From NCBI RefSeq assembly GCF_900115195.1, contig NZ_FOVO01000013.1, forward strand, positions 1 through 64,000: DNA of 64,000 nt, given 5' to 3'. The notes below the pieces were generated by a model. It searched no databases, had not been told where the DNA came from, and saw nothing but the letters and a program-made list of their open reading frames with translations. This document shows positions 1 through 64,000 of this stretch, piece after piece; position 1 is the stretch's first letter; every line of letters begins with the position of its first letter. The position numbers were made by a program, and so were the translations under genes. This DNA is from Xenorhabdus japonica (GTDB lineage: Bacteria; Pseudomonadota; Gammaproteobacteria; Enterobacterales; Enterobacteriaceae).

Positions 1-84
1 ACACGAGATTACAAAACACCGAATGAGTTATTTAAAGGAATACCCACTCATTTACTTCGTTCATTACGGTGTTGCGCTTAATAT

Positions 85-459
85 GTGAATCCAAGAATAC
101 TAGATAATTATCCAGAGACAAAATTTATTATTTCTTCATATAAACAGAATATTCCTTTAGCCGAGGGTTTAAGAGCACGTATAGGGAAAAATAGTGAAGT
201 TGTAATATCTGACTCACTAAATTTTTTTTTAACTTTATTGAACAGCATAACATTGATTATTGTCGGTGATGGTGGGATCTGTCATTTAGCTGCTGCATTA
301 CAAAAAAAGCTTATCGCCTTTTACGGTGTAACAATGCCTGAAAATTGGGCTCCACTGGCTACAGAAGATAAATGTATTGTATTTTACGATCCTGATGATG
401 TTAACAATATTGATTTAAATACAGTCTATCCAGCTATATTTTCCTTACTTAAAAATTAA
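85..459 (+). pseudogene. C-terminal remnant of a family 9 (heptosyltransferase-like) glycosyltransferase
   Basis: The 124-residue frame carries the second Rossmann half of a GT9 sugar transferase: the stretch IIVGDGGICHLAAAL (about residues 57-71), followed by IAFYGVTMPENWAPL, matches the nucleotide-sugar binding region of ADP-heptose:LPS heptosyltransferases. The N-terminal half is missing. The only start is a GTG without a ribosome binding site, directly after stop codons in the neighbouring frames (TAA 79-81, TGA 86-88). Another frame upstream (positions 2-85) is open and could be the displaced earlier part, which would imply a frameshift or small deletion near 80-86. It is probably a dead fragment of a surface-polysaccharide gene, although the start of the window cuts off the context. 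Confidence 0.5.
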
Positions 460-709
460 AAAACAATTTATACCTAAGGAGATAATAATCCATAATTACT
501 ATAACTTACCAATCGACACTTCAATAAAGAGTAATTTATTTAATAATTTCAAATGAATCCAAATAATATAAATTTTTCTTGAAGAAATATATAATTTGGT
601 AACATAATCTCTTTTTAAAGAGACTCGCTTTTTATTGGAAAGCAGCCTTTTGAGGATAAGGTAATTTTACCTAAGTATATATCTTAAACATCAGATAGTG
701 ACATCTGGT

Positions 710-1081
710 ATGAGCCAAACGTTAACTTCTCAATCTAAGTTACAGGATAATGCCTGCATTAGCTGTGGTGCTTGCTGCGCCTACTTTCGTGTTTCATTTT
801 ATTGGGCTGAAGCTGAGGATGGTGGCGGTACAGTTCCTATATCCATGACAGAAAAATTAAATGATTTCATGCGTTGCATGAAAGGAACAAATGAACCCTA
901 TCCCCGATGTATCAATTTATGCGGTGAAATTGGTGAGTCGGTCTCCTGCGCCATCTATGACAAAAGACCCTCTCCTTGTAGAGAATTTCCTCAAGCTTGG
1001 GAAAATGACGATTATAATGAAAGTTGTGATCGTGCCAGAGCAGCTTACGACCTTCCTCCTCTGCCAAAACCTCAAACATAA
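710..1081 (+). CDS. YkgJ family cysteine cluster protein (putative zinc/iron-chelating domain)
   Basis: A protein of about 123 residues with eight or more cysteines. An N-terminal CISCGACC motif is followed by CMKG, PRCINLCGE, SCAIYDKRPSPCREFP and a last cysteine near ESCDRAR. This is the pattern of the YkgJ (CxxCxxCC plus C-x-I-Y-x-x-R-P-x-x-C-R-x-F) family, thought to bind iron or zinc; the substrate is unknown. I chose the ATG at 710 rather than the GTG at 698, but neither has a strong ribosome binding site. It lies alone between the glycosyltransferase remnant and mtnK, about 140 bases before the latter, so it need not belong to the methylthioribose operon. Confidence 0.8.
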   Translation: MSQTLTSQSKLQDNACISCGACCAYFRVSFYWAEAEDGGGTVPISMTEKLNDFMRCMKGTNEPYPRCINLCGEIGESVSCAIYDKRPSPCREFPQAWENDDYNESCDRARAAYDLPPLPKPQT

Positions 1082-1222
1082 CTGATGGTTAATGTTAGTT
1101 CCATCACAGACACCTTACTTTTGCATATCTATAGTTAATAAATGTAAATTCCATTACAGCAGAATAAGTTATCGCTGTGCAGTTTATGAACGTTCCTTCA
1201 TAAAATTATCAGGATGAAAATA

Positions 1223-2488
1223 ATGGCTGCTCATGTCCCTACAGGATATATCCCACAAACTTGCGAATCTTTACCTCACTATCTTGCTGAAAATTTACCA
1301 ACAACCATTTCACTTGGCGGTTTCCCTGAAACTTGGCAAATTCAAGAAGTGGGTGATGGAAATCTCAACTTAGTATTTATTGTCTCCGGAAAAGAAAAAA
1401 CGATTGTCGTGAAGCAAGCCCTGCCTTATGTTCGGGCTGCAGGGGAATCATGGCCGCTTTCTCTTGTTCGTTCTCATTTTGAATATTATGCCCTGATAGA
1501 AGAAAAGAAAATCGCCAAAGAATATGTTCCTGATGTCTATTTTTATGATGAGAAGATGTCTCTCTTTGCTATGGAGTATTTGTCTCAGCATATCATCCTA
1601 CGCAAGCGACTTATTGCCGGAGAAAAACTTCCTCACCTCGCGGAAGATATTGGAATTTTCCTTGCGAATACGTTGTTTCATACTTCCGATATTGGAATAA
1701 CGGGTAAAGAGAAAAAAAATCTCACTGCCTGCTTCGCTAATAATCATGAACTTTGCAAGATCACTGAAGATCTGATTTTCACTGAACCTTATTTCAACGC
1801 AGAGAGAAATAACTGGACAGCCCCTCAGCTTGACGACGAAATCTACTCCATCTGGCAAGATCGAGCACTCATTCAAGTGGCCATGCAGTATAAGTATCAG
1901 TTCATGACGCAAGCACAAGCCCTGCTACATGGTGATCTCCATTCCGGCTCAATCATGGTGACGCCAAATTCTACCAAGGTAATTGACCCAGAATTCAGTT
2001 TCATGGGGCCAATGGCTTTTGATATTGGTAACTACATCGGTAATTTATTGATGGCTTACTTTGCTCAGCCAGCTCTACGAGAAAATAATGCACAATGTGT
2101 TGATTATCAAACATGGCTTCTGGAGCAAGCAGAAACAACTTGGTCAGTATTTGAGCGTCATTTTCGTCAATTATGGAATGGGAAAGAGATTGGGGATGCT
2201 TATCCTGTTGTGCTTTATCAGCAAGGTACATTTGATGCATCCTTCTTAAAAACAGTACAAGATGACTTTCTATCTACTTTATTTAAAGACACGCTTGCTT
2301 ATGCTGGTCTGGAAATCAATCGCCGTATTGTTGGATTTTCTGGTGTTGCCGATTTCAAGCAGATTGAAGATCAAAACCAGCGCGCCATCTGTGAAAAGCG
2401 GGCGCTGAAATTGGCGCGGGAATTGATAGTCAATCGAGAAAACTATCCCAATTTTTCGCTAATTAAACGTTATATTGCACAGTGTTAA
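1223..2488 (+). CDS. mtnK: S-methyl-5-thioribose kinase
   Basis: MtnK phosphorylates 5-methylthioribose, a by-product of S-adenosylmethionine-dependent polyamine and autoinducer chemistry, on C1. The protein (about 421 residues, typical length) has an aminoglycoside-phosphotransferase-like kinase fold: an N-terminal lobe with EVGDGNLNLVF as nucleotide-binding loop and VVKQA as the lysine strand, then the catalytic HGDLHSGS motif near residue 236 and the metal-binding IDPEF near 257. The ATG at 1223 sits eight bases after AGGA; an ATG three codons earlier (1214) is also possible. It is the first gene of a tight group with mtnA (nine bases downstream) and a class II aldolase. This grouping points to the DHAP shunt rather than the full methionine salvage cycle, since mtnB, C and D are not nearby. 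Confidence 0.92.
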   Translation: MAAHVPTGYIPQTCESLPHYLAENLPTTISLGGFPETWQIQEVGDGNLNLVFIVSGKEKTIVVKQALPYVRAAGESWPLSLVRSHFEYYALIEEKKIAKEYVPDVYFYDEKMSLFAMEYLSQHIILRKRLIAGEKLPHLAEDIGIFLANTLFHTSDIGITGKEKKNLTACFANNHELCKITEDLIFTEPYFNAERNNWTAPQLDDEIYSIWQDRALIQVAMQYKYQFMTQAQALLHGDLHSGSIMVTPNSTKVIDPEFSFMGPMAFDIGNYIGNLLMAYFAQPALRENNAQCVDYQTWLLEQAETTWSVFERHFRQLWNGKEIGDAYPVVLYQQGTFDASFLKTVQDDFLSTLFKDTLAYAGLEINRRIVGFSGVADFKQIEDQNQRAICEKRALKLARELIVNRENYPNFSLIKRYIAQC

Positions 2489-2497
2489 GAAGTTGAT

Positions 2498-3598
2498 ATG
2501 AAAATTAATGGCATTCATTACTGTTCAGTCTGGCTTGCTGACGATGGTCATACCGTCGAAATTTTCGATCAAACCAAGCTCCCTTTTGAAGTGCAAACTA
2601 TTCAACTACGCATTATACAGGATGCAGAGACAGCCATAAAAGAAATGTGGGTGTGGGGAGCACCTTTGATTGGTTCTGTTGCCGCATATGGTATGGCTTT
2701 GGCAATGCATCAGGAAAGTAGCGATGAGAATCTACGGCAATCTTACGATATTTTGGTTAAAACCCGCCCTACAGCAATCAATTTAAAATGGGCATTGGAT
2801 CGGTCATATTGAATATTGGAAAATATAGAACATTCGTTACGTGTAGAAACCGCATACCGTATCGCCAATGAAATTGCAGATGAAGATGTAGAACTCTGTC
2901 GCAAAATTGGTGAGCACGGCTTAAAAATAATCCAAAGTATGGCAAAGACCAAATCAACAGGTGAAGCAGTCAATATCCTGACTCATTGCAATGCTGGCTG
3001 GCTCGCAACGGTAGACTGGGGAACTGCGCTGGCTCCTATTTATATGGCGCATGATGCAGGAATCAAAGTCCATGTCTGGGTTGATGAAACCCGCCCACGT
3101 AACCAAGGAGGATTAACCGCTTTCGAATTAGGTTCACATGGCATACCACATACTTTGATCGCTGATAATGCCGGAGGGCATTTGATGCAACATGGTAAAG
3201 TGGATCTCTGTATTGTCGGTACAGACCGGACAACCGCCCGGGGTGATATATGCAATAAAATCGGTACGTACCTCAAAGCATTGGCAGCCAAAGCCAATCA
3301 GGTACCTTTTTATGTTGCCCTGCCATCCCCTACGCTAGATTTTACTGTCTGGGACGGCGTAAAAGAAATTCCTATTGAACAGCGTTCAGGCGAAGAGCAA
3401 TCCCATGTATATGGCATTACACCTGAAGGTACGCGAAGTTGGGTCAATACAGCACCACAGGGAACATCTTGTGGGAATTATGCCTTTGATGTTACACCTG
3501 CTGAACTTATCACCGGACTGATCACTGAACGTGGAATTTGCGATGCCAGTGCGGAAGGATTACGGGTTCTTTTCCCTGATTTATATGGAAAACCGTAA
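2498..3598 (+). pseudogene. mtnA: Methylthioribose-1-phosphate isomerase interrupted by an in-frame TGA
   Basis: MtnA converts 5-methylthioribose-1-phosphate to the ribulose-1-phosphate. Read through, this gene would give 366 codons, a normal length. The frame is stopped by TGA at 2810-2812 (codon 105) but continues in the same frame without any shift to 3598. The upstream part has the family's [22 protein letters not shown] and [13 protein letters not shown]. The downstream part has the catalytic cysteine in [11 protein letters not shown] (Cys164 of the joined protein), the aspartate in VGTDR (Asp243), WVDETRP and NKIGTY. A TTG at 2816 could restart translation, but without a ribosome binding site. 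No insertion or deletion is seen, so this is a single-base nonsense change (for example from CGA or TGG), a sequencing error, or tolerated readthrough. All catalytic residues are downstream of the stop. Confidence 0.85.
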
Positions 3599-3616
3599 TT
3601 ATTATTCAAGGTAACA

Positions 3617-4219
3617 ATGATGAATAGAGAACAAATCGCCCAAGAGATTATTGAAACTTGCCTCAAAATGAACACGCTCGGATTGAATCAAGGAACATCG
3701 GGTAATATTAGTGCCCGCTATCAAGACGGTTTTTTGATTACCCCCAGTGGGGTACCTTATGAAAAGCTAACATCCGAACAAATCGTCTATGTCAGTAATC
3801 AAGGCGAGTATGCAGCCAATAAAGTGCCTTCAAGCGAATGGCATTTTCATCTCTCTTGCTATCAAGCACGTTCTGATCTTAATGCCGTTGTACATAACCA
3901 TGCTGTTAATGCAACAGCAGTTTCCATTCTCAATCATGCTATACCTGCCATTCACTACATGATTGCTGTTACAGGAACCGATCACGTTCCCTGCATTCCT
4001 TATTCCACTTTCGGAACAGCTGAATTAGCTGACAGTGTGAAAAAAGGGATCTCGTACAGTAAAGCACTACTGATGCAGCATCATGGAATGATTGCAATGG
4101 AAGTTAATCTGGAAAAAGCACTGTGGTTAGCAAATGAGATTGAAATATTGGCACAACTTTATTTAAAAGTGCTTCCAATTATGGAAACGGTTCCAATACT
4201 TCCTCCGGCAGAAATGTAA
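3617..4219 (+). CDS. Class II aldolase (FucA-like; probable Ald2 of the DHAP shunt), C-terminally truncated
   Basis: A zinc-dependent aldolase very close to L-fuculose-1-phosphate aldolase. The metal ligands are visible as Glu74 (SSEW), His93 and His95 (VHNH) and His156 (QHHGM); the phosphate loops LNQGTSGN and TPSGVPYEKL are intact. Eighteen bases separate it from mtnA, and with mtnK-mtnA it fits Ald2, which splits 5-methylthioribulose-1-phosphate into dihydroxyacetone phosphate and 2-methylthioacetaldehyde. The frame ends with TAA at 4217-4219, yet the next 14 codons (4220-4261, then TAG) still read RVLEKFKNYGLKIK, which corresponds to the FucA C-terminus VLEKFKTYGLRIEE. The lost tail includes the tyrosine equivalent to Tyr209 of E. 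coli FucA, which is known to take part in catalysis. The product may be impaired. A true fuculose aldolase is the alternative, but no fucose genes are nearby. Confidence 0.85.
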   Translation: MMNREQIAQEIIETCLKMNTLGLNQGTSGNISARYQDGFLITPSGVPYEKLTSEQIVYVSNQGEYAANKVPSSEWHFHLSCYQARSDLNAVVHNHAVNATAVSILNHAIPAIHYMIAVTGTDHVPCIPYSTFGTAELADSVKKGISYSKALLMQHHGMIAMEVNLEKALWLANEIEILAQLYLKVLPIMETVPILPPAEM

Positions 4220-4358
4220 CGGGTTCTGGAAAAATTCAAAAATTATGGATTAAAGATAAAATAGCCGCAAATCACATCCAGAGGCGTATTATCTTACAAT
4301 TTTGATGGAGTATGGTTTTAGAGGAAGAAAATGCTATATAAGAAATTCTGAGATGAAG

Positions 4359-4434
4359 TGGTGGGCGATACCAGATTCGAACTGATGACCCCCTCCTTGT
4401 AAGGGAGATGCTCTACCAACTGAGCTAATCGCCC
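4359..4434 (-). tRNA. tRNA-Val (anticodon TAC)
   Basis: A 76-base cloverleaf on the minus strand with the acceptor stem GGGCGAT/ATCGCCC, an encoded CCA end, a TTCGAAT T-loop and the anticodon loop CTTACAA. It is the last gene of the seven-tRNA transcript. Confidence 0.95.
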
Positions 4435-4456
4435 ACTTCATATCTTCATACCTAGA

Positions 4457-4532
4457 TGGTGGGTCGTGCAGGATTCGAACCTGCGACCAATTGATTAAAA
4501 GTCAACTGCTCTACCGACTGAGCTAACGACCC
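4457..4532 (-). tRNA. tRNA-Lys (anticodon TTT)
   Basis: A 76-base cloverleaf with acceptor GGGTCGT/ACGACCC, encoded CCA and anticodon loop CTTTTAA. It is one of three identical copies spaced exactly 106 bases apart. Confidence 0.95.
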
Positions 4533-4562
4533 GATTAGGTAATTCTGATTTTTATATCTAAA

Positions 4563-4638
4563 TGGTGGGTCGTGCAGGATTCGAACCTGCGACCAATTGA
4601 TTAAAAGTCAACTGCTCTACCGACTGAGCTAACGACCC
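4563..4638 (-). tRNA. tRNA-Lys (anticodon TTT)
   Basis: Second, identical copy of the lysine tRNA. The 30-base spacers on either side are also similar to each other, so the unit of duplication was tRNA plus spacer. Confidence 0.95.
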
Positions 4639-4668
4639 AATTAGATAATTTTGATTTTGATATTTGAA

Positions 4669-4744
4669 TGGTGGGTCGTGCAGGATTCGAACCTGCGACC
4701 AATTGATTAAAAGTCAACTGCTCTACCGACTGAGCTAACGACCC
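4669..4744 (-). tRNA. tRNA-Lys (anticodon TTT)
   Basis: Third lysine tRNA copy, the first of the three to be transcribed from the minus strand. Confidence 0.95.
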
Positions 4745-4789
4745 ATTCTAAATATCAATATGATATTGCTACGAAACAACCAAATGAAG

Positions 4790-4865
4790 TGGTGGGCGAT
4801 ACCAGATTCGAACTGATGACCCCCTCCTTGTAAGGGAGATGCTCTACCAACTGAGCTAATCGCCC
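4790..4865 (-). tRNA. tRNA-Val (anticodon TAC)
   Basis: Valine tRNA identical to the copy at 4359; encoded CCA. Third gene of the transcript. Confidence 0.95.
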
Positions 4866-4908
4866 ACTTCATGATGACTATAACGACATCAATACCATGA
4901 TTTATGAT

Positions 4909-4984
4909 TGGTGGGCGATACCAGATTCGAACTGATGACCCCCTCCTTGTAAGGGAGATGCTCTACCAACTGAGCTAATCGCCC
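4909..4984 (-). tRNA. tRNA-Val (anticodon TAC)
   Basis: Valine tRNA, second gene of the transcript; identical mature sequence and encoded CCA. Confidence 0.95.
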
Positions 4985-5019
4985 AATCATAAAATCATTT
5001 TTTATCACTACGAGATATA

Positions 5020-5095
5020 TGGTGGGCGATACCAGATTCGAACTGATGACCCCCTCCTTGTAAGGGAGATGCTCTACCAACTGAGCTAATCGCCC
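5020..5095 (-). tRNA. tRNA-Val (anticodon TAC)
   Basis: First tRNA of the array, 18 bases downstream of a strong promoter -10 box. The array corresponds in position to the E. coli valU-valX-valY-lysV operon next to gltX. Confidence 0.95.
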
Positions 5096-5112
5096 CGTCG
5101 TGATGGAGTCGC

Positions 5113-5140
5113 ATTATAGGGATAGTTCGAGGTGAGTCAA
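5113..5140 (-). promoter_or_regulatory. Sigma-70 promoter of the Val/Lys tRNA operon
   Basis: On the minus strand TTGACT and TATAAT are separated by 16 bases, followed by the G+C-rich GCGACTCC. A G+C-rich discriminator is typical of stable-RNA promoters under stringent control. The box sits just before the first tRNA-Val and diverges from gltX. Confidence 0.8.
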
Positions 5141-5359
5141 CGCTTTTTATTACTAAAACAATCATTCGTCGTAAAATTAAACAGAATGAAACATTTATAA
5201 TCACGCAATGGTATCATTTGGCCAATTTATTTTGGCTTTTCTCAATAACCTATCGTTAACGCCATTGAGGAATTGAAGTGCAGTGATAAAATAACCCCAT
5301 TATTGTTACTTTGATCATACAAAACGCACTCTAAAAAGAGATAATTAAGGCAATTCCTG

Positions 5360-6790
5360 ATGAGTAAAATTAAAACCCGTTTTGCACCAAGTCCTACTGG
5401 CTACCTTCATGTTGGTGGTGCGCGTACTGCTCTTTATTCTTGGTTATACAGTCGCCACAATAAAGGTGAATTTGTTCTTCGTATTGAAGACACCGATCTT
5501 GAACGTTCCACTCAAGAAGCCATCGATGCAATTATGGACGGTATGAACTGGTTAAATCTGAATTGGGATGAAGGCCCTTATTATCAGACCAAACGTTTCG
5601 ACCGTTACAACCAAGTTATTGATGAAATGCTGGAGCAAGGTACAGCTTACCGCTGCTATTGCTCCAAAGAGCGTTTGGAAAAACTGCGTGAAACTCAAAT
5701 GGCAAATGGTGAAAAACCCCGTTATGACGGACGATGCCTTGATAACGAGTGCCAGCATAATCATAATGAACTGCATCACGATAAACCACATGTTGTGCGT
5801 TTCCGTAACCCACAAGAAGGCTCCGTCATTTTTAATGACAGCATCCGTGGCTCGATTGAATTCAGCAATCAAGAGCTGGATGATTTGATCATTCGCCGTA
5901 CCGACGGCTCACCAACCTATAACTTCTGTGTTGTCATTGATGACTGGGATATGGAAATCACCCACGTTATTCGTGGTGAAGACCATATCAACAATACTCC
6001 ACGTCAGATCAACATCCTGAAAGCCCTCGGCGCACCGGTTCCAGAATATGCCCACGTTTCTATGATCCTCGGCGACGACGGTAAAAAACTGTCCAAACGC
6101 CACGGCGCTGTTAGCGTAATGCAGTATCGTGATGATGGTTATTTACCAGAAGCGCTGTTAAACTATCTGGTTCGTCTGGGTTGGTCACATGGCGATCAGG
6201 AAATTTTCAGCGTTGAAGAAATGACTGAATTGTTCAGCCTTGATGCTATCAGCAAATCCGCCAGTGCATTCAACACTGAAAAGCTGCAATGGTTGAACCA
6301 TCATTACATCAATACCCTGCCGGCAGAAGAAGTTGCTGTGCATTTAGCATGGCATATTGAACAGCAAGGTATTGATACTCGTACTGGCCCAGAGCTGGTT
6401 GATTTGATCAAATTGCTGGGTGAACGTTGTAAGACACTGAAAGAAATGGCTGAATCTTGCCATTATTTCTATGAAGAATTTGCTGAGTTTGATGCAGATG
6501 CTGCGAAGAAACATCTGCGCCCTGTTGCTCGCCAGCCATTGGAAGTTGCCCGTGCGAAACTGGTAGCGATTACTGAATGGACACCTGAGAATATCCATCA
6601 CGCCATTCAGGTGACGGCTGATGAACTGGAAGTCGGTATGGGTAAAGTAGGTATGCCATTGCGTGTTGCTGTAACAGGTGCAGGCCAGTCTCCGAGTGTT
6701 GATGTAACAATTCATGCTGTTAACCAAACACGTTCATTGTCTCGTATTGATAAGGCTCTGGCTTATATTGCTCAGCGTGAAGTACAATAA
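5360..6790 (+). CDS. gltX: Glutamyl-tRNA synthetase
   Basis: This class I synthetase charges tRNA-Glu with glutamate. The 476-residue protein has the normal length of the bacterial enzyme. It shows the ATP-binding signature [14 protein letters not shown] (residues 10-23, the HIGH region), FVLRIEDTD, and the KLSKR form of the KMSKS loop near residue 243 ([13 protein letters not shown]). A zinc-type CYCSKERL...CQHNH segment lies near residues 98-140. The ATG at 5360 is preceded by AAGGCAATTCCTG. It lies between a divergent tRNA-Val/Lys operon and two tRNA-Ala genes, the same arrangement as in E. coli, and is followed by a terminator. Confidence 0.98.
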
Positions 6791-6850
6791 ATCGTCATTT
6801 GTGAATAATGGCTCATAAATAAGCCACACAATTCATATGATATGAATAAT

Positions 6851-6885
6851 AAAGGCACTCAATTTATTGCAGTGCCTTTATTTTT
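6851..6885 (+). terminator. Rho-independent terminator after gltX
   Basis: The inverted repeat AAAGGCACT / AGTGCCTTT is followed by ATTTTTT, 60 bases after the gltX stop codon. Confidence 0.85.
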
Positions 6886-6948
6886 TGCTCTCAAAATTGG
6901 TCATTGATGGCTTTTCCAGCGCTTACACAGAGAATATAAATGAATCCA

Positions 6949-6977
6949 TTGACAGAATTCTCTGGGTCTCATATGAT
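6949..6977 (+). promoter_or_regulatory. Promoter of the tRNA-Ala pair
   Basis: TTGACA and TATGAT are separated by 17 bases and followed by the G+C-rich CGCCCCG, a stable-RNA type promoter. The first tRNA-Ala starts 27 bases after the -10 box. Confidence 0.75.
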
Positions 6978-7004
6978 TCGCCCCGTTCCACAGGATTTTG
7001 ATTT

Positions 7005-7080
<76 letters not shown>

Positions 7081-7136
7081 AATACTAGTATAACCAGTCA
7101 TTAGTGTTTGGCATTCAAAACCTGAACCACATTTGT

Positions 7137-7212
<76 letters not shown>

Positions 7213-7220
7213 AAATTCTG

Positions 7221-7254
7221 AATCCCTGAAGACGCAAATTTTCAGGGATTTTTC
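7221..7254 (+). terminator. Terminator of the tRNA-Ala operon
   Basis: A perfect ten-base stem AATCCCTGAA / TTCAGGGATT with a ten-base loop, followed by TTT, starts nine bases after the second tRNA. Confidence 0.9.
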
Positions 7255-7675
7255 TTATATTCTTGCCTCTATGCATGTTTATATCTATGCCTGTATCAAC
7301 TATTCTTTCAAAGATTGATTTATAATTAATTGTTTCTCATGATTTATTTCTTCTTATGATACAAGTTGGAAACTAAGTTAACATTTTAAAAATTAGGCAT
7401 AGCCAATGTTTTTAAGAACAACTATAAGGAAATTGTATTATTTACTATTTTATGGCGATGATTTTATTGGCTTATTTATTTTTATTTTGTTATATTTCAT
7501 TAGATCTACATAAAAAATCACGTCTCTATTTACTACAAAAATAAAGTTATTTTTAGCATTAATCATTTTTTCAGAATTCCTCCAAATCAATTAAAGCTTG
7601 AATTTTTCCTCACTGATTTACCCTTATTTTAAAATTTAGGCAGAGTAACTTACAAAAAATCCAATAAGGAAAGCC
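7255..7675 (+). other. AT-rich intergenic stretch before the MATE gene
   Basis: There is no convincing gene or RNA here. The only clear signal is AAGGAAAG (around 7667), the ribosome binding site of the downstream transporter. Base composition is more AT-rich than in the flanking genes. Confidence 0.5.
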
Positions 7676-9022
7676 ATGCAAAGAACAACATTATTAAGTG
7701 AAGTGAAATATCTATTTTTATTATCAAGTCCAGTTATAATAACTCAACTTGCCAGAACAGCTATGGGCGCAGTTGACGCTATAATGTCAGGTCACTATTC
7801 AACGAATGATCTGGCTGCTGTATCTTTGGGAAGCAGCGTTTGGTTTCCTATCTTTGTATTAGGTCACGGCGTTATTATGATGTTATCTGCTGATATAGCA
7901 AGGCACAGATCTCATAATGATATCGAAGGAATTAAAGAGAGCATTAATAACTACATTTCTGCCTCATTCATTTTATCGATACCCATTATTATCTTCCTAT
8001 TAACAGCAGTGCAGGCTTTATCTCTTATTGGTGTTGATGAGGATGTTGTAAATATCACAAAAGGTTATATTACTGCGATGGCATTTGGTGTGCCTAGCGT
8101 GATGATATTCAATGTATTTCGTTCTCTACTGCAAGGACTCGAAGACACAAAAGCTGCAATGTATATTTCCTGTTTTGCTTTACTCATTAATATACCAGTC
8201 AATTATGCTTTCATATTTGGTAAATTTGGTATGCCAGAAATGGGAGGTATAGGAGCTGGCATAGCAACATCAATTATCAATACGTTTAGCGCCATTTTAC
8301 TTGTTGGCTATTTCTTGTATAAAAAAGAATATAAAAAATACAAGTTTAAGTTATCAATCAAATTCAATGAAAAATTCAAGCAATTACTTGCAGTCGGTAT
8401 TCCAAGTGGGATGGCACTCTTTATTGAAATGATTTTCATCGATATCATTGCATTTGGGATTGCTACTCTAGGCCCTGTTTATATTGCGGCTAATAATATC
8501 ATGCTAATTATATCCTCTATAATGTTTACTGTTAGTGCAGGTTTTTCCGCTGCTGCAACAGTAAAAATCAGTTACTTAAATGCTAAGAGAGATAATCAGT
8601 CAATATTAAATTTTGGCATAATGGCATCTGGAGTCGTTTCATTAATAGCCTTTATCTTATGTGCTCTTTTCTATTTATATGCTGATTTTATTATTAGCTT
8701 ATCTACAAAAGACATTCTTGTGATAAATACAGCGATCGGGATCGTATTATTTTTATGCCTTTTCCATTTTTTTGATGCTGTTCAGGCTATATTATCTGGT
8801 ATTTTTCGAGGATTACATGAAACAAAAATAGTTTTCTATGCTCCTCTTCTCGGTTATTGGCTTATTGGAATTCCTCTAGGTTTTATCTTAGGGCTGACAG
8901 ATATTATCACTGAGAGAATGGGGCTGATTGGTTTTTGGTACGGTCTTGTTTTAGGCTTACTTGTCAATGCGATGACACTCTCAATGATATTGAGAGCAAA
9001 ATTTAAAAAACTGGCAAAATAA
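7676..9022 (+). CDS. MATE family multidrug/metabolite efflux transporter
   Basis: A 448-residue inner membrane protein with about twelve hydrophobic segments in two repeated halves, the layout of NorM-type Na+ or H+ driven exporters (about 450 residues). Family features include PVIITQLARTAMGAVDAIMS in the first helix region (residues 17-36), FRSLLQGLEDTK near residue 148, NIPVNYAFIFG, and the repeat-2 counterpart LSGIFRGLHETKIVFYAPLLG. The ATG at 7676 is preceded by AAGGAAAG. It is AT-rich and rich in Ile/Phe codons compared with gltX, and sits between tRNA-Ala and nupC where E. coli has unrelated genes, so it looks like an accessory insertion. The substrate cannot be told from sequence. Confidence 0.9.
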   Translation: MQRTTLLSEVKYLFLLSSPVIITQLARTAMGAVDAIMSGHYSTNDLAAVSLGSSVWFPIFVLGHGVIMMLSADIARHRSHNDIEGIKESINNYISASFILSIPIIIFLLTAVQALSLIGVDEDVVNITKGYITAMAFGVPSVMIFNVFRSLLQGLEDTKAAMYISCFALLINIPVNYAFIFGKFGMPEMGGIGAGIATSIINTFSAILLVGYFLYKKEYKKYKFKLSIKFNEKFKQLLAVGIPSGMALFIEMIFIDIIAFGIATLGPVYIAANNIMLIISSIMFTVSAGFSAAATVKISYLNAKRDNQSILNFGIMASGVVSLIAFILCALFYLYADFIISLSTKDILVINTAIGIVLFLCLFHFFDAVQAILSGIFRGLHETKIVFYAPLLGYWLIGIPLGFILGLTDIITERMGLIGFWYGLVLGLLVNAMTLSMILRAKFKKLAK

Positions 9023-9030
9023 ACTACATC

Positions 9031-9091
9031 AAGAGCCTATCTCTGTATCTGCTAAAATTGTAGATAAATTAGGATGGGCTCTTAATTTTTT
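9031..9091 (+). terminator. Probable terminator after the MATE gene
   Basis: The repeat AAGAGCC (9031-9037) pairs with GGCTCTT (9077-9083), followed by AATTTTTTA. The 39-base loop is long, so the call is moderate. Confidence 0.5.
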
Positions 9092-9260
9092 ACGTTATTG
9101 TGCTGTATAACCACCATCATGATTTAAAAAACAAATAACTTCAATTAATTACGCAATATATTAATGTTCTTCAAGAAATGGCGGTGGGACTTACGTCACT
9201 GATTTGGTGGTAAAGAATAGAAAAGCATGTGTTGTTCTTTATCTATCAGAACCTTATCTA

Positions 9261-9476
9261 TCAGGGCTTCTTCAACGGTTTTACCAGCGAATCCAAGCCT
9301 TCAATTTTTATCGCAAGGGTCATTTTCATCAATACACCCAATTTACCCTGAGGGAATTCCTCCTTGCGGGCAAACCAAAGTAAATATTCTTCCGGCAAAT
9401 CAATCAGCATTCGCCCCTTATATTTACCAAATGGCATAGCGGTGTTGGCTATTTCCAGCAAATTTTCTTTGTTCAT
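9261..9476 (-). CDS. DUF3820 family protein
   Basis: A small 71-residue protein with the DUF3820 hallmark MPFGKYKGRMLIDLPEEYLL (residues 14-33) and the conserved WFARKEEFPQGKLG. The family is widespread in gammaproteobacteria, and members have been called quorum-sensing-regulated virulence factors, but no biochemical role is established. The sequence resembles part of an exonuclease-associated domain. It is read from the minus strand, in the same direction as nupC but downstream of the nupC terminator and 46 bases from it, so it probably has its own promoter. Confidence 0.8.
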   Translation of the reverse strand: MNKENLLEIANTAMPFGKYKGRMLIDLPEEYLLWFARKEEFPQGKLGVLMKMTLAIKIEGLDSLVKPLKKP

Positions 9477-9521
9477 AATGTCAGCTCCGTTACCTTGCGA
9501 TAAAAGATAACTCTATCTCTA

Positions 9522-9551
9522 TATAAAAAAATGGCATCCGCCAAGATGCCA
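9522..9551 (-). terminator. Terminator of nupC
   Basis: On the minus strand the stem TGGCATC / GATGCCA encloses TTGGCG and is followed by a run of seven T. Confidence 0.85.
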
Positions 9552-9587
9552 CTTTCAATTATTCTTATCAAATCTAACGATGAAAAA

Positions 9588-10778
9588 TTAGATGCTCAAA
9601 ATCAGACCTGTAATTGCAGCGGACAGGAAACTCACCAGCGTTGAACCAAACAGCAGTTTCAGGCCAAAACGCGCAACAGTATTACCCTGTTTTTCATTCA
9701 ATCCTTTAATGGCACCTGCAATAATCCCGATGGATGAGACGTTAGCAAAGGAAACCAAAAATACTGACAGAATACCTTTCGAACGCTCACTCAGTTGAGC
9801 TGCAATTTCTTGCATGCCCTGCATCGCTACAAACTCGTTGGAAACCAGTTTCGTCGCCATGATGCTGCCTACTTTCAGTGCTTCATCACTTGGAATGCCA
9901 ATGATCCATGCCAACGGATAGAATACATACCCCAGGCATTCCTGGAAGGTAATGCCAAATATCAAGTGAAAAATTGCGTTGATGCACGCTATCAAAGCAA
10001 TAAATCCAATCAGCATTGCAGCAACAATTAAAGCAATTTTGAAACCCGCCAGAATATATTCGCCTAGCATTTCAAAAAAGCTTTGTCCCTCGTGGAGGTT
10101 GCTCATCTGGATTTCTTCTTCGCTCTCAATAGAGTAAGGGTTGATGAGCGATAAGATGATAAAGGTGCTGAACATATTGAGAACCAGCGCCGCGACCACA
10201 TATTTTGCATCCAGCATCGTCATGTAAGCACCAACGATAGACATAGATACTGTGGACATGGCTGTTGCCGCCATTGTATACATCCGGCGCTCAGACATTT
10301 TGCCCAGAGCGTCTTTGTAAGCAATGAAATTTTCTGATTGACCCAGAACTAATGAGCTAACCGCGTTGAAAGATTCCAGTTTGCCCATGCCGTTTACTTT
10401 AGACAACACTGTACCTATCGCACGAATAATAATTGGCAATATATTGAAGTGCTGCAAAATACCAATCAAAGCAGAAATGAAGATAATTGGACACAATACA
10501 TTCAGGAAGAAAAAGGCCAAATTCGCTTCTATCATGCCACCGAAAATAAATTTGGTGCCTTCTGCCGCATAAGACAATAGATGGACAAATAAATTGTCAA
10601 ATCCTTTAACTATCCCCAAACCCGCGTTAGAGTTCAGGAAGAACCATGCCAGAAAAAGTTCAATTATAATCAACTGAATAATATAACGAACCCTAATATG
10701 CTTCCGGTTGTTACTCGCCAAAATCGCCAAGCCCCCAATTACGATCAATGCGAGGAAAAAATGAAAAATATGAGACAT
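9588..10778 (-). CDS. nupC: NupC-type nucleoside permease (concentrative nucleoside transporter)
   Basis: A proton-coupled inner membrane nucleoside importer of the CNT family, 396 residues from the ATG at 10778, close to the 400 of E. coli NupC. The ATG at 10778 has GGAG nine bases upstream; the reading frame could extend to a TTG at 10793, but that would bury the ribosome binding site. Family motifs are visible: [20 protein letters not shown], the core [10 protein letters not shown](F)IAYK near residue 145, [19 protein letters not shown], and [26 protein letters not shown] in the second half. It stands alone, with a terminator downstream and a 155-base spacer to ligA. Confidence 0.93.
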
Positions 10779-10948
10779 AATAAAAAGCTCCAAACATCAT
10801 GTTGTGCAAATTTATAACTGTATTTTATGGAATGCATAATAGAAAATTTTGATTATTATCACATTTATTTACTGTTCAAATGGTTGCAAATTTCTATTTA
10901 ACCAGCCCAATCACACTTTGATAATCATACCCTTAAGTGAAACGCACA

Positions 10949-12973
<2,025 letters not shown>

Positions 12974-12985
12974 TCACCAGAGATG

Positions 12986-13007
12986 AAAAACCCCCGACTA
13001 GCGGGGG
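12986..13007 (-). terminator. Terminator between zipA and ligA
   Basis: On the minus strand GCCCCCGCTAGTCGGGGG is a strong hairpin followed by TTTTTC, 20 bases after the zipA stop. Confidence 0.85.
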
Positions 13008-13026
13008 CTGATACTAAAAAGAGGGG

Positions 13027-13974
13027 TTATTCACCGACGTTGAGCGTATTGCGGATACGCGCTTTATAGAGTTCAATCATCTGTGGTGTAAGCATTTTGC
13101 GTTCACCATCCAGAACTACGCCTCCTACATCAGCAGCGATTCGCTGGGCGGCCTGCAACATCAGTTTAAAATTCTGATTGGAATCACCATATGAAGGCAC
13201 AAGCATAAACATGGAGATCCCTGGAGTAGTGAAATCTGTCATTTGGTCTGGATCAAATGAGCCAGGTTTTACCATGTTAGCTAAACTGAACAACACAGCG
13301 CCGCTACCTGATGGATTCAAGTAACGATGGAAGATATTCATGTCACCAAACCGGAAGCCTGCCTGCAAAATGCTTTGCAACAAGACTTCACCATTCAGTT
13401 CCTGCCCATGATGAGCGGCAACATGCAATACCAACACTGTTTCTTTCTGGCTATGCTCAGATTCAGAAAGCACCTTACTTTCTTCTGTACTTTCTTCTGT
13501 TTTTAACTGCTCTGTCACAGCTTTAGAGCCTGACTCCGCTATCCCGGCTTCTTTTAATTCAGCGGATTCAACCAGATCGAACAACCCAAGCTGCGGTTCT
13601 TCCTGTTGATCATCGACACCCTTCCCTTTGGTTGCGGCTACATCAGATTGATGCCTTGCAAGTAAAGGATCCAAACCATCATCAGGCGTTACTGATGACG
13701 ATTCAGGCGCACGACGTTTGATAACTGGCTCAGCACGCTGTTCAGTAAGCGGTTTTGCCGATTCCTGAACATTCGATTTTGGCATATTATCAAACAGTTC
13801 ATCGCCATCATTACCCCCTGACTCCTCCTGACGCCCCTGTTTATGACGTTTAACTGGGCGATCACGAAAGAGTGATGAACGCTCTTTACGGCTGGTCCAC
13901 AACCCATGTAATAGCAAAGCTATTATGGCTATCGCACCAACAACGATTAATATCAGACGCAAATCCTGCATCAT
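13027..13974 (-). CDS. zipA: Cell division protein ZipA
   Basis: ZipA anchors the FtsZ ring to the inner membrane. The 315-residue protein begins [20 protein letters not shown], a single N-terminal membrane segment, followed by the basic [13 protein letters not shown]. About 130 residues of charged, Glu/Gln/Ser-rich linker follow. The FtsZ-binding domain occupies roughly residues 180-315, starting at [16 protein letters not shown] and including [20 protein letters not shown] and [15 protein letters not shown]. Length and architecture are normal. It is divergent from cysZ, as in E. coli. Confidence 0.97.
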
Positions 13975-14194
13975 TGCTATCTCTGTTGTTTAAATTAATT
14001 GCCACCACGGCGGAATATTCTTTAGATAAGAGTATTTGCCAAATAAGACAAGTGCAAGTCTCTACCTACTTTTCTTACCATAAAGTGATATTTCCTCTGT
14101 TTTTTCGGATGTTTTTTACCCACAAAACTACTGGTCAGTAGAAAATCCTGCCTATATCATACCGTCTCAATCATCTAGGAGAGAATAAGAAAAT

Positions 14195-14971
14195 ATGACG
14201 AATTCGACAAAGTTGCCAAAACATCCGAATGGATTCCATTATATTGTGCAAGGTTGGCAACTGATAACCCGCCCTGGCATTAAGCGATTCGTTTTATTAC
14301 CGTTATTGGCCAATATCTTATTGCTAGGTGGTTCATTTTGGTGGCTATATCATAAACTGGATGGCTGGATACAATGGACTCTCGATAAAATACCAGATTG
14401 GATGCAATGGTTAAGCTATTTAATTTGGCCACTTGCGCTTATCTCCATTTTATTGGTTTTTACCTATTTTTTCAGCACACTTGCTAATTTTATCGCTTCA
14501 CCATTTAATGGATTGCTGGCAGAAAAACTGGAAGCCGATCTAACAGGCACTCCAGCACCAGATGCTGGCGTTATGGACTTACTCAAAGATACTCCCCGTA
14601 TTTTTAAACGTGAAGTAGTAAAAATTCTTTACTATATTCCTCGTGCATTTGTCCTATTGCTACTTTATTTCATTCCGGTAATAGGCCAAACCATCGCCCC
14701 TATCCTTTGGTTTATTTTCAGTGCCTGGATGCTGGCGATCCAATACTGTGATTATCCGTTTGATAACCATAAAGTCAGTTTCACCACCATGCGCAATAGC
14801 TTGCGCCAAGACAAAATAGATAACCTTCAATTCGGCGCGACAGTAAGTGTACTGACCATGATCCCTATTGTGAATCTGTTCATTATGCCCGTTGCTGTTT
14901 GCGGAGCGACAGCGATGTGGGTTGATCGCTACCGTGCTCAGCATGCCCTGGATCACAGCTCATCAAGCTAA
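14195..14971 (+). CDS. cysZ: Sulfate transporter CysZ
   Basis: CysZ is an inner membrane sulfate channel that feeds cysteine synthesis. The 258-residue protein has four long hydrophobic segments: [20 protein letters not shown] (about residues 31-50), [39 protein letters not shown] and [20 protein letters not shown]. The conserved loop [15 protein letters not shown] lies near residues 96-110. The start is supported by AGGAGAG at about 14177 to 14183. It is placed directly before cysK, as in E. coli. Confidence 0.95.
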
Positions 14972-15008
14972 TTTAGTTTTTGTTGACTGCTTTCGCCAAC
15001 GACAACAA

Positions 15009-15040
15009 AGCCCTTGATAAGCATAAATATATCAGGGGCT
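15009..15040 (+). repeat. Inverted repeat between cysZ and cysK
   Basis: AGCCCTTGATA pairs with TATCAGGGGCT with one mismatch. It could terminate cysZ transcription, but the T-run is missing, so no firm call is made. Confidence 0.5.
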
Positions 15041-15200
15041 GTACCTAAAAAGTTACACTAATCTTAAATAATCAAAATAATATAAAATAGCTATCAAATA
15101 TTCTTTTATAGAATAAGAATAGATTGAAACCTTATTTCCATAAATAAGATGTTAGCGTATGGTTAATCAGTATTTACGGTATTTTAGGGGCTATCGAACA

Positions 15201-16154
15201 ATGAGCAAAATTTATGAAGATAATTCGTTGACTATTGGTCACACTCCGCTAGTGCGTTTAAAGAATTTCGCAAATGGTCGCATCTTGGCAAAAATAGAAT
15301 CTCGTAACCCCAGCTTCAGTGTAAAATGCCGCATTGGTGCCAATATGATTTGGGATGCTGAAAAACGAGGCATCCTGACCCAAGATAAAGAACTTATTGA
15401 GCCAACTAGTGGCAATACAGGGATTGCGCTGGCCTATGTTGCTGCTGCCCGTGGTTATAAGCTGACATTAACCATGCCTGAAACGATGAGCCTTGAGCGT
15501 CGTAAGTTACTGAAAGCACTGGGCGCAAATTTAGTGCTGACCGAAGGCGCGAAAGGCATGAAAGGTGCTATTGATAAAGCTAACGAAATTCGGGATAGCA
15601 ATCCTGACCGTTTTATCCTCCTGCAACAATTCAGCAATCCAGCCAATCCAGAAATTCATGAAAAAACTACTGGCCCTGAAATTTGGGAAGATACTGATGG
15701 TAATGTAGATGTTTTCGTTGCTGGTGTAGGAACTGGCGGTACAATCACTGGTGTTGCCCGTTACTTGAAAAATACACGTGGTAAACAAGTGACTATTGTC
15801 GCGGTAGAACCAGAAGATTCACCTGTTATCAGTCAAAAATTGGCAGGTGAAGAACTGAAACCAGGCCCACATAAAATTCAGGGAATCGGCGCTGGGTTCA
15901 TTCCTGATAACTTAGATTTAACATTAGTTGACCGTGTATTTAAAATCAGCAATGAAGAAGCGATTCAAATAGCACGAAAAGTTACTGAAAAAGAAGGAAT
16001 TCTTTCTGGCATTTCTTCAGGTGCTGCTGTTGCGGCTGCCATCAAAATATCCCAAGAGGATGAATACAAGGACAAAAATATCGTAGTAATTCTACCTTCT
16101 TCGGCCGAACGTTATCTGAGTACAGTGTTATTTACTGATCTACATAATGATTGA
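15201..16154 (+). CDS. cysK: Cysteine synthase A (O-acetylserine sulfhydrylase)
   Basis: A PLP enzyme making cysteine from O-acetylserine and sulfide. The likely start is the ATG at 15201 ([20 protein letters not shown]) with AGGGG about nine bases upstream; the frame is open upstream to 15159 but that extension does not match the family. The PLP lysine is Lys42 ([11 protein letters not shown]), the substrate loop is [10 protein letters not shown], and the phosphate-binding glycine loop is GTGGTITG. Length is 317, close to 323 in E. coli. The C-terminus ends [13 protein letters not shown]. It starts the cysK-ptsHI-crr neighbourhood, with a terminator and a long spacer before ptsH. Confidence 0.96.
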
Positions 16155-16184
16155 AAGTTGCTCTATAGGATTTTCACTACATTG

Positions 16185-16216
16185 ACAAAAAAGCACTTCA
16201 AGGGTGCTTTTTTGTG
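16185..16216 (+). terminator. Terminator after cysK
   Basis: A perfect 12-base stem ACAAAAAAGCAC / GTGCTTTTTTGT with a seven-base loop starts 31 bases after the stop codon. Confidence 0.9.
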
Positions 16217-16420
16217 CATCAGATCAAAGTTTAAAACTTTCCTAGATGATTTATTCAAGTAGCTTTAGTATTTAACCAGTAATTATTTTGATGCACGAAA
16301 TTAATCGCCAAGCAGGCAGTAGAAAGGTTATTCAATTCAACCATTACTCAGATAGTGTGTATTAACACCAAATCAACAATTGAATGCATCAAATATGTTA
16401 ATTTTTGGATAATGATTATT

Positions 16421-16483
16421 ACAGGCCCAATAAATTTCGAGTGACAGTTAACAAAACAATAACTTGAGAGTCGAAGGGAATAC
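16421..16483 (+). repeat. Core-deleted ERIC-like element
   Basis: The left part (CCCAATAAATTTCGAGTGACAG) and right part (ACTTGAGAGTCGAAGGGAATAC) resemble the two ends of the adjacent full ERIC element, but only about 15 bases separate them instead of roughly 80. It looks like a degenerate or internally deleted copy. Confidence 0.45.
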
Positions 16484-16534
16484 GCTTTATATCATTATCA
16501 TTTTAATAGTTGTACAAGTCGAAGCGAATTCAAC

Positions 16535-16708
16535 TATCCCCAATGGATTTCGAGTTACAGCGCGACGGCAAGGAAACGAATCCCCGAGAGCATAGCTAAT
16601 AACTATGTGGTTGTTAACTATGTGGTCGTTAACTATGTGGTCGTTAACTATGTAGCCGGGATGAGTGAGCATAGCCAGCAAAGCTCGATTTGAAAGACAA
16701 AGGGTATA
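16535..16708 (+). repeat. ERIC (enterobacterial repetitive intergenic consensus) element with expanded core
   Basis: The ends TATCCCCAATGGATTTCGAG and TTTGAAAGACAAAGGGTATA, together with internal GAATCCCC and GGGATGAGTGAG, match the imperfect palindrome of ERIC elements, including the region used for ERIC primers. The element is about 174 bases rather than the usual 127, because its centre holds a 15-base tandem repeat. It lies in the ptsH promoter region, oriented along the plus strand. Confidence 0.8.
16600..16659 (+). repeat. Four 15-bp tandem repeats inside the ERIC core
   Basis: TAACTATGTGGTTGT, TAACTATGTGGTCGT twice, then TAACTATGTAGCCGG follow one another without gaps. The last copy is the normal right side of the ERIC core, so the first three look like slippage duplications. 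Confidence 0.9.
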
Positions 16709-16767
16709 CACTAATTTTAGAATTCTCTTAGCTTATCAACGAACATTTAAGTTATTGAGGAAATACT

Positions 16768-17025
16768 ATGTTCCAGCAAGAAGTTACCATTACTGCACCA
16801 AATGGCCTCCACACTCGCCCTGCGGCACAATTTGTCAAAGAAGCAAAAGGCTTTTCTTCCGACATCACACTAACTTCTGGAGGCAAGTCTGCTAGCGCAA
16901 AAAGCCTGTTTAAACTGCAAACGCTGGGATTGACTCAAGGTACAGTCGTAACGATTACTGCTGAAGGCGAAGATGAGCAACAGGCTGTTGAGCATTTAGT
17001 TAAATTGATGGGCGAATTGGAATAA
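16768..17025 (+). CDS. ptsH: Phosphocarrier protein HPr
   Basis: HPr passes phosphate from enzyme I to the sugar-specific PTS enzymes in the cytoplasm. The 85-residue protein is full length. The active-site histidine is His15 ([11 protein letters not shown]), and the regulatory-site serine region [13 protein letters not shown] is present around residues 43-55. GAGGAAATACT stands before the ATG. It heads ptsH-ptsI-crr; the 610-base region upstream is largely occupied by ERIC sequences, which may affect its promoters. Confidence 0.98.
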
Positions 17026-17062
17026 TCGTCCGCTCGATCAAGCCAGTCTATTCATTCAGTTC

Positions 17063-17090
17063 ATCCCCGGGGTTTATTAATCCGGGGGAT
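17063..17090 (+). other. Stable hairpin between ptsH and ptsI
   Basis: ATCCCCGG pairs with CCGGGGGAT across a TTTATTAAT-type loop. No T-run follows, so it is more likely an mRNA stability or processing element than a terminator. HPr is generally needed in larger amounts than enzyme I. Confidence 0.6.
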
Positions 17091-17152
17091 ATTCAGAGGG
17101 TTCTCTCTGAAGGCTTAATGAAAGGTAATTATCCGCAGTAAGGTCATATAAT

Positions 17153-18880
17153 ATGATTTCAGGTATCTTAGTATCACCAGGAATTGCTTTCGGTAAAGCG
17201 CTATTACTGAAAGAAGATCCCATCATTATCAATCAGAAAAAAATTATTCCTGAACAAGTCGAACAAGAAATTTCCCGCTTTAAGCAAGGCCGAGACAAAT
17301 CTTCCGCACAATTAGAAATAATTAGAAAAACAGCCGAAAAAAATCTAGGTGCAGAGAAGGCCGAAATCTTCGAAGGCCATATTATGTTGCTGGAAGATGA
17401 AGAGCTAGAGCAAGAAATTATCACCCTTATTAAGAAAAATCTGGCATCAGCAGATGCAGCTGTTTATTCCGTGATTGAAGATCAGGCCAAGGCGCTGGAA
17501 GAACTGGATGATGAATATTTGAAAGAGCGAGCTGCCGATGTCCGTGATATTGGCAAGCGCTTGCTGAAAAATATTCTGGATATGCCAATTATCGACTTAG
17601 GTTCCATTGAAGAAGAAGCTATTTTGGTTGCCAATGATCTAACCCCTTCAGAAACCGCACAACTCAATCTGGACAAAGTCCTCGGTTTCATCACTGATCT
17701 TGGCGGTCGAACTTCCCACACGTCCATCATGGCTCGCTCTTTGGAATTACCCGCCATTGTTGGTACAACCAACGCGACCAAGCAAATCAAAAACGGCAGT
17801 TATCTGATTCTGGATGCGGTCAATAACCACATTTATGTGAATCCATCCGATAGCGAAATCGAGAAACTGAAAACCGCGAAAAGTGAGTATCTGACAGAAA
17901 AATCCGAACTGGCGAAACTGAAAGACTTACCGGCCATCACATTGGATGGTCACCAAGTTGAAGTTTGCGCTAATATCGGTACGGTGCGTGATGTCCTGGG
18001 TGCTGAACGCAATGGTGCTGAAGGTGTCGGCTTATACCGTACTGAATTTCTGTTTATGGATCGCGATTCCCTGCCAACTGAAGACGAACAATTTGAAGCC
18101 TACAAAGCAGTTGCGGAAGCTGTTGGTAATCAAGCCATCATGATTCGGACGATGGACATTGGTGGAGATAAAGATCTGCCTTACATGAATCTGCCAAAAG
18201 AAGAAAATCCATTCCTCGGCTGGCGTGCGATCCGTATTTGTCTTGACCGTAAAGAAATCTTACATTCTCAATTACGTGCTATCCTGAGAGCTTCTGCATT
18301 TGGTAAACTTCGCATTATGTTCCCAATGATTATTTCAGTTGAAGAAATACGGGAATTGAAAGTCGAGCTTACGTTACTGAAAGAGCAGCTATGCAATGAA
18401 AACAAGGTATTTGATGAATCGATTGAAGTCGGCATCATGGTGGAAACACCTGCTGCGGCAACCATTGCTAAACATCTTGCAAAAGAAGTTGACTTTTTTA
18501 GTATTGGGACAAACGATCTAACTCAGTATACTCTTGCGGTAGACCGTGGTAATGAGCTGATTTCTCATCTTTACAACCCAATGTCACCAGCAGTACTGAG
18601 CCTCATCAAGCAGGTTATTGATGCCTCACACGCGGAAGGTAAATGGACTGGCATGTGTGGAGAATTGGCCGGCGATGAACGCGCTACGCTGTTGCTCTTA
18701 GGCATGGGGTTGGATGAGTTCAGTATGAGTGCAATATCGATTCCACGCATTAAGAAGATCATCCGTAATACGACTTACGATGATGCAAAAGCGCTGGCAG
18801 AACAAGCACTAACTCAGCCAACCGCACAGGAATTGATGGATTTGGTTGATACCTTTACCAGAGAAAAAACACTCTGCTAA
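17153..18880 (+). CDS. ptsI: PTS enzyme I (phosphoenolpyruvate-protein phosphotransferase)
   Basis: Enzyme I takes phosphate from PEP and gives it to HPr. The 575-residue protein equals the E. coli length. The phosphorylated histidine lies in [14 protein letters not shown] (about residue 189) and the PEP-binding C-terminal barrel has [19 protein letters not shown], and [13 protein letters not shown], with the acid/base cysteine in [11 protein letters not shown] near residue 502. The start ATG at 17153 follows AAGGTCATATAAT. It forms the middle of the ptsHI-crr operon, 47 bases before crr. Confidence 0.98.
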
Positions 18881-18927
18881 AAAATTAGCCGGAATACGGT
18901 CCCATTAAAACAATTAGGAGAAGATTT

Positions 18928-19437
18928 ATGGGTCTGCTTGATAAATTAAAATCTCTGGTTTCAGACGATAAAAAAAACAGCGGCAGTATTGAAATTATCG
19001 CCCCATTGTCAGGTGAGATAGTCAATATCGAAGATGTTCCGGATGTTGTTTTTGCCGAAAAAATCGTTGGTGATGGTATTGCCATTAAACCAACCGGTAA
19101 CAAAATTGTTGCTCCTGTTGATGGCACCATTGGTAAAATCTTCGAAACTAACCATGCTTTTTCTATCGAATCAGATAGTGGCATTGAGCTATTTGTCCAT
19201 TTTGGTATTGATACCGTTGAACTGAAAGGTAAAGGCTTTAAACGCATTGCCGAAGAAGGTCAGCGGGTACAAAAAGGCGATTTGGTTTTAGAGTTTGATC
19301 TGGCATTTTTGGAAGAAAGAGCTAAATCAACCTTAACTCCTGTTGTTATTTCTAACATGGACGAAATTAAAGAGTTAACTAAAGTAAGTGGATCAGTTAT
19401 TGTAGGTGAATCTGTCATCATGCGAATCAAGAAATAA
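18928..19437 (+). CDS. crr: PTS glucose-specific enzyme IIA
   Basis: EIIA-Glc carries phosphate to glucose permease and signals carbon status by acting on adenylate cyclase and on non-PTS permeases. The 169-residue protein has the two active-site histidines in [24 protein letters not shown] (His75 and His90 by family numbering; quoted in two parts around residue 75-95), and the amphipathic N-terminus [19 protein letters not shown] precedes the ATG. It ends the operon and is followed by two hairpins. Confidence 0.98.
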
Positions 19438-19478
19438 CAGAAAAAATCATTGAGGGGATATTTCCCTCTTTTTCTGTT
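19436..19478 (+). terminator. Terminator after crr
   Basis: GAGGG and CCCTC, flanked by an A-run and by TTTTTCTG, form a hairpin beginning near the crr stop codon. Confidence 0.75.
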
Positions 19479-19519
19479 AGACGATTCATTTTAATTGATG
19501 AGCTATTTGTGAATCGCCA

Positions 19520-19574
19520 CTGTTTTATCAGGCTGGGCAGTAGAATGTCTGATAAAACAGGGCGGTTTTTTATA
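19520..19574 (+). terminator. Second hairpin terminator between crr and cysM
   Basis: The perfect 12-base inverted repeat CTGTTTTATCAG / CTGATAAAACAG is followed by GGCGGTTTTTTAT. It lies between convergent crr and cysM and acts most clearly on plus-strand transcripts. Confidence 0.75.
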
Positions 19575-19623
19575 GATAAGTCAAATACCAACAAAATTTA
19601 ATATGTAAAAAATGAAAGGAATA

Positions 19624-20505
19624 CTAATTAAATACCCCAGTAGACAAGTACCTGTCACCACGATCACAAATAATCGCTACAATAACTGAACCTGGATTTT
19701 CGGCCGCAATACGTAATGCGCCGGAAACGGCTCCACCTGAGCTGACACCGCAGAAAATGCCTTCCTTTTGCGCCAATAAACGCATTGTAGCTTCCGCTTC
19801 TGTCTGGGTAATGTCCAAGATCTGATCTACTAGCTCTTTTTGATAAATACCGGGCATATAGACTGGAGACCAACGGCGAATGCCGGGAATATGGCTATTT
19901 TCTGTAGGTTGCAATCCGGTAACTTTCACTTTGTCTGACTGAGATTTCAGATAGCGACTCACACCTGTCACTGTGCCTGTGGTGCCCATGCTGGAAACAA
20001 AATGCGTAATCCGTCCTTGTGTTTGCCGCCAGATTTCTGGGCCAGTGCTCTTGAAGTGTGCCAGTGAATTATCTGTATTATTAAATTGATCCAGAACTTT
20101 TCCTTCTCCATTTTTCTCCATTTCTTGTGCCAGATCCCGCGCACCTTCTATTCCCAATTCTTTACTGACCAAAATTAATTCAGCGCCGTAAGCTTGCATT
20201 GATGCCTGTCTCTCAAGGCTCATATTTTCAGGCATCAATAATTTTAGACGATATCCTTTTACTGCCGCGATCATCGCCAGTGCAATACCGGTATTGCCAC
20301 TTGTTGCTTCGATCAGAACATCGCCCGGAGCAATTTCTCCGCGCAATTCCGCTTGTTTGATCATAGAAAGTGCAGCCCTGTCTTTCACGGAACCCGCTGG
20401 GTTATTGCCTTCCAGCTTCACCCAAATTTCCGCATCAATACTTTCTGTAATTCGCTGTAATTTTACCAGCGGTGTATTACCTATCAATTCTTCCAAGCTT
20501 GCCAC
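19624..20505 (-). CDS. cysM: Cysteine synthase B (O-acetylserine sulfhydrylase B)
   Basis: CysM makes cysteine from O-acetylserine and can use thiosulfate as sulfur donor, which suits its place beside the sulfate/thiosulfate transporter. The 293-residue protein begins VASLEELIGNTPLVKLQRI; the start codon is GTG. The PLP lysine is Lys41 (NPAGSVKDRAA), the substrate loop is [12 protein letters not shown] and the glycine-rich loop is MGTTGTVTGVSRYL. It is the last gene of the minus-strand cysPTWAM group, 134 bases after cysA. Confidence 0.95.
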   Translation of the reverse strand: MASLEELIGNTPLVKLQRITESIDAEIWVKLEGNNPAGSVKDRAALSMIKQAELRGEIAPGDVLIEATSGNTGIALAMIAAVKGYRLKLLMPENMSLERQASMQAYGAELILVSKELGIEGARDLAQEMEKNGEGKVLDQFNNTDNSLAHFKSTGPEIWRQTQGRITHFVSSMGTTGTVTGVSRYLKSQSDKVKVTGLQPTENSHIPGIRRWSPVYMPGIYQKELVDQILDITQTEAEATMRLLAQKEGIFCGVSSGGAVSGALRIAAENPGSVIVAIICDRGDRYLSTGVFN

Positions 20506-20639
20506 AGCATTACCTAATTCATATGAGAATGGATAACCAAATAATCATATTAGATAAACTGTAGCAAGATATTAAGCAAAAAAATCCCTGCTTTCTTGCA
20601 TAACAGGAAATAGGGATTTAAATTTACAGGTTAATTAGA

Positions 20640-21731
20640 TCAGGCAGATTCAGCAAATTGCAAAATCTTTAATGACAACTCACCTGCATATAATCGAGCA
20701 CCAGTGCCCCCAATAAAATAGCGATTTCCCCTGTCCGGAATGGATGAATTATCTTGCCAAATCACTGACAGGTATTCATCATCACCCCATCCTATCGGCT
20801 GAACATATAATAGTGAAAAATGACCGCGCGGATTGACTTCCACGATTTGCACTGGCAAAGGACAGGAAGCTGTTTGCTTGGTACTCAGTGTCATATCCCA
20901 AGGGCGAAAAAAGACATCAACATTGCCTTGATGCAGTGGGGTGATATCCAATGGAAAAACTTTCCCACCTATCCAAAGTTGGGAGCCTTTAATTTCACCA
21001 TTCAGTTTGTTTATTTCACCCATAAATTCAAGGACGAAACGGCTTTCCGGCTCATGCCATACTTGCTGAGGAGTGCTGACCTGTTCAATACGCCCCTGAT
21101 TCATCAGCACCACTCTGTCAGCCACTTCCATTGCTTCTTCCTGATCATGGGTGACAAATATACTGGTAAATTTCAATTCTTCATGAAGCTGACGTAACCA
21201 ACGACGCAATTCCATACGTACTTGAGCATCCAATGCGCCAAAAGGCTCATCCAACAAAAGGATCTGTGGCTCAACGGCCAATGCCCTTGCTAATGCCACA
21301 CGCTGTTTTTGCCCACCAGAAAGCTGCGACGGATAACGTTCTGCCAAATGGGAAAGTTGCACCATCTCCAGTAATGTCATGACCTTGCGACGCAATACTT
21401 CAGCGCTGGGACGCTGGCGACGGGGAAATACTGACAGGCCAAAAGCCACGTTATCAAATACCGTCATATGGCGAAATAAGGCATAGTGCTGGAATACAAA
21501 CCCGACACGCCGATCTTGTGCATGTAATCGGCTGACATCCTGCCCGTGAAATTTCAACTGGCCTGTACTCTGCTGCTCAAGCCCCGCGATGATCCTCAAC
21601 AATGTCGTTTTTCCTGAACCCGATGGGCCGAGCAGAGCTATCATCTCACCGGATTCAATATCCAGTGAAATTTCATTCAGTATCTGAGATCGACCAAAAG
21701 ATTTACTGATTTTATTGATTTCAATACTCAT
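20640..21731 (-). CDS. cysA: Sulfate/thiosulfate ABC transporter ATP-binding protein
   Basis: CysA powers sulfate and thiosulfate import. The 363-residue protein has Walker [12 protein letters not shown] (about residue 35), the Q-loop FVFQHYALF, the signature [15 protein letters not shown], Walker [13 protein letters not shown] and the H-loop [10 protein letters not shown]. The C-terminal TOBE-like region (FFRPWDMTL) is present. Its start lies ten bases after cysW, so they are in one transcript. Confidence 0.97.
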
Positions 21732-21741
21732 ACCTCACTCC

Positions 21742-22623
21742 TTAACTACCCTTGTGGCGGCTTAAACGCCATTGCAATGTACTTTTGACAATCAGAGTAA
21801 TAATCGCCATCACCGCCAATAAGGCCGCTGCCGTAAACGCGCCGACCGTGTTGTAATCTTGATACAACAGATCAACCTGCAAAGGTAGAGTATAGGTTTC
21901 ACCGCGAATTGCTCCCGACACCACAGACACAGCACCAAATTCCCCAATCGCCCGGGCATTAGTCAAAACAATGCCATATAATAATGCCCAGCGAATATTT
22001 GGTAATGTCACGCGCCAGAACATCTTCCAACCCGATGCTCCCAATAATATGGCGGCTTCATCTCCTTGGTTGCCTTGACTTAACATCACCGGCACCAATT
22101 CACGAACAACAAACGGAAACGTTACAAATACCGTCACCAGCACCATACCAGGCCATGAAAACATCAATTGAATGTCATAACCCCCTAGCCAACTACCTAA
22201 CCAACCCTTGTCACCATAAAACAGAAGATAAAGTAGCCCCGCCACAACTGGCGAAACTGCAAACGGAATATCAATGAATGTCAGCAATAACTGCCTACCG
22301 GGGAATTGGAAACGTGTCACCAGCCATGCCGTCGTAACCCCGAAGACCAAATTGAGGGGAACGGTGATAAGCGCAATTATCACTGTCAACCAGATAGCAT
22401 GCAGCATATCGGGATCGAAAAGGTTCTGGGCAACCATATCGATTCCTTTGGAAAAAGCGGTCAAGAAAATCCATGCTATCGGTATGACCAACAGCAGAAC
22501 CGAAAAAAGTACGCCAGTGCCGATCAGTAACCACTTCCCCCAATTGATGGAGGGACGTTGTGCCTCTGTGTATTCAGAAACCGATTGCTCAGAAACAGAA
22601 TGTTCGTAAAATCCAGTCATCAA
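21742..22623 (-). CDS. cysW: Sulfate/thiosulfate ABC transporter permease CysW
   Basis: One of two membrane subunits of the importer. The 293-residue protein has about six membrane segments and the permease EAA loop at DEAAILLGASGWKMFWRVTLP (around residues 188-207), plus the family motif NARAIGEFGAVSVVSG. An ATGA overlap of four bases with cysT shows translational coupling. Confidence 0.96.
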   Translation of the reverse strand: MMTGFYEHSVSEQSVSEYTEAQRPSINWGKWLLIGTGVLFSVLLLVIPIAWIFLTAFSKGIDMVAQNLFDPDMLHAIWLTVIIALITVPLNLVFGVTTAWLVTRFQFPGRQLLLTFIDIPFAVSPVVAGLLYLLFYGDKGWLGSWLGGYDIQLMFSWPGMVLVTVFVTFPFVVRELVPVMLSQGNQGDEAAILLGASGWKMFWRVTLPNIRWALLYGIVLTNARAIGEFGAVSVVSGAIRGETYTLPLQVDLLYQDYNTVGAFTAAALLAVMAIITLIVKSTLQWRLSRHKGS

Positions 22624-23450
22624 TGTCCTCCTATCCGTTTACCGAAGCGGCTTTGCAATATATTGACGCTAAACAACAATAGTAACGACGCGGCAAGGAT
22701 GACCGAAGCGATCGCACTGGCAGCCGGGTAATCAAATTCTTGTAGGCGGATAAAGATCATCAGAGAGGCGACTTCGGTTTGCCAGGCAATATTGCCCGCA
22801 ATGAAAATCACCGCACCAAATTCCCCTAAACTACGCGTAAAAGAGAGTACGGTTCCGGCAACCAATGCAGGTGAAACCTCAGGTAAAATAACCCGCTGAA
22901 AAGTTTGCCAACGGCTCGCTCCTAATGTCTGTGCCGCTTCCTCATATTCGGAGCCTAATTCTTCCAGAACAGGCTGAACAGTACGAACAACAAAAGGCAG
23001 GCTCGTAAATGCCATTGCAACCGCAATGCCCAGCCAAGTATTAGCAACTTTGATATCGAGGTTGCCAAGCCAGGCACCATACCATCCGGTCGCAGAAAAG
23101 AGTGTTGCTAGCGTTAAACCTGCTACGGCTGTCGGTAATGCAAATGGCAAATCCATCAAACCATCAAGTAAACTACGTCCCGGAAATTGATAGCGCGTTA
23201 ATATCCAAGCCAGCAACATGCCAAAAACCATATTAAACAAACTGGCAACTGCGGCGGCCAATAATGTCACTTTGTAAGCGGCAACAATCTGCGGGTTGAT
23301 GATAACCTGCCAATATTGCTCCCATGTCATATTGGAAAGCTGTACGACCAGAGCGCTTAATGGCAACAGCAGAATAAGACAGACATAAAATAAGCTATAG
23401 CCCAGACTCAGCCCAAATCCGGGCAAAACACGTTTGCTGAATACCGACAT
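22620..23450 (-). CDS. cysT: Sulfate/thiosulfate ABC transporter permease CysT (CysU)
   Basis: The second membrane subunit, 276 residues with six predicted membrane segments, for example LILLLPLSALVVQL near residue 26. The EAA loop is EEAAQTLGASRWQTFQRVIL and the following FTRSLGEFGAVIFIAGN is typical of CysT. Its first base overlaps the last base of the cysP stop codon. Confidence 0.96.
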   Translation of the reverse strand: MSVFSKRVLPGFGLSLGYSLFYVCLILLLPLSALVVQLSNMTWEQYWQVIINPQIVAAYKVTLLAAAVASLFNMVFGMLLAWILTRYQFPGRSLLDGLMDLPFALPTAVAGLTLATLFSATGWYGAWLGNLDIKVANTWLGIAVAMAFTSLPFVVRTVQPVLEELGSEYEEAAQTLGASRWQTFQRVILPEVSPALVAGTVLSFTRSLGEFGAVIFIAGNIAWQTEVASLMIFIRLQEFDYPAASAIASVILAASLLLLFSVNILQSRFGKRIGGH

Positions 23451-24487
23451 TATTTACACCCTTCTATCAATAACTGATCGAGCGTGCCACCAGTATTGAA
23501 GTGAGTTTTCATCACTTGAGGCCAATTACCGAATTGGTCTTCAAGGCGAAACAGTTTGGTTGCAGGAAAACGGGATTGCTGTTCTTTCATAACATTTTGA
23601 TCAATCACACGATAATTAAAGCTGGCGATAATTTGCTGGGCAGCCGGACGATACAGATAATTTAAATACGCTTTGGCAGCCGCTTCAGTACCATTCTTCT
23701 GGACATTTTTATCTACCCAGGTCACCGGAAACTCAGCCAGAATATTCACCGGAGGCACAATGACTTGGTAATTATCTTCACCATACTGTTTACGAATATT
23801 GTTGACCTCAGATTCAAAGCTAATCAGCACATCCCCTATTTCCCGCTCGATAAAGGAAGTTGTTGCCCCACGACCTCCGGTATCAAACACTTCCACATTT
23901 TGTAAAAAACTCAGCATTAGTTGGCGAACTTTAGCGGGATCATGCGGATTTTTTTGCTGAAAAGCCCCCCATGCAGCCAGATAGGTATAGCGTCCATTAC
24001 CTGAGGTTTTGGGGTTTGGGAAAATGAACTTCACATCATTTCGTACTAAATCTTCCCAAGTCTGGATATGTTTGGGGTTATCTTTGCGTACCAGAAAAGC
24101 CATTGTGGAATAATAAGGGGAGCTATTATTCGGCAAACGCTGCTGCCAGTTGGCGGGAATGAGATTGCTGTGATCGTGCAAAACCTGAACATCTGTGACT
24201 TGGTTATAAGTAACAACATCAGCCCGCAATCCATGCAGAATAGTTAATGCCTGTTTAGATGAACCGCCATGGGATTGTTTGATGGCCAATTTATCCTGTG
24301 GGTTCTGCGCATTCCATTGCTTTTTGAATTCAGAATTCAAGCGAGAGAATAATTCTCGCCCAATGTCGTAAGAACTATTCAACAGCTCGACAGACAAGGT
24401 GCTGGAGCTATAAGCGTTGAGGCTGGCAAAAAGCAATAAGGTAGCTACTTTGCCCAATAGTTTATTTTTTATTGTTATTATTTTCAT
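23450..24487 (-). CDS. cysP: Thiosulfate/sulfate-binding periplasmic protein
   Basis: CysP delivers thiosulfate and sulfate to CysTWA. The 345-residue protein has a signal peptide ([20 protein letters not shown], cleavage near residue 28), followed by mature sequence [20 protein letters not shown]. The segments [47 protein letters not shown] and [20 protein letters not shown] are characteristic of CysP rather than Sbp. It is the first gene of the cysPTWA-cysM set; a CysB-dependent promoter would be expected in the 180 bases upstream, but I did not find a distinctive box. Confidence 0.95.
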
Positions 24488-24667
24488 CCAACACCTTACT
24501 CGTCACGTTATTTGACAATCCTCTCTTTACTGTATCCAGAATCTTTATAACAAGGTAGTTTACTAGCCTATGTTTTATATACCGAATTTTTATGAGAAAT
24601 GATGAAAAGCAATAAGGTGTAGGAAAAGACTTTTTTACTTGATATCAAACCATTTTTTGGAATTTTA

Positions 24668-25324
24668 TCAAGATTTCCAAACAATACGTGAAACTTTCCA
24701 ATTCTTCAGAACATCATCAGAAGGCATTAATCCTTCAGGGCCATCCCAAATTCCGGTAAAAACATAGCTGACGTGCTGGCTTTGCGGAGCAGTACAAACA
24801 ACAGTAGGCTGTATAGTAAGATCATGGGATCGCTGACATTCCCCAAATGCCTTTTTATACAGATCAGAGAAAGGAATTCCTATTTTCGCCCCCCAAACTG
24901 TTTTAATCCCGTCATCCAATATATCAATACGATTAACTTTACCATCAACCAGACCGTGAAATTCCAATTTCACCTGACCATCTTTCATGCCCTGAACCAC
25001 ACTGACCAACTTACCATTTTGCATTTCCATGCCACTACGCAAACGGTATTTTCCCGCCAAACTTTGTTCGATCGCGGATTGAGTCATATCTGTTTGTTTA
25101 TTGATTTTCCCCATTCCTTGCTCAGAAACACTCAAGGAACTGCCAAACCAGTTAAAAGGCGATAAGGCAGTAGGCCATGATGCTCTTAATGTTCCAGCAC
25201 AGGCAGTTAACAACAAAGAACAGCCTACTAAGCTAGTAGCTACCATAATCTTTTTATATTTTAAATGACTATGTTTTAAATACTTATGCTTGGAACACTT
25301 AAATGCAAAAATTTTATTCATCAT
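24668..25324 (-). CDS. yfeY: YfeY-like (DUF1131) outer membrane lipoprotein
   Basis: A 218-residue lipoprotein with an unusually long basic N-terminus (KCSKHKYLKHSHLKYKK) ahead of the hydrophobic stretch and lipobox SLLLTACAG, so the lipidated cysteine is near residue 42. The C-terminal half (GKYRLRSGMEMQNGKLVSVV, WGAKIGIPFSDLYKKAFGEC, and SYVFTGIWDGPEGLMPSDDVL) is the DUF1131 domain of E. coli YfeY, a sigma-E regulated lipoprotein of unknown role. A TCTGA box on the minus strand at 25369-25373 might be the -10 of such a promoter, but the -35 match is weak. It occupies the YfeY place near cysP and ypeA. Confidence 0.88.
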   Translation of the reverse strand: MMNKIFAFKCSKHKYLKHSHLKYKKIMVATSLVGCSLLLTACAGTLRASWPTALSPFNWFGSSLSVSEQGMGKINKQTDMTQSAIEQSLAGKYRLRSGMEMQNGKLVSVVQGMKDGQVKLEFHGLVDGKVNRIDILDDGIKTVWGAKIGIPFSDLYKKAFGECQRSHDLTIQPTVVCTAPQSQHVSYVFTGIWDGPEGLMPSDDVLKNWKVSRIVWKS

Positions 25325-25595
25325 TGTTTTCTTACCTTTATCTCTATGGAACTCTGACTTGATGTCTATCAGACCACATTTTCAAAAAAACATTCAGTTG
25401 TGAATATACAACCGTTCATAAACAAACATACAATAAAAATGTTTAAAAAATATTATTTATTAAGCATTTAGCATCTATTTACAAAATAAACGGTATGCTT
25501 AAAAGGCATTAAGTTTCTATCTATTATCCACGATATATCTGAAACATTCTATTTTAACCGCCAATTATCTTAGTATATAACTCAGGAGAAAAATT

Positions 25596-25856
25596 ATGTT
25601 AGATTTTAATCATACAAAAAATATTGATTATCAGAATGAATCTAACTGGATTGTATTGAAAGGCACTTCTAAACAGAAATATCAATGCTATTTGATATGT
25701 AAGAATAAAGAAGAAGATATTAAAGTAATTCCTCACATCAACAAGGACAAGAAAAAAACTATAACTTTAGAAAATCGCCTTGTTGTAAAAAACAGATACA
25801 TGAGAAAACTGGTAAATTATATTAAGACCATAGCAAAAAAAATAATAGCCAAATAG
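25596..25856 (+). CDS. Hypothetical lysine-rich protein
   Basis: An 86-residue protein that I do not recognise. It is very basic (many Lys, ending KTIAKKIIAK), has one likely beta-rich half (NWIVLKGTSKQKYQCYLICK) and no signal peptide or membrane segment. A strong ribosome binding site (AGGAGAAAAATT) precedes the ATG, which supports it being a real gene. It is AT-rich, faces opposite to both neighbours yfeY and ypeA, and sits where E. coli carries yfeZ, so it is probably a lineage-specific acquisition. Confidence 0.6.
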   Translation: MLDFNHTKNIDYQNESNWIVLKGTSKQKYQCYLICKNKEEDIKVIPHINKDKKKTITLENRLVVKNRYMRKLVNYIKTIAKKIIAK

Positions 25857-25903
25857 CATAATACTATCCAGCCATCTCATGGTTTATATATTTAATAAAC
25901 AGT

Positions 25904-26326
25904 TCAATCGATAATCAGGCGCTTGCTAAACATCATATTTTCTTGGCCTAAATAATCATATTCCATCTTTTCACACATACAGATTGTTGCATCATTCTCT
26001 TCTGGAACCATAATCAAAATACTTGGACAACCTCTTGCCAATAATTTTTTTTCAAGGCGGGAAATCAGCGCATTAGCTATTCCCCTACCCCTGAACTCAG
26101 GATGAACTCCCAGATAATAGGCATGACCACGATGCCCATCATAACCGCCCATCACTGTACCAACTACTTCCCCCGCAACTTCAGCAACCAGAAATAAATC
26201 AGCATTATGGGTGAGTTTACGCTCAATATCTATTTCTGGATCATCATCAGAGTTAATCAAATCACAACGTTCCCAAAGTGTGATAACGGCTTCAAAATCG
26301 TCTTGCCGAAATACTCGAATTTCCAT
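25904..26326 (-). CDS. ypeA: GNAT family acetyltransferase YpeA
   Basis: A 140-residue N-acetyltransferase of the GCN5 family. Acetyl-CoA binding motif A is seen at [20 protein letters not shown] (residues 73-92), and the N-terminal [20 protein letters not shown] is typical of YpeA. The protein substrate is unknown. Its position next to hemF matches the E. coli ypeA locus, though amiA, which separates ypeA and hemF there, is absent. Confidence 0.9.
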
Positions 26327-26395
26327 AGTTAGTAAGCCTATTTAATAAGCAATTGAATCAACGTTAATTATCACTGCTTTTATTTTGGAATCAAT

Positions 26396-27374
<979 letters not shown>

Positions 27375-27595
27375 CAATTAAAAACAGGAATATAAGGCAA
27401 TCTCTTTATTCCTGTTTTATACCTTGTTTTAAAAAAATAATTTTAAATTCCTAGCGTATTTATCATAACACTGATAAAAAAATTTATTATTTTTCATTAG
27501 CAATACCCTGCCATAAAAAATCAATACTCATACTAATGACTCTCCTATTAATTACAGCTAGTATTCAGATTCGGGCCCGAAAAAAAACACACACA

Positions 27596-27626
27596 ACATC
27601 TAAAGACAAAAAAGGGTATTATTATG
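27596..27626 (+). promoter_or_regulatory. Conserved leader of the protease paralogues (copy 1)
   Basis: ACATCTAAA followed by AAAAAGGGTATTATTATG precedes the first protease. Related leaders precede the second protease (28890-28916) and the propeptide-only gene (30222-30248), so the ribosome binding region was duplicated together with the genes. Confidence 0.55.
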
Positions 27627-28688
27627 AGCAATAATCAAACTAATATATATAGCTTAATTCCTCCATTTGTTTTAGAACATATCTCTGAAGATTGTGATAC
27701 ATGTACTAATCAATATGTATTAAAAACATTAGATCACGTTTATCAATTAATGCATGCTCCTGCTGAAGAAACTATATCTCAACAGGAAAACCTAGCAGGC
27801 AAAGATGATAAACTGCACCGTACTATCTATAATGCTAAAAATAAAGAGAAGTTTCCTGGGGAAGAATTATCTCGCAGTGAAGGAATGTCAGAAAGTTCAG
27901 ATGTTGCAGTTAATGAAGCATATGATTATCTTGGCAAGACTCATGAGTTCTATAAAACAGTTTTCGGTCGCAATTCTCTTGATAACAAAGGGATAAAGTT
28001 AATTGCTACAGTACACTATGGTACAAACTATCTGAATGCATTCTGGTCCAGAAAACAAATGGTATTTGGTGATGGTGATGGAAAATATTTCAATCGTTTT
28101 ACCTCTGCCATTGATATCATAGCCCATGAATTGACGCATGGTGTCATAGAAAGTGAAGCAGGACTGGATTATATCTATCAATCTGGTGCGTTGAATGAAT
28201 CTATCGCAGATGTATTTGGTATTATGGTTAAACAATATTTCAATAACCAAAAAGCCGATGAGTCAAATTGGTTATTAGGCGAAGGTTTATTAGGAGAAAA
28301 ATTTAATCCAGATAACAAACCCGATGTCGCTTTACGCACCTTTATTAAACCAGGAACAGCATTTTCTGGAGATAAACAAGTTGGTCATATGGATCAATAT
28401 GAAGAACTTCCTTTCATCATTGACAATGGAGGAGTTCACATATATTCAGGCATTCCCAACAGAGCATTTTATTTAGTAGCAATGGAATTAGGAGGCTATA
28501 CCTGGGAAAAAGCGGGTAAGATTTGGTATAAAGCATTATTGGATAATCGCCTGTCTTCAGATGCAGATTTTGAGGATTTCGCCAAACTAACCGTTGATAA
28601 TGCAGAGCATTTATTTGATAAAAAAACAGCAAACATTGTCAGTAACTGCTGGAAAGAAGTTGGCATTCTACTTTCCAAAAAAAATTAA
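27624..28688 (+). CDS. Protealysin-like M4 metalloprotease (PrtS-type), copy 1
   Basis: A 354-residue thermolysin-family zinc protease. The short N-terminal protealysin-type propeptide (residues 1 to about 68, with IPPFVLEHI and the helix YVLKTLDHVYQLM) has no signal peptide, as usual for this group. The catalytic part has HELTH (zinc ligands His168 and His172, Glu169 the base), the third ligand Glu192 in NESIAD, HYGTNYLNAFW for substrate binding, and His272 in GGVHIYSG. All catalytic residues are present. It resembles PrtS of Photorhabdus, a secreted protease reported to trigger melanization in insects. AAGGGTATTATT precedes the ATG. It is 67-70% alike in many stretches to the next gene; the exact figure was not calculated. 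Confidence 0.93.
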   Translation: MSNNQTNIYSLIPPFVLEHISEDCDTCTNQYVLKTLDHVYQLMHAPAEETISQQENLAGKDDKLHRTIYNAKNKEKFPGEELSRSEGMSESSDVAVNEAYDYLGKTHEFYKTVFGRNSLDNKGIKLIATVHYGTNYLNAFWSRKQMVFGDGDGKYFNRFTSAIDIIAHELTHGVIESEAGLDYIYQSGALNESIADVFGIMVKQYFNNQKADESNWLLGEGLLGEKFNPDNKPDVALRTFIKPGTAFSGDKQVGHMDQYEELPFIIDNGGVHIYSGIPNRAFYLVAMELGGYTWEKAGKIWYKALLDNRLSSDADFEDFAKLTVDNAEHLFDKKTANIVSNCWKEVGILLSKKN

Positions 28689-28913
28689 ATTAATTAAATA
28701 TCAATTAAAATTATTACCAGTAACATCAATATAATATTGAAAATAGATAATAAAGGGTTAAGGACAACCCTTTATTATCTTTATAAATTAACATATCAAA
28801 CCAAAAAAAATCACTCATTAGTAGCCAATTATACCATTTAGACTCATAATTAACATAGGCTACAATATATTTAACACCTAAATATTTATAACATCTAAAA
28901 TAAGGATATTATT

Positions 28914-29972
28914 ATGCGAAAAAATCAAGATAAACTAAACAAATCCGGTATCATTCCACCATATTTATTAGAATATGTTGTTAAAATCTGTGGTCAATTC
29001 GATAAAGCACATATATTAAAAACATTAGATCATGTTTACAATCTAATGAATAACCCTGTTGAAATAGATACTTTAGCTCATAGATATCAGCCAGGTGCTG
29101 ATAATAAATTAAATAGAACTATTTACAATGCTGAACATGATAATCAATATCCAGGAAAAATATTAATTTTACGCGAAGGCATGACTGTAATCGATGATAT
29201 TTCAGCCACTGAAGCTTATAATTATCTTGGTAAGACATATGAATTTTATAAGGAAATTTTTGGTCGTAATTCAATTAATAATCAAGGTATTAAATTAGTT
29301 GCCACTGTTCATTATCAGAAAAATTATATGAATGCATTTTGGGATAATAATCAAATGATCTTCGGTGATGGTTATGCTCCTTACTTTAATAATTTTACAT
29401 CGTGTATTGATATTACTGCACATGAATTAACCCACGGAGTAATTGAAAGTGAAGCAAATCTTGATTATGCCTATCAGTCAGGTGCATTAAACGAATCTAT
29501 CTCAGATGTATTCGGTATTATGGTGAAACAGTATGCTAATAACCAAAAAGTCAACGAATCTGATTGGTTGATAGGTCAAGGGATATTTGGTCCTGCACTC
29601 AACCCGGACAATGACCCTAATATTGCCTTGCGCTCATTCAAAAATCCTGGTGCAGCAAATCCAAAAGATAACCAAGTTGGTCATATGGACCAATATCAAG
29701 ATTTATCCGTCAGAGATGACAACGGGGGTGTCCACAAATATTCAGGCATTCCTAATAAGGCATTCTATTTATTGGCAATCACATTGGGAGGATATTCATG
29801 GGAGCAAGCCGGAAAAATTTGGTACAACACATTATTGGATAAACGTTTATCCCATAAAGCCAGTTTTAATGATTTTGCACAGCTAACCGTTGACAATGCT
29901 AATATATTATTTGATAAGAAAATTTCAAATATTGTGACTCATTCGTGGAATCAAGTCGGAATACTGCTTTAA
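28914..29972 (+). CDS. Protealysin-like M4 metalloprotease (PrtS-type), copy 2
   Basis: A tandem paralogue of the preceding gene, 352 residues. The propeptide has IIPPYLLEYVVKICGQFDKA and the helix HILKTLDHVYNLM. The active site is complete: HELTH (His170, Glu171, His174), Glu194 in NESISD, and His274 in GGVHKYSG. No signal peptide or C-terminal binding domain is seen. The two copies differ in surface loops and in the propeptide linker, which suggests old rather than recent duplication. A 225-base AT-rich spacer and its own leader (ATAAGGATATTATTATG) argue for separate or repeated control signals. Confidence 0.93.
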   Translation: MRKNQDKLNKSGIIPPYLLEYVVKICGQFDKAHILKTLDHVYNLMNNPVEIDTLAHRYQPGADNKLNRTIYNAEHDNQYPGKILILREGMTVIDDISATEAYNYLGKTYEFYKEIFGRNSINNQGIKLVATVHYQKNYMNAFWDNNQMIFGDGYAPYFNNFTSCIDITAHELTHGVIESEANLDYAYQSGALNESISDVFGIMVKQYANNQKVNESDWLIGQGIFGPALNPDNDPNIALRSFKNPGAANPKDNQVGHMDQYQDLSVRDDNGGVHKYSGIPNKAFYLLAITLGGYSWEQAGKIWYNTLLDKRLSHKASFNDFAQLTVDNANILFDKKISNIVTHSWNQVGILL

Positions 29973-30245
29973 TCATTAAAGACCAGGGAAGGTCTTGATT
30001 ATATTTAAATATCCTACACTTCCTCTACTCACGCCTACCGTCTGAACCAGATTTTTAATCTTTTTTAAACTTACAAATCATCAATAAAACACCATCCTCT
30101 ACTTAATTAAATCAATTATTTTACTACTTTAACTCATATCATAAAAATTTACATTTTTAGTAGTGACTAACATGGTTAATTTAGTTACCATTTAGGTTAA
30201 TCAAATATAAACCAACACGACAACATATACAAAAAAGGTATTATT

Positions 30246-30488
30246 ATGAGTAACAATAAATCTAGCAAACAAAATATAATCCCTCCTTATTTATTGGAAT
30301 ATATTGCAAAAACCTGTGATGATAATGATAAAGAAGGTATTTTGAATACATTAGAGCATGTTAATAAACTAATGGAAAAATCAATCTATGAAGCCTCCTC
30401 AGATCCTAAAGATGACCCTGTATTCTATAAAAATAGAAATATTCCTAAACCAGAAGGAAAAGGCAGCTATCAATTATCAGGAAAATAA
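30246..30488 (+). CDS. Free-standing protealysin propeptide-like protein
   Basis: An 80-residue protein that matches only the N-terminal propeptide of the two upstream proteases: NIIPPYLLEYIAKTCDDNDK and the helix GILNTLEHVNKLM align with residues 12-48 of copy 2, including the shared cysteine. The later part (YKNRNIPKPEGKGSYQLSGK) falls at the propeptide/enzyme junction. There is no HExxH or other catalytic sequence. It has the same leader (AAAAAAGGTATTATTATG). Propeptides of this family inhibit and help fold their enzymes, so this could be an inhibitor or folding helper acting in trans; a decayed third protease gene is the alternative. It is not similar to emfourin, the known inhibitor beside Serratia protealysin. 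Confidence 0.7.
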   Translation: MSNNKSSKQNIIPPYLLEYIAKTCDDNDKEGILNTLEHVNKLMEKSIYEASSDPKDDPVFYKNRNIPKPEGKGSYQLSGK

Positions 30489-30904
30489 ATTTGGGAAGGA
30501 GATTTTTTTAAAATAAATCTTATTTTAGAAAAGCATTTCATCATAGAAACAAGTAAGGATGCTAAAAAAGACTTGGTTGAAATGAAGTGAGATATAGCAT
30601 TACTCGTTGATTTATATGCCATTTAAGATATTCAATAATAAAAACACCCAAATTAATGCAATCAGACATACCATAAATTAATTGATGTTCTTGAAAAATC
30701 TTTTCAACTAATTAACTTTACTTTTAAAATTATTTTTAATGTTTATGATAGTCAAATTTTTTCTTAGAAAGAAGAAATCGAAAAATCACAAGGTTATGCT
30801 TTTTTATTTAAAAATAAAAAGTCATAAATTCACTCAATAATAAAGGGCTGAAATAGCCCTTTATTTCTGAAACAGCCCTTATTTATAGCAGGATTTTTAA
30901 ATAA
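30489..30904 (+). other. AT-rich region after the propeptide-like gene
   Basis: The frame of the propeptide-like gene stays open past its TAA for 33 codons (to TGA at 30588-30590) and then for 11 more (to TAA at 30624-30626). The encoded residues (starting IWEGDFFKINLILEKHFIIE) do not resemble the protease domain. The rest is very AT-rich with no gene found, and ends in the der terminator hairpin. Confidence 0.5.
30841..30863 (-). terminator. Terminator of der
   Basis: On the minus strand AAAGGGCT / AGCCCTTT is followed by ATTATTG. A second GGGCT repeat next to it may extend the hairpin. Confidence 0.65.
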
Positions 30905-32395
30905 TTAACGTTTTTTCAGATGTTCCATCAAGCGCTTACGTTTACGGAGCTGAGTTGCTGTTAATGTATTTTTCTTATCCGCATAAGGGTTGGCCCCTTC
31001 TTTAAATTGAATGCGGATAGGTGTTCCCATTACCTTCAAAGAACGGCGGAAATAATTCATCAGATAACGCTTATAAGAATCCGGTAAATTCGTCACCTGA
31101 TTACCATGGATAACCACGATAGGCGGGTTATATCCACCAGCATGAGCATATTTCATTTTCACTCTGCGACCGCGAATCATCGGTGGTTGATGATCATCTT
31201 CTGCCATGCGCATTATACGGGTCAATAAGGAAGTGTTAACGCGGCGGGTAGCGCTTTCATAAGCTTCCAGAATTGACTCAAATAAATTCCCAACACCGCT
31301 ACCATGTAGTGCAGAAATAAAGTGAACACGAGCAAAATCAACAAAGCCAAGACGTAGATCAAGCATATCTTTGACGTGATCTTTATCTTCCTGACTCATG
31401 CCATCCCATTTGTTTACAGCGATAACCAGAGAACGACCACTGTTAAGAATAAAACCAAGCAGAGAGAGATCTTGATCAGAAATGCCTTCACGAGCGTCCA
31501 CTACCAGCAATACAACATTGGCATCTTCAATCGCCTGAAGCGTTTTAATCACAGAGAATTTTTCAACTGTTTCAGTGACTTTCCCACGCTTACGAACGCC
31601 CGCTGTATCAATCAAAATATATTCACGGTCATCACGCTCCATGGGAATATAAATGCTGTCACGGGTTGTTCCCGGCATATCATAAACGATAACACGTTCT
31701 TCACCCAGAATACGGTTGGTTAATGTGGATTTACCCACATTAGGGCGGCCAACAATCGCAAGTTTCAAAGGCAAGGTTGTAGGATCAAATGCTTCCTCTT
31801 CTTCCTGTTCAGCAGAAATATCCAGCTCAGCTTGCTCCATTTCTGCCCAATAAGCTGCGTTAGCTTCTTCTTCAGTCAGTTCTACTTCTTCCGTGTCTTC
31901 TTTATCAGAAAACGGCAACAGCGCATGTTCAATCAGTTGTGTCACGCCACGACCATGAGAAGCAGCAATGGAATAAATATCCCCTAGCCCCAGTGAATAA
32001 AATTCAGCTACAGAGGTATCAATATCAATACCATCTGTTTTATTCGCCACCAGGAAAGTTGCTTTTTCACGGCTACGCAGGTGATTAGCAATCGCATGGT
32101 CAGCGGGCATCAGCCCCGATCGGGCGTCAACCATAAAGAGAACGATATCAGCCTCTTCTATGGCCATAAGAGATTGCGTAGCCATATGCGTTTCTACGCC
32201 ATCTTCTGTACCATCGATACCTCCCGTATCAATGATGATGAACTCCTGCCCTTCAACCTCTGCCCGTCCATACTTACGATCACGGGTTAAGCCAGGGAAG
32301 TCCGCTACCAGCGCATCTCTGGTTCGGGTTAATCGGTTAAATAAGGTGGATTTTCCAACATTGGGACGCCCAACCAGCGCAACGACAGGTATCAT
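30905..32395 (-). CDS. der: Ribosome-assembly GTPase Der (EngA)
   Basis: Der has two GTPase domains in one chain and is needed for 50S subunit assembly. The 496-residue protein shows [12 protein letters not shown] near residue 8 and [12 protein letters not shown] near residue 216. The corresponding switch regions are [12 protein letters not shown] / DTGGI and [12 protein letters not shown] / [10 protein letters not shown], with NKTD and NKWD specificity motifs. A KH-like C-terminal domain ends [18 protein letters not shown]. An acidic insertion ([14 protein letters not shown]) between the domains is usual. It follows bamB on the same strand across a terminator. Confidence 0.98.
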
Positions 32396-32495
32396 TTTTT
32401 TGATGCCTCATAACTAAATTTAAATCGATATCCTGCTGAAAGTGCCCTTTCAATGTTGTTCACCACAGCAAGATAAAAGATACTAAAAAGACGAA

Positions 32496-32523
32496 ACGGC
32501 CCCTGTTACTATTCAGGAGCCGT
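32496..32523 (-). terminator. Terminator after bamB
   Basis: On the minus strand ACGGCTCCTG / CAGGGGCCGT is followed by TTCGTCTTTTT, 34 bases after the bamB stop codon. Confidence 0.8.
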
Positions 32524-32556
32524 ATAATTTCGTGTTAATTAAAACACACTCTGGAA

Positions 32557-33729
32557 TTAGCGAGTATACAGGTAAACTGTCCCGTCCTTCGCTTGTATCA
32601 TCAGTTTATCGCTGGCAACAACCGGGCGGCTCAGCAGGCCAGAACTATCAACCTTGTGCTGCACCACAAATTTGCCATCAGCCATATTCAACCAATGCAG
32701 ATAACCTTCACCATCACCAACAACCAGATAACCATTATACATTTCTGGAGCTGTCAGGTTACGGTGCAAGAGAGCATTCTGCGACCATAAAGTCACACCA
32801 TCACTCTTGCGCAAGGATAAGATACGGTCATTTTGATCAACAATGAAAATATTGCTGTCAGTGATAACCATATCATTCACCGATCCTAGTTCACGTTTCC
32901 AAATGATCTGACCTGAACGCATATCCATTGCCACTAAATTGCCGTTATAAGCAATGGCATAGATAATATTGTCAGAAATGACCGGGGTCATATCAATATC
33001 ATTCAGGCGAGCTATTTCGGTAGAACCCGTTACCTGAGAAATACGCTGTTGCCAAATCAGTTGCCCCTGAGACAGCAAAACGGCACTGATCCGGCCATTG
33101 TCTCCACCTACAACGGCCGCACCATAGGCTACGGCAGGAGCAGATTCACCACGAACTGATAATGAAGGCGTATTCATGTTAACTGACCAAGCAACGCTAC
33201 CATCAGTTTCGTTCAATGCCTGCAACATACCATTGCCAGTATGAATCAAAACAAAGCCATCACTCACTACAGGACGGGACAACGCTTCACCAGCAACCGT
33301 TGATTCCCATTCAATTTTGCCGTTCGTTGTATCCAGTGCGACGACTTTTGCCTTTTCTGTTCCGACATACAATCGATTACCGGATACAGTCAAACCACCA
33401 GAAAGCAGCGCTGGCAAGCGAGATGAGAGTAAACCTGCTTTTTCTGACAGATCTATTGCCCACAACTCTTTGCCGCTGTCTATATCAAGTGCTTTGATAA
33501 CCCCATTACGATCAGCAACGTAAACCGTTGAACCCTGCCAAGCTGGTGATAAATGAGAGTAATACTGCCCAGTGCCACTCCCAACGGATTTATCCCAAAC
33601 GATACGAGGTTTGAATTGATTTTCAACCTTCGGCAACGGTGACATTGTTACCGTATCCTGTTCGCTTGAACAACCTGCCAGCAGAACAGAAGCAACCAGC
33701 CCAACTAAGAGTGTTTTTCGCAGTTGCAT
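32557..33729 (-). CDS. bamB: Outer membrane protein assembly factor BamB
   Basis: A periplasm-facing lipoprotein of the BAM complex, which inserts beta-barrel proteins. The 390-residue protein begins MQLRKTLLVGLVASVLLAGC, with lipidation at Cys20, and contains eight beta-propeller repeats marked by PQQ-like segments such as GKELWAIDL, GKIEWESTV, GSVAWSVNM, GQLIWQQRI, GQIIWKRELG and GVTLWSQNA. It is 16 bases from yfgM, and hisS-yfgM-bamB probably form one transcript. Confidence 0.97.
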   Translation of the reverse strand: MQLRKTLLVGLVASVLLAGCSSEQDTVTMSPLPKVENQFKPRIVWDKSVGSGTGQYYSHLSPAWQGSTVYVADRNGVIKALDIDSGKELWAIDLSEKAGLLSSRLPALLSGGLTVSGNRLYVGTEKAKVVALDTTNGKIEWESTVAGEALSRPVVSDGFVLIHTGNGMLQALNETDGSVAWSVNMNTPSLSVRGESAPAVAYGAAVVGGDNGRISAVLLSQGQLIWQQRISQVTGSTEIARLNDIDMTPVISDNIIYAIAYNGNLVAMDMRSGQIIWKRELGSVNDMVITDSNIFIVDQNDRILSLRKSDGVTLWSQNALLHRNLTAPEMYNGYLVVGDGEGYLHWLNMADGKFVVQHKVDSSGLLSRPVVASDKLMIQAKDGTVYLYTR

Positions 33730-33745
33730 TATGAAGTTGACTCCC

Positions 33746-34366
33746 TTAGTTGGATAAATTATTAAGTTTAATTTTCATGAACTCTTTGATTACCTGAGGG
33801 CCATCAGATCCAAGCCCCATGGAATATGCTGCACGCGCGCCAGCGATATCTCCTTTTTTGGTCAGAATATCCCCACGAATATCCTCAACCATCACCTGCC
33901 ATCCCTTGCCTTTAACCAGCTCCAGCGTTTTCAACGCAGCATCCGTTTTATCTTCCGCCAATTGAACCCGAGCCAAACGAATGTCAGACAATGCTTGCAT
34001 GTCCTTATCTTTGGCTTTACCAGATGCCACCAGCAAATTTGTCTCTGCCTGAGCCAAATCATTTTGGGTAATAGCCTGTTTTGCCAGTTCCAGATCCGCC
34101 ATAACACCGTAGATATTATTCGTTTCATTAGCGAATTTTTCTACGGCAACAACGCTTTCTTTCGACCCCGATGCCAATGATTTGTTCAATTTTTCAAATA
34201 CTGCCGCCGTGCCATGTAATTGGTTTGTTTGATGAGTCTGCCAGTAACGCCAACCAATCAAAGCACCAATGCCTAACACTAAACCAACAGCAAGATATTT
34301 ACCGTTAGTAGATAAAAAACGCTTTATCGCGTCAACTTGTTCAGTTTCAGTGGTATAGACTTGCAC
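33746..34366 (-). CDS. yfgM: Periplasmic chaperone-like ancillary SecYEG component YfgM
   Basis: A 206-residue inner membrane protein with one N-terminal membrane anchor (YLAVGLVLGIGALIGWRYW, about residues 24-42) and a periplasmic TPR-like region with repeats around DLELAKQAI, LSDIRLARVQL and IAGARAAYSMGL. In E. coli it associates with PpiD at the Sec translocon. It lies 12 bases after hisS and 16 bases before bamB. Confidence 0.94.
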   Translation of the reverse strand: MQVYTTETEQVDAIKRFLSTNGKYLAVGLVLGIGALIGWRYWQTHQTNQLHGTAAVFEKLNKSLASGSKESVVAVEKFANETNNIYGVMADLELAKQAITQNDLAQAETNLLVASGKAKDKDMQALSDIRLARVQLAEDKTDAALKTLELVKGKGWQVMVEDIRGDILTKKGDIAGARAAYSMGLGSDGPQVIKEFMKIKLNNLSN

Positions 34367-34378
34367 TAGAGTCTCTCC

Positions 34379-35656
34379 TTAGCCTAACAGCGCGCTCAAA
34401 CGCGCTGCGACCGTTTGTTGTGACAACGTTTCTTGCTCACCGTTTCGTAAATCTTTCACTGTGACATTGCCAGCTTGAATCTCATCTTCCCCAAGGATCA
34501 AGGCAACTTTAGCACCGTGTTTACCCGCACGCGCCAACTGTTTCTTAAAGTTGCCCCCACCATGATTGGTCATCAAACGCAATTCTGGCAGTTGATCACG
34601 GATTTTTTCTGCCAATATCAATGCCACTTGCTGGCTGCTTTCACCAAAGGAAGAGAGATAAACATCGGCAACTGTCAGGTCAGCAACAAAATCAGGATTA
34701 ACTTCCTGCACTAACAGAACCATACGTTCCATGCCCATTGCAAAACCAACTGCTGGAGTTGCCTTGCCGCCCAATTGTTCAACTAAGCCATCGTAACGAC
34801 CACCAGCACAAACGGTTCCCTGTGCACCCAAAGCCGATGTCACCCATTCAAAAACGGTACGGTTGTAGTAATCAAGGCCACGAACCAGACGCTGGTTGAT
34901 ACGGTATTTGATACCTGCGCTATCAAGTATCTGGCACAGTCCATCAAAATGTTCTTTCGACCCACTATCAAGATAGTTAAACAGCTCTGGTGCATCATTA
35001 AGAAGTTGCTGAATTTCAGGATTTTTGGAATCCAATACACGCAGTGGGTTGGTATACATACGGCGCTGGCAATCTTCATCCAGCTTCTCTTTGTGCTGTT
35101 CAAGGAAAGCGACCAGTGCTTCACGATAACTTGCACGGGCTTCCAGTGAACCAATGGAGTTCAGTTCAAGTGTAACGTGATCAGCAATACCCAGTTCACG
35201 CCACCAGCGTGCTGTCATTAAAATCATTTCAGCGTCAATATCCGGCCCTTGCAGACCAAACACTTCAGCTCCCAGCTGATGGAATTGACGGTAGCGGCCT
35301 TTTTGTGGGCGCTCATAACGGAACATAGGCCCGATGTACCATAAGCGTTGTTCCTGATTGTACAGCAGACCATGCTGAATACCGGCACGGACACATCCTG
35401 CCGTATTTTCCGGGCGCAGGGTCAGGCTTTCACCATTGCGGTCGTCAAAGGTATACATCTCTTTTTCGACAACATCGGTCACTTCCCCAATAGCACGTTT
35501 GAATAACGGGGTCTGCTCTACAATCGGCGTCCGAATTTCGCTAAAACCATAACCTGACAGCACGCGCTTCACCGTAGATTCCACTCGTTGCCAAATGGCT
35601 GTTTCAGCAGGAAGGCAATCGTTCATGCCACGAATAGCTGGGATATTTTTTGTCAC
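34379..35656 (-). CDS. hisS: Histidyl-tRNA synthetase
   Basis: A class II synthetase of 425 residues. Motif 1 is at [16 protein letters not shown], motif 2 at [19 protein letters not shown], the histidine-specific loops are [15 protein letters not shown] and [14 protein letters not shown], and motif 3 is GFAMGMERM. The C-terminal anticodon-binding domain follows. It starts at [16 protein letters not shown], as in E. coli. ispG lies upstream across a short spacer carrying an ERIC derivative. Confidence 0.98.
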
Positions 35657-35708
35657 GTTTTATCTCTTATTAAGATTTATATAATGCCGTCGATTATAAA
35701 AGCGAATG

Positions 35709-35763
35709 TTTATCTTTCAAGTTGCAGCTTGGTTATCTGAAACTCGAAATCCATTGGATTATA
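35709..35763 (-). repeat. Core-deleted ERIC-like element between ispG and hisS
   Basis: TATCTTTCAAGTTGCAG and AACTCGAAATCCATTGGATT are the two ends of an ERIC palindrome joined by about ten bases. CCAATGGATTTCGAGTT, read on the minus strand, matches the left end of the full element at 16535. Confidence 0.65.
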
Positions 35764-35790
35764 GATAAAGGGCATAAGATAAAAGGCATA
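35763..35790. repeat. Two 14-bp tandem repeats
   Basis: AGATAAAGGGCATA and AGATAAAAGGCATA follow each other directly next to the ERIC derivative. Confidence 0.8.
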
Positions 35791-35816
35791 GCTGGTGCAT
35801 GATAACATGCGCCAGC
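35791..35816 (-). terminator. Hairpin after ispG
   Basis: On the minus strand GCTGGCGCATG and CATGCACCAGC form a stem of eleven pairs with one mismatch, just after ispG. The T-run is poor (TATGCCTTTT), so termination is likely but not certain. Confidence 0.55.
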
Positions 35817-35826
35817 ATTAAGCATC

Positions 35827-36948
35827 TTATTCATCAAGCTGATTGACGTTAATCCGGTTGTTAACATCAAGGACAGCTGCCTTCGCTCGGATTTTTGCTT
35901 CAAGCTGATCAATCATATTTTTATTATCAAGACGCTCTTTTTGACGAATACCATCTTGGTAAAAGCCGCTTTTTGTTTTCGCTCCCGTTACGCCAATTGT
36001 CGAAACTTCTGCCTCCCCGGGACCATTCACGACACAACCAATGATAGAAACATCCATCGGTGTAATTAAATCTTCAAGGCGCTGCTCGAGTGCATTAACC
36101 GTACCGATAACGTCAAACTCTTGACGCGAACAAGTTGGGCAAGCAATGAAATTGATGCCCCTTGAACGAATACGCAATGATTTCAGTATATCAAAACCGA
36201 CTTTAACTTCTTCCACCGGATCTGCGGCCAACGAGATGCGCAGTGTATCACCGATTCCTTCTGACAATAAAATACCAAGACCAATTGAGGATTTCACCGC
36301 ACCAGCACGAAAACCACCTGCTTCAGTAATGCCGAGATGCAACGGTTGATCAATTTTTTGTGCCAGTAAACGATATGCTCCAACCGCCAAAAAGACATCA
36401 GATGCCTTGACGCTCACCTTAAATTGGTCGAAATTCAGGCGATCCAGAATATCAACATGACGCATTGCTGATTCAACCAATGCTTCTGGTGTAGGTTCGC
36501 CGTATTTTTCCTGTAGATCTTTTTCCAGCGATCCACCATTGACCCCAATGCGAATTGGAATATTATTGTGGCGGGCACAATCCACAACCTGACGGATACG
36601 CTCTTCGTTACCGATATTGCCGGGATTGATGCGCAGACAGTCAACCCCGTATTCCGCGACTTTCAATGCAATGCGGTAATCGAAATGAATATCAGCCACA
36701 AGAGGAATATTGACCTGCTGTTTGATGGACTTGAACGCTTCGGCTGCATCCATTGTTGGAACTGAAACACGAACGATATCAACACCAACACGTCCTAACG
36801 CCCTAATTTGATTGACTGTCGCCTCAACATCAGTTGTCCGTGTATTCGTCATTGATTGCACCGCAATCGGGGCGCCATCCCCTATGGGCACATTACCGAC
36901 ATAAATACGCGTAGATTTACGTCTTTTTATCGGTGATTCATTATGCAT
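35827..36948 (-). CDS. ispG: 4-hydroxy-3-methylbut-2-enyl diphosphate synthase (flavodoxin)
   Basis: IspG is the iron-sulfur enzyme of the MEP isoprenoid pathway and depends on the cluster supply from the isc genes further along. The 373-residue protein has the barrel motifs [17 protein letters not shown] and [11 protein letters not shown]. The [4Fe-4S] ligands are in the C-terminal [13 protein letters not shown] and [12 protein letters not shown]. It begins [18 protein letters not shown]. It is 139 bases downstream of rodZ. Confidence 0.98.
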
Positions 36949-37001
36949 TTTTACATTACTCCCCTACATCCCTGTATTTTGTTTATAAAAATTACAACTA
37001 T

Positions 37002-37039
37002 GCTGTGGTGAATAATACACGCTGTGATAAATAATACAC
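37002..37039. repeat. Two 19-bp tandem repeats between rodZ and ispG
   Basis: GCTGTGGTGAATAATACAC and GCTGTGATAAATAATACAC are adjacent, with two mismatches, in the 139-base spacer. Confidence 0.85.
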
Positions 37040-37087
37040 ACAGGCAAACATGAATTCTTATTCAATGTTTGCCCAAATTTAAGGGGG

Positions 37088-38164
37088 TTATTTCAGTTGC
37101 AGTTTAGCAGTGGCATGTTTCTTCACAAATGAACTTAAATCCACTGGTTTTCCTTGGAACAGAACCTCAACCTCTGCAGGCGCGCCAATCGTCAATGAGT
37201 AAAGCGATTTACCGGAAAATTTCAGGCTATTACCTTTCTTTTTGATGCCGCTGAACAGCACCTTGCCTTTGGCATCTATGACTTGCAGCCAGCATTCCCC
37301 TTTGAAATTCACAACTAATTCGTTGTTGCCCACCGCACTGATATTATTCACATCAACCGATGATGGACTTACAACAGAATTTTTCTCTTCTGCATTAGTG
37401 GCAGAAACCATATTTTCTGATGTTGCATTTGTTGCTGGCTGAGCTAATTGATTTGTTGCCGATTGATTAACAGGCAATGATTCTGCTTTAGGCTTGGAAG
37501 ATACCGGAATATTGCTGCTTACATTTCCGTTTACTACCGTACCATTTGCTTCTGCTGGTGACGTTTTTCCTTGAGAAGCATTATCTTGAGAAGCATTATG
37601 TTGGGAAGCCACCCCGGATTGGCTGTCTTTAGCCGGAGCGGATGCATCATCCCCTTCAGTGCCTGGCGCTGTCGAAGAACCCTTTTCAGAATCTGTTACC
37701 TGAGTACTCTTGGTACCAGATTGTTCAGACATTGGAGACTGTGCTGTTTGTTGTGCTTTATAGTCCTGCCACCACCACAAGACTGTCATCCCTAACAACA
37801 AAATGATAACAACCCATGTTATCTTCATTAACCAACCATCACGCTTCTTGCGTTTTTTCCCTGCTGAAAAACTTTGCATAGGAGACGTTTTTATAGCCTT
37901 GGATGGCATCTGTTTATCCAAAATGCTCAAGATTTCCGACTCAGGTACTTGAACCAATTTCGCATAGGTACGAATATACCCACGCAAAAATGTCGGTGAA
38001 ATATTTGACGGGATATTATCTTCTTCAATATCACGAACAGTGGACAGTTTAAGACACAAGCGATCTGCCACAGTTTGCTGAGAAAGCTCATGCTTTTCAC
38101 GAGCCTGACGCAAAATCTGACCTGTTGTCAGATTGGCTTCTTCTGGGTAAGTTTCAGTCTTCAT
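37088..38164 (-). CDS. rodZ: Cytoskeleton protein RodZ
   Basis: RodZ links MreB filaments to the wall-elongation machine. The 358-residue protein has a cytoplasmic helix-turn-helix domain (GQILRQAREKHELSQQTVAD, with residues 17-85 covering it), a basic juxtamembrane stretch KKRKKRDG, one membrane segment (ITWVVIILLLGMTVLWWW, about 114-131), a low-complexity periplasmic linker rich in Ser/Ala/Asn/Gln, and a C-terminal beta domain (LVVNFKGECWLQVIDAKGKV). Length and order are normal. Confidence 0.95.
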   Translation of the reverse strand: MKTETYPEEANLTTGQILRQAREKHELSQQTVADRLCLKLSTVRDIEEDNIPSNISPTFLRGYIRTYAKLVQVPESEILSILDKQMPSKAIKTSPMQSFSAGKKRKKRDGWLMKITWVVIILLLGMTVLWWWQDYKAQQTAQSPMSEQSGTKSTQVTDSEKGSSTAPGTEGDDASAPAKDSQSGVASQHNASQDNASQGKTSPAEANGTVVNGNVSSNIPVSSKPKAESLPVNQSATNQLAQPATNATSENMVSATNAEEKNSVVSPSSVDVNNISAVGNNELVVNFKGECWLQVIDAKGKVLFSGIKKKGNSLKFSGKSLYSLTIGAPAEVEVLFQGKPVDLSSFVKKHATAKLQLK

Positions 38165-38284
38165 TATTAGCTAGGGACACTGGTACTGTTCTGGGTTTAA
38201 AGAATTTACACAAATTAAATTAATAGAACACATCACTTAATTTGTGTAGTGAAATCATCTAACGACTGCATCGAACGTAGAAAA

Positions 38285-38704
38285 TCATCTATCACAGCTA
38301 TAACGGCTTGTGCTATTTTTCATACTTTCCGTGATCAATTGCTCCGCTTTTTCATACTGCTTTTGTTCACAAAGAAAAATATAGTAGTGACGCACTACAG
38401 TATCACTTCTAGCCGTATACTGCATAGCCATTCTATAGTGCTGACTGGCGGTTTCCGGTCGGCCTGCATATTGTTCATGCAGTGCCATACCTAGATGTGC
38501 TTCTGAATGAAGAGGCTCCGCCAGCAAGACTTTTTGAAAATGATATTTAGCGGCCGGCAAATTTCGTTCCGACAAATAAGCCCTCCCTAGCTGCAATCGT
38601 GTATCTATGGCAACAACCTGATGAGCGCGATGCGTTGCTGGTTCTACACATCCCGTTAACAGGCTAAAACAAACTATAGTCCAATTTATTGATTTCCGTA
38701 TCAT
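38285..38704 (-). CDS. Shortened PilF/PilW-like TPR lipoprotein
   Basis: In enterobacteria a PilF/PilW type IV pilus assembly lipoprotein of about 250 residues lies between rlmN and rodZ. Here the frame has 139 residues: a signal with lipobox SLLTGC (Cys19), then TPR repeats RLQLGRAYLSERNLPAAKYH, SEAHLGMALHEQYAGRPETA and HYYIFLCEQKQYEKAEQLI. It stops at 38285, and only 120 bases remain before rodZ, so the C-terminal half is missing. The name is an inference from position and repeats. It may be a surviving N-terminal piece of a gene that is no longer needed. Confidence 0.65.
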   Translation of the reverse strand: MIRKSINWTIVCFSLLTGCVEPATHRAHQVVAIDTRLQLGRAYLSERNLPAAKYHFQKVLLAEPLHSEAHLGMALHEQYAGRPETASQHYRMAMQYTARSDTVVRHYYIFLCEQKQYEKAEQLITESMKNSTSRYSCDR

Positions 38705-38775
38705 ACCATTTTCATTTATAAGATTATGTCAAACTTCGCCAGATTTTTAGCCATTAATCGATATTAAACAGAAAA

Positions 38776-39954
38776 TTAGACTGCTTTTACCTGAATAGGT
38801 TCACCTGTCAGACGTTTTTTCAGTGTTCGTTTTGTTCTATCAATCACATCACCGGCAAGCTGCCCACATGCGGCATCAATATCATCTCCCCTCGTTTTAC
38901 GTACGATGGTTGTAAAACCATATCCCATCAGCACCTTGGAAAAACGATCGATTCGGCTGTTCGAGCTGCGCCCATAAGGTGCGCCTGGGAACGGGTTCCA
39001 CGGAATCAGGTTGATCTTGCTAGGAGTATCTTTCAGGCATTCCGCCAATTGATGAGCCTGTTCAACGCTGTCATTGACATGATCAAGCATTACATATTCC
39101 ACCGTAACACGTCCCTGATTCGCATTGGATTTTGTCAGGTAACGACGCACGCTGGTCAGAAACTCTTCAATATTGTATTTGCGGTTAATGGGTACGATTT
39201 CGTCACGAATGTCATCAGTAGGTGCATGCAAGGAAATTGCCAGTGCAACATCGATCATGTCACCCAATTTATCCAGTGCTGGAACAACGCCAGAAGTTGA
39301 CAGTGTCACTCGGCGTTTTGACAGACCAAAACCAAAGTCATCCATCATGATTTCCATTGCTGGCACAACATTGTTCAAATTGAGCAATGGTTCTCCCATT
39401 CCCATCATCACCACGTTGGTTATAGGACGGCGACCACTGGATTTCAGTGATCCAATAATCTTGGCGGCACGCCAGACTTGACCTATAATTTCAGAGACTC
39501 GCAGGTTGCGGTTAAAGCCCTGCTGAGCGGTAGAACAAAATTTACACTCTAAAGCACACCCCACCTGAGATGAAACACACAGTGTTGCGCGATCATCTTC
39601 TGGGATATAAACCGTTTCAACCTGTTGATCACCTACAGTAATCGCCCATTTTATAGTGCCATCAGAGGAGCGTTGCTCTTCTGCAACTTCTGGTGCTTTG
39701 ATTTCAGCAACTTGTTGCAATTTTGCCCGGAGCACTTTGTTAATATCAGTCATCAGTTCGAAATCGTCATAGCAATAATGGTAAATCCATTTCATGACCT
39801 GATCGGCACGAAAGGGTTTTTCTCCCATATCGATAAAGAATTGACGCATTTGTTTACGGTTAAGGTCGAACAAATTGATTTTACCGTTTTTCTTTTCAGG
39901 CATGACGGATACAGAGGAGGTTTCAGGTGATACGGTTTCGTTAAGTTGGGACAT
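38776..39954 (-). CDS. rlmN: Dual-specificity 23S rRNA/tRNA adenine-C2 methyltransferase RlmN
   Basis: A radical SAM enzyme that methylates C2 of A2503 in 23S rRNA and A37 in some tRNAs. The 392-residue protein has the cluster motif CALECKFC (about residue 130), the preceding [16 protein letters not shown], the conserved [15 protein letters not shown] and PWNPFPG, and the C-terminal catalytic cysteine in [10 protein letters not shown]. The first 25 residues are a variable extension. It lies between ndk and the PilF-like gene as in related genomes. Confidence 0.97.
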
Positions 39955-40107
39955 TTTTACATCGCCTCGTTGTTACACTTTCGGCTCTATGCTGATCTGA
40001 TTTCAGCACTAAGTTTTCATGCGGTAACTGCCAATTCAATGATCATTCTCTTTTTAGGCCAAATTGCATTCCGCCAAATTGAATGGACATTGAAATAAAA
40101 TAATAAA

Positions 40108-40135
40108 CGCCCCGCTGAATCAAATCAGTGGGGCG
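40108..40135 (-). terminator. Terminator of ndk
   Basis: On the minus strand CGCCCCACTGA / TCAGCGGGGCG is followed by TTTATTATTTTA, 60 bases after the ndk stop codon. Confidence 0.8.
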
Positions 40136-40195
40136 CATCATTGTACAAACTTTACTGTTTATATGCTACTTAGATGCTACATGTAGCTAAGGGCT

Positions 40196-40624
40196 TTAAA
40201 AGCGAGGAAAAACTTCATCATCACTGAAAAAGTAAGCAATCTCGCGGATTGCAGATTCAACAGAGTCTGAACCGTGAACCGCATTTTCAGTAAAGCTGTC
40301 TGCATAGTCTGCACGCAGAGTACCTGCCAAGGCATTATCAGGATTAGTGGCGCCCATCAGATCACGGTGACGTTGAACCGCATTCTCACCTTCCAGAACT
40401 TGTACCATAATTGAGCCAGAAGTCATGAACTCCACCAGACCATCAAAGAAAGGGCGGCCTTTGTGTTCAGCATAAAAACCTTCCGCCTGCTCGCGAGTCA
40501 AATGCAGCATTTTGGCCGCGATGATTTTAAACCCTGCGCTTTCAAAGCGAGCATAGATAGAACCGATAACATCTTTCTTAACTGCGTTGGGTTTAATAAT
40601 GGAAAAAGTACGTTCAATTGTCAT
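40196..40624 (-). CDS. ndk: Nucleoside diphosphate kinase
   Basis: Ndk equalises nucleoside triphosphate pools by a phospho-histidine mechanism. The 142-residue protein begins [20 protein letters not shown] and has the active-site signature [12 protein letters not shown] with the catalytic histidine near residue 117. The GGTTACCCA segment before the ATG gives AGAGGTTACC as ribosome binding site. Confidence 0.98.
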
Positions 40625-41031
40625 TGGGTAACCTCTTTGGCACTTTCAGCGATGATTTATTGTAATTTTTGCGCCCCAAACAAAATCGGAGGGACAGCTC
40701 TACCCTGTATCAGATATCTGACAGGAATAAAAATAGGCGTTGATTATAGGAGGAGACTTTCTGCTTGCCTACAAAAAACACAACATTTTATTAAAACTTT
40801 CTTAGCGAAAATTATCATTTTTTAGCATAAATCACATTTTTGCTTGATTACATCCGTCAAGTTAAACTGCTTTACTGATATTTAACCTTAATATTGGATA
40901 AAATATCTGCACTGTGTGTTATTTTCTCTTGTCTTATTGATTCTATAAAATAATGCCTACTCAGGCGAATAAATCCTAAATAGGTATTCTGATCAAGATC
41001 ATTGAATTGGTGTTTTTTGACTGAATATCAA
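40625..41031. other. Intergenic region upstream of ndk
   Basis: About 400 AT-rich bases between convergent or unrelated units. It contains the ndk promoter region; no further gene, RNA or repeat is convincing. Confidence 0.4.
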
Positions 41032-41349
41032 TTATAAAACCGTATCTGTGACACATTGAACAAAAGGTTTAACCACATCGGTCATTTCCTTGTTTAACGG
41101 TTTATTAGTTTCATCAGAAACTTTAAGGTCCCCCTTTAGTCTCTCATTAGTATCTTTGGTTGTTTTATCCAATGTACCAATAATGCTAATGGTATATTTA
41201 CGGTCTGTGGGTAATAAATCTGTACATTTTATCAAAGCTCCCTGTTGGGTAAGCTCTTGGTTATGTTTAACACCTGTAACTGATCTATCAGCAAAAGATA
41301 CAGGAATATAAAATGCACCCAGCAATAGAACATATGAAAAATATTTCAC
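41032..41349 (-). CDS. Hypothetical exported protein
   Basis: A 105-residue protein that I do not recognise. It has a signal peptide (KYFSYVLLLGAFYIPVSFA, cleavage after residue 20) and a mature part of about 85 residues with two cysteines (LIKCTDLLP and PFVQCVTDT) that could form a disulfide in the periplasm. The start is GTG with GAGGAA seven bases upstream. It lies just downstream of the YozG-DUF2975 pair on the same strand and may be co-acquired with it. Confidence 0.65.
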   Translation of the reverse strand: MKYFSYVLLLGAFYIPVSFADRSVTGVKHNQELTQQGALIKCTDLLPTDRKYTISIIGTLDKTTKDTNERLKGDLKVSDETNKPLNKEMTDVVKPFVQCVTDTVL

Positions 41350-41416
41350 TTTATTTCCTCACTGTTGACATTTAATTAATCTTCCAATTTATTTGGTATA
41401 ATGATTGAATCACAGA

Positions 41417-41623
41417 CTAATCTTCCTTAAATTCCAATATATCCCCAGGTTGGCAATCCAAATATTGACAAATGGCATTCAGAGTAGAAAATCGAATACC
41501 TTTAATTTTCCCTGTTTTCAGCAGAGAAAGATTCTGTTCAGTAATACCAATGGCTAGAGCTAAGTCTTTAGATTTAACCTTACGTTTTGCCATGATCACG
41601 TCAAGATTAATAAGAATTGCCAC
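41417..41623 (-). CDS. YozG-type helix-turn-helix transcriptional regulator
   Basis: A 68-residue XRE-like DNA-binding protein. The helix-turn-helix is seen in SKDLALAIGITEQNLSLLKT (residues 18-37), followed by the family's GIRFSTLNAICQYLDCQPGD and the acidic end ILEFKED. Start GTG has GGAGATACC immediately upstream. The gene begins eight bases after the DUF2975 stop codon, so the two are an operon; such pairs (for instance YozG with YoaS in Bacillus) recur across bacteria, with the regulator probably controlling its own operon. Confidence 0.85.
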   Translation of the reverse strand: MAILINLDVIMAKRKVKSKDLALAIGITEQNLSLLKTGKIKGIRFSTLNAICQYLDCQPGDILEFKED

Positions 41624-41631
41624 GGTATCTC

Positions 41632-42186
41632 CTATAAAATACTCTGGTTTTCTTCATATATATCACATGCTTGATAAAGAATACGCGAGATAATAGTCAG
41701 ACAAACTGAAATGAAAATCGCAACAAAATGGCTGGAAGTTAAACTAAATGAAAAAAAGCGTTCGCCTACTGGCGCAGACATTGTTAACCACAACGTTAAG
41801 AGAGGCTCATACAAAATAATACTCCATAAAACCACTCCCCAACCTGCGTATTCTAAATATTTAACCGTACCCTTAGAGAAATAATCACCTTTTCTATAAT
41901 TGCCGAACAATCGATAAAAAGCCCAAAAACTACCAACTAACGATAATAGTGGGATGGTCGATATCAATATTCCTCCCATTAACTTCCATGCACTAAAAGT
42001 GTCCCTATCAAAATGTGATAATATTCTCCCAGTCAGGGCAAACTCCAATCCATATTTTTCCAGAATTAATTTTGGTTCCAGCCAGCTAAGAACATTCGCC
42101 ACCATCACAGCAATAATAATCAATAACGATAATTTAGACATCACTAAACTAAGTGTCGTCATTCGTGTAAGTTTTGAAGTGTGCAT
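41632..42186 (-). CDS. DUF2975 family membrane protein
   Basis: An integral membrane protein of about 184 residues from the chosen start (ATG 42186, MHTSKLTRMTTLS; the open frame reaches 42282, but GGATGA supports the later start). Four hydrophobic segments are visible: LSLLIIIAVMVANVLSWLEP, MGGILISTIPLLSLVGSFWA, GWGVVLWSIILYEPLLTLWL and FVAIFISVCLTIISRILYQA. The loop YRLFGNYRKGDYFSKGTVKY is the DUF2975 hallmark. Function unknown. It is translationally close to the YozG-like regulator. Confidence 0.85.
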   Translation of the reverse strand: MHTSKLTRMTTLSLVMSKLSLLIIIAVMVANVLSWLEPKLILEKYGLEFALTGRILSHFDRDTFSAWKLMGGILISTIPLLSLVGSFWAFYRLFGNYRKGDYFSKGTVKYLEYAGWGVVLWSIILYEPLLTLWLTMSAPVGERFFSFSLTSSHFVAIFISVCLTIISRILYQACDIYEENQSIL

Positions 42187-42442
42187 TATGCATATCATCC
42201 ATTTTCGAATTTGGATCAAATTATAATCAATAATTGCTGTAAAACAATAATTATTTACCGTTAAACATGAAGTAAATTGCATGCATTAACAAAAACATGG
42301 CTAACACCATGTTTTTAATGAAATTATTTATGGATAATTTAATGCCGAAAGAAGTTTAATGCCAAAAACAGTGACTGAATCACTTCAACGCAAGCGCCAA
42401 GGTTAAAAATAAAAAATAGCGCTATGTTACAGAATATAACCA

Positions 42443-42871
42443 CTATTGATTGACAACAGGAATGGTATTACGTAACCAACTACCTAGTTTACGCTGATAA
42501 AAAGGTTGAGTATGCTGAATCAAATAATGGCTAATGCCTTCTTCTTTTTCATCCAGCAGGCAGAAATCGACAGATTCGTCTTCATCAAGATATTCGCAAG
42601 CCAATTCACCTGCTTCTTGAATCAAGAAATTAATCTCACTATCTGTCAATGTCGCGCTGAATTCTAATCCAATTAACAAATTGGGTTTTTCATCCACATT
42701 TTTATCATGGGCCATGACTAAAAAAGCTCGCCGAACAGATTTATATTGTTTGAATAAATCAATCAGTGACTCAATAAGCTTAGCTGGCTGTTCTTCTGGC
42801 TGACTCAGAGTAATACGGCTTCCGCTAGGAACCTTTATTTCGGTAGCGATAGGCCCATTTGATAAACTCAT
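42443..42871 (-). CDS. sseB: SseB C-terminal domain protein (shortened SseB)
   Basis: SseB (enhanced serine sensitivity protein) normally has about 258 residues in two related halves. This protein has 142 residues and corresponds to the C-terminal half only: SGSRITLSQPEEQPAKLIES, VRRAFLVMAHDK, LIGLEFSATLTD and GISHYLIQHTQPFYQRKLGS are SseB-like. It has its own good start (GGAG nine bases before the ATG), and only 171 bases separate it from pepB, so the N-terminal half is truly absent. Whether this is a local loss or the normal state in the genus cannot be told here. Confidence 0.8.
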   Translation of the reverse strand: MSLSNGPIATEIKVPSGSRITLSQPEEQPAKLIESLIDLFKQYKSVRRAFLVMAHDKNVDEKPNLLIGLEFSATLTDSEINFLIQEAGELACEYLDEDESVDFCLLDEKEEGISHYLIQHTQPFYQRKLGSWLRNTIPVVNQ

Positions 42872-42885
42872 GAAAATCTCCGAAC

Positions 42886-42945
42886 AATGTTGTTTAACTA
42901 AATGTTGTTTAAATAAATATTTTTTAAGTTAGTGCTGTTTGAATT
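42886..42945. repeat. Four 15-bp tandem repeats between pepB and sseB
   Basis: AATGTTGTTTAACTA, AATGTTGTTTAAATA, AATATTTTTTAAGTT and AGTGCTGTTTGAATT follow without gaps. The first two are nearly identical; the others are more diverged. Confidence 0.75.
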
Positions 42946-42972
42946 GAAGTAAAAACCATTAAAAATTTCAAC

Positions 42973-42998
42973 AATAGCTCCCCATAAGAGGAGCTATT
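42973..42998 (-). terminator. Probable terminator of pepB
   Basis: AATAGCTCCTC and GGGGAGCTATT on the minus strand form a hairpin, followed by GTTGAAATTTTTA, 45 bases after pepB. Confidence 0.6.
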
Positions 42999-43020
42999 CA
43001 GAAAGCTATTTTTAATTTAT

Positions 43021-43047
43021 TTCATTAATTTCATTAATTTCATTATC
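43021..43047. repeat. Three 9-bp tandem repeats at the end of pepB
   Basis: TTCATTAAT twice and TTCATTATC run into the pepB stop codon (43043-43045). Confidence 0.75.
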
Positions 43048-44338
43048 TTGCTTTTGCCATCAATAAATTAGCAATCGTGCGCACACCATAACCTGTTGCC
43101 CCCGCAGACCACTGTTCAACAGATGATTTACGGTAAGTCGCTGAACAATCGATATGTACCCAACCTTTTTTGTAATTTTCTACAAAGTGAGACAAAAACG
43201 CTGCTGCTGTGCTTGCTCCTGCCGAATGTGCTGGTGACGCAATATTATTCAGATCAGCAAAGTTGGATGGCAGTTGGCTACGGTGGAACTCCGCCAGTGG
43301 TAAACGCCAGAATAATTCATTTTCATTATCTGCCGCCACCATTAAGTCAGATACCAATTGATCATCAAAGCTCAGTACTGAATGGTAATCATTGCCTACT
43401 GCCATTTTTGCTGCACCAGTCAGGGTGGCAGCATCAATAATAAGTTGCGCTTTTTCTGCGCTGGCATCAACCAAACCATCAGCCAGAACCAGGCGACCTT
43501 CCGCATCCGTGTTCATCACTTCAACCGTTTTACCGTTGCGGTAGTGAATGATATCTCCCAATTTGAAAGCATTACCACTCACCATGTTATCAGCGATGCT
43601 CAAAAACAGTTTTACGCGATGTTTCAATCCACGGCTGATTGCCAGAGCCAATGCTCCCGTTAATGTCGCAGAACCACCCATGTCTGATTTCATAGAATCC
43701 ATGAAATTCGAAGGTTTAATACTGTATCCACCGGAATCAAAAGTAATGCCTTTACCAACCAAGCAGGCAAAAACAGGTGCTTTTGCATCTTTTGTCGGAT
43801 TGAAATCTAAGGCCAAGAACACAGGATCACGGGAAGAGCCGCGACCGACAGTATGTATCCCGGTATATCCCTGTTCATGCAATTCATTTCCTTTGATGAT
43901 TTGATAACTAACAACATCTCCCGCTACATCAGTCAGTAAATTAATCGCTCTCTGGGCAAGCTGTTCTGGCCCCAAATCTTCTGCCGGAAGGTTGATGGTA
44001 TCACGTACCCAATCAATGAATTTGATCCTTCTTTCCAGCTCTTGTTTTTCCGTCGCGGGTAGTTGCGGCCACTCAATTGTGCGCAATCCCTTAGGTGAAC
44101 GGAAACCCAACCAGAATGCCCAACTTTTTTCCAGATCCCAATCATCACCCACTAAAGCAATATTGCGAATTCCTTGCCCATCAATTTTGCGTCCAGCGCG
44201 TTGGATTGCACCCAGCTTTCCTTTGCCTTCCAAATGGATAGTGATTCCCTGCTCGTTTGAACTAATTAATGCTCTTTCACCCCAGCAAGCGCTAGCTGGC
44301 TCATAAGACAGTGTTATGGGCATGATTTGCTTTGTCAT
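43043..44338 (-). CDS. pepB: Aminopeptidase B (peptidase B)
   Basis: A leucyl-aminopeptidase-family (M17) cytosolic enzyme that removes N-terminal residues. The 431-residue protein has [20 protein letters not shown], the metal-binding [13 protein letters not shown] (about residue 277) and [15 protein letters not shown], with the two metal-bridging aspartates and glutamate in place. PepB lies next to iscX and sseB in E. coli too. Here a strong hairpin separates it from iscX, so it probably has a separate promoter. Confidence 0.95.
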
Positions 44339-44415
44339 TTTTTCTCACTTCTTATCTTATTTGTTCACTATGTCACATCGCTCACTGTTTCACAGTGAGG
44401 GTTTATTGATATAAA

Positions 44416-44437
44416 AAAACTGGCGATTGCCAGTTTT
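44416..44437 (-). terminator. Terminator at the end of the isc operon
   Basis: On the minus strand AAAACTGGC / GCCAGTTTT with a four-base loop is followed by TTTATATC, 80 bases past the iscX stop and 78 bases before pepB. Confidence 0.85.
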
Positions 44438-44515
44438 CCATTAAATTCAAACTATGCCAAGCCATTGAGTAAGGATCGGTGAGCTTGCGCTATTTTTTCT
44501 TGGGCAAATTTCGCA

Positions 44516-44710
44516 CTACTCGTATTCATCCAACCATACTAGCAAAATAGCTTCCAATATTTTTTCATTGGATTTCTGTGGATCATCATCAAAACCATCC
44601 AGTTCACAAATCCATTCATGCATATCGGTGAAACGCACTGTTTTAGGATCTAAATCAGGAAATTTATCATACAATGCTTCGCCGATATCACGACAGTCAG
44701 ACCATTTCAT
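44516..44710 (-). CDS. iscX: Iron-sulfur assembly protein IscX
   Basis: A small acidic protein of 64 residues that binds IscS and iron and tunes cluster assembly. It begins [20 protein letters not shown] and has the family's [17 protein letters not shown]. It is 14 bases downstream of fdx as the last gene of the isc operon. Confidence 0.97.
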
Positions 44711-44724
44711 GTTCCGTTCTCCTG

Positions 44725-45060
44725 TCAGTGTTCACGCGCATGGTTAATGGTGTATTTAGGGATTTCAACAACTAAATCCTCATCAGTAACTTTGGTCTGG
44801 CAGCTCAATCGGCTTTCCGGCTCCAGCCCCCATGCCTTATCCAACATGTCATCTTCCAGTTCAGAGCTTTCTTCCAATGAATCAAAGCCTTCTCTGATAA
44901 TACAGTGGCAAGTGGTACACGCACAGGACTTTTCACAAGCATGTTCAATTTCAATGCCATTGCGTAATGCAACATCCAAAATTGACTCGCCTTCCTTAGC
45001 GTCCAATACTGCTCCTTTAGGGCAAAGTTCGTTATGAGGTAAAAATACAATTTTAGGCAT
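44725..45060 (-). CDS. fdx: ISC system [2Fe-2S] ferredoxin
   Basis: Fdx supplies electrons for cluster assembly. The 111-residue protein carries the adrenodoxin-type cluster motif [19 protein letters not shown] (residues about 41-59) with the fourth ligand at LSCQTKV near residue 87. It starts two bases after hscA. Confidence 0.97.
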
Positions 45061-45062
45061 AA

Positions 45063-46910
45063 TTAAATCTCATCCACAGAATGACCCGCCAAAGCCCGGC
45101 GGATTGATGTGTCCATACGGCGTGCTGCAAATTCCTGCGTTTGTTTGTCCAATTGTTTAATTGCACTTTCAATCGCATCAGGAGATATCCCCTGAACACT
45201 TTCAATTAATACTTGTGCAGCAGCATCAATGGCCGTTTGTTCTTCTTGAGTCAGTAAATCCGCATCTTTTTCCAATGCACTGGTTAAACTTTCCAGCACC
45301 CGAGCCGCTTCGACTTTCTGTTCAGCCAATTTACGTGCCTGGATATCTTCCTGTGCATTAGTCATGGAATCTTTGAGCATGTGAGCGATTTCTTGATCCG
45401 ACAAACCATAGGAAGGTTTCACCTGAATAAAGGCTTCAACTCCCGTGGATTTTTCCAGTGCGCTAACACTCAACAGACCATCCGCATCAACCTGAAAGGT
45501 TACACGAATGTGTGCTCCACCAGCCGGCAATGGCGGAATACCACGCAGTGTGAAACGCGCCAGTGAACGGCAATCATTGACCAATTCCCTCTCGCCTTGC
45601 ACCACATGAATGCTCATCGCGCTTTGACCATCTTTGAACGTGGTAAATTCTTGCGCTTTTGCAACGGGAATAGTGGTATTACGTGGAATGACTTTTTCCA
45701 CCAGCCCTCCCATTGTCTCCAAACCAAGTGACAACGGGATAACATCAAGTAACAGCATTTCGCTGTCTGGTTTGTTGCCTACCAGAATATCAGCCTGAAT
45801 TGCAGCGCCAACAGCGACAACTTTGTCTGGATCGATAGAAGTCAGCGGCTCACGGCCAAAAAATTCGCCTACCATAGTGCGCACCAACGGAACTCGCGTT
45901 GAACCGCCAACCATGACGACCTGCAAAACTTCATCAGTTGTTACGCCCGCATCTTTCAGTGCCCGACGGCAAGAGAGTAATGTGCGTTTGACCAAAGAAG
46001 TAATCAATTCATTAAATTCGGAGCGGGTAATACTGCCTTGCCAGTCAGCAATACTGATTGCTGCCCGATCTGCCTCACTCAAGGCAATTTTGGCTTGAGT
46101 GGCAATGTCCAGCAACTGACGCTGCAATTTGTGGTCGTTATCGCTGATTCCAGCCTGATCACGTATCCAATTTGCCAGCAGCGAATCAAAGTCATCTCCA
46201 CCGAGGGCGGTATCTCCCCCTGTTGCCAGTACTTCAAACACTCCCCGGCTAAGGCGGAGAATGGAGACATCGAATGTTCCGCCACCAAGATCGTAAACGG
46301 CGATCACACCTTCCTGACCGGAGTCAAGGCCATAGGCAACGGCGGCCGCAGTAGGTTCATTCAAGAGGCGGAGAACATGCAAGCCAGCTAAGCGAGCAGC
46401 ATCTTTAGTTCCCTGACGCTGTGCGTCGTCGAAATAAGCAGGAACTGTGATCACGACACCATCAAGTTTACCATCCAAGGTTTCTTCTGCCCGTTGTGTC
46501 AACGATTTCAATATTTCAGAAGAAACCTGAATAGGATCTACTAACCCCGCTACAGTATTGATCAATGGCAAACCATTTTCACTTGCCTGAAGCTGATATG
46601 GCAGGTTGGGATAACGTTTTTGAATGTCCGCCAGAGAGCGTCCCATCATACGCTTGACTGAGCTGACAGTATTAACAGGATCAGATGCAGCTTGCTGACG
46701 CGCCTGCCAACCGACTTGAATGTCTTCTTGACGATATTGTACAACAGAGGGAAGCAAGTGACGGTTATCACCGTCTGCCAATGTTTCAGCCTGACCGCTA
46801 CGGACAGTCGCAACCAAAGAGTGAGTCGTACCAAGATCAATCCCCGCAGCCAGCCGACGCTGGTGCGGTGCGGCAGATAAACTAGGTTCGCTGATTTGTA
46901 ATAAAGCCAT
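45063..46910 (-). CDS. hscA: Fe-S cluster chaperone HscA
   Basis: A specialised Hsp70 that with HscB helps release clusters from IscU. The 615-residue protein has [12 protein letters not shown] (ATP phosphate loop), [48 protein letters not shown] and the peptide-binding domain beginning [13 protein letters not shown]. It shows the HscA family sequence rather than DnaK. The 112-base spacer before it carries 15-bp tandem repeats. Confidence 0.98.
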
Positions 46911-46934
46911 GTATACCCCTATAAATCTATATCA

Positions 46935-46995
46935 GCCGAAATCTATTCAACTGAGAGCTATTCAACTGAAATCTATTCAGCCAAAAGTTATTCTG
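46935..46995. repeat. Four 15-bp tandem repeats between hscB and hscA
   Basis: GCCGAAATCTATTCAA (16 bases), CTGAGAGCTATTCAA, CTGAAATCTATTCAG and CCAAAAGTTATTCTG are adjacent and diverged from a common unit. Confidence 0.8.
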
Positions 46996-47022
46996 AACAA
47001 TATGATTCAGCTAAAAAGTCTG

Positions 47023-47544
47023 CTAAAAATCATCCAATAACCGCTCTTCCAGTTGTTCAACCTGCTGCTGTAATTTATCCAGAAAGCGTAATTTACGGAC
47101 TGTATCGGCTGCTATTGACCATTCGGCAGCATTTAGTTGCTGTTCCATCTGCTCACTACGCGTTTTAATCATTTTATTCAAGTGAGATGAAAAACCGTTC
47201 AATGCTGTTTCTGGATCTACGCTATGTTCAATGGCATCAAGCTCTTCACGTAATTCCAACTGCTGCATCAGGAAGGCCGTATCCTGCATCGTATTCTGTT
47301 CGTTGGATATATCGAACCCCTGCTGAGATAGCATGTATTCAGCACGTTTCAAGGGATGTTTTAGCGTCTGATAACCGTCATTGATAGTAGCGGCTTGTTG
47401 AAGTGCCAGCGTTTTTTCACGTTCTGGCTGGTTGGCAAAACGATCAGGATGAAACTGGCGTTGCAATTCCTGATAGCGGGTCGCCAACTGTTCACGATCA
47501 ATCGCATAACGTGTGGGCAGCCCAAATAAAGTAAAATAGTCCAT
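47023..47544 (-). CDS. hscB: Fe-S assembly co-chaperone HscB
   Basis: A J-domain protein that brings IscU to HscA. The 173-residue protein has the J domain at residues 1-75 with [13 protein letters not shown], and a C-terminal helical domain ([12 protein letters not shown]) that binds IscU. Start [10 protein letters not shown] is standard. It lies between iscA and hscA. Confidence 0.97.
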
Positions 47545-47604
47545 AAGTTACTCTTGTTTTGCAAATACAATTAGTTTCGCAAAATGCAGGGTCAAAAAAT
47601 GGGG

Positions 47605-47928
47605 TTAAACGTGGAAACTTTCCCCACAACCGCATTCGCTGGAAACATTGGGGTTGTTGAATTTAAAGCCTTCATTCAGACCTTCTTTAACAAAATCCAA
47701 CTCAGTACCATCAAGGTAAAGGATGCTTTTACCGTCAATGATGACTTTCACGCCCTTATCTTCAAAAATTTGATCTTCTTCATTAATTGCATCAGCAAAT
47801 TCAAGTACATATGCCATACCAGAGCAGCCGGATGTTCTCACTCCCAAACGCAACCCTACACCTTTTCCTCGATTGTCAAGAAAGGCCAAAATGCGTTGAG
47901 CTGCACTTTCTGTCAGGGAAATTGACAT
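47605..47928 (-). CDS. iscA: Iron-sulfur cluster assembly protein IscA
   Basis: An A-type carrier that passes clusters to targets. The likely start is ATG 47928 ([17 protein letters not shown]), giving the standard 107 residues; the frame extends further upstream into iscU, but that part does not match the family. The three conserved cysteines are in [17 protein letters not shown] and [10 protein letters not shown]. Confidence 0.97.
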
Positions 47929-48022
47929 ACAACACCTCACTTTAAAACTAGTAAAGGTGGATATTGCTGCAATATCCACCAGAATTATTTTCTTTTTGCG
48001 AATTCTTTCTTTATGAAAAGCG

Positions 48023-48409
48023 TTATTTGGCTTGGCGCTTGCTCTTGTAATCAGCAATAGCAGCTTTGATAGCATCTTCTGCCAAAATAGAGCAATGGAT
48101 TTTCACTGGTGGCAATTCCAATTCATCAGCAATCTGAGTATTTTTAATCTTCTCAGCCTGTTCCAATGATTTACCTTTCATCCATTCTGTTACCAAAGAA
48201 CTGGATGCAATTGCAGAACCACAACCATAGGTTTTAAAACGCGCGTCTTCGATGATACCTTCATCGTTGACTTTTATTTGCAGTCGCATAACGTCACCAC
48301 AAGCGGGTGCGCCTACCATTCCACTACCCACTGAAGGATCTTCGCTGTCGAATGAACCAACATTACGTGGGTTTTCATAGTGATCAATTACTTTGTCGCT
48401 GTAAGCCAT
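48023..48409 (-). CDS. iscU: Iron-sulfur cluster scaffold IscU
   Basis: IscU holds the nascent cluster. The 128-residue protein has the three cysteines in [22 protein letters not shown] and HCSILAEDA, and the HscA-binding LPPVKIHC motif (residues 99-106). It is 24 bases after iscS. Confidence 0.98.
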
Positions 48410-48433
48410 GTCGTTACTCCTGAAACCGTCTGA

Positions 48434-49648
48434 TTAATGATGAGACCATTCGATGGTGCTGAGATCCACACCCTGTTTGAACATTTCCCACAATGGAGAA
48501 AGATCGCGCAGGTGACCAATCGCGTTATAAATCAACTTGATTGTATAGTCTATTTCTTCTTCTGTGGTAAAACGCCCCAAAGAGAAACGAATAGAACTGT
48601 GTGCCAGTTCATCATTCATGCCCAGTGCACGCAGGACATAAGAAGGCTCCAGACTCGCTGAAGTACATGCTGAGCCGGAAGATACCGCCAAATCTTTCAA
48701 TGACATCATCAATGATTCACCTTCAACATAGTTGAAGCTGACATTCAAAATGTGTGGCGCACCTAGTTCCAAATCACCATTCAGGTAAACTTCTTCAATA
48801 TCTTTAATGCCGTTCCACAAACGCAGACGCAAACCATGCAGACGTTCTGCCTCTGATTCCAGCTCTTCTTTTGCAATACGGTAAGCTTCACCCATGCCAA
48901 CAATCTGATGAACAGGCAATGTACCTGAACGCATGCCGCGCTCATGACCGCCACCATGCTGTTGTGCTTCAATACGCACACGCGGTTTACGGCGAACATA
49001 CAACGCACCAATTCCCATCGGCCCATAAAGTTTATGAGCAGAAAAAGACATTAGATCAACTTTCAGCTTGCTGATGTCAATCGGCAATTTACCAACACTT
49101 TGAGTTGCGTCAACATGGAAAATAATGCCACGACTACGGCACATTTCACCAATGGTCATGATGTCCTGAACAATACCGATTTCGTTGTTAACGTGCATGA
49201 TGGAAACCAGGATTGTATCTTCGCGCATGGTTGCTTTCAGCTCTTTCAGATCCATCATACCATTGCTCATCGGTGCCAGATAAGTGATCTCAAAGCCTTC
49301 GCGCTCCAGCTGGCGGCAAGTATCTAAAACCGCTTTGTGTTCAGTTTTGCTGGTGATGATGTGCTTGCCTTTCTTCTGATAAAACTTTGCAGCACCTTTA
49401 ATTGCAAGATTATCTGATTCTGTTGCACCTGAAGTAAACACGATTTCACGCGGGTCTGCTCCAATTAAATCAGCAATTTGATTACGCGCAATATCAACCG
49501 CTTCTTCAGCTTGCCAACCAAAACGATGTGAACGGGAAGCCGGATTACCGAAGATCCCGTCAATAGTCAAATAGTTCATCATCTTTTCAGCAACACGTGG
49601 ATCGACTGGTGTTGTTGCTGAATAGTCCAAATAAATGGGTAATTTCAT
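48434..49648 (-). CDS. iscS: Cysteine desulfurase IscS
   Basis: A PLP enzyme that delivers sulfur from cysteine to IscU and to tRNA thiolation. The 404-residue protein has the PLP lysine in [16 protein letters not shown] (about residue 206) and the persulfide cysteine in [20 protein letters not shown] (about 328). It ends with WSHH. It follows iscR by 69 bases. Confidence 0.98.
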
Positions 49649-49717
49649 TGCTCACATGCTCCGTAAGACACTTTTAATACTTTCATTGCCACACAAGTAT
49701 TTGTATTTGCCGCAAGG

Positions 49718-50209
49718 TTACGCTCGCAGGTTAACGTTAATCATCTCTTGAGACCTACCGTTGGTACGGCGCTTATCGCTGTCTTGACGATCAGCAACAT
49801 TTAATACTTCTTGGTTATTCACTAATTCTTCTAAACTGATGCTACTCAGAAAACTCGTGATGCGCTCACTGAGGTCACGCCACAAGGCATGAGTCAAACA
49901 CCGATCGCCACCTTGACAGCCTTCCCTGCCCTGACAACGAGTGGCATCAACGGATTCATCAACAGCTGAAATCACTTCGGCAACGAAAATTTTACCGGTT
50001 TCTCTGCCCAATAAATAACCGCCACCTGGACCACGGACGCTAGAAACCAGACCATTTTTACGCAGGCGGGAAAACAACTGCTCAAGATAGGAAAGGGAAA
50101 TTCCCTGACGTTCAGAAATGTCGGCTAATGGCACCGGCCCTTCTTGTGAATGCAACGCCACATCCAGCATGGCTGTTACTGCATAACGTCCTTTTGATGT
50201 CAGTCTCAT
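49718..50209 (-). CDS. iscR: Iron-sulfur cluster regulator IscR
   Basis: An Rrf2-family repressor that senses [2Fe-2S] supply and represses its own operon. The likely start is ATG 50209 ([19 protein letters not shown]), giving 163 residues. The winged helix is at [19 protein letters not shown] and the cluster ligands are in [13 protein letters not shown] (about residues 92-104). Two type 1 sites lie in its promoter region. The frame is open a further 20 codons upstream but overlaps the operator. Confidence 0.97.
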
Positions 50210-50248
50210 AACAAAAACTCCGTGGTAAAATATGGGTAAAATTGTGGC

Positions 50249-50273
50249 ATTCCTGACTATTTTAGTCAACTAT
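50249..50273 (-). promoter_or_regulatory. IscR type 1 binding site (site 1)
   Basis: The 25 bases contain CCTGACTATTTTAGTCAA and fit the E. coli type 1 consensus at 24 of 25 positions by hand count. The site lies 40 bases before the iscR start codon, consistent with autorepression by the cluster-bound form. Confidence 0.85.
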
Positions 50274-50298
50274 TTAACCAAGTAATTTACTCAACTAT
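50274..50298 (-). promoter_or_regulatory. IscR type 1 binding site (site 2, weaker)
   Basis: The directly adjacent 25 bases fit the same consensus at about 20 positions, including TCAACTAT at the right end. Tandem sites are also found before iscR in E. coli. Confidence 0.6.
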
Positions 50299-50365
50299 TA
50301 TTTGGCTACCTTTCACTTTTCTCACCTATCTACTCGGCTTTCCGATATTTTTTAACCGCATCAGT

Positions 50366-51100
50366 TTATTTTTTATCCCATTTTTCCATAGAAGTCAGTA
50401 TACCACGCAGGATATTCAGTTCTTGGGTTTCTGGTCGCGCACGGGTATAAAGACGTCTTAATTTATTCATTATCTGACCCGGATGTGCTTTGCGGATAAA
50501 GCCAGATTCATGCAATACCTGCTCAAGATGCTGATAAAAACGCTCCATATCTTCGACAGGCGGATACTCTGCCCCGTGCTCTGGAGACGTTGCTTCTTCT
50601 GGCTGTTCTTGAGCCGCAAGATTCGCCATACGAATTTCATAGCTAACCAATTGAACAGCCATAGCCAAATTCAACGAACCGTATTCTGGGTTGGTTGGAA
50701 TATAAAGGTGATAATTACACTTCTGTAGCTCTTCGTTAGTTAAGCCTACACGTTCACGACCAAAGACAATGGCAACCGGAGAGTGACTGGCAGTTTTGAC
50801 GCAACGCTCGCCACATTCACGTGGTTCAACCATTGGCCAAGAGAGGGTTCGGGAACGGGCACTGGTTCCAATGACCAACTCACACCCAGCCAATGCCTCA
50901 TCCAACGTATTCACGATCGTTGCATTGCCGATAACATCACTTGCACCGGCTGAAAGTGCGATAGAATGAGAATCAGGTTGGACAAGAGGATTCACCAGAT
51001 ATAGATTGGTCAATCCCATCGTTTTCATGGCCCTAGCGGTTGATCCCATGTTACCTGTATGGGAGGTTTCTACCAGAATAATGCGGATATTCTCTAACAT
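50366..51100 (-). CDS. trmJ: tRNA (cytidine/uridine-32-2'-O)-methyltransferase TrmJ
   Basis: A SPOUT-fold methyltransferase acting on position 32 of tRNA. From the ATG at 51100 ([20 protein letters not shown]) the protein has 244 residues; the open frame runs 18 codons further up without family similarity. SAM-binding knot motifs are visible at [14 protein letters not shown] and [20 protein letters not shown]. It lies upstream of iscR and divergent from suhB, as in E. coli. Confidence 0.96.
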
Positions 51101-51225
51101 GACGGCTTTTAAATTCAGTATAAGAGCCGAATATCTTAACACAGCATTAGTCATTTTGACGAACTACTGCTATAATGCGCGCCGATTTGTTTCTCGTTCT
51201 TTAAAATTCTGGTGGAAGATACCCC

Positions 51226-52029
51226 ATGCATCCGATGTTAAACATCGCTATACGCGCTGCGCGTAAAGCCGGCAACTACATTGCCAAAAGCTACGAAACT
51301 CCTGATGCCATTGAAGCAAGCCAAAAGGGCAGTAACGATTTCGTCACCAATGTTGATCGTGAAGCAGAAAAGCTGATCATTGACATCATCCGCAAATCTT
51401 ACCCTAAGCATACGATTATCACCGAAGAAAGTGGTGAGCACTTAGGAGAAGAAGACGATTTCCAATGGGTTATCGATCCACTGGATGGCACCACCAACTT
51501 TATTAAACGTCTTCCCCATTTTTCTGTTTCGATTGCCGTGCGTATTAAAGGCCGCACTGAAGTGTCCGTTGTTTACGATCCAATGCGCAATGAACTGTTC
51601 ACCGCAACTCGTGGTCAAGGCGCTCAATTAAACGGCTACCGTCTGCGTGGTGCCAATGCCCGTGATCTGAATGGAACTATCCTTGCAACTGGTTTCCCAT
51701 TCAAAGCTAAGCAGCACTCCATTCCTTATATGAATGTGCTGAGTAAATTATTTGAACGCTGTGCGGATTTTCGCCGCACTGGCTCTGCGGCACTGGATAT
51801 GGCGTATGTTGCTGCGGGACGCGTAGATGGCTTCTTCGAAATTGGCCTGAAACCGTGGGACTTTATGGGTGGTGAACTGCTTGTACGTGAATCAGGTTGC
51901 ATCATCACTGATTTCGTTGGCGGACACAACTACATCAACTCCGGTAATATCGTTGCGGGCAGCCCACGTATCGTTAAAGACATTCTGTCTGAAATGCGTG
52001 AAGAATTGACGGAAGCATTGAAACGTTAA
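51226..52029 (+). CDS. suhB: Inositol-1-monophosphatase SuhB / Nus factor
   Basis: SuhB hydrolyses inositol phosphate and also works in rRNA antitermination. The 267-residue protein has the metal-binding motifs IITEESGE (about residue 67), WVIDPLDGTTNFIKRLPHF and the C-terminal GLKPWDFMGGELLVRESG. It begins MHPMLNIAIRAARKAGNYI, identical in form to the E. coli start. A terminator follows. Confidence 0.97.
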   Translation: MHPMLNIAIRAARKAGNYIAKSYETPDAIEASQKGSNDFVTNVDREAEKLIIDIIRKSYPKHTIITEESGEHLGEEDDFQWVIDPLDGTTNFIKRLPHFSVSIAVRIKGRTEVSVVYDPMRNELFTATRGQGAQLNGYRLRGANARDLNGTILATGFPFKAKQHSIPYMNVLSKLFERCADFRRTGSAALDMAYVAAGRVDGFFEIGLKPWDFMGGELLVRESGCIITDFVGGHNYINSGNIVAGSPRIVKDILSEMREELTEALKR

Positions 52030-52066
52030 TTATTAAATAAATATAATTTGAGCAATGTTATTTTCA

Positions 52067-52095
52067 GGGCACCTAATTTGGTGCCCGTTTTCTTA
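52067..52095 (+). terminator. Terminator after suhB
   Basis: GGGCACC / GGTGCCC with a six-base loop is followed by GTTTTCTTATTTT, 38 bases after suhB and just before the end of convergent hcaT. Confidence 0.85.
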
Positions 52096-52104
52096 TTTTC
52101 GCTT

Positions 52105-53349
52105 TTAATCAGTGTGAAGTGCATGAGCTTCAACTTTTGGTCTCAGAAACAGGGCTGGCAACGCAACCAACGCCATAACCCAAAATATGCCACTTCCTAT
52201 ATGCTCATACATGAAACCAGCAATTATACTCATGACGGCAATACCGCCTCCCATGGCTAAAGCAGAGTAAGTTGCCTGCAACCGAATAATTTCGTTTTCT
52301 TTTCTGGCACCAATAAAGCGCATTGCTGCCAAATGGCAAACAGTAAAAGTGCCACAATGCAGGATTTGAATAATAATCAATACTGGTAATTCGGTTGATA
52401 TTCCCATTAATCCCCAACGAATAACACCACAAATTCCTGATAACAGCAGCAAATTACGTGCACTCCAACGGCGAAATAGCTGTTTGCTGAAAGTAAATAT
52501 TACAACTTCCGCCACAACTCCCAATGACCAGAGATAACCAATGGTTGATGAGGAATAACCTGCCTGCTCCCAGTAAATGGAGCCAAAACTGTAGTATCCC
52601 GCATGGGCAGCCTGCAATAAAGTTACGCATACTAAAAACTGCCACACTAATTTTTCGGATAAGAGTTCTTTAAAAGAAACAGTATTCGTATTTGTAGCCT
52701 TAATTTTTCCTATCGGCATGACAGAAGGTTTCAACATCATTCCCAATAGCATGGCTGTGATACTGAATAACAAAAAAGCAAGAATAATACGATGTGTTCC
52801 AAATAATTCACTGCCAATCCAGTTAATTAAACTGTCAAGAGATATGTTCCAACCAAAATCCAAACGACTGACTGAGAAATTTATTCCATCGGCAGACATT
52901 AATATACCCGTTAACGAAGAGCTAATAATAAATGCAACCGATCCCCAAACTCTTACCTTGCCATAATCAAATGTAAATTGTTTTTGCCATGTTCCTGCCA
53001 AAGCATCTGATAAAGGGACTAATGGTGAGAAAAATAAGTTGAAACCTACCATGACAAAGAAAAGCCATGCCCAGTGACTACCAAATACAAAGCCAGTGGC
53101 AAAAAGTAATGCCAACAATGAGAGGAAACGCAGTGCTTTAATTAATTTAGAAGGATCTTTTACTGTAGGAGAGATAACCAGACTACCGATAAAACGGGCA
53201 ACCATTCCAATACCTAGCAGCATTCCTATCATTGAAGCTTCAATACCTTCACCTTTCAACCAGACAGACCAAAAAGGCAAAAATATTCCAAAAGAGAAAA
53301 AATAGGTGAAATAACCTAGCCCTAGCCAAAATGTTGATGGAACAACCAT
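52105..53349 (-). CDS. hcaT: HcaT-like MFS transporter (3-phenylpropionate permease family)
   Basis: A 12-helix major facilitator protein close to HcaT and its LacY/NHS relatives. From the ATG at 53349 (MVVPSTFWLGLGYFTYFFSF), with AGGGG about nine bases upstream, it has 414 residues. The open frame reaches a TTG at 53388, but that start lies inside the glyA terminator. The segment FLPFWSVWLKGEGIEASMIG and LGIGMVARFIGSL (residues about 20-60) are typical. The hca dioxygenase genes are absent here, so the substrate is uncertain. Confidence 0.85.
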   Translation of the reverse strand: MVVPSTFWLGLGYFTYFFSFGIFLPFWSVWLKGEGIEASMIGMLLGIGMVARFIGSLVISPTVKDPSKLIKALRFLSLLALLFATGFVFGSHWAWLFFVMVGFNLFFSPLVPLSDALAGTWQKQFTFDYGKVRVWGSVAFIISSSLTGILMSADGINFSVSRLDFGWNISLDSLINWIGSELFGTHRIILAFLLFSITAMLLGMMLKPSVMPIGKIKATNTNTVSFKELLSEKLVWQFLVCVTLLQAAHAGYYSFGSIYWEQAGYSSSTIGYLWSLGVVAEVVIFTFSKQLFRRWSARNLLLLSGICGVIRWGLMGISTELPVLIIIQILHCGTFTVCHLAAMRFIGARKENEIIRLQATYSALAMGGGIAVMSIIAGFMYEHIGSGIFWVMALVALPALFLRPKVEAHALHTD

Positions 53350-53370
53350 CCAAATGCCCCTATTTTTTAA

Positions 53371-53409
53371 TGCAAAAAACCCGCTCAAAACTAATGTTAT
53401 GAGTCGGGC
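53371..53409 (-). terminator. Terminator of glyA
   Basis: On the minus strand GCCCGACTCA and TTGAGCGGG pair imperfectly around a TAACATTAGTT loop, and are followed by TTTTTTGC. It ends about 22 bases before the chosen hcaT start codon. Confidence 0.75.
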
Positions 53410-53437
53410 TTAGTACTAAACTACATTTTATTTTAAA

Positions 53438-54691
53438 TTATGCGTAAACCGGATATTTTGCGCAGATATTCAATACTTTTTGCTTAACACTTTCAATGGT
53501 CGCTTCATCATTGATGTTATCCAGTACATCACACATCCAGCCTGCCAGTTCGCGAGTTTCAGCTTCCTTAAAGCCACGACGGGTAATTGCAGGCGTTCCG
53601 ATACGAATACCTGAAGTGACAAATGGACTACGCGGATCGTTAGGCACGCTGTTTTTGTTAACAGTGATATTGGCACGCCCCAACGCTGCATCAGCATCTT
53701 TACCCGTAATGTCTTTATCCACCAGATCCAGCAAGAACAAATGGTTTTCGGTTTCTCCGGAAACAACTTTGTAACCACGTTGCAGGAATACTTCTACCAT
53801 CTCTTTCGCATTCTTAGCAACTTGATGTTGGTAAACCTTAAATTCAGGCTCCATCGCTTCTTTCAATGCAACTGCCTTACCAGCAATAACATGCATCAAT
53901 GGGCCGCCCTGAGAACCAGGGAAAACAGAGGAATTCAGTTTCTTGTAAAACTCTTCATCGCCACCTTTCGCCAGAATCAGGCCTCCGCGTGGGCCAGCCA
54001 GCGTTTTATGCGTTGTGGTTGTTACAACATGCGCATGAGGAACTGGGTTTGGATAAACACCAGCAGCAACCAGACCAGCCACGTGAGCCATGTCAACGAA
54101 TAGGTAAGCACCAATTTCATCGGCAATTTCACGCATCTTCGCCCAATCAACAATACCAGAATAAGCAGAGAAGCCACCGATGATCATTTTAGGCTGATGT
54201 TTTTGTGCCTGAGTACGAATATCTTCGTAGTCGATTTTGCCTGCTTCATCAATACCATAAGGAACGATGTTATAAAGCTTACCGGAGAAGTTAACTGGAG
54301 AGCCGTGAGTCAGGTGGCCACCGTGCGCCAGATTCATCCCTAAAACAGTATCGCCGGGCTTCAGCAATGTCATATACACCGCAGCATTTGCCTGAGAACC
54401 AGAGTGCGGCTGGACATTAGCATAATCTGCACCAAACAGCTCTTTTGCGCGGTCAATCGCCAGTTGTTCAACTACATCGACATATTCACAGCCACCGTAG
54501 TAACGTTTACCCGGATAGCCTTCCGCATACTTGTTAGTGAGCTGAGATCCTTGAGCCTGCATAACTCTTGGACTAGTGTAGTTTTCAGAAGCAATCAATT
54601 CAATGTGTTCTTCTTGACGACAAACCTCCTGTTCCATCGCTTGCCACAGTTCGGGATCGTAATTCGCAATATTCATTTCACGCTTTAACAT
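53438..54691 (-). CDS. glyA: Serine hydroxymethyltransferase
   Basis: GlyA interconverts serine and glycine and provides one-carbon units. The 417-residue PLP enzyme begins [16 protein letters not shown] as in E. coli. The PLP lysine is in [16 protein letters not shown] (about residue 229), with [18 protein letters not shown] and [14 protein letters not shown] around the active site. AGGAGAACC precedes the ATG. A PurR box lies 108 bases upstream, matching the known purine control of glyA. Confidence 0.98.
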
Positions 54692-54798
54692 TTGGTTCTC
54701 CTGACTCAGCTACATCTCTAAAAAATACCCCTGAGGGCCAGAATGTCACACAGTGTAAACTCTTTTTATCGAATGAGATAGTCTTGACAAAACAAATT

Positions 54799-54814
54799 AC
54801 GCAAACGTTTGCAT
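54799..54814 (-). promoter_or_regulatory. PurR operator for glyA
   Basis: ACGCAAACGTTTGCAT is an almost perfect PurR box (palindromic core GCAAACGTTTGC). It lies in the glyA-hmp divergent region; glyA is a known PurR target in E. coli. Confidence 0.85.
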
Positions 54815-54986
54815 GGCGTATTAATAGCCCATTGGAAGCTGAACAACCTAGTATTGAGCCAATGATTTCAGATTTATCAATGATATTTGTGATATTGATC
54901 GAGATTTACAGTGATATAAATTCTAATTTTTTGATTTAAATCAATATGATTATCTTTTTTCAAATTGACATGTTCCCAAACCCTAT

Positions 54987-55009
54987 AAGTTGCATTTAAA
55001 ATGCAATTT
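54987..55009 (+). promoter_or_regulatory. NsrR-like operator upstream of hmp
   Basis: The palindrome with core TTGCATTTAAAATGCAA has 11-base arms around one central base and resembles the NsrR consensus for nitric-oxide-controlled genes. It ends 41 bases before the hmp start codon, a repressor-like location. Confidence 0.8.
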
Positions 55010-55050
55010 ATAGACTTCGGCATCATTTGAGAAAAATTTAGGAGATCCCC

Positions 55051-56241
55051 ATGCTAGACAGTCAGGTCATCGCAACCATAAAATCCACCATTCCATTAAT
55101 TGTTTCTACAGGCCCTAAGCTAACTGCACATTTTTATGAACGCATGTTCAAGCATAATCCTGAATTAAAAGATATTTTTAATATGAGCCACCAGATCAAT
55201 GGTGATCAACGTGAAGCTCTTTTCAATGCCCTTTGTGCATATGCTGCCAATATCGATAATCTGTCAGCACTATTACCCGCTGTAGAAAAAATCGCCCATA
55301 AACATGCCAGCCTCAACATTCAACCTGAGCATTATCAAATTGTAGGTACTCACCTTTTGGCGACACTTGATGAAATGTTTCATCCCGGTGACGAAATTCT
55401 CGATGCTTGGGGAAAAGCCTACAACGTATTGGCTGGCGTATTTATTAATCGAGAAGAGGAAATTTATCAAAGCGGTGAGTCCTTGGAAGGCGGTTGGCGT
55501 GATATACGTCAGTTCCGTGTTAGCCGGAAACAATCACAAAGTGAAGTCATCACTAGCTTTGAGTTTGTCCCTGTTGATGGTGGCAAAGTGATGGATTACA
55601 AACCAGGGCAATATTTGGGAGTCTATATAGAAGATTCAGCATTTGAAAACCGTGAAATCCGCCAATATTCACTGACCGCCGCACCAAACGGAATCAGTTA
55701 TCAAATTGCCATTAAACGTGAATCTCAAGGCAAGGTTTCAAATCACATGCATGATAATGTACAGGAAGGGGATATCGTAATGTTGGCAGCGCCACGCGGT
55801 GATTTTTTCCTTGACGTGCAAACTGACACGCCAGTGACACTGATTTCTGCTGGGGTTGGTCTGACTCCAATGATGAGTATGCTGCAATATCTGCATAACC
55901 AACATCATACTGGCTCAGTAAATTGGTTCCACGCAGCAGAACATGGTGGTTACCACGCTTTCGCCAATAAAGTAAGCGAGATGTCTGAATCCATGCCTAA
56001 TTTGTATTCACAAGTTTGGTATCGTGAACCAAGAGATTCCGATCAGAAAGACATTCATTATCAACACATTGGGCTTATGGATCTATCTCTCGTGAAAGAC
56101 GCAATAATGGTGGAAGGGATGCAATTCTATTTCTGTGGCCCCGTAGCTTTCATGCAACATATCGCCAAGCAATTGTTGGCAATGGGCATTAATGAACAAT
56201 ATATCCATTATGAATGTTTTGGCCCACATAAAGTGATGTAA
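55051..56241 (+). CDS. hmp: Flavohemoprotein (nitric oxide dioxygenase)
   Basis: Hmp turns nitric oxide into nitrate and protects against host NO. The 396-residue protein has an N-terminal globin (residues 1-140, with the haem-ligand histidine in [17 protein letters not shown] near residue 85), an FAD-binding barrel ([15 protein letters not shown] near residue 204) and an NAD-binding domain ([16 protein letters not shown]). It ends [22 protein letters not shown] stands before the ATG. It is divergent from glyA, with an NsrR-like site between. Confidence 0.97.
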
Positions 56242-56294
56242 TAAAGATTACTAAATATACAAAACAAGTGATAACGGTTTTAACATCAGGTATT

Positions 56295-56324
56295 CCCACA
56301 TTCCATCTCCCATTAGAATGTGGG
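56295..56324. terminator. Probable bidirectional hairpin between hmp and glnB
   Basis: CCCACATTC and GAATGTGGG form a nine-base perfect stem between the convergent genes. There is no strong T-run on either side, so it is a probable rather than certain terminator. Confidence 0.5.
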
Positions 56325-56368
56325 TTAACTGACAATATTTTCGTTATCACTATCTACAATTAATTTAA

Positions 56369-56427
56369 TTTCAATTGATTCAGTTTCAATTTATTCAGTT
56401 TCATTGATTGAATTTCAGTTAATTAAA
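56369..56427. repeat. Four ~15-bp tandem repeats abutting glnB
   Basis: TTTCAATTGATTCAG, TTTCAATTTATTCAG, TTTCATTGATTGAA (14 bases) and TTTCAGTTAATTAAA lie side by side and end at the base before the glnB stop codon. Confidence 0.8.
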
Positions 56428-56778
<351 letters not shown>

Positions 56779-56781
56779 TTA

Positions 56782-58404
56782 TTACCAGTTCTTACGCCCG
56801 AAACCAGAAGTAATCGGGTAGCGCCTGTCTTTACCAAAATCACGGTGCGTAATGCGTGGGCCAATAGGTGCCTGACGACGTTTATATTCATTGCTGTCAA
56901 CCAGCCGGATCACCTTACGGACGATGGTTTCATCAAAACCTTCAGATACCAAATCAGCCACTGATTTGTCTTTTTCAACATATCCTTCAAGGATAGCATC
57001 CAACATGTCGTACGGAGGAAGGCTATCCTGATCCAGTTGATCCGGCGCTAACTCTGCTGATGGTGGACGATCAATCACACGCTGAGGAATAGCCGGAGAT
57101 ACTGTATTACGATATTTAGACAATGCAAATACCATAGTTTTAGGAACATCTTTCAAAGCATTAAAGCCACCAGCCATATCACCATACAGGGTTGAGTACC
57201 CTACTGCCGATTCACTTTTGTTGCTGGTCGTCAGTACCAAGCGGCGACGCTTGTTAGACATTGCCATCAAAATCACTGCGCGGCAACGTGCCTGCAAATT
57301 CTCTTCTGTCGTATCTTTTTCTGTTCCCGAAAACACCGGTTCAAGCTGTGTCATAAAGGCATCAAACATGGGTTCGATGGAAACAACGTCAAACTCAACG
57401 CCCAGTAATTCTGCTTGTTCTCTGGCATCGTGAATACTCATTTCTGAGGTATAGCGGAATGGCATCATGACCGCCTGCACATGATCTTTCCCTAAAGCAT
57501 CCACGGCAATCGCCAATGTTAGCCCTGAGTCAATTCCACCAGACAAACCAAGCAAAGCACCTTTAAAACCGTTTTTATGCACATAATCACGCACAGAAAT
57601 CACCAAGGCCTTATAGATTTGCGCCAGTGGTGGCAATTGAGGAATAGGGGCCGCCATTCGCTCAATATTCATATCATTGAAACGGCATTGTTCAATGTGT
57701 TCCTCAAATGCCGCCATACGATGGGTAATTTCACCATTTGCATCAAAGACCTTAGAGCAACCATCAAAAATGAGCTGATCTTGTCCCCCTACCTGATTGA
57801 GATAGATGATTGGCAATTGGATGCGCTGACAGTGAGACCTAATTAATGTACTGCGGATATTCGGTTTTTCACGATTATAAGGAGAAGCGTTAATGGATAA
57901 GATGATTTCTGCGCCAGCCTGTTTCAGGGCATCAATCGGAGCGTCAAACCACAAATCTTCACAAATCAATAAACCGAGGTTATAACCCTTGAATGGTATA
58001 ACGCAGCTTTGATTCCCCGCTTTAAAATAACGCTCTTCATCAAAGACGCCATAGTTTGGCAGTAACTGTTTAAAATAACGTGCCACAACTTTCCCTTTCC
58101 AAAACAGGGAAAGTGCGTTATAGAGTTTGCCATCCTGTTGCCACGGATGCCCTACCAAAATACCAACCTGAGAACTTGCTTCTTGCAAACGTACCAATTG
58201 TTCACGACAGCGCTGATGTAAATCAGGGCGGAACAACAAATCCTCTGGAAAATAGCCAGACAGCGCCAGCTCAGAAAACATAACCAGATCAGCACCTTTT
58301 GCTTGCTGTTCCTGAACTGTCTGCAACATACGTTCGCTGTTGCCTTCAATGTCTCCGACCAGCCAATTTAACTGGGCAAGAGCGATATTAAGAGTACGAC
58401 TCAT
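56782..58404 (-). CDS. nadE: Glutamine-dependent NAD+ synthetase
   Basis: This two-domain enzyme makes NAD from deamido-NAD using glutamine. The likely start is ATG 58404 (MSRTLNIALAQLNWLVGDIE) with GGAGAG upstream, giving 540 residues. The N-terminal nitrilase-like amidase has GLLICEDLWFD (catalytic cysteine near residue 145) and FSELALSGYFPEDLL. The C-terminal synthetase has the PP-loop LLGLSGGIDSGLTLAIAVDA and TTSNKSESAVGYSTLYGDMA. E. coli has a shorter, ammonia-dependent NadE elsewhere, so this form is a lineage difference. Linkage to glnB suggests coupling of nitrogen status to NAD synthesis. Confidence 0.93.
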   Translation of the reverse strand: MSRTLNIALAQLNWLVGDIEGNSERMLQTVQEQQAKGADLVMFSELALSGYFPEDLLFRPDLHQRCREQLVRLQEASSQVGILVGHPWQQDGKLYNALSLFWKGKVVARYFKQLLPNYGVFDEERYFKAGNQSCVIPFKGYNLGLLICEDLWFDAPIDALKQAGAEIILSINASPYNREKPNIRSTLIRSHCQRIQLPIIYLNQVGGQDQLIFDGCSKVFDANGEITHRMAAFEEHIEQCRFNDMNIERMAAPIPQLPPLAQIYKALVISVRDYVHKNGFKGALLGLSGGIDSGLTLAIAVDALGKDHVQAVMMPFRYTSEMSIHDAREQAELLGVEFDVVSIEPMFDAFMTQLEPVFSGTEKDTTEENLQARCRAVILMAMSNKRRRLVLTTSNKSESAVGYSTLYGDMAGGFNALKDVPKTMVFALSKYRNTVSPAIPQRVIDRPPSAELAPDQLDQDSLPPYDMLDAILEGYVEKDKSVADLVSEGFDETIVRKVIRLVDSNEYKRRQAPIGPRITHRDFGKDRRYPITSGFGRKNW

Positions 58405-58476
58405 AGAATGCGGCTCTCCTAGGCCATAAATCATCTATCTGCTTTACTGAGCTTCTGCTGCAAAGCAATTCATCTC

Positions 58477-58523
58477 TATACCCTGTATTGTTCAAGCTGA
58501 AATTTGAAACTCATAGGGGTATA
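58477..58523. repeat. Mini-ERIC palindrome between glrR and nadE
   Basis: TATACCC...TTCAAGCT on the left and TTTGAAACTCATAGGGGTATA-like on the right are ERIC ends separated by only a few bases, forming a 47-base palindrome. Confidence 0.6.
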
Positions 58524-58565
58524 TAATTTCTGTTCAGTGTAAGAATTTATGGGGTTGCAGAAAAG

Positions 58566-59903
58566 TTATTCCTTAAAATCGTTCGCCTCCAACTCATGGC
58601 GTGCTAATAACTTATAAAACTCTGTCCGGTTACGTCCGGCTATGCGAGCAGCATGGGTCACATTACCTTTGGTTATTTGCAACAATTTGCGCAGGTAATT
58701 CAATTCAAATTGCCCACGGGCTTCCACAAATGTCGGCAAGGCCGTATTTTCTCCTTCCAATGCCTGAGTAACCAAAGCATCACTAATGACCGGAGTCATC
58801 GTCAATGCTACACACTGTTCAATAACATTGACCAATTGACGAACATTGCCCGGCCAGCTTGCTGCCATCAGACATTTTATGGCGTTGGTGGAAAAGCTGC
58901 GAACAAAAGGTTTATGACGCTTGGCTGATTCACGTAACAGGTGATTGGCCAATAGAGGAATATCTTCTGAACGTTCATTCAAGGAAGGAATTTTCAAGTT
59001 AACAACGTTCAATCGATAATAGAGATCTTCACGAAATTCATTACGCTGCATTGCCTTAGGCAGGTCGCGGTGAGTAGCAGAAATGATTCTGACATCAATG
59101 TCTATATTCCGGTTACTCCCCAAAGGACGAACCTTGCGCTCCTGCAACACTCTCAATAGCTTAACTTGCAATGCCATCGGCATATCACCGATCTCATCAA
59201 GGAACAATGTTCCTCCTTGCGCTGCTAAAAATAGCCCTTCCCGGCTGCTGACTGCGCCCGTAAATGCACCTTTGGCATGACCAAATAATTCAGATTCCAG
59301 TAATTGCTCAGGTAAAGCACCACAATTAATTGCAATAAAAGGCTTCTTCGCCCGTGGACTAGCACGATGAATAGCTTGGGCCAGCACCTCTTTACCGGTT
59401 CCACTTTGCCCATTAATCAGAATACTAACGTCAGATAGAGCCACCATCTTTGCCTGCTCCAGTAGACGCAACATCAGAGGGCTTCGAGTGACAATCTTCT
59501 CGCTCCATTGTCCATCTATAGCTGGTGTTGACAGTTCCAGTGCATCATCAATGGCTTTATAAAGTGCATCACGATCAACGGGCTTAGTCAGAAAACTAAA
59601 TACACCTTGCTGCGTTGCTGCCACAGCATCAGGAATAGAACCATGTGCAGTCAGAATAATAACCGGCATACCGGGATGCTGTTTCTGAATCTCCGCAAAC
59701 AATGCCATACCATCCATTTCATCCATGCGTAAATCACTGATCACGATATCTACTTTTTCTTTTATCAGTGTGCGTAGCGCTTCATTTCCACTCTCTGCGG
59801 TCGTGACACGAAATCCTTCACTGGTCAAACGCATTCCCAATAGTTTTAGTAAGCTAGGATCATCATCAACTAAAAGAAGATGGGCGGGATTGCGCACTGT
59901 CAT
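58566..59903 (-). CDS. glrR: Two-component response regulator GlrR (sigma-54 activator)
   Basis: GlrR activates sigma-54 promoters, notably that of the small RNA GlmY. The 445-residue protein has a receiver domain (HLLLVDDDPSLLKLLGMRL; phosphoacceptor Asp in IVISDLRMDEMDG near residue 56), an AAA+ domain with Walker A NGQSGTGKEVLAQA, the sigma-54 loop ELFGHAKGAFTGA and Walker B TLFLDEIGDM, and a C-terminal Fis-type helix-turn-helix (KGNVTHAARIAGRNRTEFYK). It begins two bases after the yfhG stop codon. Three predicted GlrR boxes lie upstream of glmY. Confidence 0.97.
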   Translation of the reverse strand: MTVRNPAHLLLVDDDPSLLKLLGMRLTSEGFRVTTAESGNEALRTLIKEKVDIVISDLRMDEMDGMALFAEIQKQHPGMPVIILTAHGSIPDAVAATQQGVFSFLTKPVDRDALYKAIDDALELSTPAIDGQWSEKIVTRSPLMLRLLEQAKMVALSDVSILINGQSGTGKEVLAQAIHRASPRAKKPFIAINCGALPEQLLESELFGHAKGAFTGAVSSREGLFLAAQGGTLFLDEIGDMPMALQVKLLRVLQERKVRPLGSNRNIDIDVRIISATHRDLPKAMQRNEFREDLYYRLNVVNLKIPSLNERSEDIPLLANHLLRESAKRHKPFVRSFSTNAIKCLMAASWPGNVRQLVNVIEQCVALTMTPVISDALVTQALEGENTALPTFVEARGQFELNYLRKLLQITKGNVTHAARIAGRNRTEFYKLLARHELEANDFKE

Positions 59904-59905
59904 TA

Positions 59906-60775
59906 TTATTCGGCTCCTTTTTCTTCTGAGGGATTGGCTTTCGCTTTAGCATCCACATTTGCTGCCGATTTGTCTTTCGGCTTTGCCTGATTATTTAATG
60001 AAGCACCAGTATTAGATGAAGTGCCTGTATTGGATATAATCTCCGCGTCATTCACTTGTCCCATTCCACCTTGAGTAGCAACATTATTTTGTTCTTGTTT
60101 ACGGGATGAAAGTTGGCGTTCAATATCTGTCAGATTTTCTAGTTTGCGGGATATTTCGTTAAATTCACTTTCTAAACGTACCCGCGCTTCTTTCAATCGG
60201 TCAATTTTATTATCACTGTCAAGCTGAAATCGCTGGAATTTAGCCTTTTCTTCGGCAAGATTAATTTTCAGGTATTGCTGCTCACGCCACAATTGGAGTA
60301 ATGGTCGCAAAGCTACAGGAAATTGTGCGCTATACCGATTAAAGTTTTCCACAATTCTCTTGCGTTCAGGTAATCCAGGAGCCGTTCTGTCAATCAAAAT
60401 GCTTTGTTTAAACATTTGATGCCAATCAGTCAGAGTAGCCGGAGTTAAACGTTCCTCCATCTCACGAGCTTCTGCCGCAGATAATCGATCTGTGCAATCT
60501 ATAAATCTCAGCCAATAAAGCCCGTTTTCCATCGTTGATGGCTTCGTTATGTCCCAGATTAAATTACAATTCTTAAGACGATAATCCGTGGCACTTTGTT
60601 CAGGCAGAATAGACTGCGTAATCGTCGCCAAATTGTCTGATCCACGAGTACCAACACAGCCTGCCAGTAAACAGGGAACAAATAATAGCAACATAGCACG
60701 GAAACGTAGGGTCGAAACATGTGCCAGAATAGGCAGCATCTCCGTCATAAAGCGGTAAGTAAACCTGTTATACAT
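59906..60775 (-). CDS. yfhG: YfhG/QseG-like outer membrane lipoprotein
   Basis: A 289-residue lipoprotein between the sensor and regulator. The lipobox FVPCLLAGCVG sits near residue 40 after a hydrophobic stretch, and the mature part contains a coiled coil (KFQRFQLDSDNKIDRLKEAR and following, about residues 178-225) and an Asn/Gly/Ala-rich, low-complexity tail. In E. coli YfhG (QseG) interacts with the GlrK (QseE) sensor. It is six bases downstream of glrK. Confidence 0.9.
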   Translation of the reverse strand: MYNRFTYRFMTEMLPILAHVSTLRFRAMLLLFVPCLLAGCVGTRGSDNLATITQSILPEQSATDYRLKNCNLIWDITKPSTMENGLYWLRFIDCTDRLSAAEAREMEERLTPATLTDWHQMFKQSILIDRTAPGLPERKRIVENFNRYSAQFPVALRPLLQLWREQQYLKINLAEEKAKFQRFQLDSDNKIDRLKEARVRLESEFNEISRKLENLTDIERQLSSRKQEQNNVATQGGMGQVNDAEIISNTGTSSNTGASLNNQAKPKDKSAANVDAKAKANPSEEKGAE

Positions 60776-60781
60776 AATTAT

Positions 60782-62221
60782 TCAGTCATTCTCCGCAGTT
60801 AATGGCAGTTCAACCCGAAAACATACGTCAGCAAACTCGGATTCTATCAAGTGAAGTTCTCCCTGCATCTGTTTAATACAATCTTGCGCAATGCTTAAGC
60901 CAAGACCACTTCCTTTAACTGCACCTTTTCGTTGCAGTTTTCCTTGATAAAATGGCTCAAAGATCATACTTTTTTCTAATTCAGGAATAGGTGTTCCTGT
61001 ATTGGCAATATCAATCTGAATATTTTTACCCATTTGCCGACTAAAAATCCAAATGTTACCGGATTCAGCTCCATAGTGCACTGCATTGGAATAGAGATTA
61101 TCAATCACCCGTGTCAATAAACTAGGCTCAGCCCAACAATAATCCATATCCATTTGAATTTCTGTGTAAATATTTTTAATCCGCGCAGGTAATTGATGTG
61201 ACAATACAACACCATCCACAATTTCTTTTAAAGAGACAACCTGATTCTCAGCAGGACCATCCGCCAATTTACGATTATATTCAAGTAATTGTTCAATAAG
61301 CCGCTGTAGATGTTTACTGCTACCGTCCAGAATACTGACAACTTCTTTTTGATCCGCCGTCAGAGGCCCTGCAATTTCATCAGCCAATAACTCCGTCCCT
61401 TCACGCATACTTGCCAGAGGTGTTTTCAGCTCATGAGAGATATGGCGCAAAAACTCATGACGCTGAGACTCAAGCCAGGATAAACGCTCACTCAGCCAAA
61501 TAATGCGCTGGGCCAATGACCGCAATTCCCGAGGCCCTTTAAAAGAGTCAATCTGATTTTCCAATGACTGCCCTTCTCCCAGCCGATTGATCATCCTCTC
61601 AATGCCCTTTACTGGCCCAATGATCATACGTGTAAACAAAGCTATCAAAAAAGCGCTTAACAAAAATAAGATTAGGCTTTGCCAACCAAAAAATCGCCCT
61701 TTATCAGCGATATCCTTTTGCAGTTGTTCACCACGACTAGAAACAATTTTACGGGTTTCCTGTACAATAAAACTATTAGCCTTGGAGAATTCTTCAAGTA
61801 ATTTAGATGAAGTTGGTTCTGGCAAGCCATTACTACAAGAAATATTGACCAGCCCCGATAATAACTTATCGAATTTCTTCGTGTACTCCGCATTAGCCAA
61901 CATCACCATCTGACTGTCCAGCATATTCATGTACTGCCTGTATTGGCGTTGATAAAGCTGTTTCAGCCTATCATCCCCTAAGACACAGTATTGACGGTAG
62001 CTACGTTCCATCTCAAGGGCTATTCGAGTCATCATTTCGCTACGATGAGCATCTGTCACAGCTGAATGATTAATCGCAGCCGCTTTAGTACTGAGCTGAT
62101 CAAGACTTTGATAAGCCTGATAAGCCAGAACCAGCAATGGCAACAACACCAACCAGAAAGCCATTACAACTAATTGGCGTAATGAGCGTGGAAATAAACG
62201 CCATTTTTTCAAAGAAATCAT
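60782..62221 (-). CDS. glrK: Sensor histidine kinase GlrK (QseE)
   Basis: The inner membrane kinase for GlrR. The 479-residue protein has a first membrane segment (LVVMAFWLVLLPLLVLAYQA), a periplasmic loop of about 130 residues, a second segment (WQSLILFLLSAFLIALFTRM, near residue 175), a HAMP domain, the phospho-histidine box FLRHISHELKTPLASM (about residue 259) and an ATPase domain with NLYSNAVHYG and GSGLGLSIAQD. It leads the glrK-yfhG-glrR operon, and glmY lies just upstream. Confidence 0.96.
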   Translation of the reverse strand: MISLKKWRLFPRSLRQLVVMAFWLVLLPLLVLAYQAYQSLDQLSTKAAAINHSAVTDAHRSEMMTRIALEMERSYRQYCVLGDDRLKQLYQRQYRQYMNMLDSQMVMLANAEYTKKFDKLLSGLVNISCSNGLPEPTSSKLLEEFSKANSFIVQETRKIVSSRGEQLQKDIADKGRFFGWQSLILFLLSAFLIALFTRMIIGPVKGIERMINRLGEGQSLENQIDSFKGPRELRSLAQRIIWLSERLSWLESQRHEFLRHISHELKTPLASMREGTELLADEIAGPLTADQKEVVSILDGSSKHLQRLIEQLLEYNRKLADGPAENQVVSLKEIVDGVVLSHQLPARIKNIYTEIQMDMDYCWAEPSLLTRVIDNLYSNAVHYGAESGNIWIFSRQMGKNIQIDIANTGTPIPELEKSMIFEPFYQGKLQRKGAVKGSGLGLSIAQDCIKQMQGELHLIESEFADVCFRVELPLTAEND

Positions 62222-62233
62222 CTTATAACCTGT

Positions 62234-62263
62234 TTACATTGAAGCTAATTATATTGAAGCTAA
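62234..62263. repeat. Two 15-bp tandem repeats upstream of glrK
   Basis: TTACATTGAAGCTAA and TTATATTGAAGCTAA differ at one base and lie 12 bases upstream of the glrK start codon. Confidence 0.8.
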
Positions 62264-62464
62264 CCGACGCAAGCCGGAGGATAAAGTCTGCCAGATGATA
62301 AATGCTACAATTACTTTTTCTCTTAATTTTAATTTAAAGAAGAAAATAACAATTAGCCGAAAATAAAAATAATAGTTGAAAACAGTAAGTAATTGATAGC
62401 AGTAGCTAATTGAAAATTATGCGGATACATACACAAAACATGATGGACAGGAATAACCTGTAAT

Positions 62465-62694
62465 AATGACGGCGGGATAGTAACTTCTTTACTATCCCGC
62501 CAGTGAGGATCCTTCATGCTGCTCAATGAGCATGTAGGTGGTGCCTCACTCCACGTGTCGCCCTGTGTTTGATAAAGCCCGAAGGCGAGTATCATGAAGT
62601 TGGACGGTAGGCACCTTACTTTGGCGTCATTCTGGGCTTATGTGGCATGTTTCCACCTGATTGTGGGCCTACATAAAAAGTTGAATGAGCAACT
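62465..62694 (-). ncRNA. glmY: Small regulatory RNA GlmY
   Basis: GlmY sequesters the adaptor RapZ and so stabilises GlmZ, which activates glmS for amino-sugar synthesis. The predicted 5' end at about 62694 reads AGTTGCTCATTCA, close to the E. coli GlmY start, and lies 12-13 bases after a sigma-54 box. The region is located between purL and glrK, the GlmY locus. It ends in a 13-base-pair perfect hairpin, GGCGGGATAGTAA / TTACTATCCCGCC (62471-62501), but the following T-run is weak, so the exact 3' end and size (about 230 bases, longer than in E. coli) are uncertain. The body can form further hairpins such as AGCCCGAAGGCG. Confidence 0.8.
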
Positions 62695-62706
62695 GCTTGT
62701 TATTAT

Positions 62707-62721
62707 GCACATTACGTGCCA
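62707..62721 (-). promoter_or_regulatory. Sigma-54 promoter of glmY
   Basis: On the minus strand TGGCACGTAATGTGC fits the sigma-54 -24/-12 pattern (TGGCAC, five bases, TTGC) with the GG and GC at the required 12-base interval. Confidence 0.85.
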
Positions 62722-62819
62722 GTTTGCAAATAAATCCACCAACCAATTGATTTAATTGAAAATAAATAAAAAACCAAATTCATTTAATTTTTTTATCAAT
62801 ATTTCCTAATATTTGATAG

Positions 62820-62837
62820 TGTCGCCTATTTATGACA
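62820..62837 (-). promoter_or_regulatory. GlrR binding site 1 (TGTC-N10-GACA)
   Basis: TGTCGCCTATTTATGACA fits the GlrR motif exactly and lies about 125 bases upstream of the predicted glmY start. Confidence 0.85.
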
Positions 62838-62882
62838 ATCAACCATAGAAAAATATTTTAGCAATAATATCAATCAAATAAA

Positions 62883-62900
62883 TGTCTCTTATTTGAGACA
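62883..62900 (-). promoter_or_regulatory. GlrR binding site 2 (TGTC-N10-GACA)
   Basis: TGTCTCTTATTTGAGACA is a second exact match, 63 bases from the first. Confidence 0.85.
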
Positions 62901-62914
62901 TTATAAAATGTAAT

Positions 62915-62932
62915 TGTCGCGATATGGAGACA
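62915..62932 (-). promoter_or_regulatory. GlrR binding site 3 (TGTC-N10-GACA)
   Basis: TGTCGCGATATGGAGACA is the third exact match, 32 bases from the second. E. coli glmY also has three such sites. Confidence 0.85.
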
Positions 62933-63113
62933 CGGCCATAAAATTCATTAGTAACACCAAATTAACAATTATTCTCAAAATAGCCTATCTTCTGTTTCTG
63001 CTATCACTCCAGAAAGTAGCAAATAAAAATAAAGGCCCTGATAAATTATCAGAACCTTTTTTAATAAAAATTAAATAAGAAAAAATTAACTAAAAATCAA
63101 ATAGTTAAATAAT

Positions 63114-64000
63114 TCAGCCTAATTGTTTACGTGCATTACGGAAAATACGCATCCACGGGCTATCTTCTCCCCATTCTTTAGGATGCCAAGAGTGGCTGAC
63201 AGTACGGAATACCCTTTCAGGATGAGGCATCATCACCGTGACTCTCCCGTCAAGGCTGGTCACAGAGGTAATTCCGTTCACAGAACCATTTGGGTTTGCT
63301 GGATAGTTTTCCGTCACTGAACCGTAATTATCTACAAACCGCAATGCCACTTGTTGATGTTTTTCAAGTTCCATCAAACTCAGGCTATTTCTAAATTCCA
63401 CCTGCCCTTCACCATGAGCCACTGCTATCGGCAAGCGAGAACCCACCATATCTTTCAGGAACAGTGAAGGGCTGTTAGCTACTTCAACCAAACTAAAGCG
63501 GGCTTCATAACGCTCTGAACGGTTACGGACAAAACGCGGCCAGTGTTCTGTCCCCGGAATCAATTCATGCAGATTAGATATCATCTGACAACCGTTACAC
63601 ACGCCGAGGGTCAAAGTATCCGGCCTAGCGAAGAAATCGGCAAAATCATCACGTACCCGTGAATTAAACAGAATGGATTTTGCCCAACCTTCACCCGCAC
63701 CAAGCACATCCCCATATGAAAAGCCACCACAAGCAACCAATGTTTGGAATTGATCTAATGTGATACGTCCATCCAATAAGTCGCTCATGTGGACATCTAC
63801 TGCCTCAAATCCAGCCCGATGGAATGCAGCCGCCATCTCAACATGAGAGTTAACTCCCTGTTCACGCAGAACAGCAACACGCGGGCGCGTCTGTTTCGAA
63901 ATATAACAAGCAGCAATATCTTCTGCGGGATCGAAAGATAATTTCACATTCAGGCCAGGATCATTCACATCCTGTTTTGCCTGATGTTCTTGATCTGCGC
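63114..64000 (-). CDS. purL: Phosphoribosylformylglycinamidine synthase (C-terminal part; runs off the window)
   Basis: PurL performs the fourth step of purine synthesis with glutamine. Only the C-terminal glutamine amidotransferase part is in the window: [20 protein letters not shown] continues upstream of 63968 without a stop, so the gene is open at the window edge. Visible are [40 protein letters not shown], the catalytic cysteine in [13 protein letters not shown] and the His-Glu pair in [13 protein letters not shown]. The C-terminus [11 protein letters not shown] is complete. Neighbourhood with glmY-glrK matches E. coli. Confidence 0.97.

What the first reader, a model, noticed from the sequence alone, without database searches (positions are those of the whole stretch)
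30246..30488. A free-standing protealysin propeptide next to two complete proteases
The 80-residue protein aligns only with the N-terminal propeptide of the two upstream M4 proteases (shared IIPPYLLEY, shared cysteine, shared NTLEHV/KTLDHV helix) and stops at the enzyme junction. Propeptides of this family are known to inhibit and fold their own enzyme. A separate copy could act in trans as an inhibitor, chaperone or immunity-like factor for the two secreted proteases. I know of no described case of this exact arrangement. A decayed third protease is the alternative.
Basis: partly seen in the sequence, partly recalled or inferred. Interest (0 to 1): 0.72.

Follow-up and report, generated by a model that had tools for sequence, protein, structure and literature searches.

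The report
Free-standing protease propeptide in inhibitor's place
Xenorhabdus bacteria carry a small intact gene made of only the built-in safety catch (propeptide) of a protease, next to one or two complete proteases and in the place where related bacteria keep a different inhibitor gene, so it is probably a stand-in inhibitor; its function has not been tested.

Summary
Window 30246-30488 encodes 80 aa matching Pfam's protealysin propeptide (PF16485, E 1.7e-15) with no catalytic domain, downstream of two complete M4 proteases. The genus is Xenorhabdus. It is not a decayed third protease: an intact 63-80 aa version sits at the same place in 28 of 30 Xenorhabdus genomes; in the other two the interval is not assembled. 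Its core is under purifying selection (omega 0.19, 2dlnL 136 against omega 1), and no catalytic remnant follows it in 28 of 28. It is intact in all six genomes where one of the two proteases is missing or broken.

The main new point is the locus. In 26 of 27 sampled non-Xenorhabdus genomes with such a protease, the next gene is emfourin, this enzyme's known protein inhibitor, and der lies beyond. Xenorhabdus has no emfourin (0 of 30 over cut-off); the free propeptide stands in its place. Best reading: a liberated propeptide acting in trans as inhibitor of the neighbouring proteases. Inhibition is inferred, not shown; a trans foldase is the main rival. Free-standing propeptide inhibitors are known in eukaryotes; I found none described for the protealysin type.

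The parts
30246..30488 (+). SA: free-standing protealysin-type propeptide, 80 aa
   Evidence: PF16485 E 1.7e-15; intact in 28 of 30 genus genomes; omega 0.278 whole ORF, 2dlnL 162
30273..30383 (+). SA residues 10-46: conserved propeptide core, with IIPPYLL (PPL motif, residues 11-17) and the TL-HV helix
   Evidence: omega 0.189, 2dlnL 135.6; I11, P14, L17, C24, T35, L36, H38, V39 invariant in 16 of 16 aligned
30384..30485 (+). SA residues 47-80: variable tail, predicted disordered at its end
   Evidence: omega 0.324; residues 62-80 pLDDT under 50; no convincing similarity to the proteases
27624..28688 (+). p1: protealysin-like M4 protease with propeptide
   Evidence: PF02868, PF01447, PF16485
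28914..29972 (+). p2: protealysin-like M4 protease with propeptide
   Evidence: PF02868, PF01447, PF16485
30905..32395 (-). der (GTPase) gene, the conserved neighbour that marks the locus
   Evidence: ORF; found beyond SA in 27 of 28 Xenorhabdus loci and beyond emfourin or the protease in 26 of 27 other genomes; name recalled
26454..27374 (+). hemF-like gene, conserved upstream neighbour in Xenorhabdus
   Evidence: present in 30 of 30 Xenorhabdus loci; name recalled
30186..30245 (+). 5' leader of SA, similar to the leaders of p1 and p2
   Evidence: mean identity over the last 20 nt 62% (p1) and 53% (p2), 25 genomes each; shifted control 29% and 27%

Best explanation
A protealysin-type propeptide became a gene of its own before the sampled Xenorhabdus species split, and took the place and probably the job of emfourin. 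SHOWN: a conserved, selected, intact gene that codes only for the propeptide plus a short tail, beside the proteases, kept when either protease is lost, in a genus without detectable emfourin, at the locus where other genera have emfourin. INFERRED: the protein binds mature or maturing p1 and p2 in the producing cell the way the attached propeptide does, with Ile-Ile-Pro-Pro of its PPL motif in the primed side of the active-site cleft and its helical hairpin over the cleft. It thereby silences protease that has matured too early, and might protect sister cells when protease is released on lysis. The protease may trim the free protein just before Ile11, leaving a product-like inhibitor.
For: Intact in 28 of 30 genomes, two not assembled. 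Core omega 0.189, 2dlnL 135.6, like the attached propeptides at 0.164 and 0.211. Emfourin over cut-off in 0 of 30 Xenorhabdus but in 26 of 27 other genomes with this protease, each time directly behind it, with der beyond in 26 of 27: same locus. Intact where only p1 (G004, G005) or only p2 (G021, G026) is left, or one is broken (G008, G024). It scores higher against PF16485 than the attached propeptides in 27 of 28 genomes. Emfourin inhibits protealysin in the same gene arrangement (PMC9505478, passages). Protealysin first cuts itself directly before the PPL motif (PMC6778150, passages); SA keeps Ile-Ile/Val-Pro there in nearly all sequences while residues 2-9 show no detectable constraint (omega 0.77, 2dlnL 0.5, 8 codons, little power). 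A free-standing propeptide beside its protease genes is a proven inhibitor in Plasmodium (PMC6993865, abstract and passages).
Against: No binding or inhibition data. The replacement is one event in one genus, so the emfourin contrast is a single evolutionary observation; G431 shows that emfourin can be missing with no free propeptide in its place. p1 and p2 already have propeptides of their own. SA is not in a tight operon: 273 nt separate it from p2 here and a weak terminator-like repeat lies between them (3 such sites found in the region, 1.4 expected). The SA model is of low confidence (pLDDT 61), Foldseek gave no significant match and the precursor model failed, so the docking is not modelled.
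Confidence: 0.6

Rival explanations
1. Trans-acting foldase: SA helps the catalytic domains of p1 and p2 to fold or stay competent, making up for drifting attached propeptides; inhibition is secondary.
For: A listed reference title says that the propeptide is required for formation of active protealysin in vivo (reference list of PMC6778150; paper not seen). Attached propeptides score lower than SA against PF16485; the p2 propeptide of G024 has lost the PP motif and G015 has an M4 protease without a recognisable propeptide.
Against: In most genomes p1 and p2 keep selected propeptides of their own (omega 0.164 and 0.211). The slot is that of an inhibitor, not of a chaperone.
Confidence: 0.18
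2. Another regulatory role: SA competes with the attached propeptides, acts as a sacrificial substrate that delays maturation, or has been put to a use unrelated to these proteases.
For: Little is known; the variable tail and separate spacing leave room.
Against: Found beside at least one such protease in 28 of 28 genomes, and the enzyme-facing PPL motif is retained.
Confidence: 0.15
3. Decayed third protease.
For: SA is a paralogue of the propeptides and shares their leader, so a protease gene that lost its catalytic part is a plausible origin.
Against: Open in 28 of 28 assembled intervals; omega 0.278, 2dlnL 162; no catalytic remnant downstream in 28 of 28 (best E 0.77), while the same profile finds the real p1 remnants in G024 at 2.4e-12 and 2.4e-20.
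Confidence: 0.03

Closest known systems
Emfourin (M4in, PF20242) of the protealysin operon, Serratia proteamaculans
   Same: Small protein encoded directly behind the protealysin-like protease at the same chromosomal locus (der beyond); proposed as an immunity-like inhibitor (PMC9505478, passages).
   Different: No sequence relation: SA does not match PF20242 at E up to 1. Emfourin is a dedicated inhibitor family; SA is the enzyme's own propeptide.
Protealysin propeptide (PF16485; precursor structure 2vqx)
   Same: Homologous over 38 residues, PPL motif and TL-HV helix; a propeptide profile that includes SA matches 2vqx chain A at E 2.5e-16.
   Different: Not attached to a catalytic domain; has a tail of its own.
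SUB1-ProM of Plasmodium and other stand-alone subtilisin propeptide-like inhibitors (MEROPS I9)
   Same: A free-standing propeptide-like protein in a syntenic place beside protease genes, shown to inhibit in trans (PMC6993865, abstract and passages).
   Different: Serine protease, eukaryote, different fold, exported; inhibition measured there, not here.
Propeptide-like cathepsin inhibitors such as Drosophila crammer (I29)
   Same: A propeptide turned independent inhibitor (PMC3551606, search listing).
   Different: Cysteine protease family, eukaryotes.
Stand-alone PepSY proteins (YpeB, SspA)
   Same: Bacterial proteins made of a domain also found in M4 propeptides, proposed to regulate proteases or other enzymes (PMC4282423, passages).
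   Different: PepSY belongs to the long thermolysin-type propeptides, is not matched here, and is exported; that paper calls the role of catalysis-free members unclear.

Membership tests
Protealysin propeptide family (PF16485) | Score over the curated cut-off | tested here: met
   57 bits against 28.1; 16 of 16 SA proteins scanned match
Protealysin propeptide family (PF16485) | PPL motif and TL-HV helix | tested here: met
   I11, P14, L17, T35, L36, H38, V39 invariant in 16 of 16; first proline P13 is Ser in one of 28, G024
Protealysin propeptide family (PF16485) | N-terminal part of an M4 protease | tested here: not met
   No catalytic model matches the ORF; none follows it in 28 of 28. So: the domain yes, a protease no.
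Emfourin (PF20242) | Match to the family model | tested here: not met
   No match of SA at E up to 1; no genome of the genus over cut-off, 0 of 30
Emfourin (PF20242) | Gene directly behind a protealysin-like protease, with der beyond | tested here: met
   SA in 28 of 28, der in view in 27; emfourin in 26 of 27 other genomes. A likeness of position, not of family.
Free-standing propeptide inhibitors (functional class) | Independent gene of propeptide sequence without catalytic domain, conserved under selection | tested here: met
Free-standing propeptide inhibitors (functional class) | Inhibits the cognate protease in trans | not testable with these tools
   needs purified proteins
Stand-alone PepSY proteins | PepSY domain and export signal | tested here: not met
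   No PepSY model among the Pfam matches at E up to 1; no signal peptide seen by eye

The most novel reading that the evidence does not exclude
Before the sampled Xenorhabdus species diverged, their ancestor exchanged the dedicated protealysin inhibitor emfourin, in place, for a liberated copy of the protease's own propeptide, which now serves as the common trans inhibitor (possibly an immunity protein) of two duplicated proteases. This would be a first free-standing propeptide of the protealysin class, and a natural case of an inhibitor replaced by a part of the zymogen.
Probability: 0.5. Interest if true: 0.75.

Novelty: new variant of a known kind. Interest (0 to 1): 0.62.

Why it matters
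Protealysin and emfourin have been proposed as an effector-immunity-like pair (PMC9505478, passages). A genus that lacks emfourin and keeps a propeptide-only gene in its place makes the unrelated replacement of a protease inhibitor directly testable, and would be a rare bacterial case of a propeptide turned into an independent protein. It would also be a small natural inhibitor of thermolysin-like proteases, for which few protein inhibitors are known (recalled).

Tried and rejected
Decayed third protease: rejected by conservation, selection and lack of a catalytic remnant.

Divergent emfourin hidden in Xenorhabdus: six weak PF20242 hits (E 0.019 to 0.088), none over cut-off, five of them in 1050-aa frames and none beside the proteases.

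Free-standing propeptides elsewhere: outside the genus every PF16485 hit over cut-off lies in a frame of 343 aa or more, except G440 (146-aa frame, 49% complete genome whose protease, emfourin and der frames are all broken), among 394 genomes of the order, 148 relatives, 369 of the class and 398 of the phylum (the sets overlap). Below the cut-off two hits in 44- and 45-aa frames were listed in the phylum, and the SA profile gave one 63-aa frame with a stop inside (G433, E 0.003); not followed up.

Tail of SA from the start of the catalytic domain: it beats shuffles (at most 10 of 200 as high) in 5 of 27 genomes against p1 and 0 of 27 against p2; G001 fell out through my motif pattern. So not shown.

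Structure of the p2 precursor: failed, pLDDT 38.5 with 12 sequences. Foldseek with the SA model against the PDB: 36 matches at E up to 10, best 2.2. The single ORF against PDB sequences gave nothing relevant; the ten-row profile found 2vqx, and also two designed proteins at about 1e-7 with no stretch passing on its own.

Tree of the cores: 92 rows and 36 columns, too few for the deep forks; SA is one side of a branch with support 5/0. 7 of 25 p2 rows were dropped by my motif pattern and G440 by hand; outside rows come from 19 of the 27 genomes, because I fetched 20.

The paper on the 2vqx structure (PMC2804358) is not held; what I say about it is recalled. Papers: 'emfourin' is in 2 held papers; none of the listed rows shows Xenorhabdus together with protealysin or emfourin (30 of 50 and 8 of 1,067 papers were listed). 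The stand-alone propeptide cases among the abstracts shown were eukaryotic.

Full report
WHAT IS THERE. Window 30246-30488 (+) encodes 80 aa. Pfam recognises residues 9-46 as the protealysin propeptide (PF16485, E 1.7e-15, 57 bits against a cut-off of 28.1) and nothing else above its cut-off. Upstream lie two complete protealysin-like M4 proteases, p1 (27624-28688) and p2 (28914-29972), each with propeptide and both catalytic models. In its own genome the ORF matches only itself and the propeptides of p1 and p2. The genome is Xenorhabdus: the five named relatives found are all Xenorhabdus, the nearest X. yunnanensis at 91% identity. I call the small gene SA.

IT IS A CONSERVED GENE. Of 30 genomes of the genus, 28 have an intact SA ORF of 63-80 aa. 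In the other two, G009 and G015, p1 lies within about 130 bp of a contig end and der is on another contig that ends 240 and 351 bp past der, so the interval is not assembled; the 351 bp of G015 hold no recognisable SA. All 28 are at the same place: hemF, protease(s), SA, then der on the other strand. der is in view in 27; in G016 the contig ends first. On a tree of hemF and der, SA is present on both sides of the midpoint-placed deepest split, so it was most likely in the common ancestor of the sampled species.

SELECTION. A codon model (my own script; one omega, F3x4, fixed hemF+der tree, 28 taxa) gives omega 0.278 for the whole SA (2dlnL 162.0 against omega = 1), 0.189 for residues 10-46 (135.6), 0.324 for the tail (40.6) and 0.765 for residues 2-9 (0.5; 8 codons, little power). 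Columns filled in under half of the rows were left out. The same cores inside p1 (27 taxa) and p2 (25 taxa) give 0.164 and 0.211, and the catalytic parts (every third codon) 0.077 and 0.099. The free propeptide is about as constrained as the attached ones.

NOT A DECAYED PROTEASE. A profile of the catalytic domains, run without filters on six frames of the stretches between the last protease and SA and between SA and der in 28 genomes, finds nothing after SA better than E 0.77. Before SA it finds only the insertion-split p2 of G008. As a positive control the same profile finds the real remnants of p1 in G024 (2.4e-12 and 2.4e-20). Whether the SA tail comes from the first part of a catalytic domain is not shown.

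IT OUTLIVES EITHER PROTEASE. At this locus G004 and G005 have only p1, and G021 and G026 only p2. G024 has p2 and fragments of p1; G008 has p1 and a p2 split by about 1 kb of inserted DNA. SA is intact in all six. Its partner is therefore likely whichever protease is present.

THE SLOT BELONGS TO EMFOURIN. Emfourin is the protein inhibitor encoded in the protealysin operon of Serratia proteamaculans. It binds the active-site region 1:1; without it extracts cleave more actin (65% against 40%) and optical density falls earlier (PMC9505478, passages). Pfam's emfourin model is over its cut-off in 0 of 30 Xenorhabdus genomes. I took all 27 non-Xenorhabdus genomes with a PLN_propep match. 26 of 27 have emfourin over cut-off. 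From the coordinates, in all 26 it is on the same strand and its match begins 1,037-1,097 nt after the start of the propeptide match, which is directly behind the protease. In 26 of 27, der lies beyond on the opposite strand, within 8.3 kb and in six within 0.4 kb (in G440 der is in fragments beside it). This is the same locus as in Xenorhabdus, with SA where emfourin stands elsewhere. The exception G431 has the protease next to der with neither emfourin nor a free propeptide. The contrast rests on one genus, so it is one evolutionary event.

RESTRICTED TO XENORHABDUS IN WHAT WAS SEARCHED. Among 394 genomes of the order, 148 relatives, 369 of the class and 398 of the phylum (overlapping sets), every PF16485 hit over cut-off outside the genus lies in a frame of 343 aa or more, except that of G440, a 49%-complete genome with broken frames. 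Weak hits in short frames that I did not follow: two below cut-off in the phylum (44 and 45 aa) and one of the SA profile with a stop inside (G433, E 0.003).

CLOSER TO THE FAMILY THAN THE ATTACHED ONES. Against PF16485 SA scores 47.0-74.5 bits (28), p1 propeptides 36.4-51.5 (27) and p2 propeptides 29.1-47.7 (25; p2 of G024 not found). SA is above both in 27 of 28 genomes; in G025 p1 is ahead by 0.4 bits. In a tree of 92 propeptide cores the non-Xenorhabdus rows and p1 are each a well-supported group; SA is one side of a branch without support (5/0), near p2. Origin from a duplicated protease gene is further suggested by a shared 5' leader: over the last 20 nt SA is on average 62% identical to p1 and 53% to p2 (25 genomes each), against 29% and 27% with shifted controls.

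HOW IT PROBABLY WORKS. [quoted passage not shown] the first self-cut falls directly before the PPL motif (PMC6778150, passages). From memory, the precursor structure 2vqx shows the propeptide filling the cleft with the PPL motif in the S' subsites; a ten-row propeptide profile that includes SA matches that chain (E 2.5e-16). SA keeps the motif (I11, P14, L17 invariant in 16 of 16) and the second helix. I infer that SA docks on mature p1 and p2 in trans as the attached propeptide does before cleavage, and keeps prematurely active enzyme silent in the cell. The lack of detectable constraint before the cleavage point fits an inhibitor that may be trimmed to start with Ile11. The predicted model (helices 14-23 and 26-50, loose tail, pLDDT 61) is compatible but adds little; Foldseek found nothing significant and the precursor model failed. 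By eye none of p1, p2 and SA has a signal peptide, so they probably share a compartment; 'secreted' is not supported. SA is not in a tight operon here: 273 nt separate it from p2. A trans foldase remains possible (see rivals).

COMPARISON AND NOVELTY. Free-standing propeptides that inhibit in trans are known for subtilisins (SUB1-ProM of Plasmodium, in a syntenic place beside protease genes; PMC6993865, abstract and passages) and cathepsins (PMC3551606, listing). Stand-alone PepSY proteins are a bacterial precedent from the other M4 propeptide class (PMC4282423, passages). For the protealysin class I found no description of a free-standing copy in the searches; the library lacks most subscription journals and long lists were cut, so this is weak evidence of absence. 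NCBIfam has no matching model. By sequence SA is a member of the protealysin propeptide family; it is not an emfourin; it probably works like one. I rate it a new variant of a known kind.

Noticed in passing
L126:4032-5075 (-), genome G015 contig C92: A further M4 protease (347 aa, about 50% identical to p1) away from der, whose N-terminus is not recognised as a propeptide (no PF16485 hit): an apparently propeptide-less protease in this genus.
   Followed up: partly
L073:4824-5894, genome G008: About 1 kb of DNA inserted into p2, splitting it, while p1 and SA are intact. The insert was not identified.
   Followed up: no
L087:2195-2482, genome G024: Fragments of a decayed p1 upstream of an intact p2 and SA; the p2 propeptide there has lost the PP motif.
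   Followed up: partly
L108 (genome G431), between the protease and der: Protealysin-like protease with neither emfourin nor a free propeptide behind it.
   Followed up: partly
SA residue 24 (window 30315-30317) and equivalents: A cysteine present in 28 of 28 SA proteins and common in p1 and p2 propeptides is glycine in 18 of 19 propeptides of other genera; role unknown.
   Followed up: no
loci of other genera between emfourin and der, e.g. L106, L109, L118: A short minus-strand ORF of about 75-85 aa with CxxC pairs (zinc-ribbon-like, by eye) lies between emfourin and der in several genera; no such ORF of 50 aa or more is listed between SA and der in the window.
   Followed up: no
window 25596-25856 (+): An 86-aa ORF without any Pfam match above a cut-off, between annotated-looking genes upstream of hemF.
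   Followed up: no
window 28745-28780 and 29979-29996: Terminator-like inverted repeats after p1 (called on the minus strand) and after p2; 3 such sites in the region against 1.4 expected from shuffles, so weak. Would fit separate transcription of the three genes.
   Followed up: no
L074, genome G010, between SA and der: The SA-der interval is about 2.0 kb in G010, against 120-540 bp in the other genomes with der in view; content not examined.
   Followed up: no
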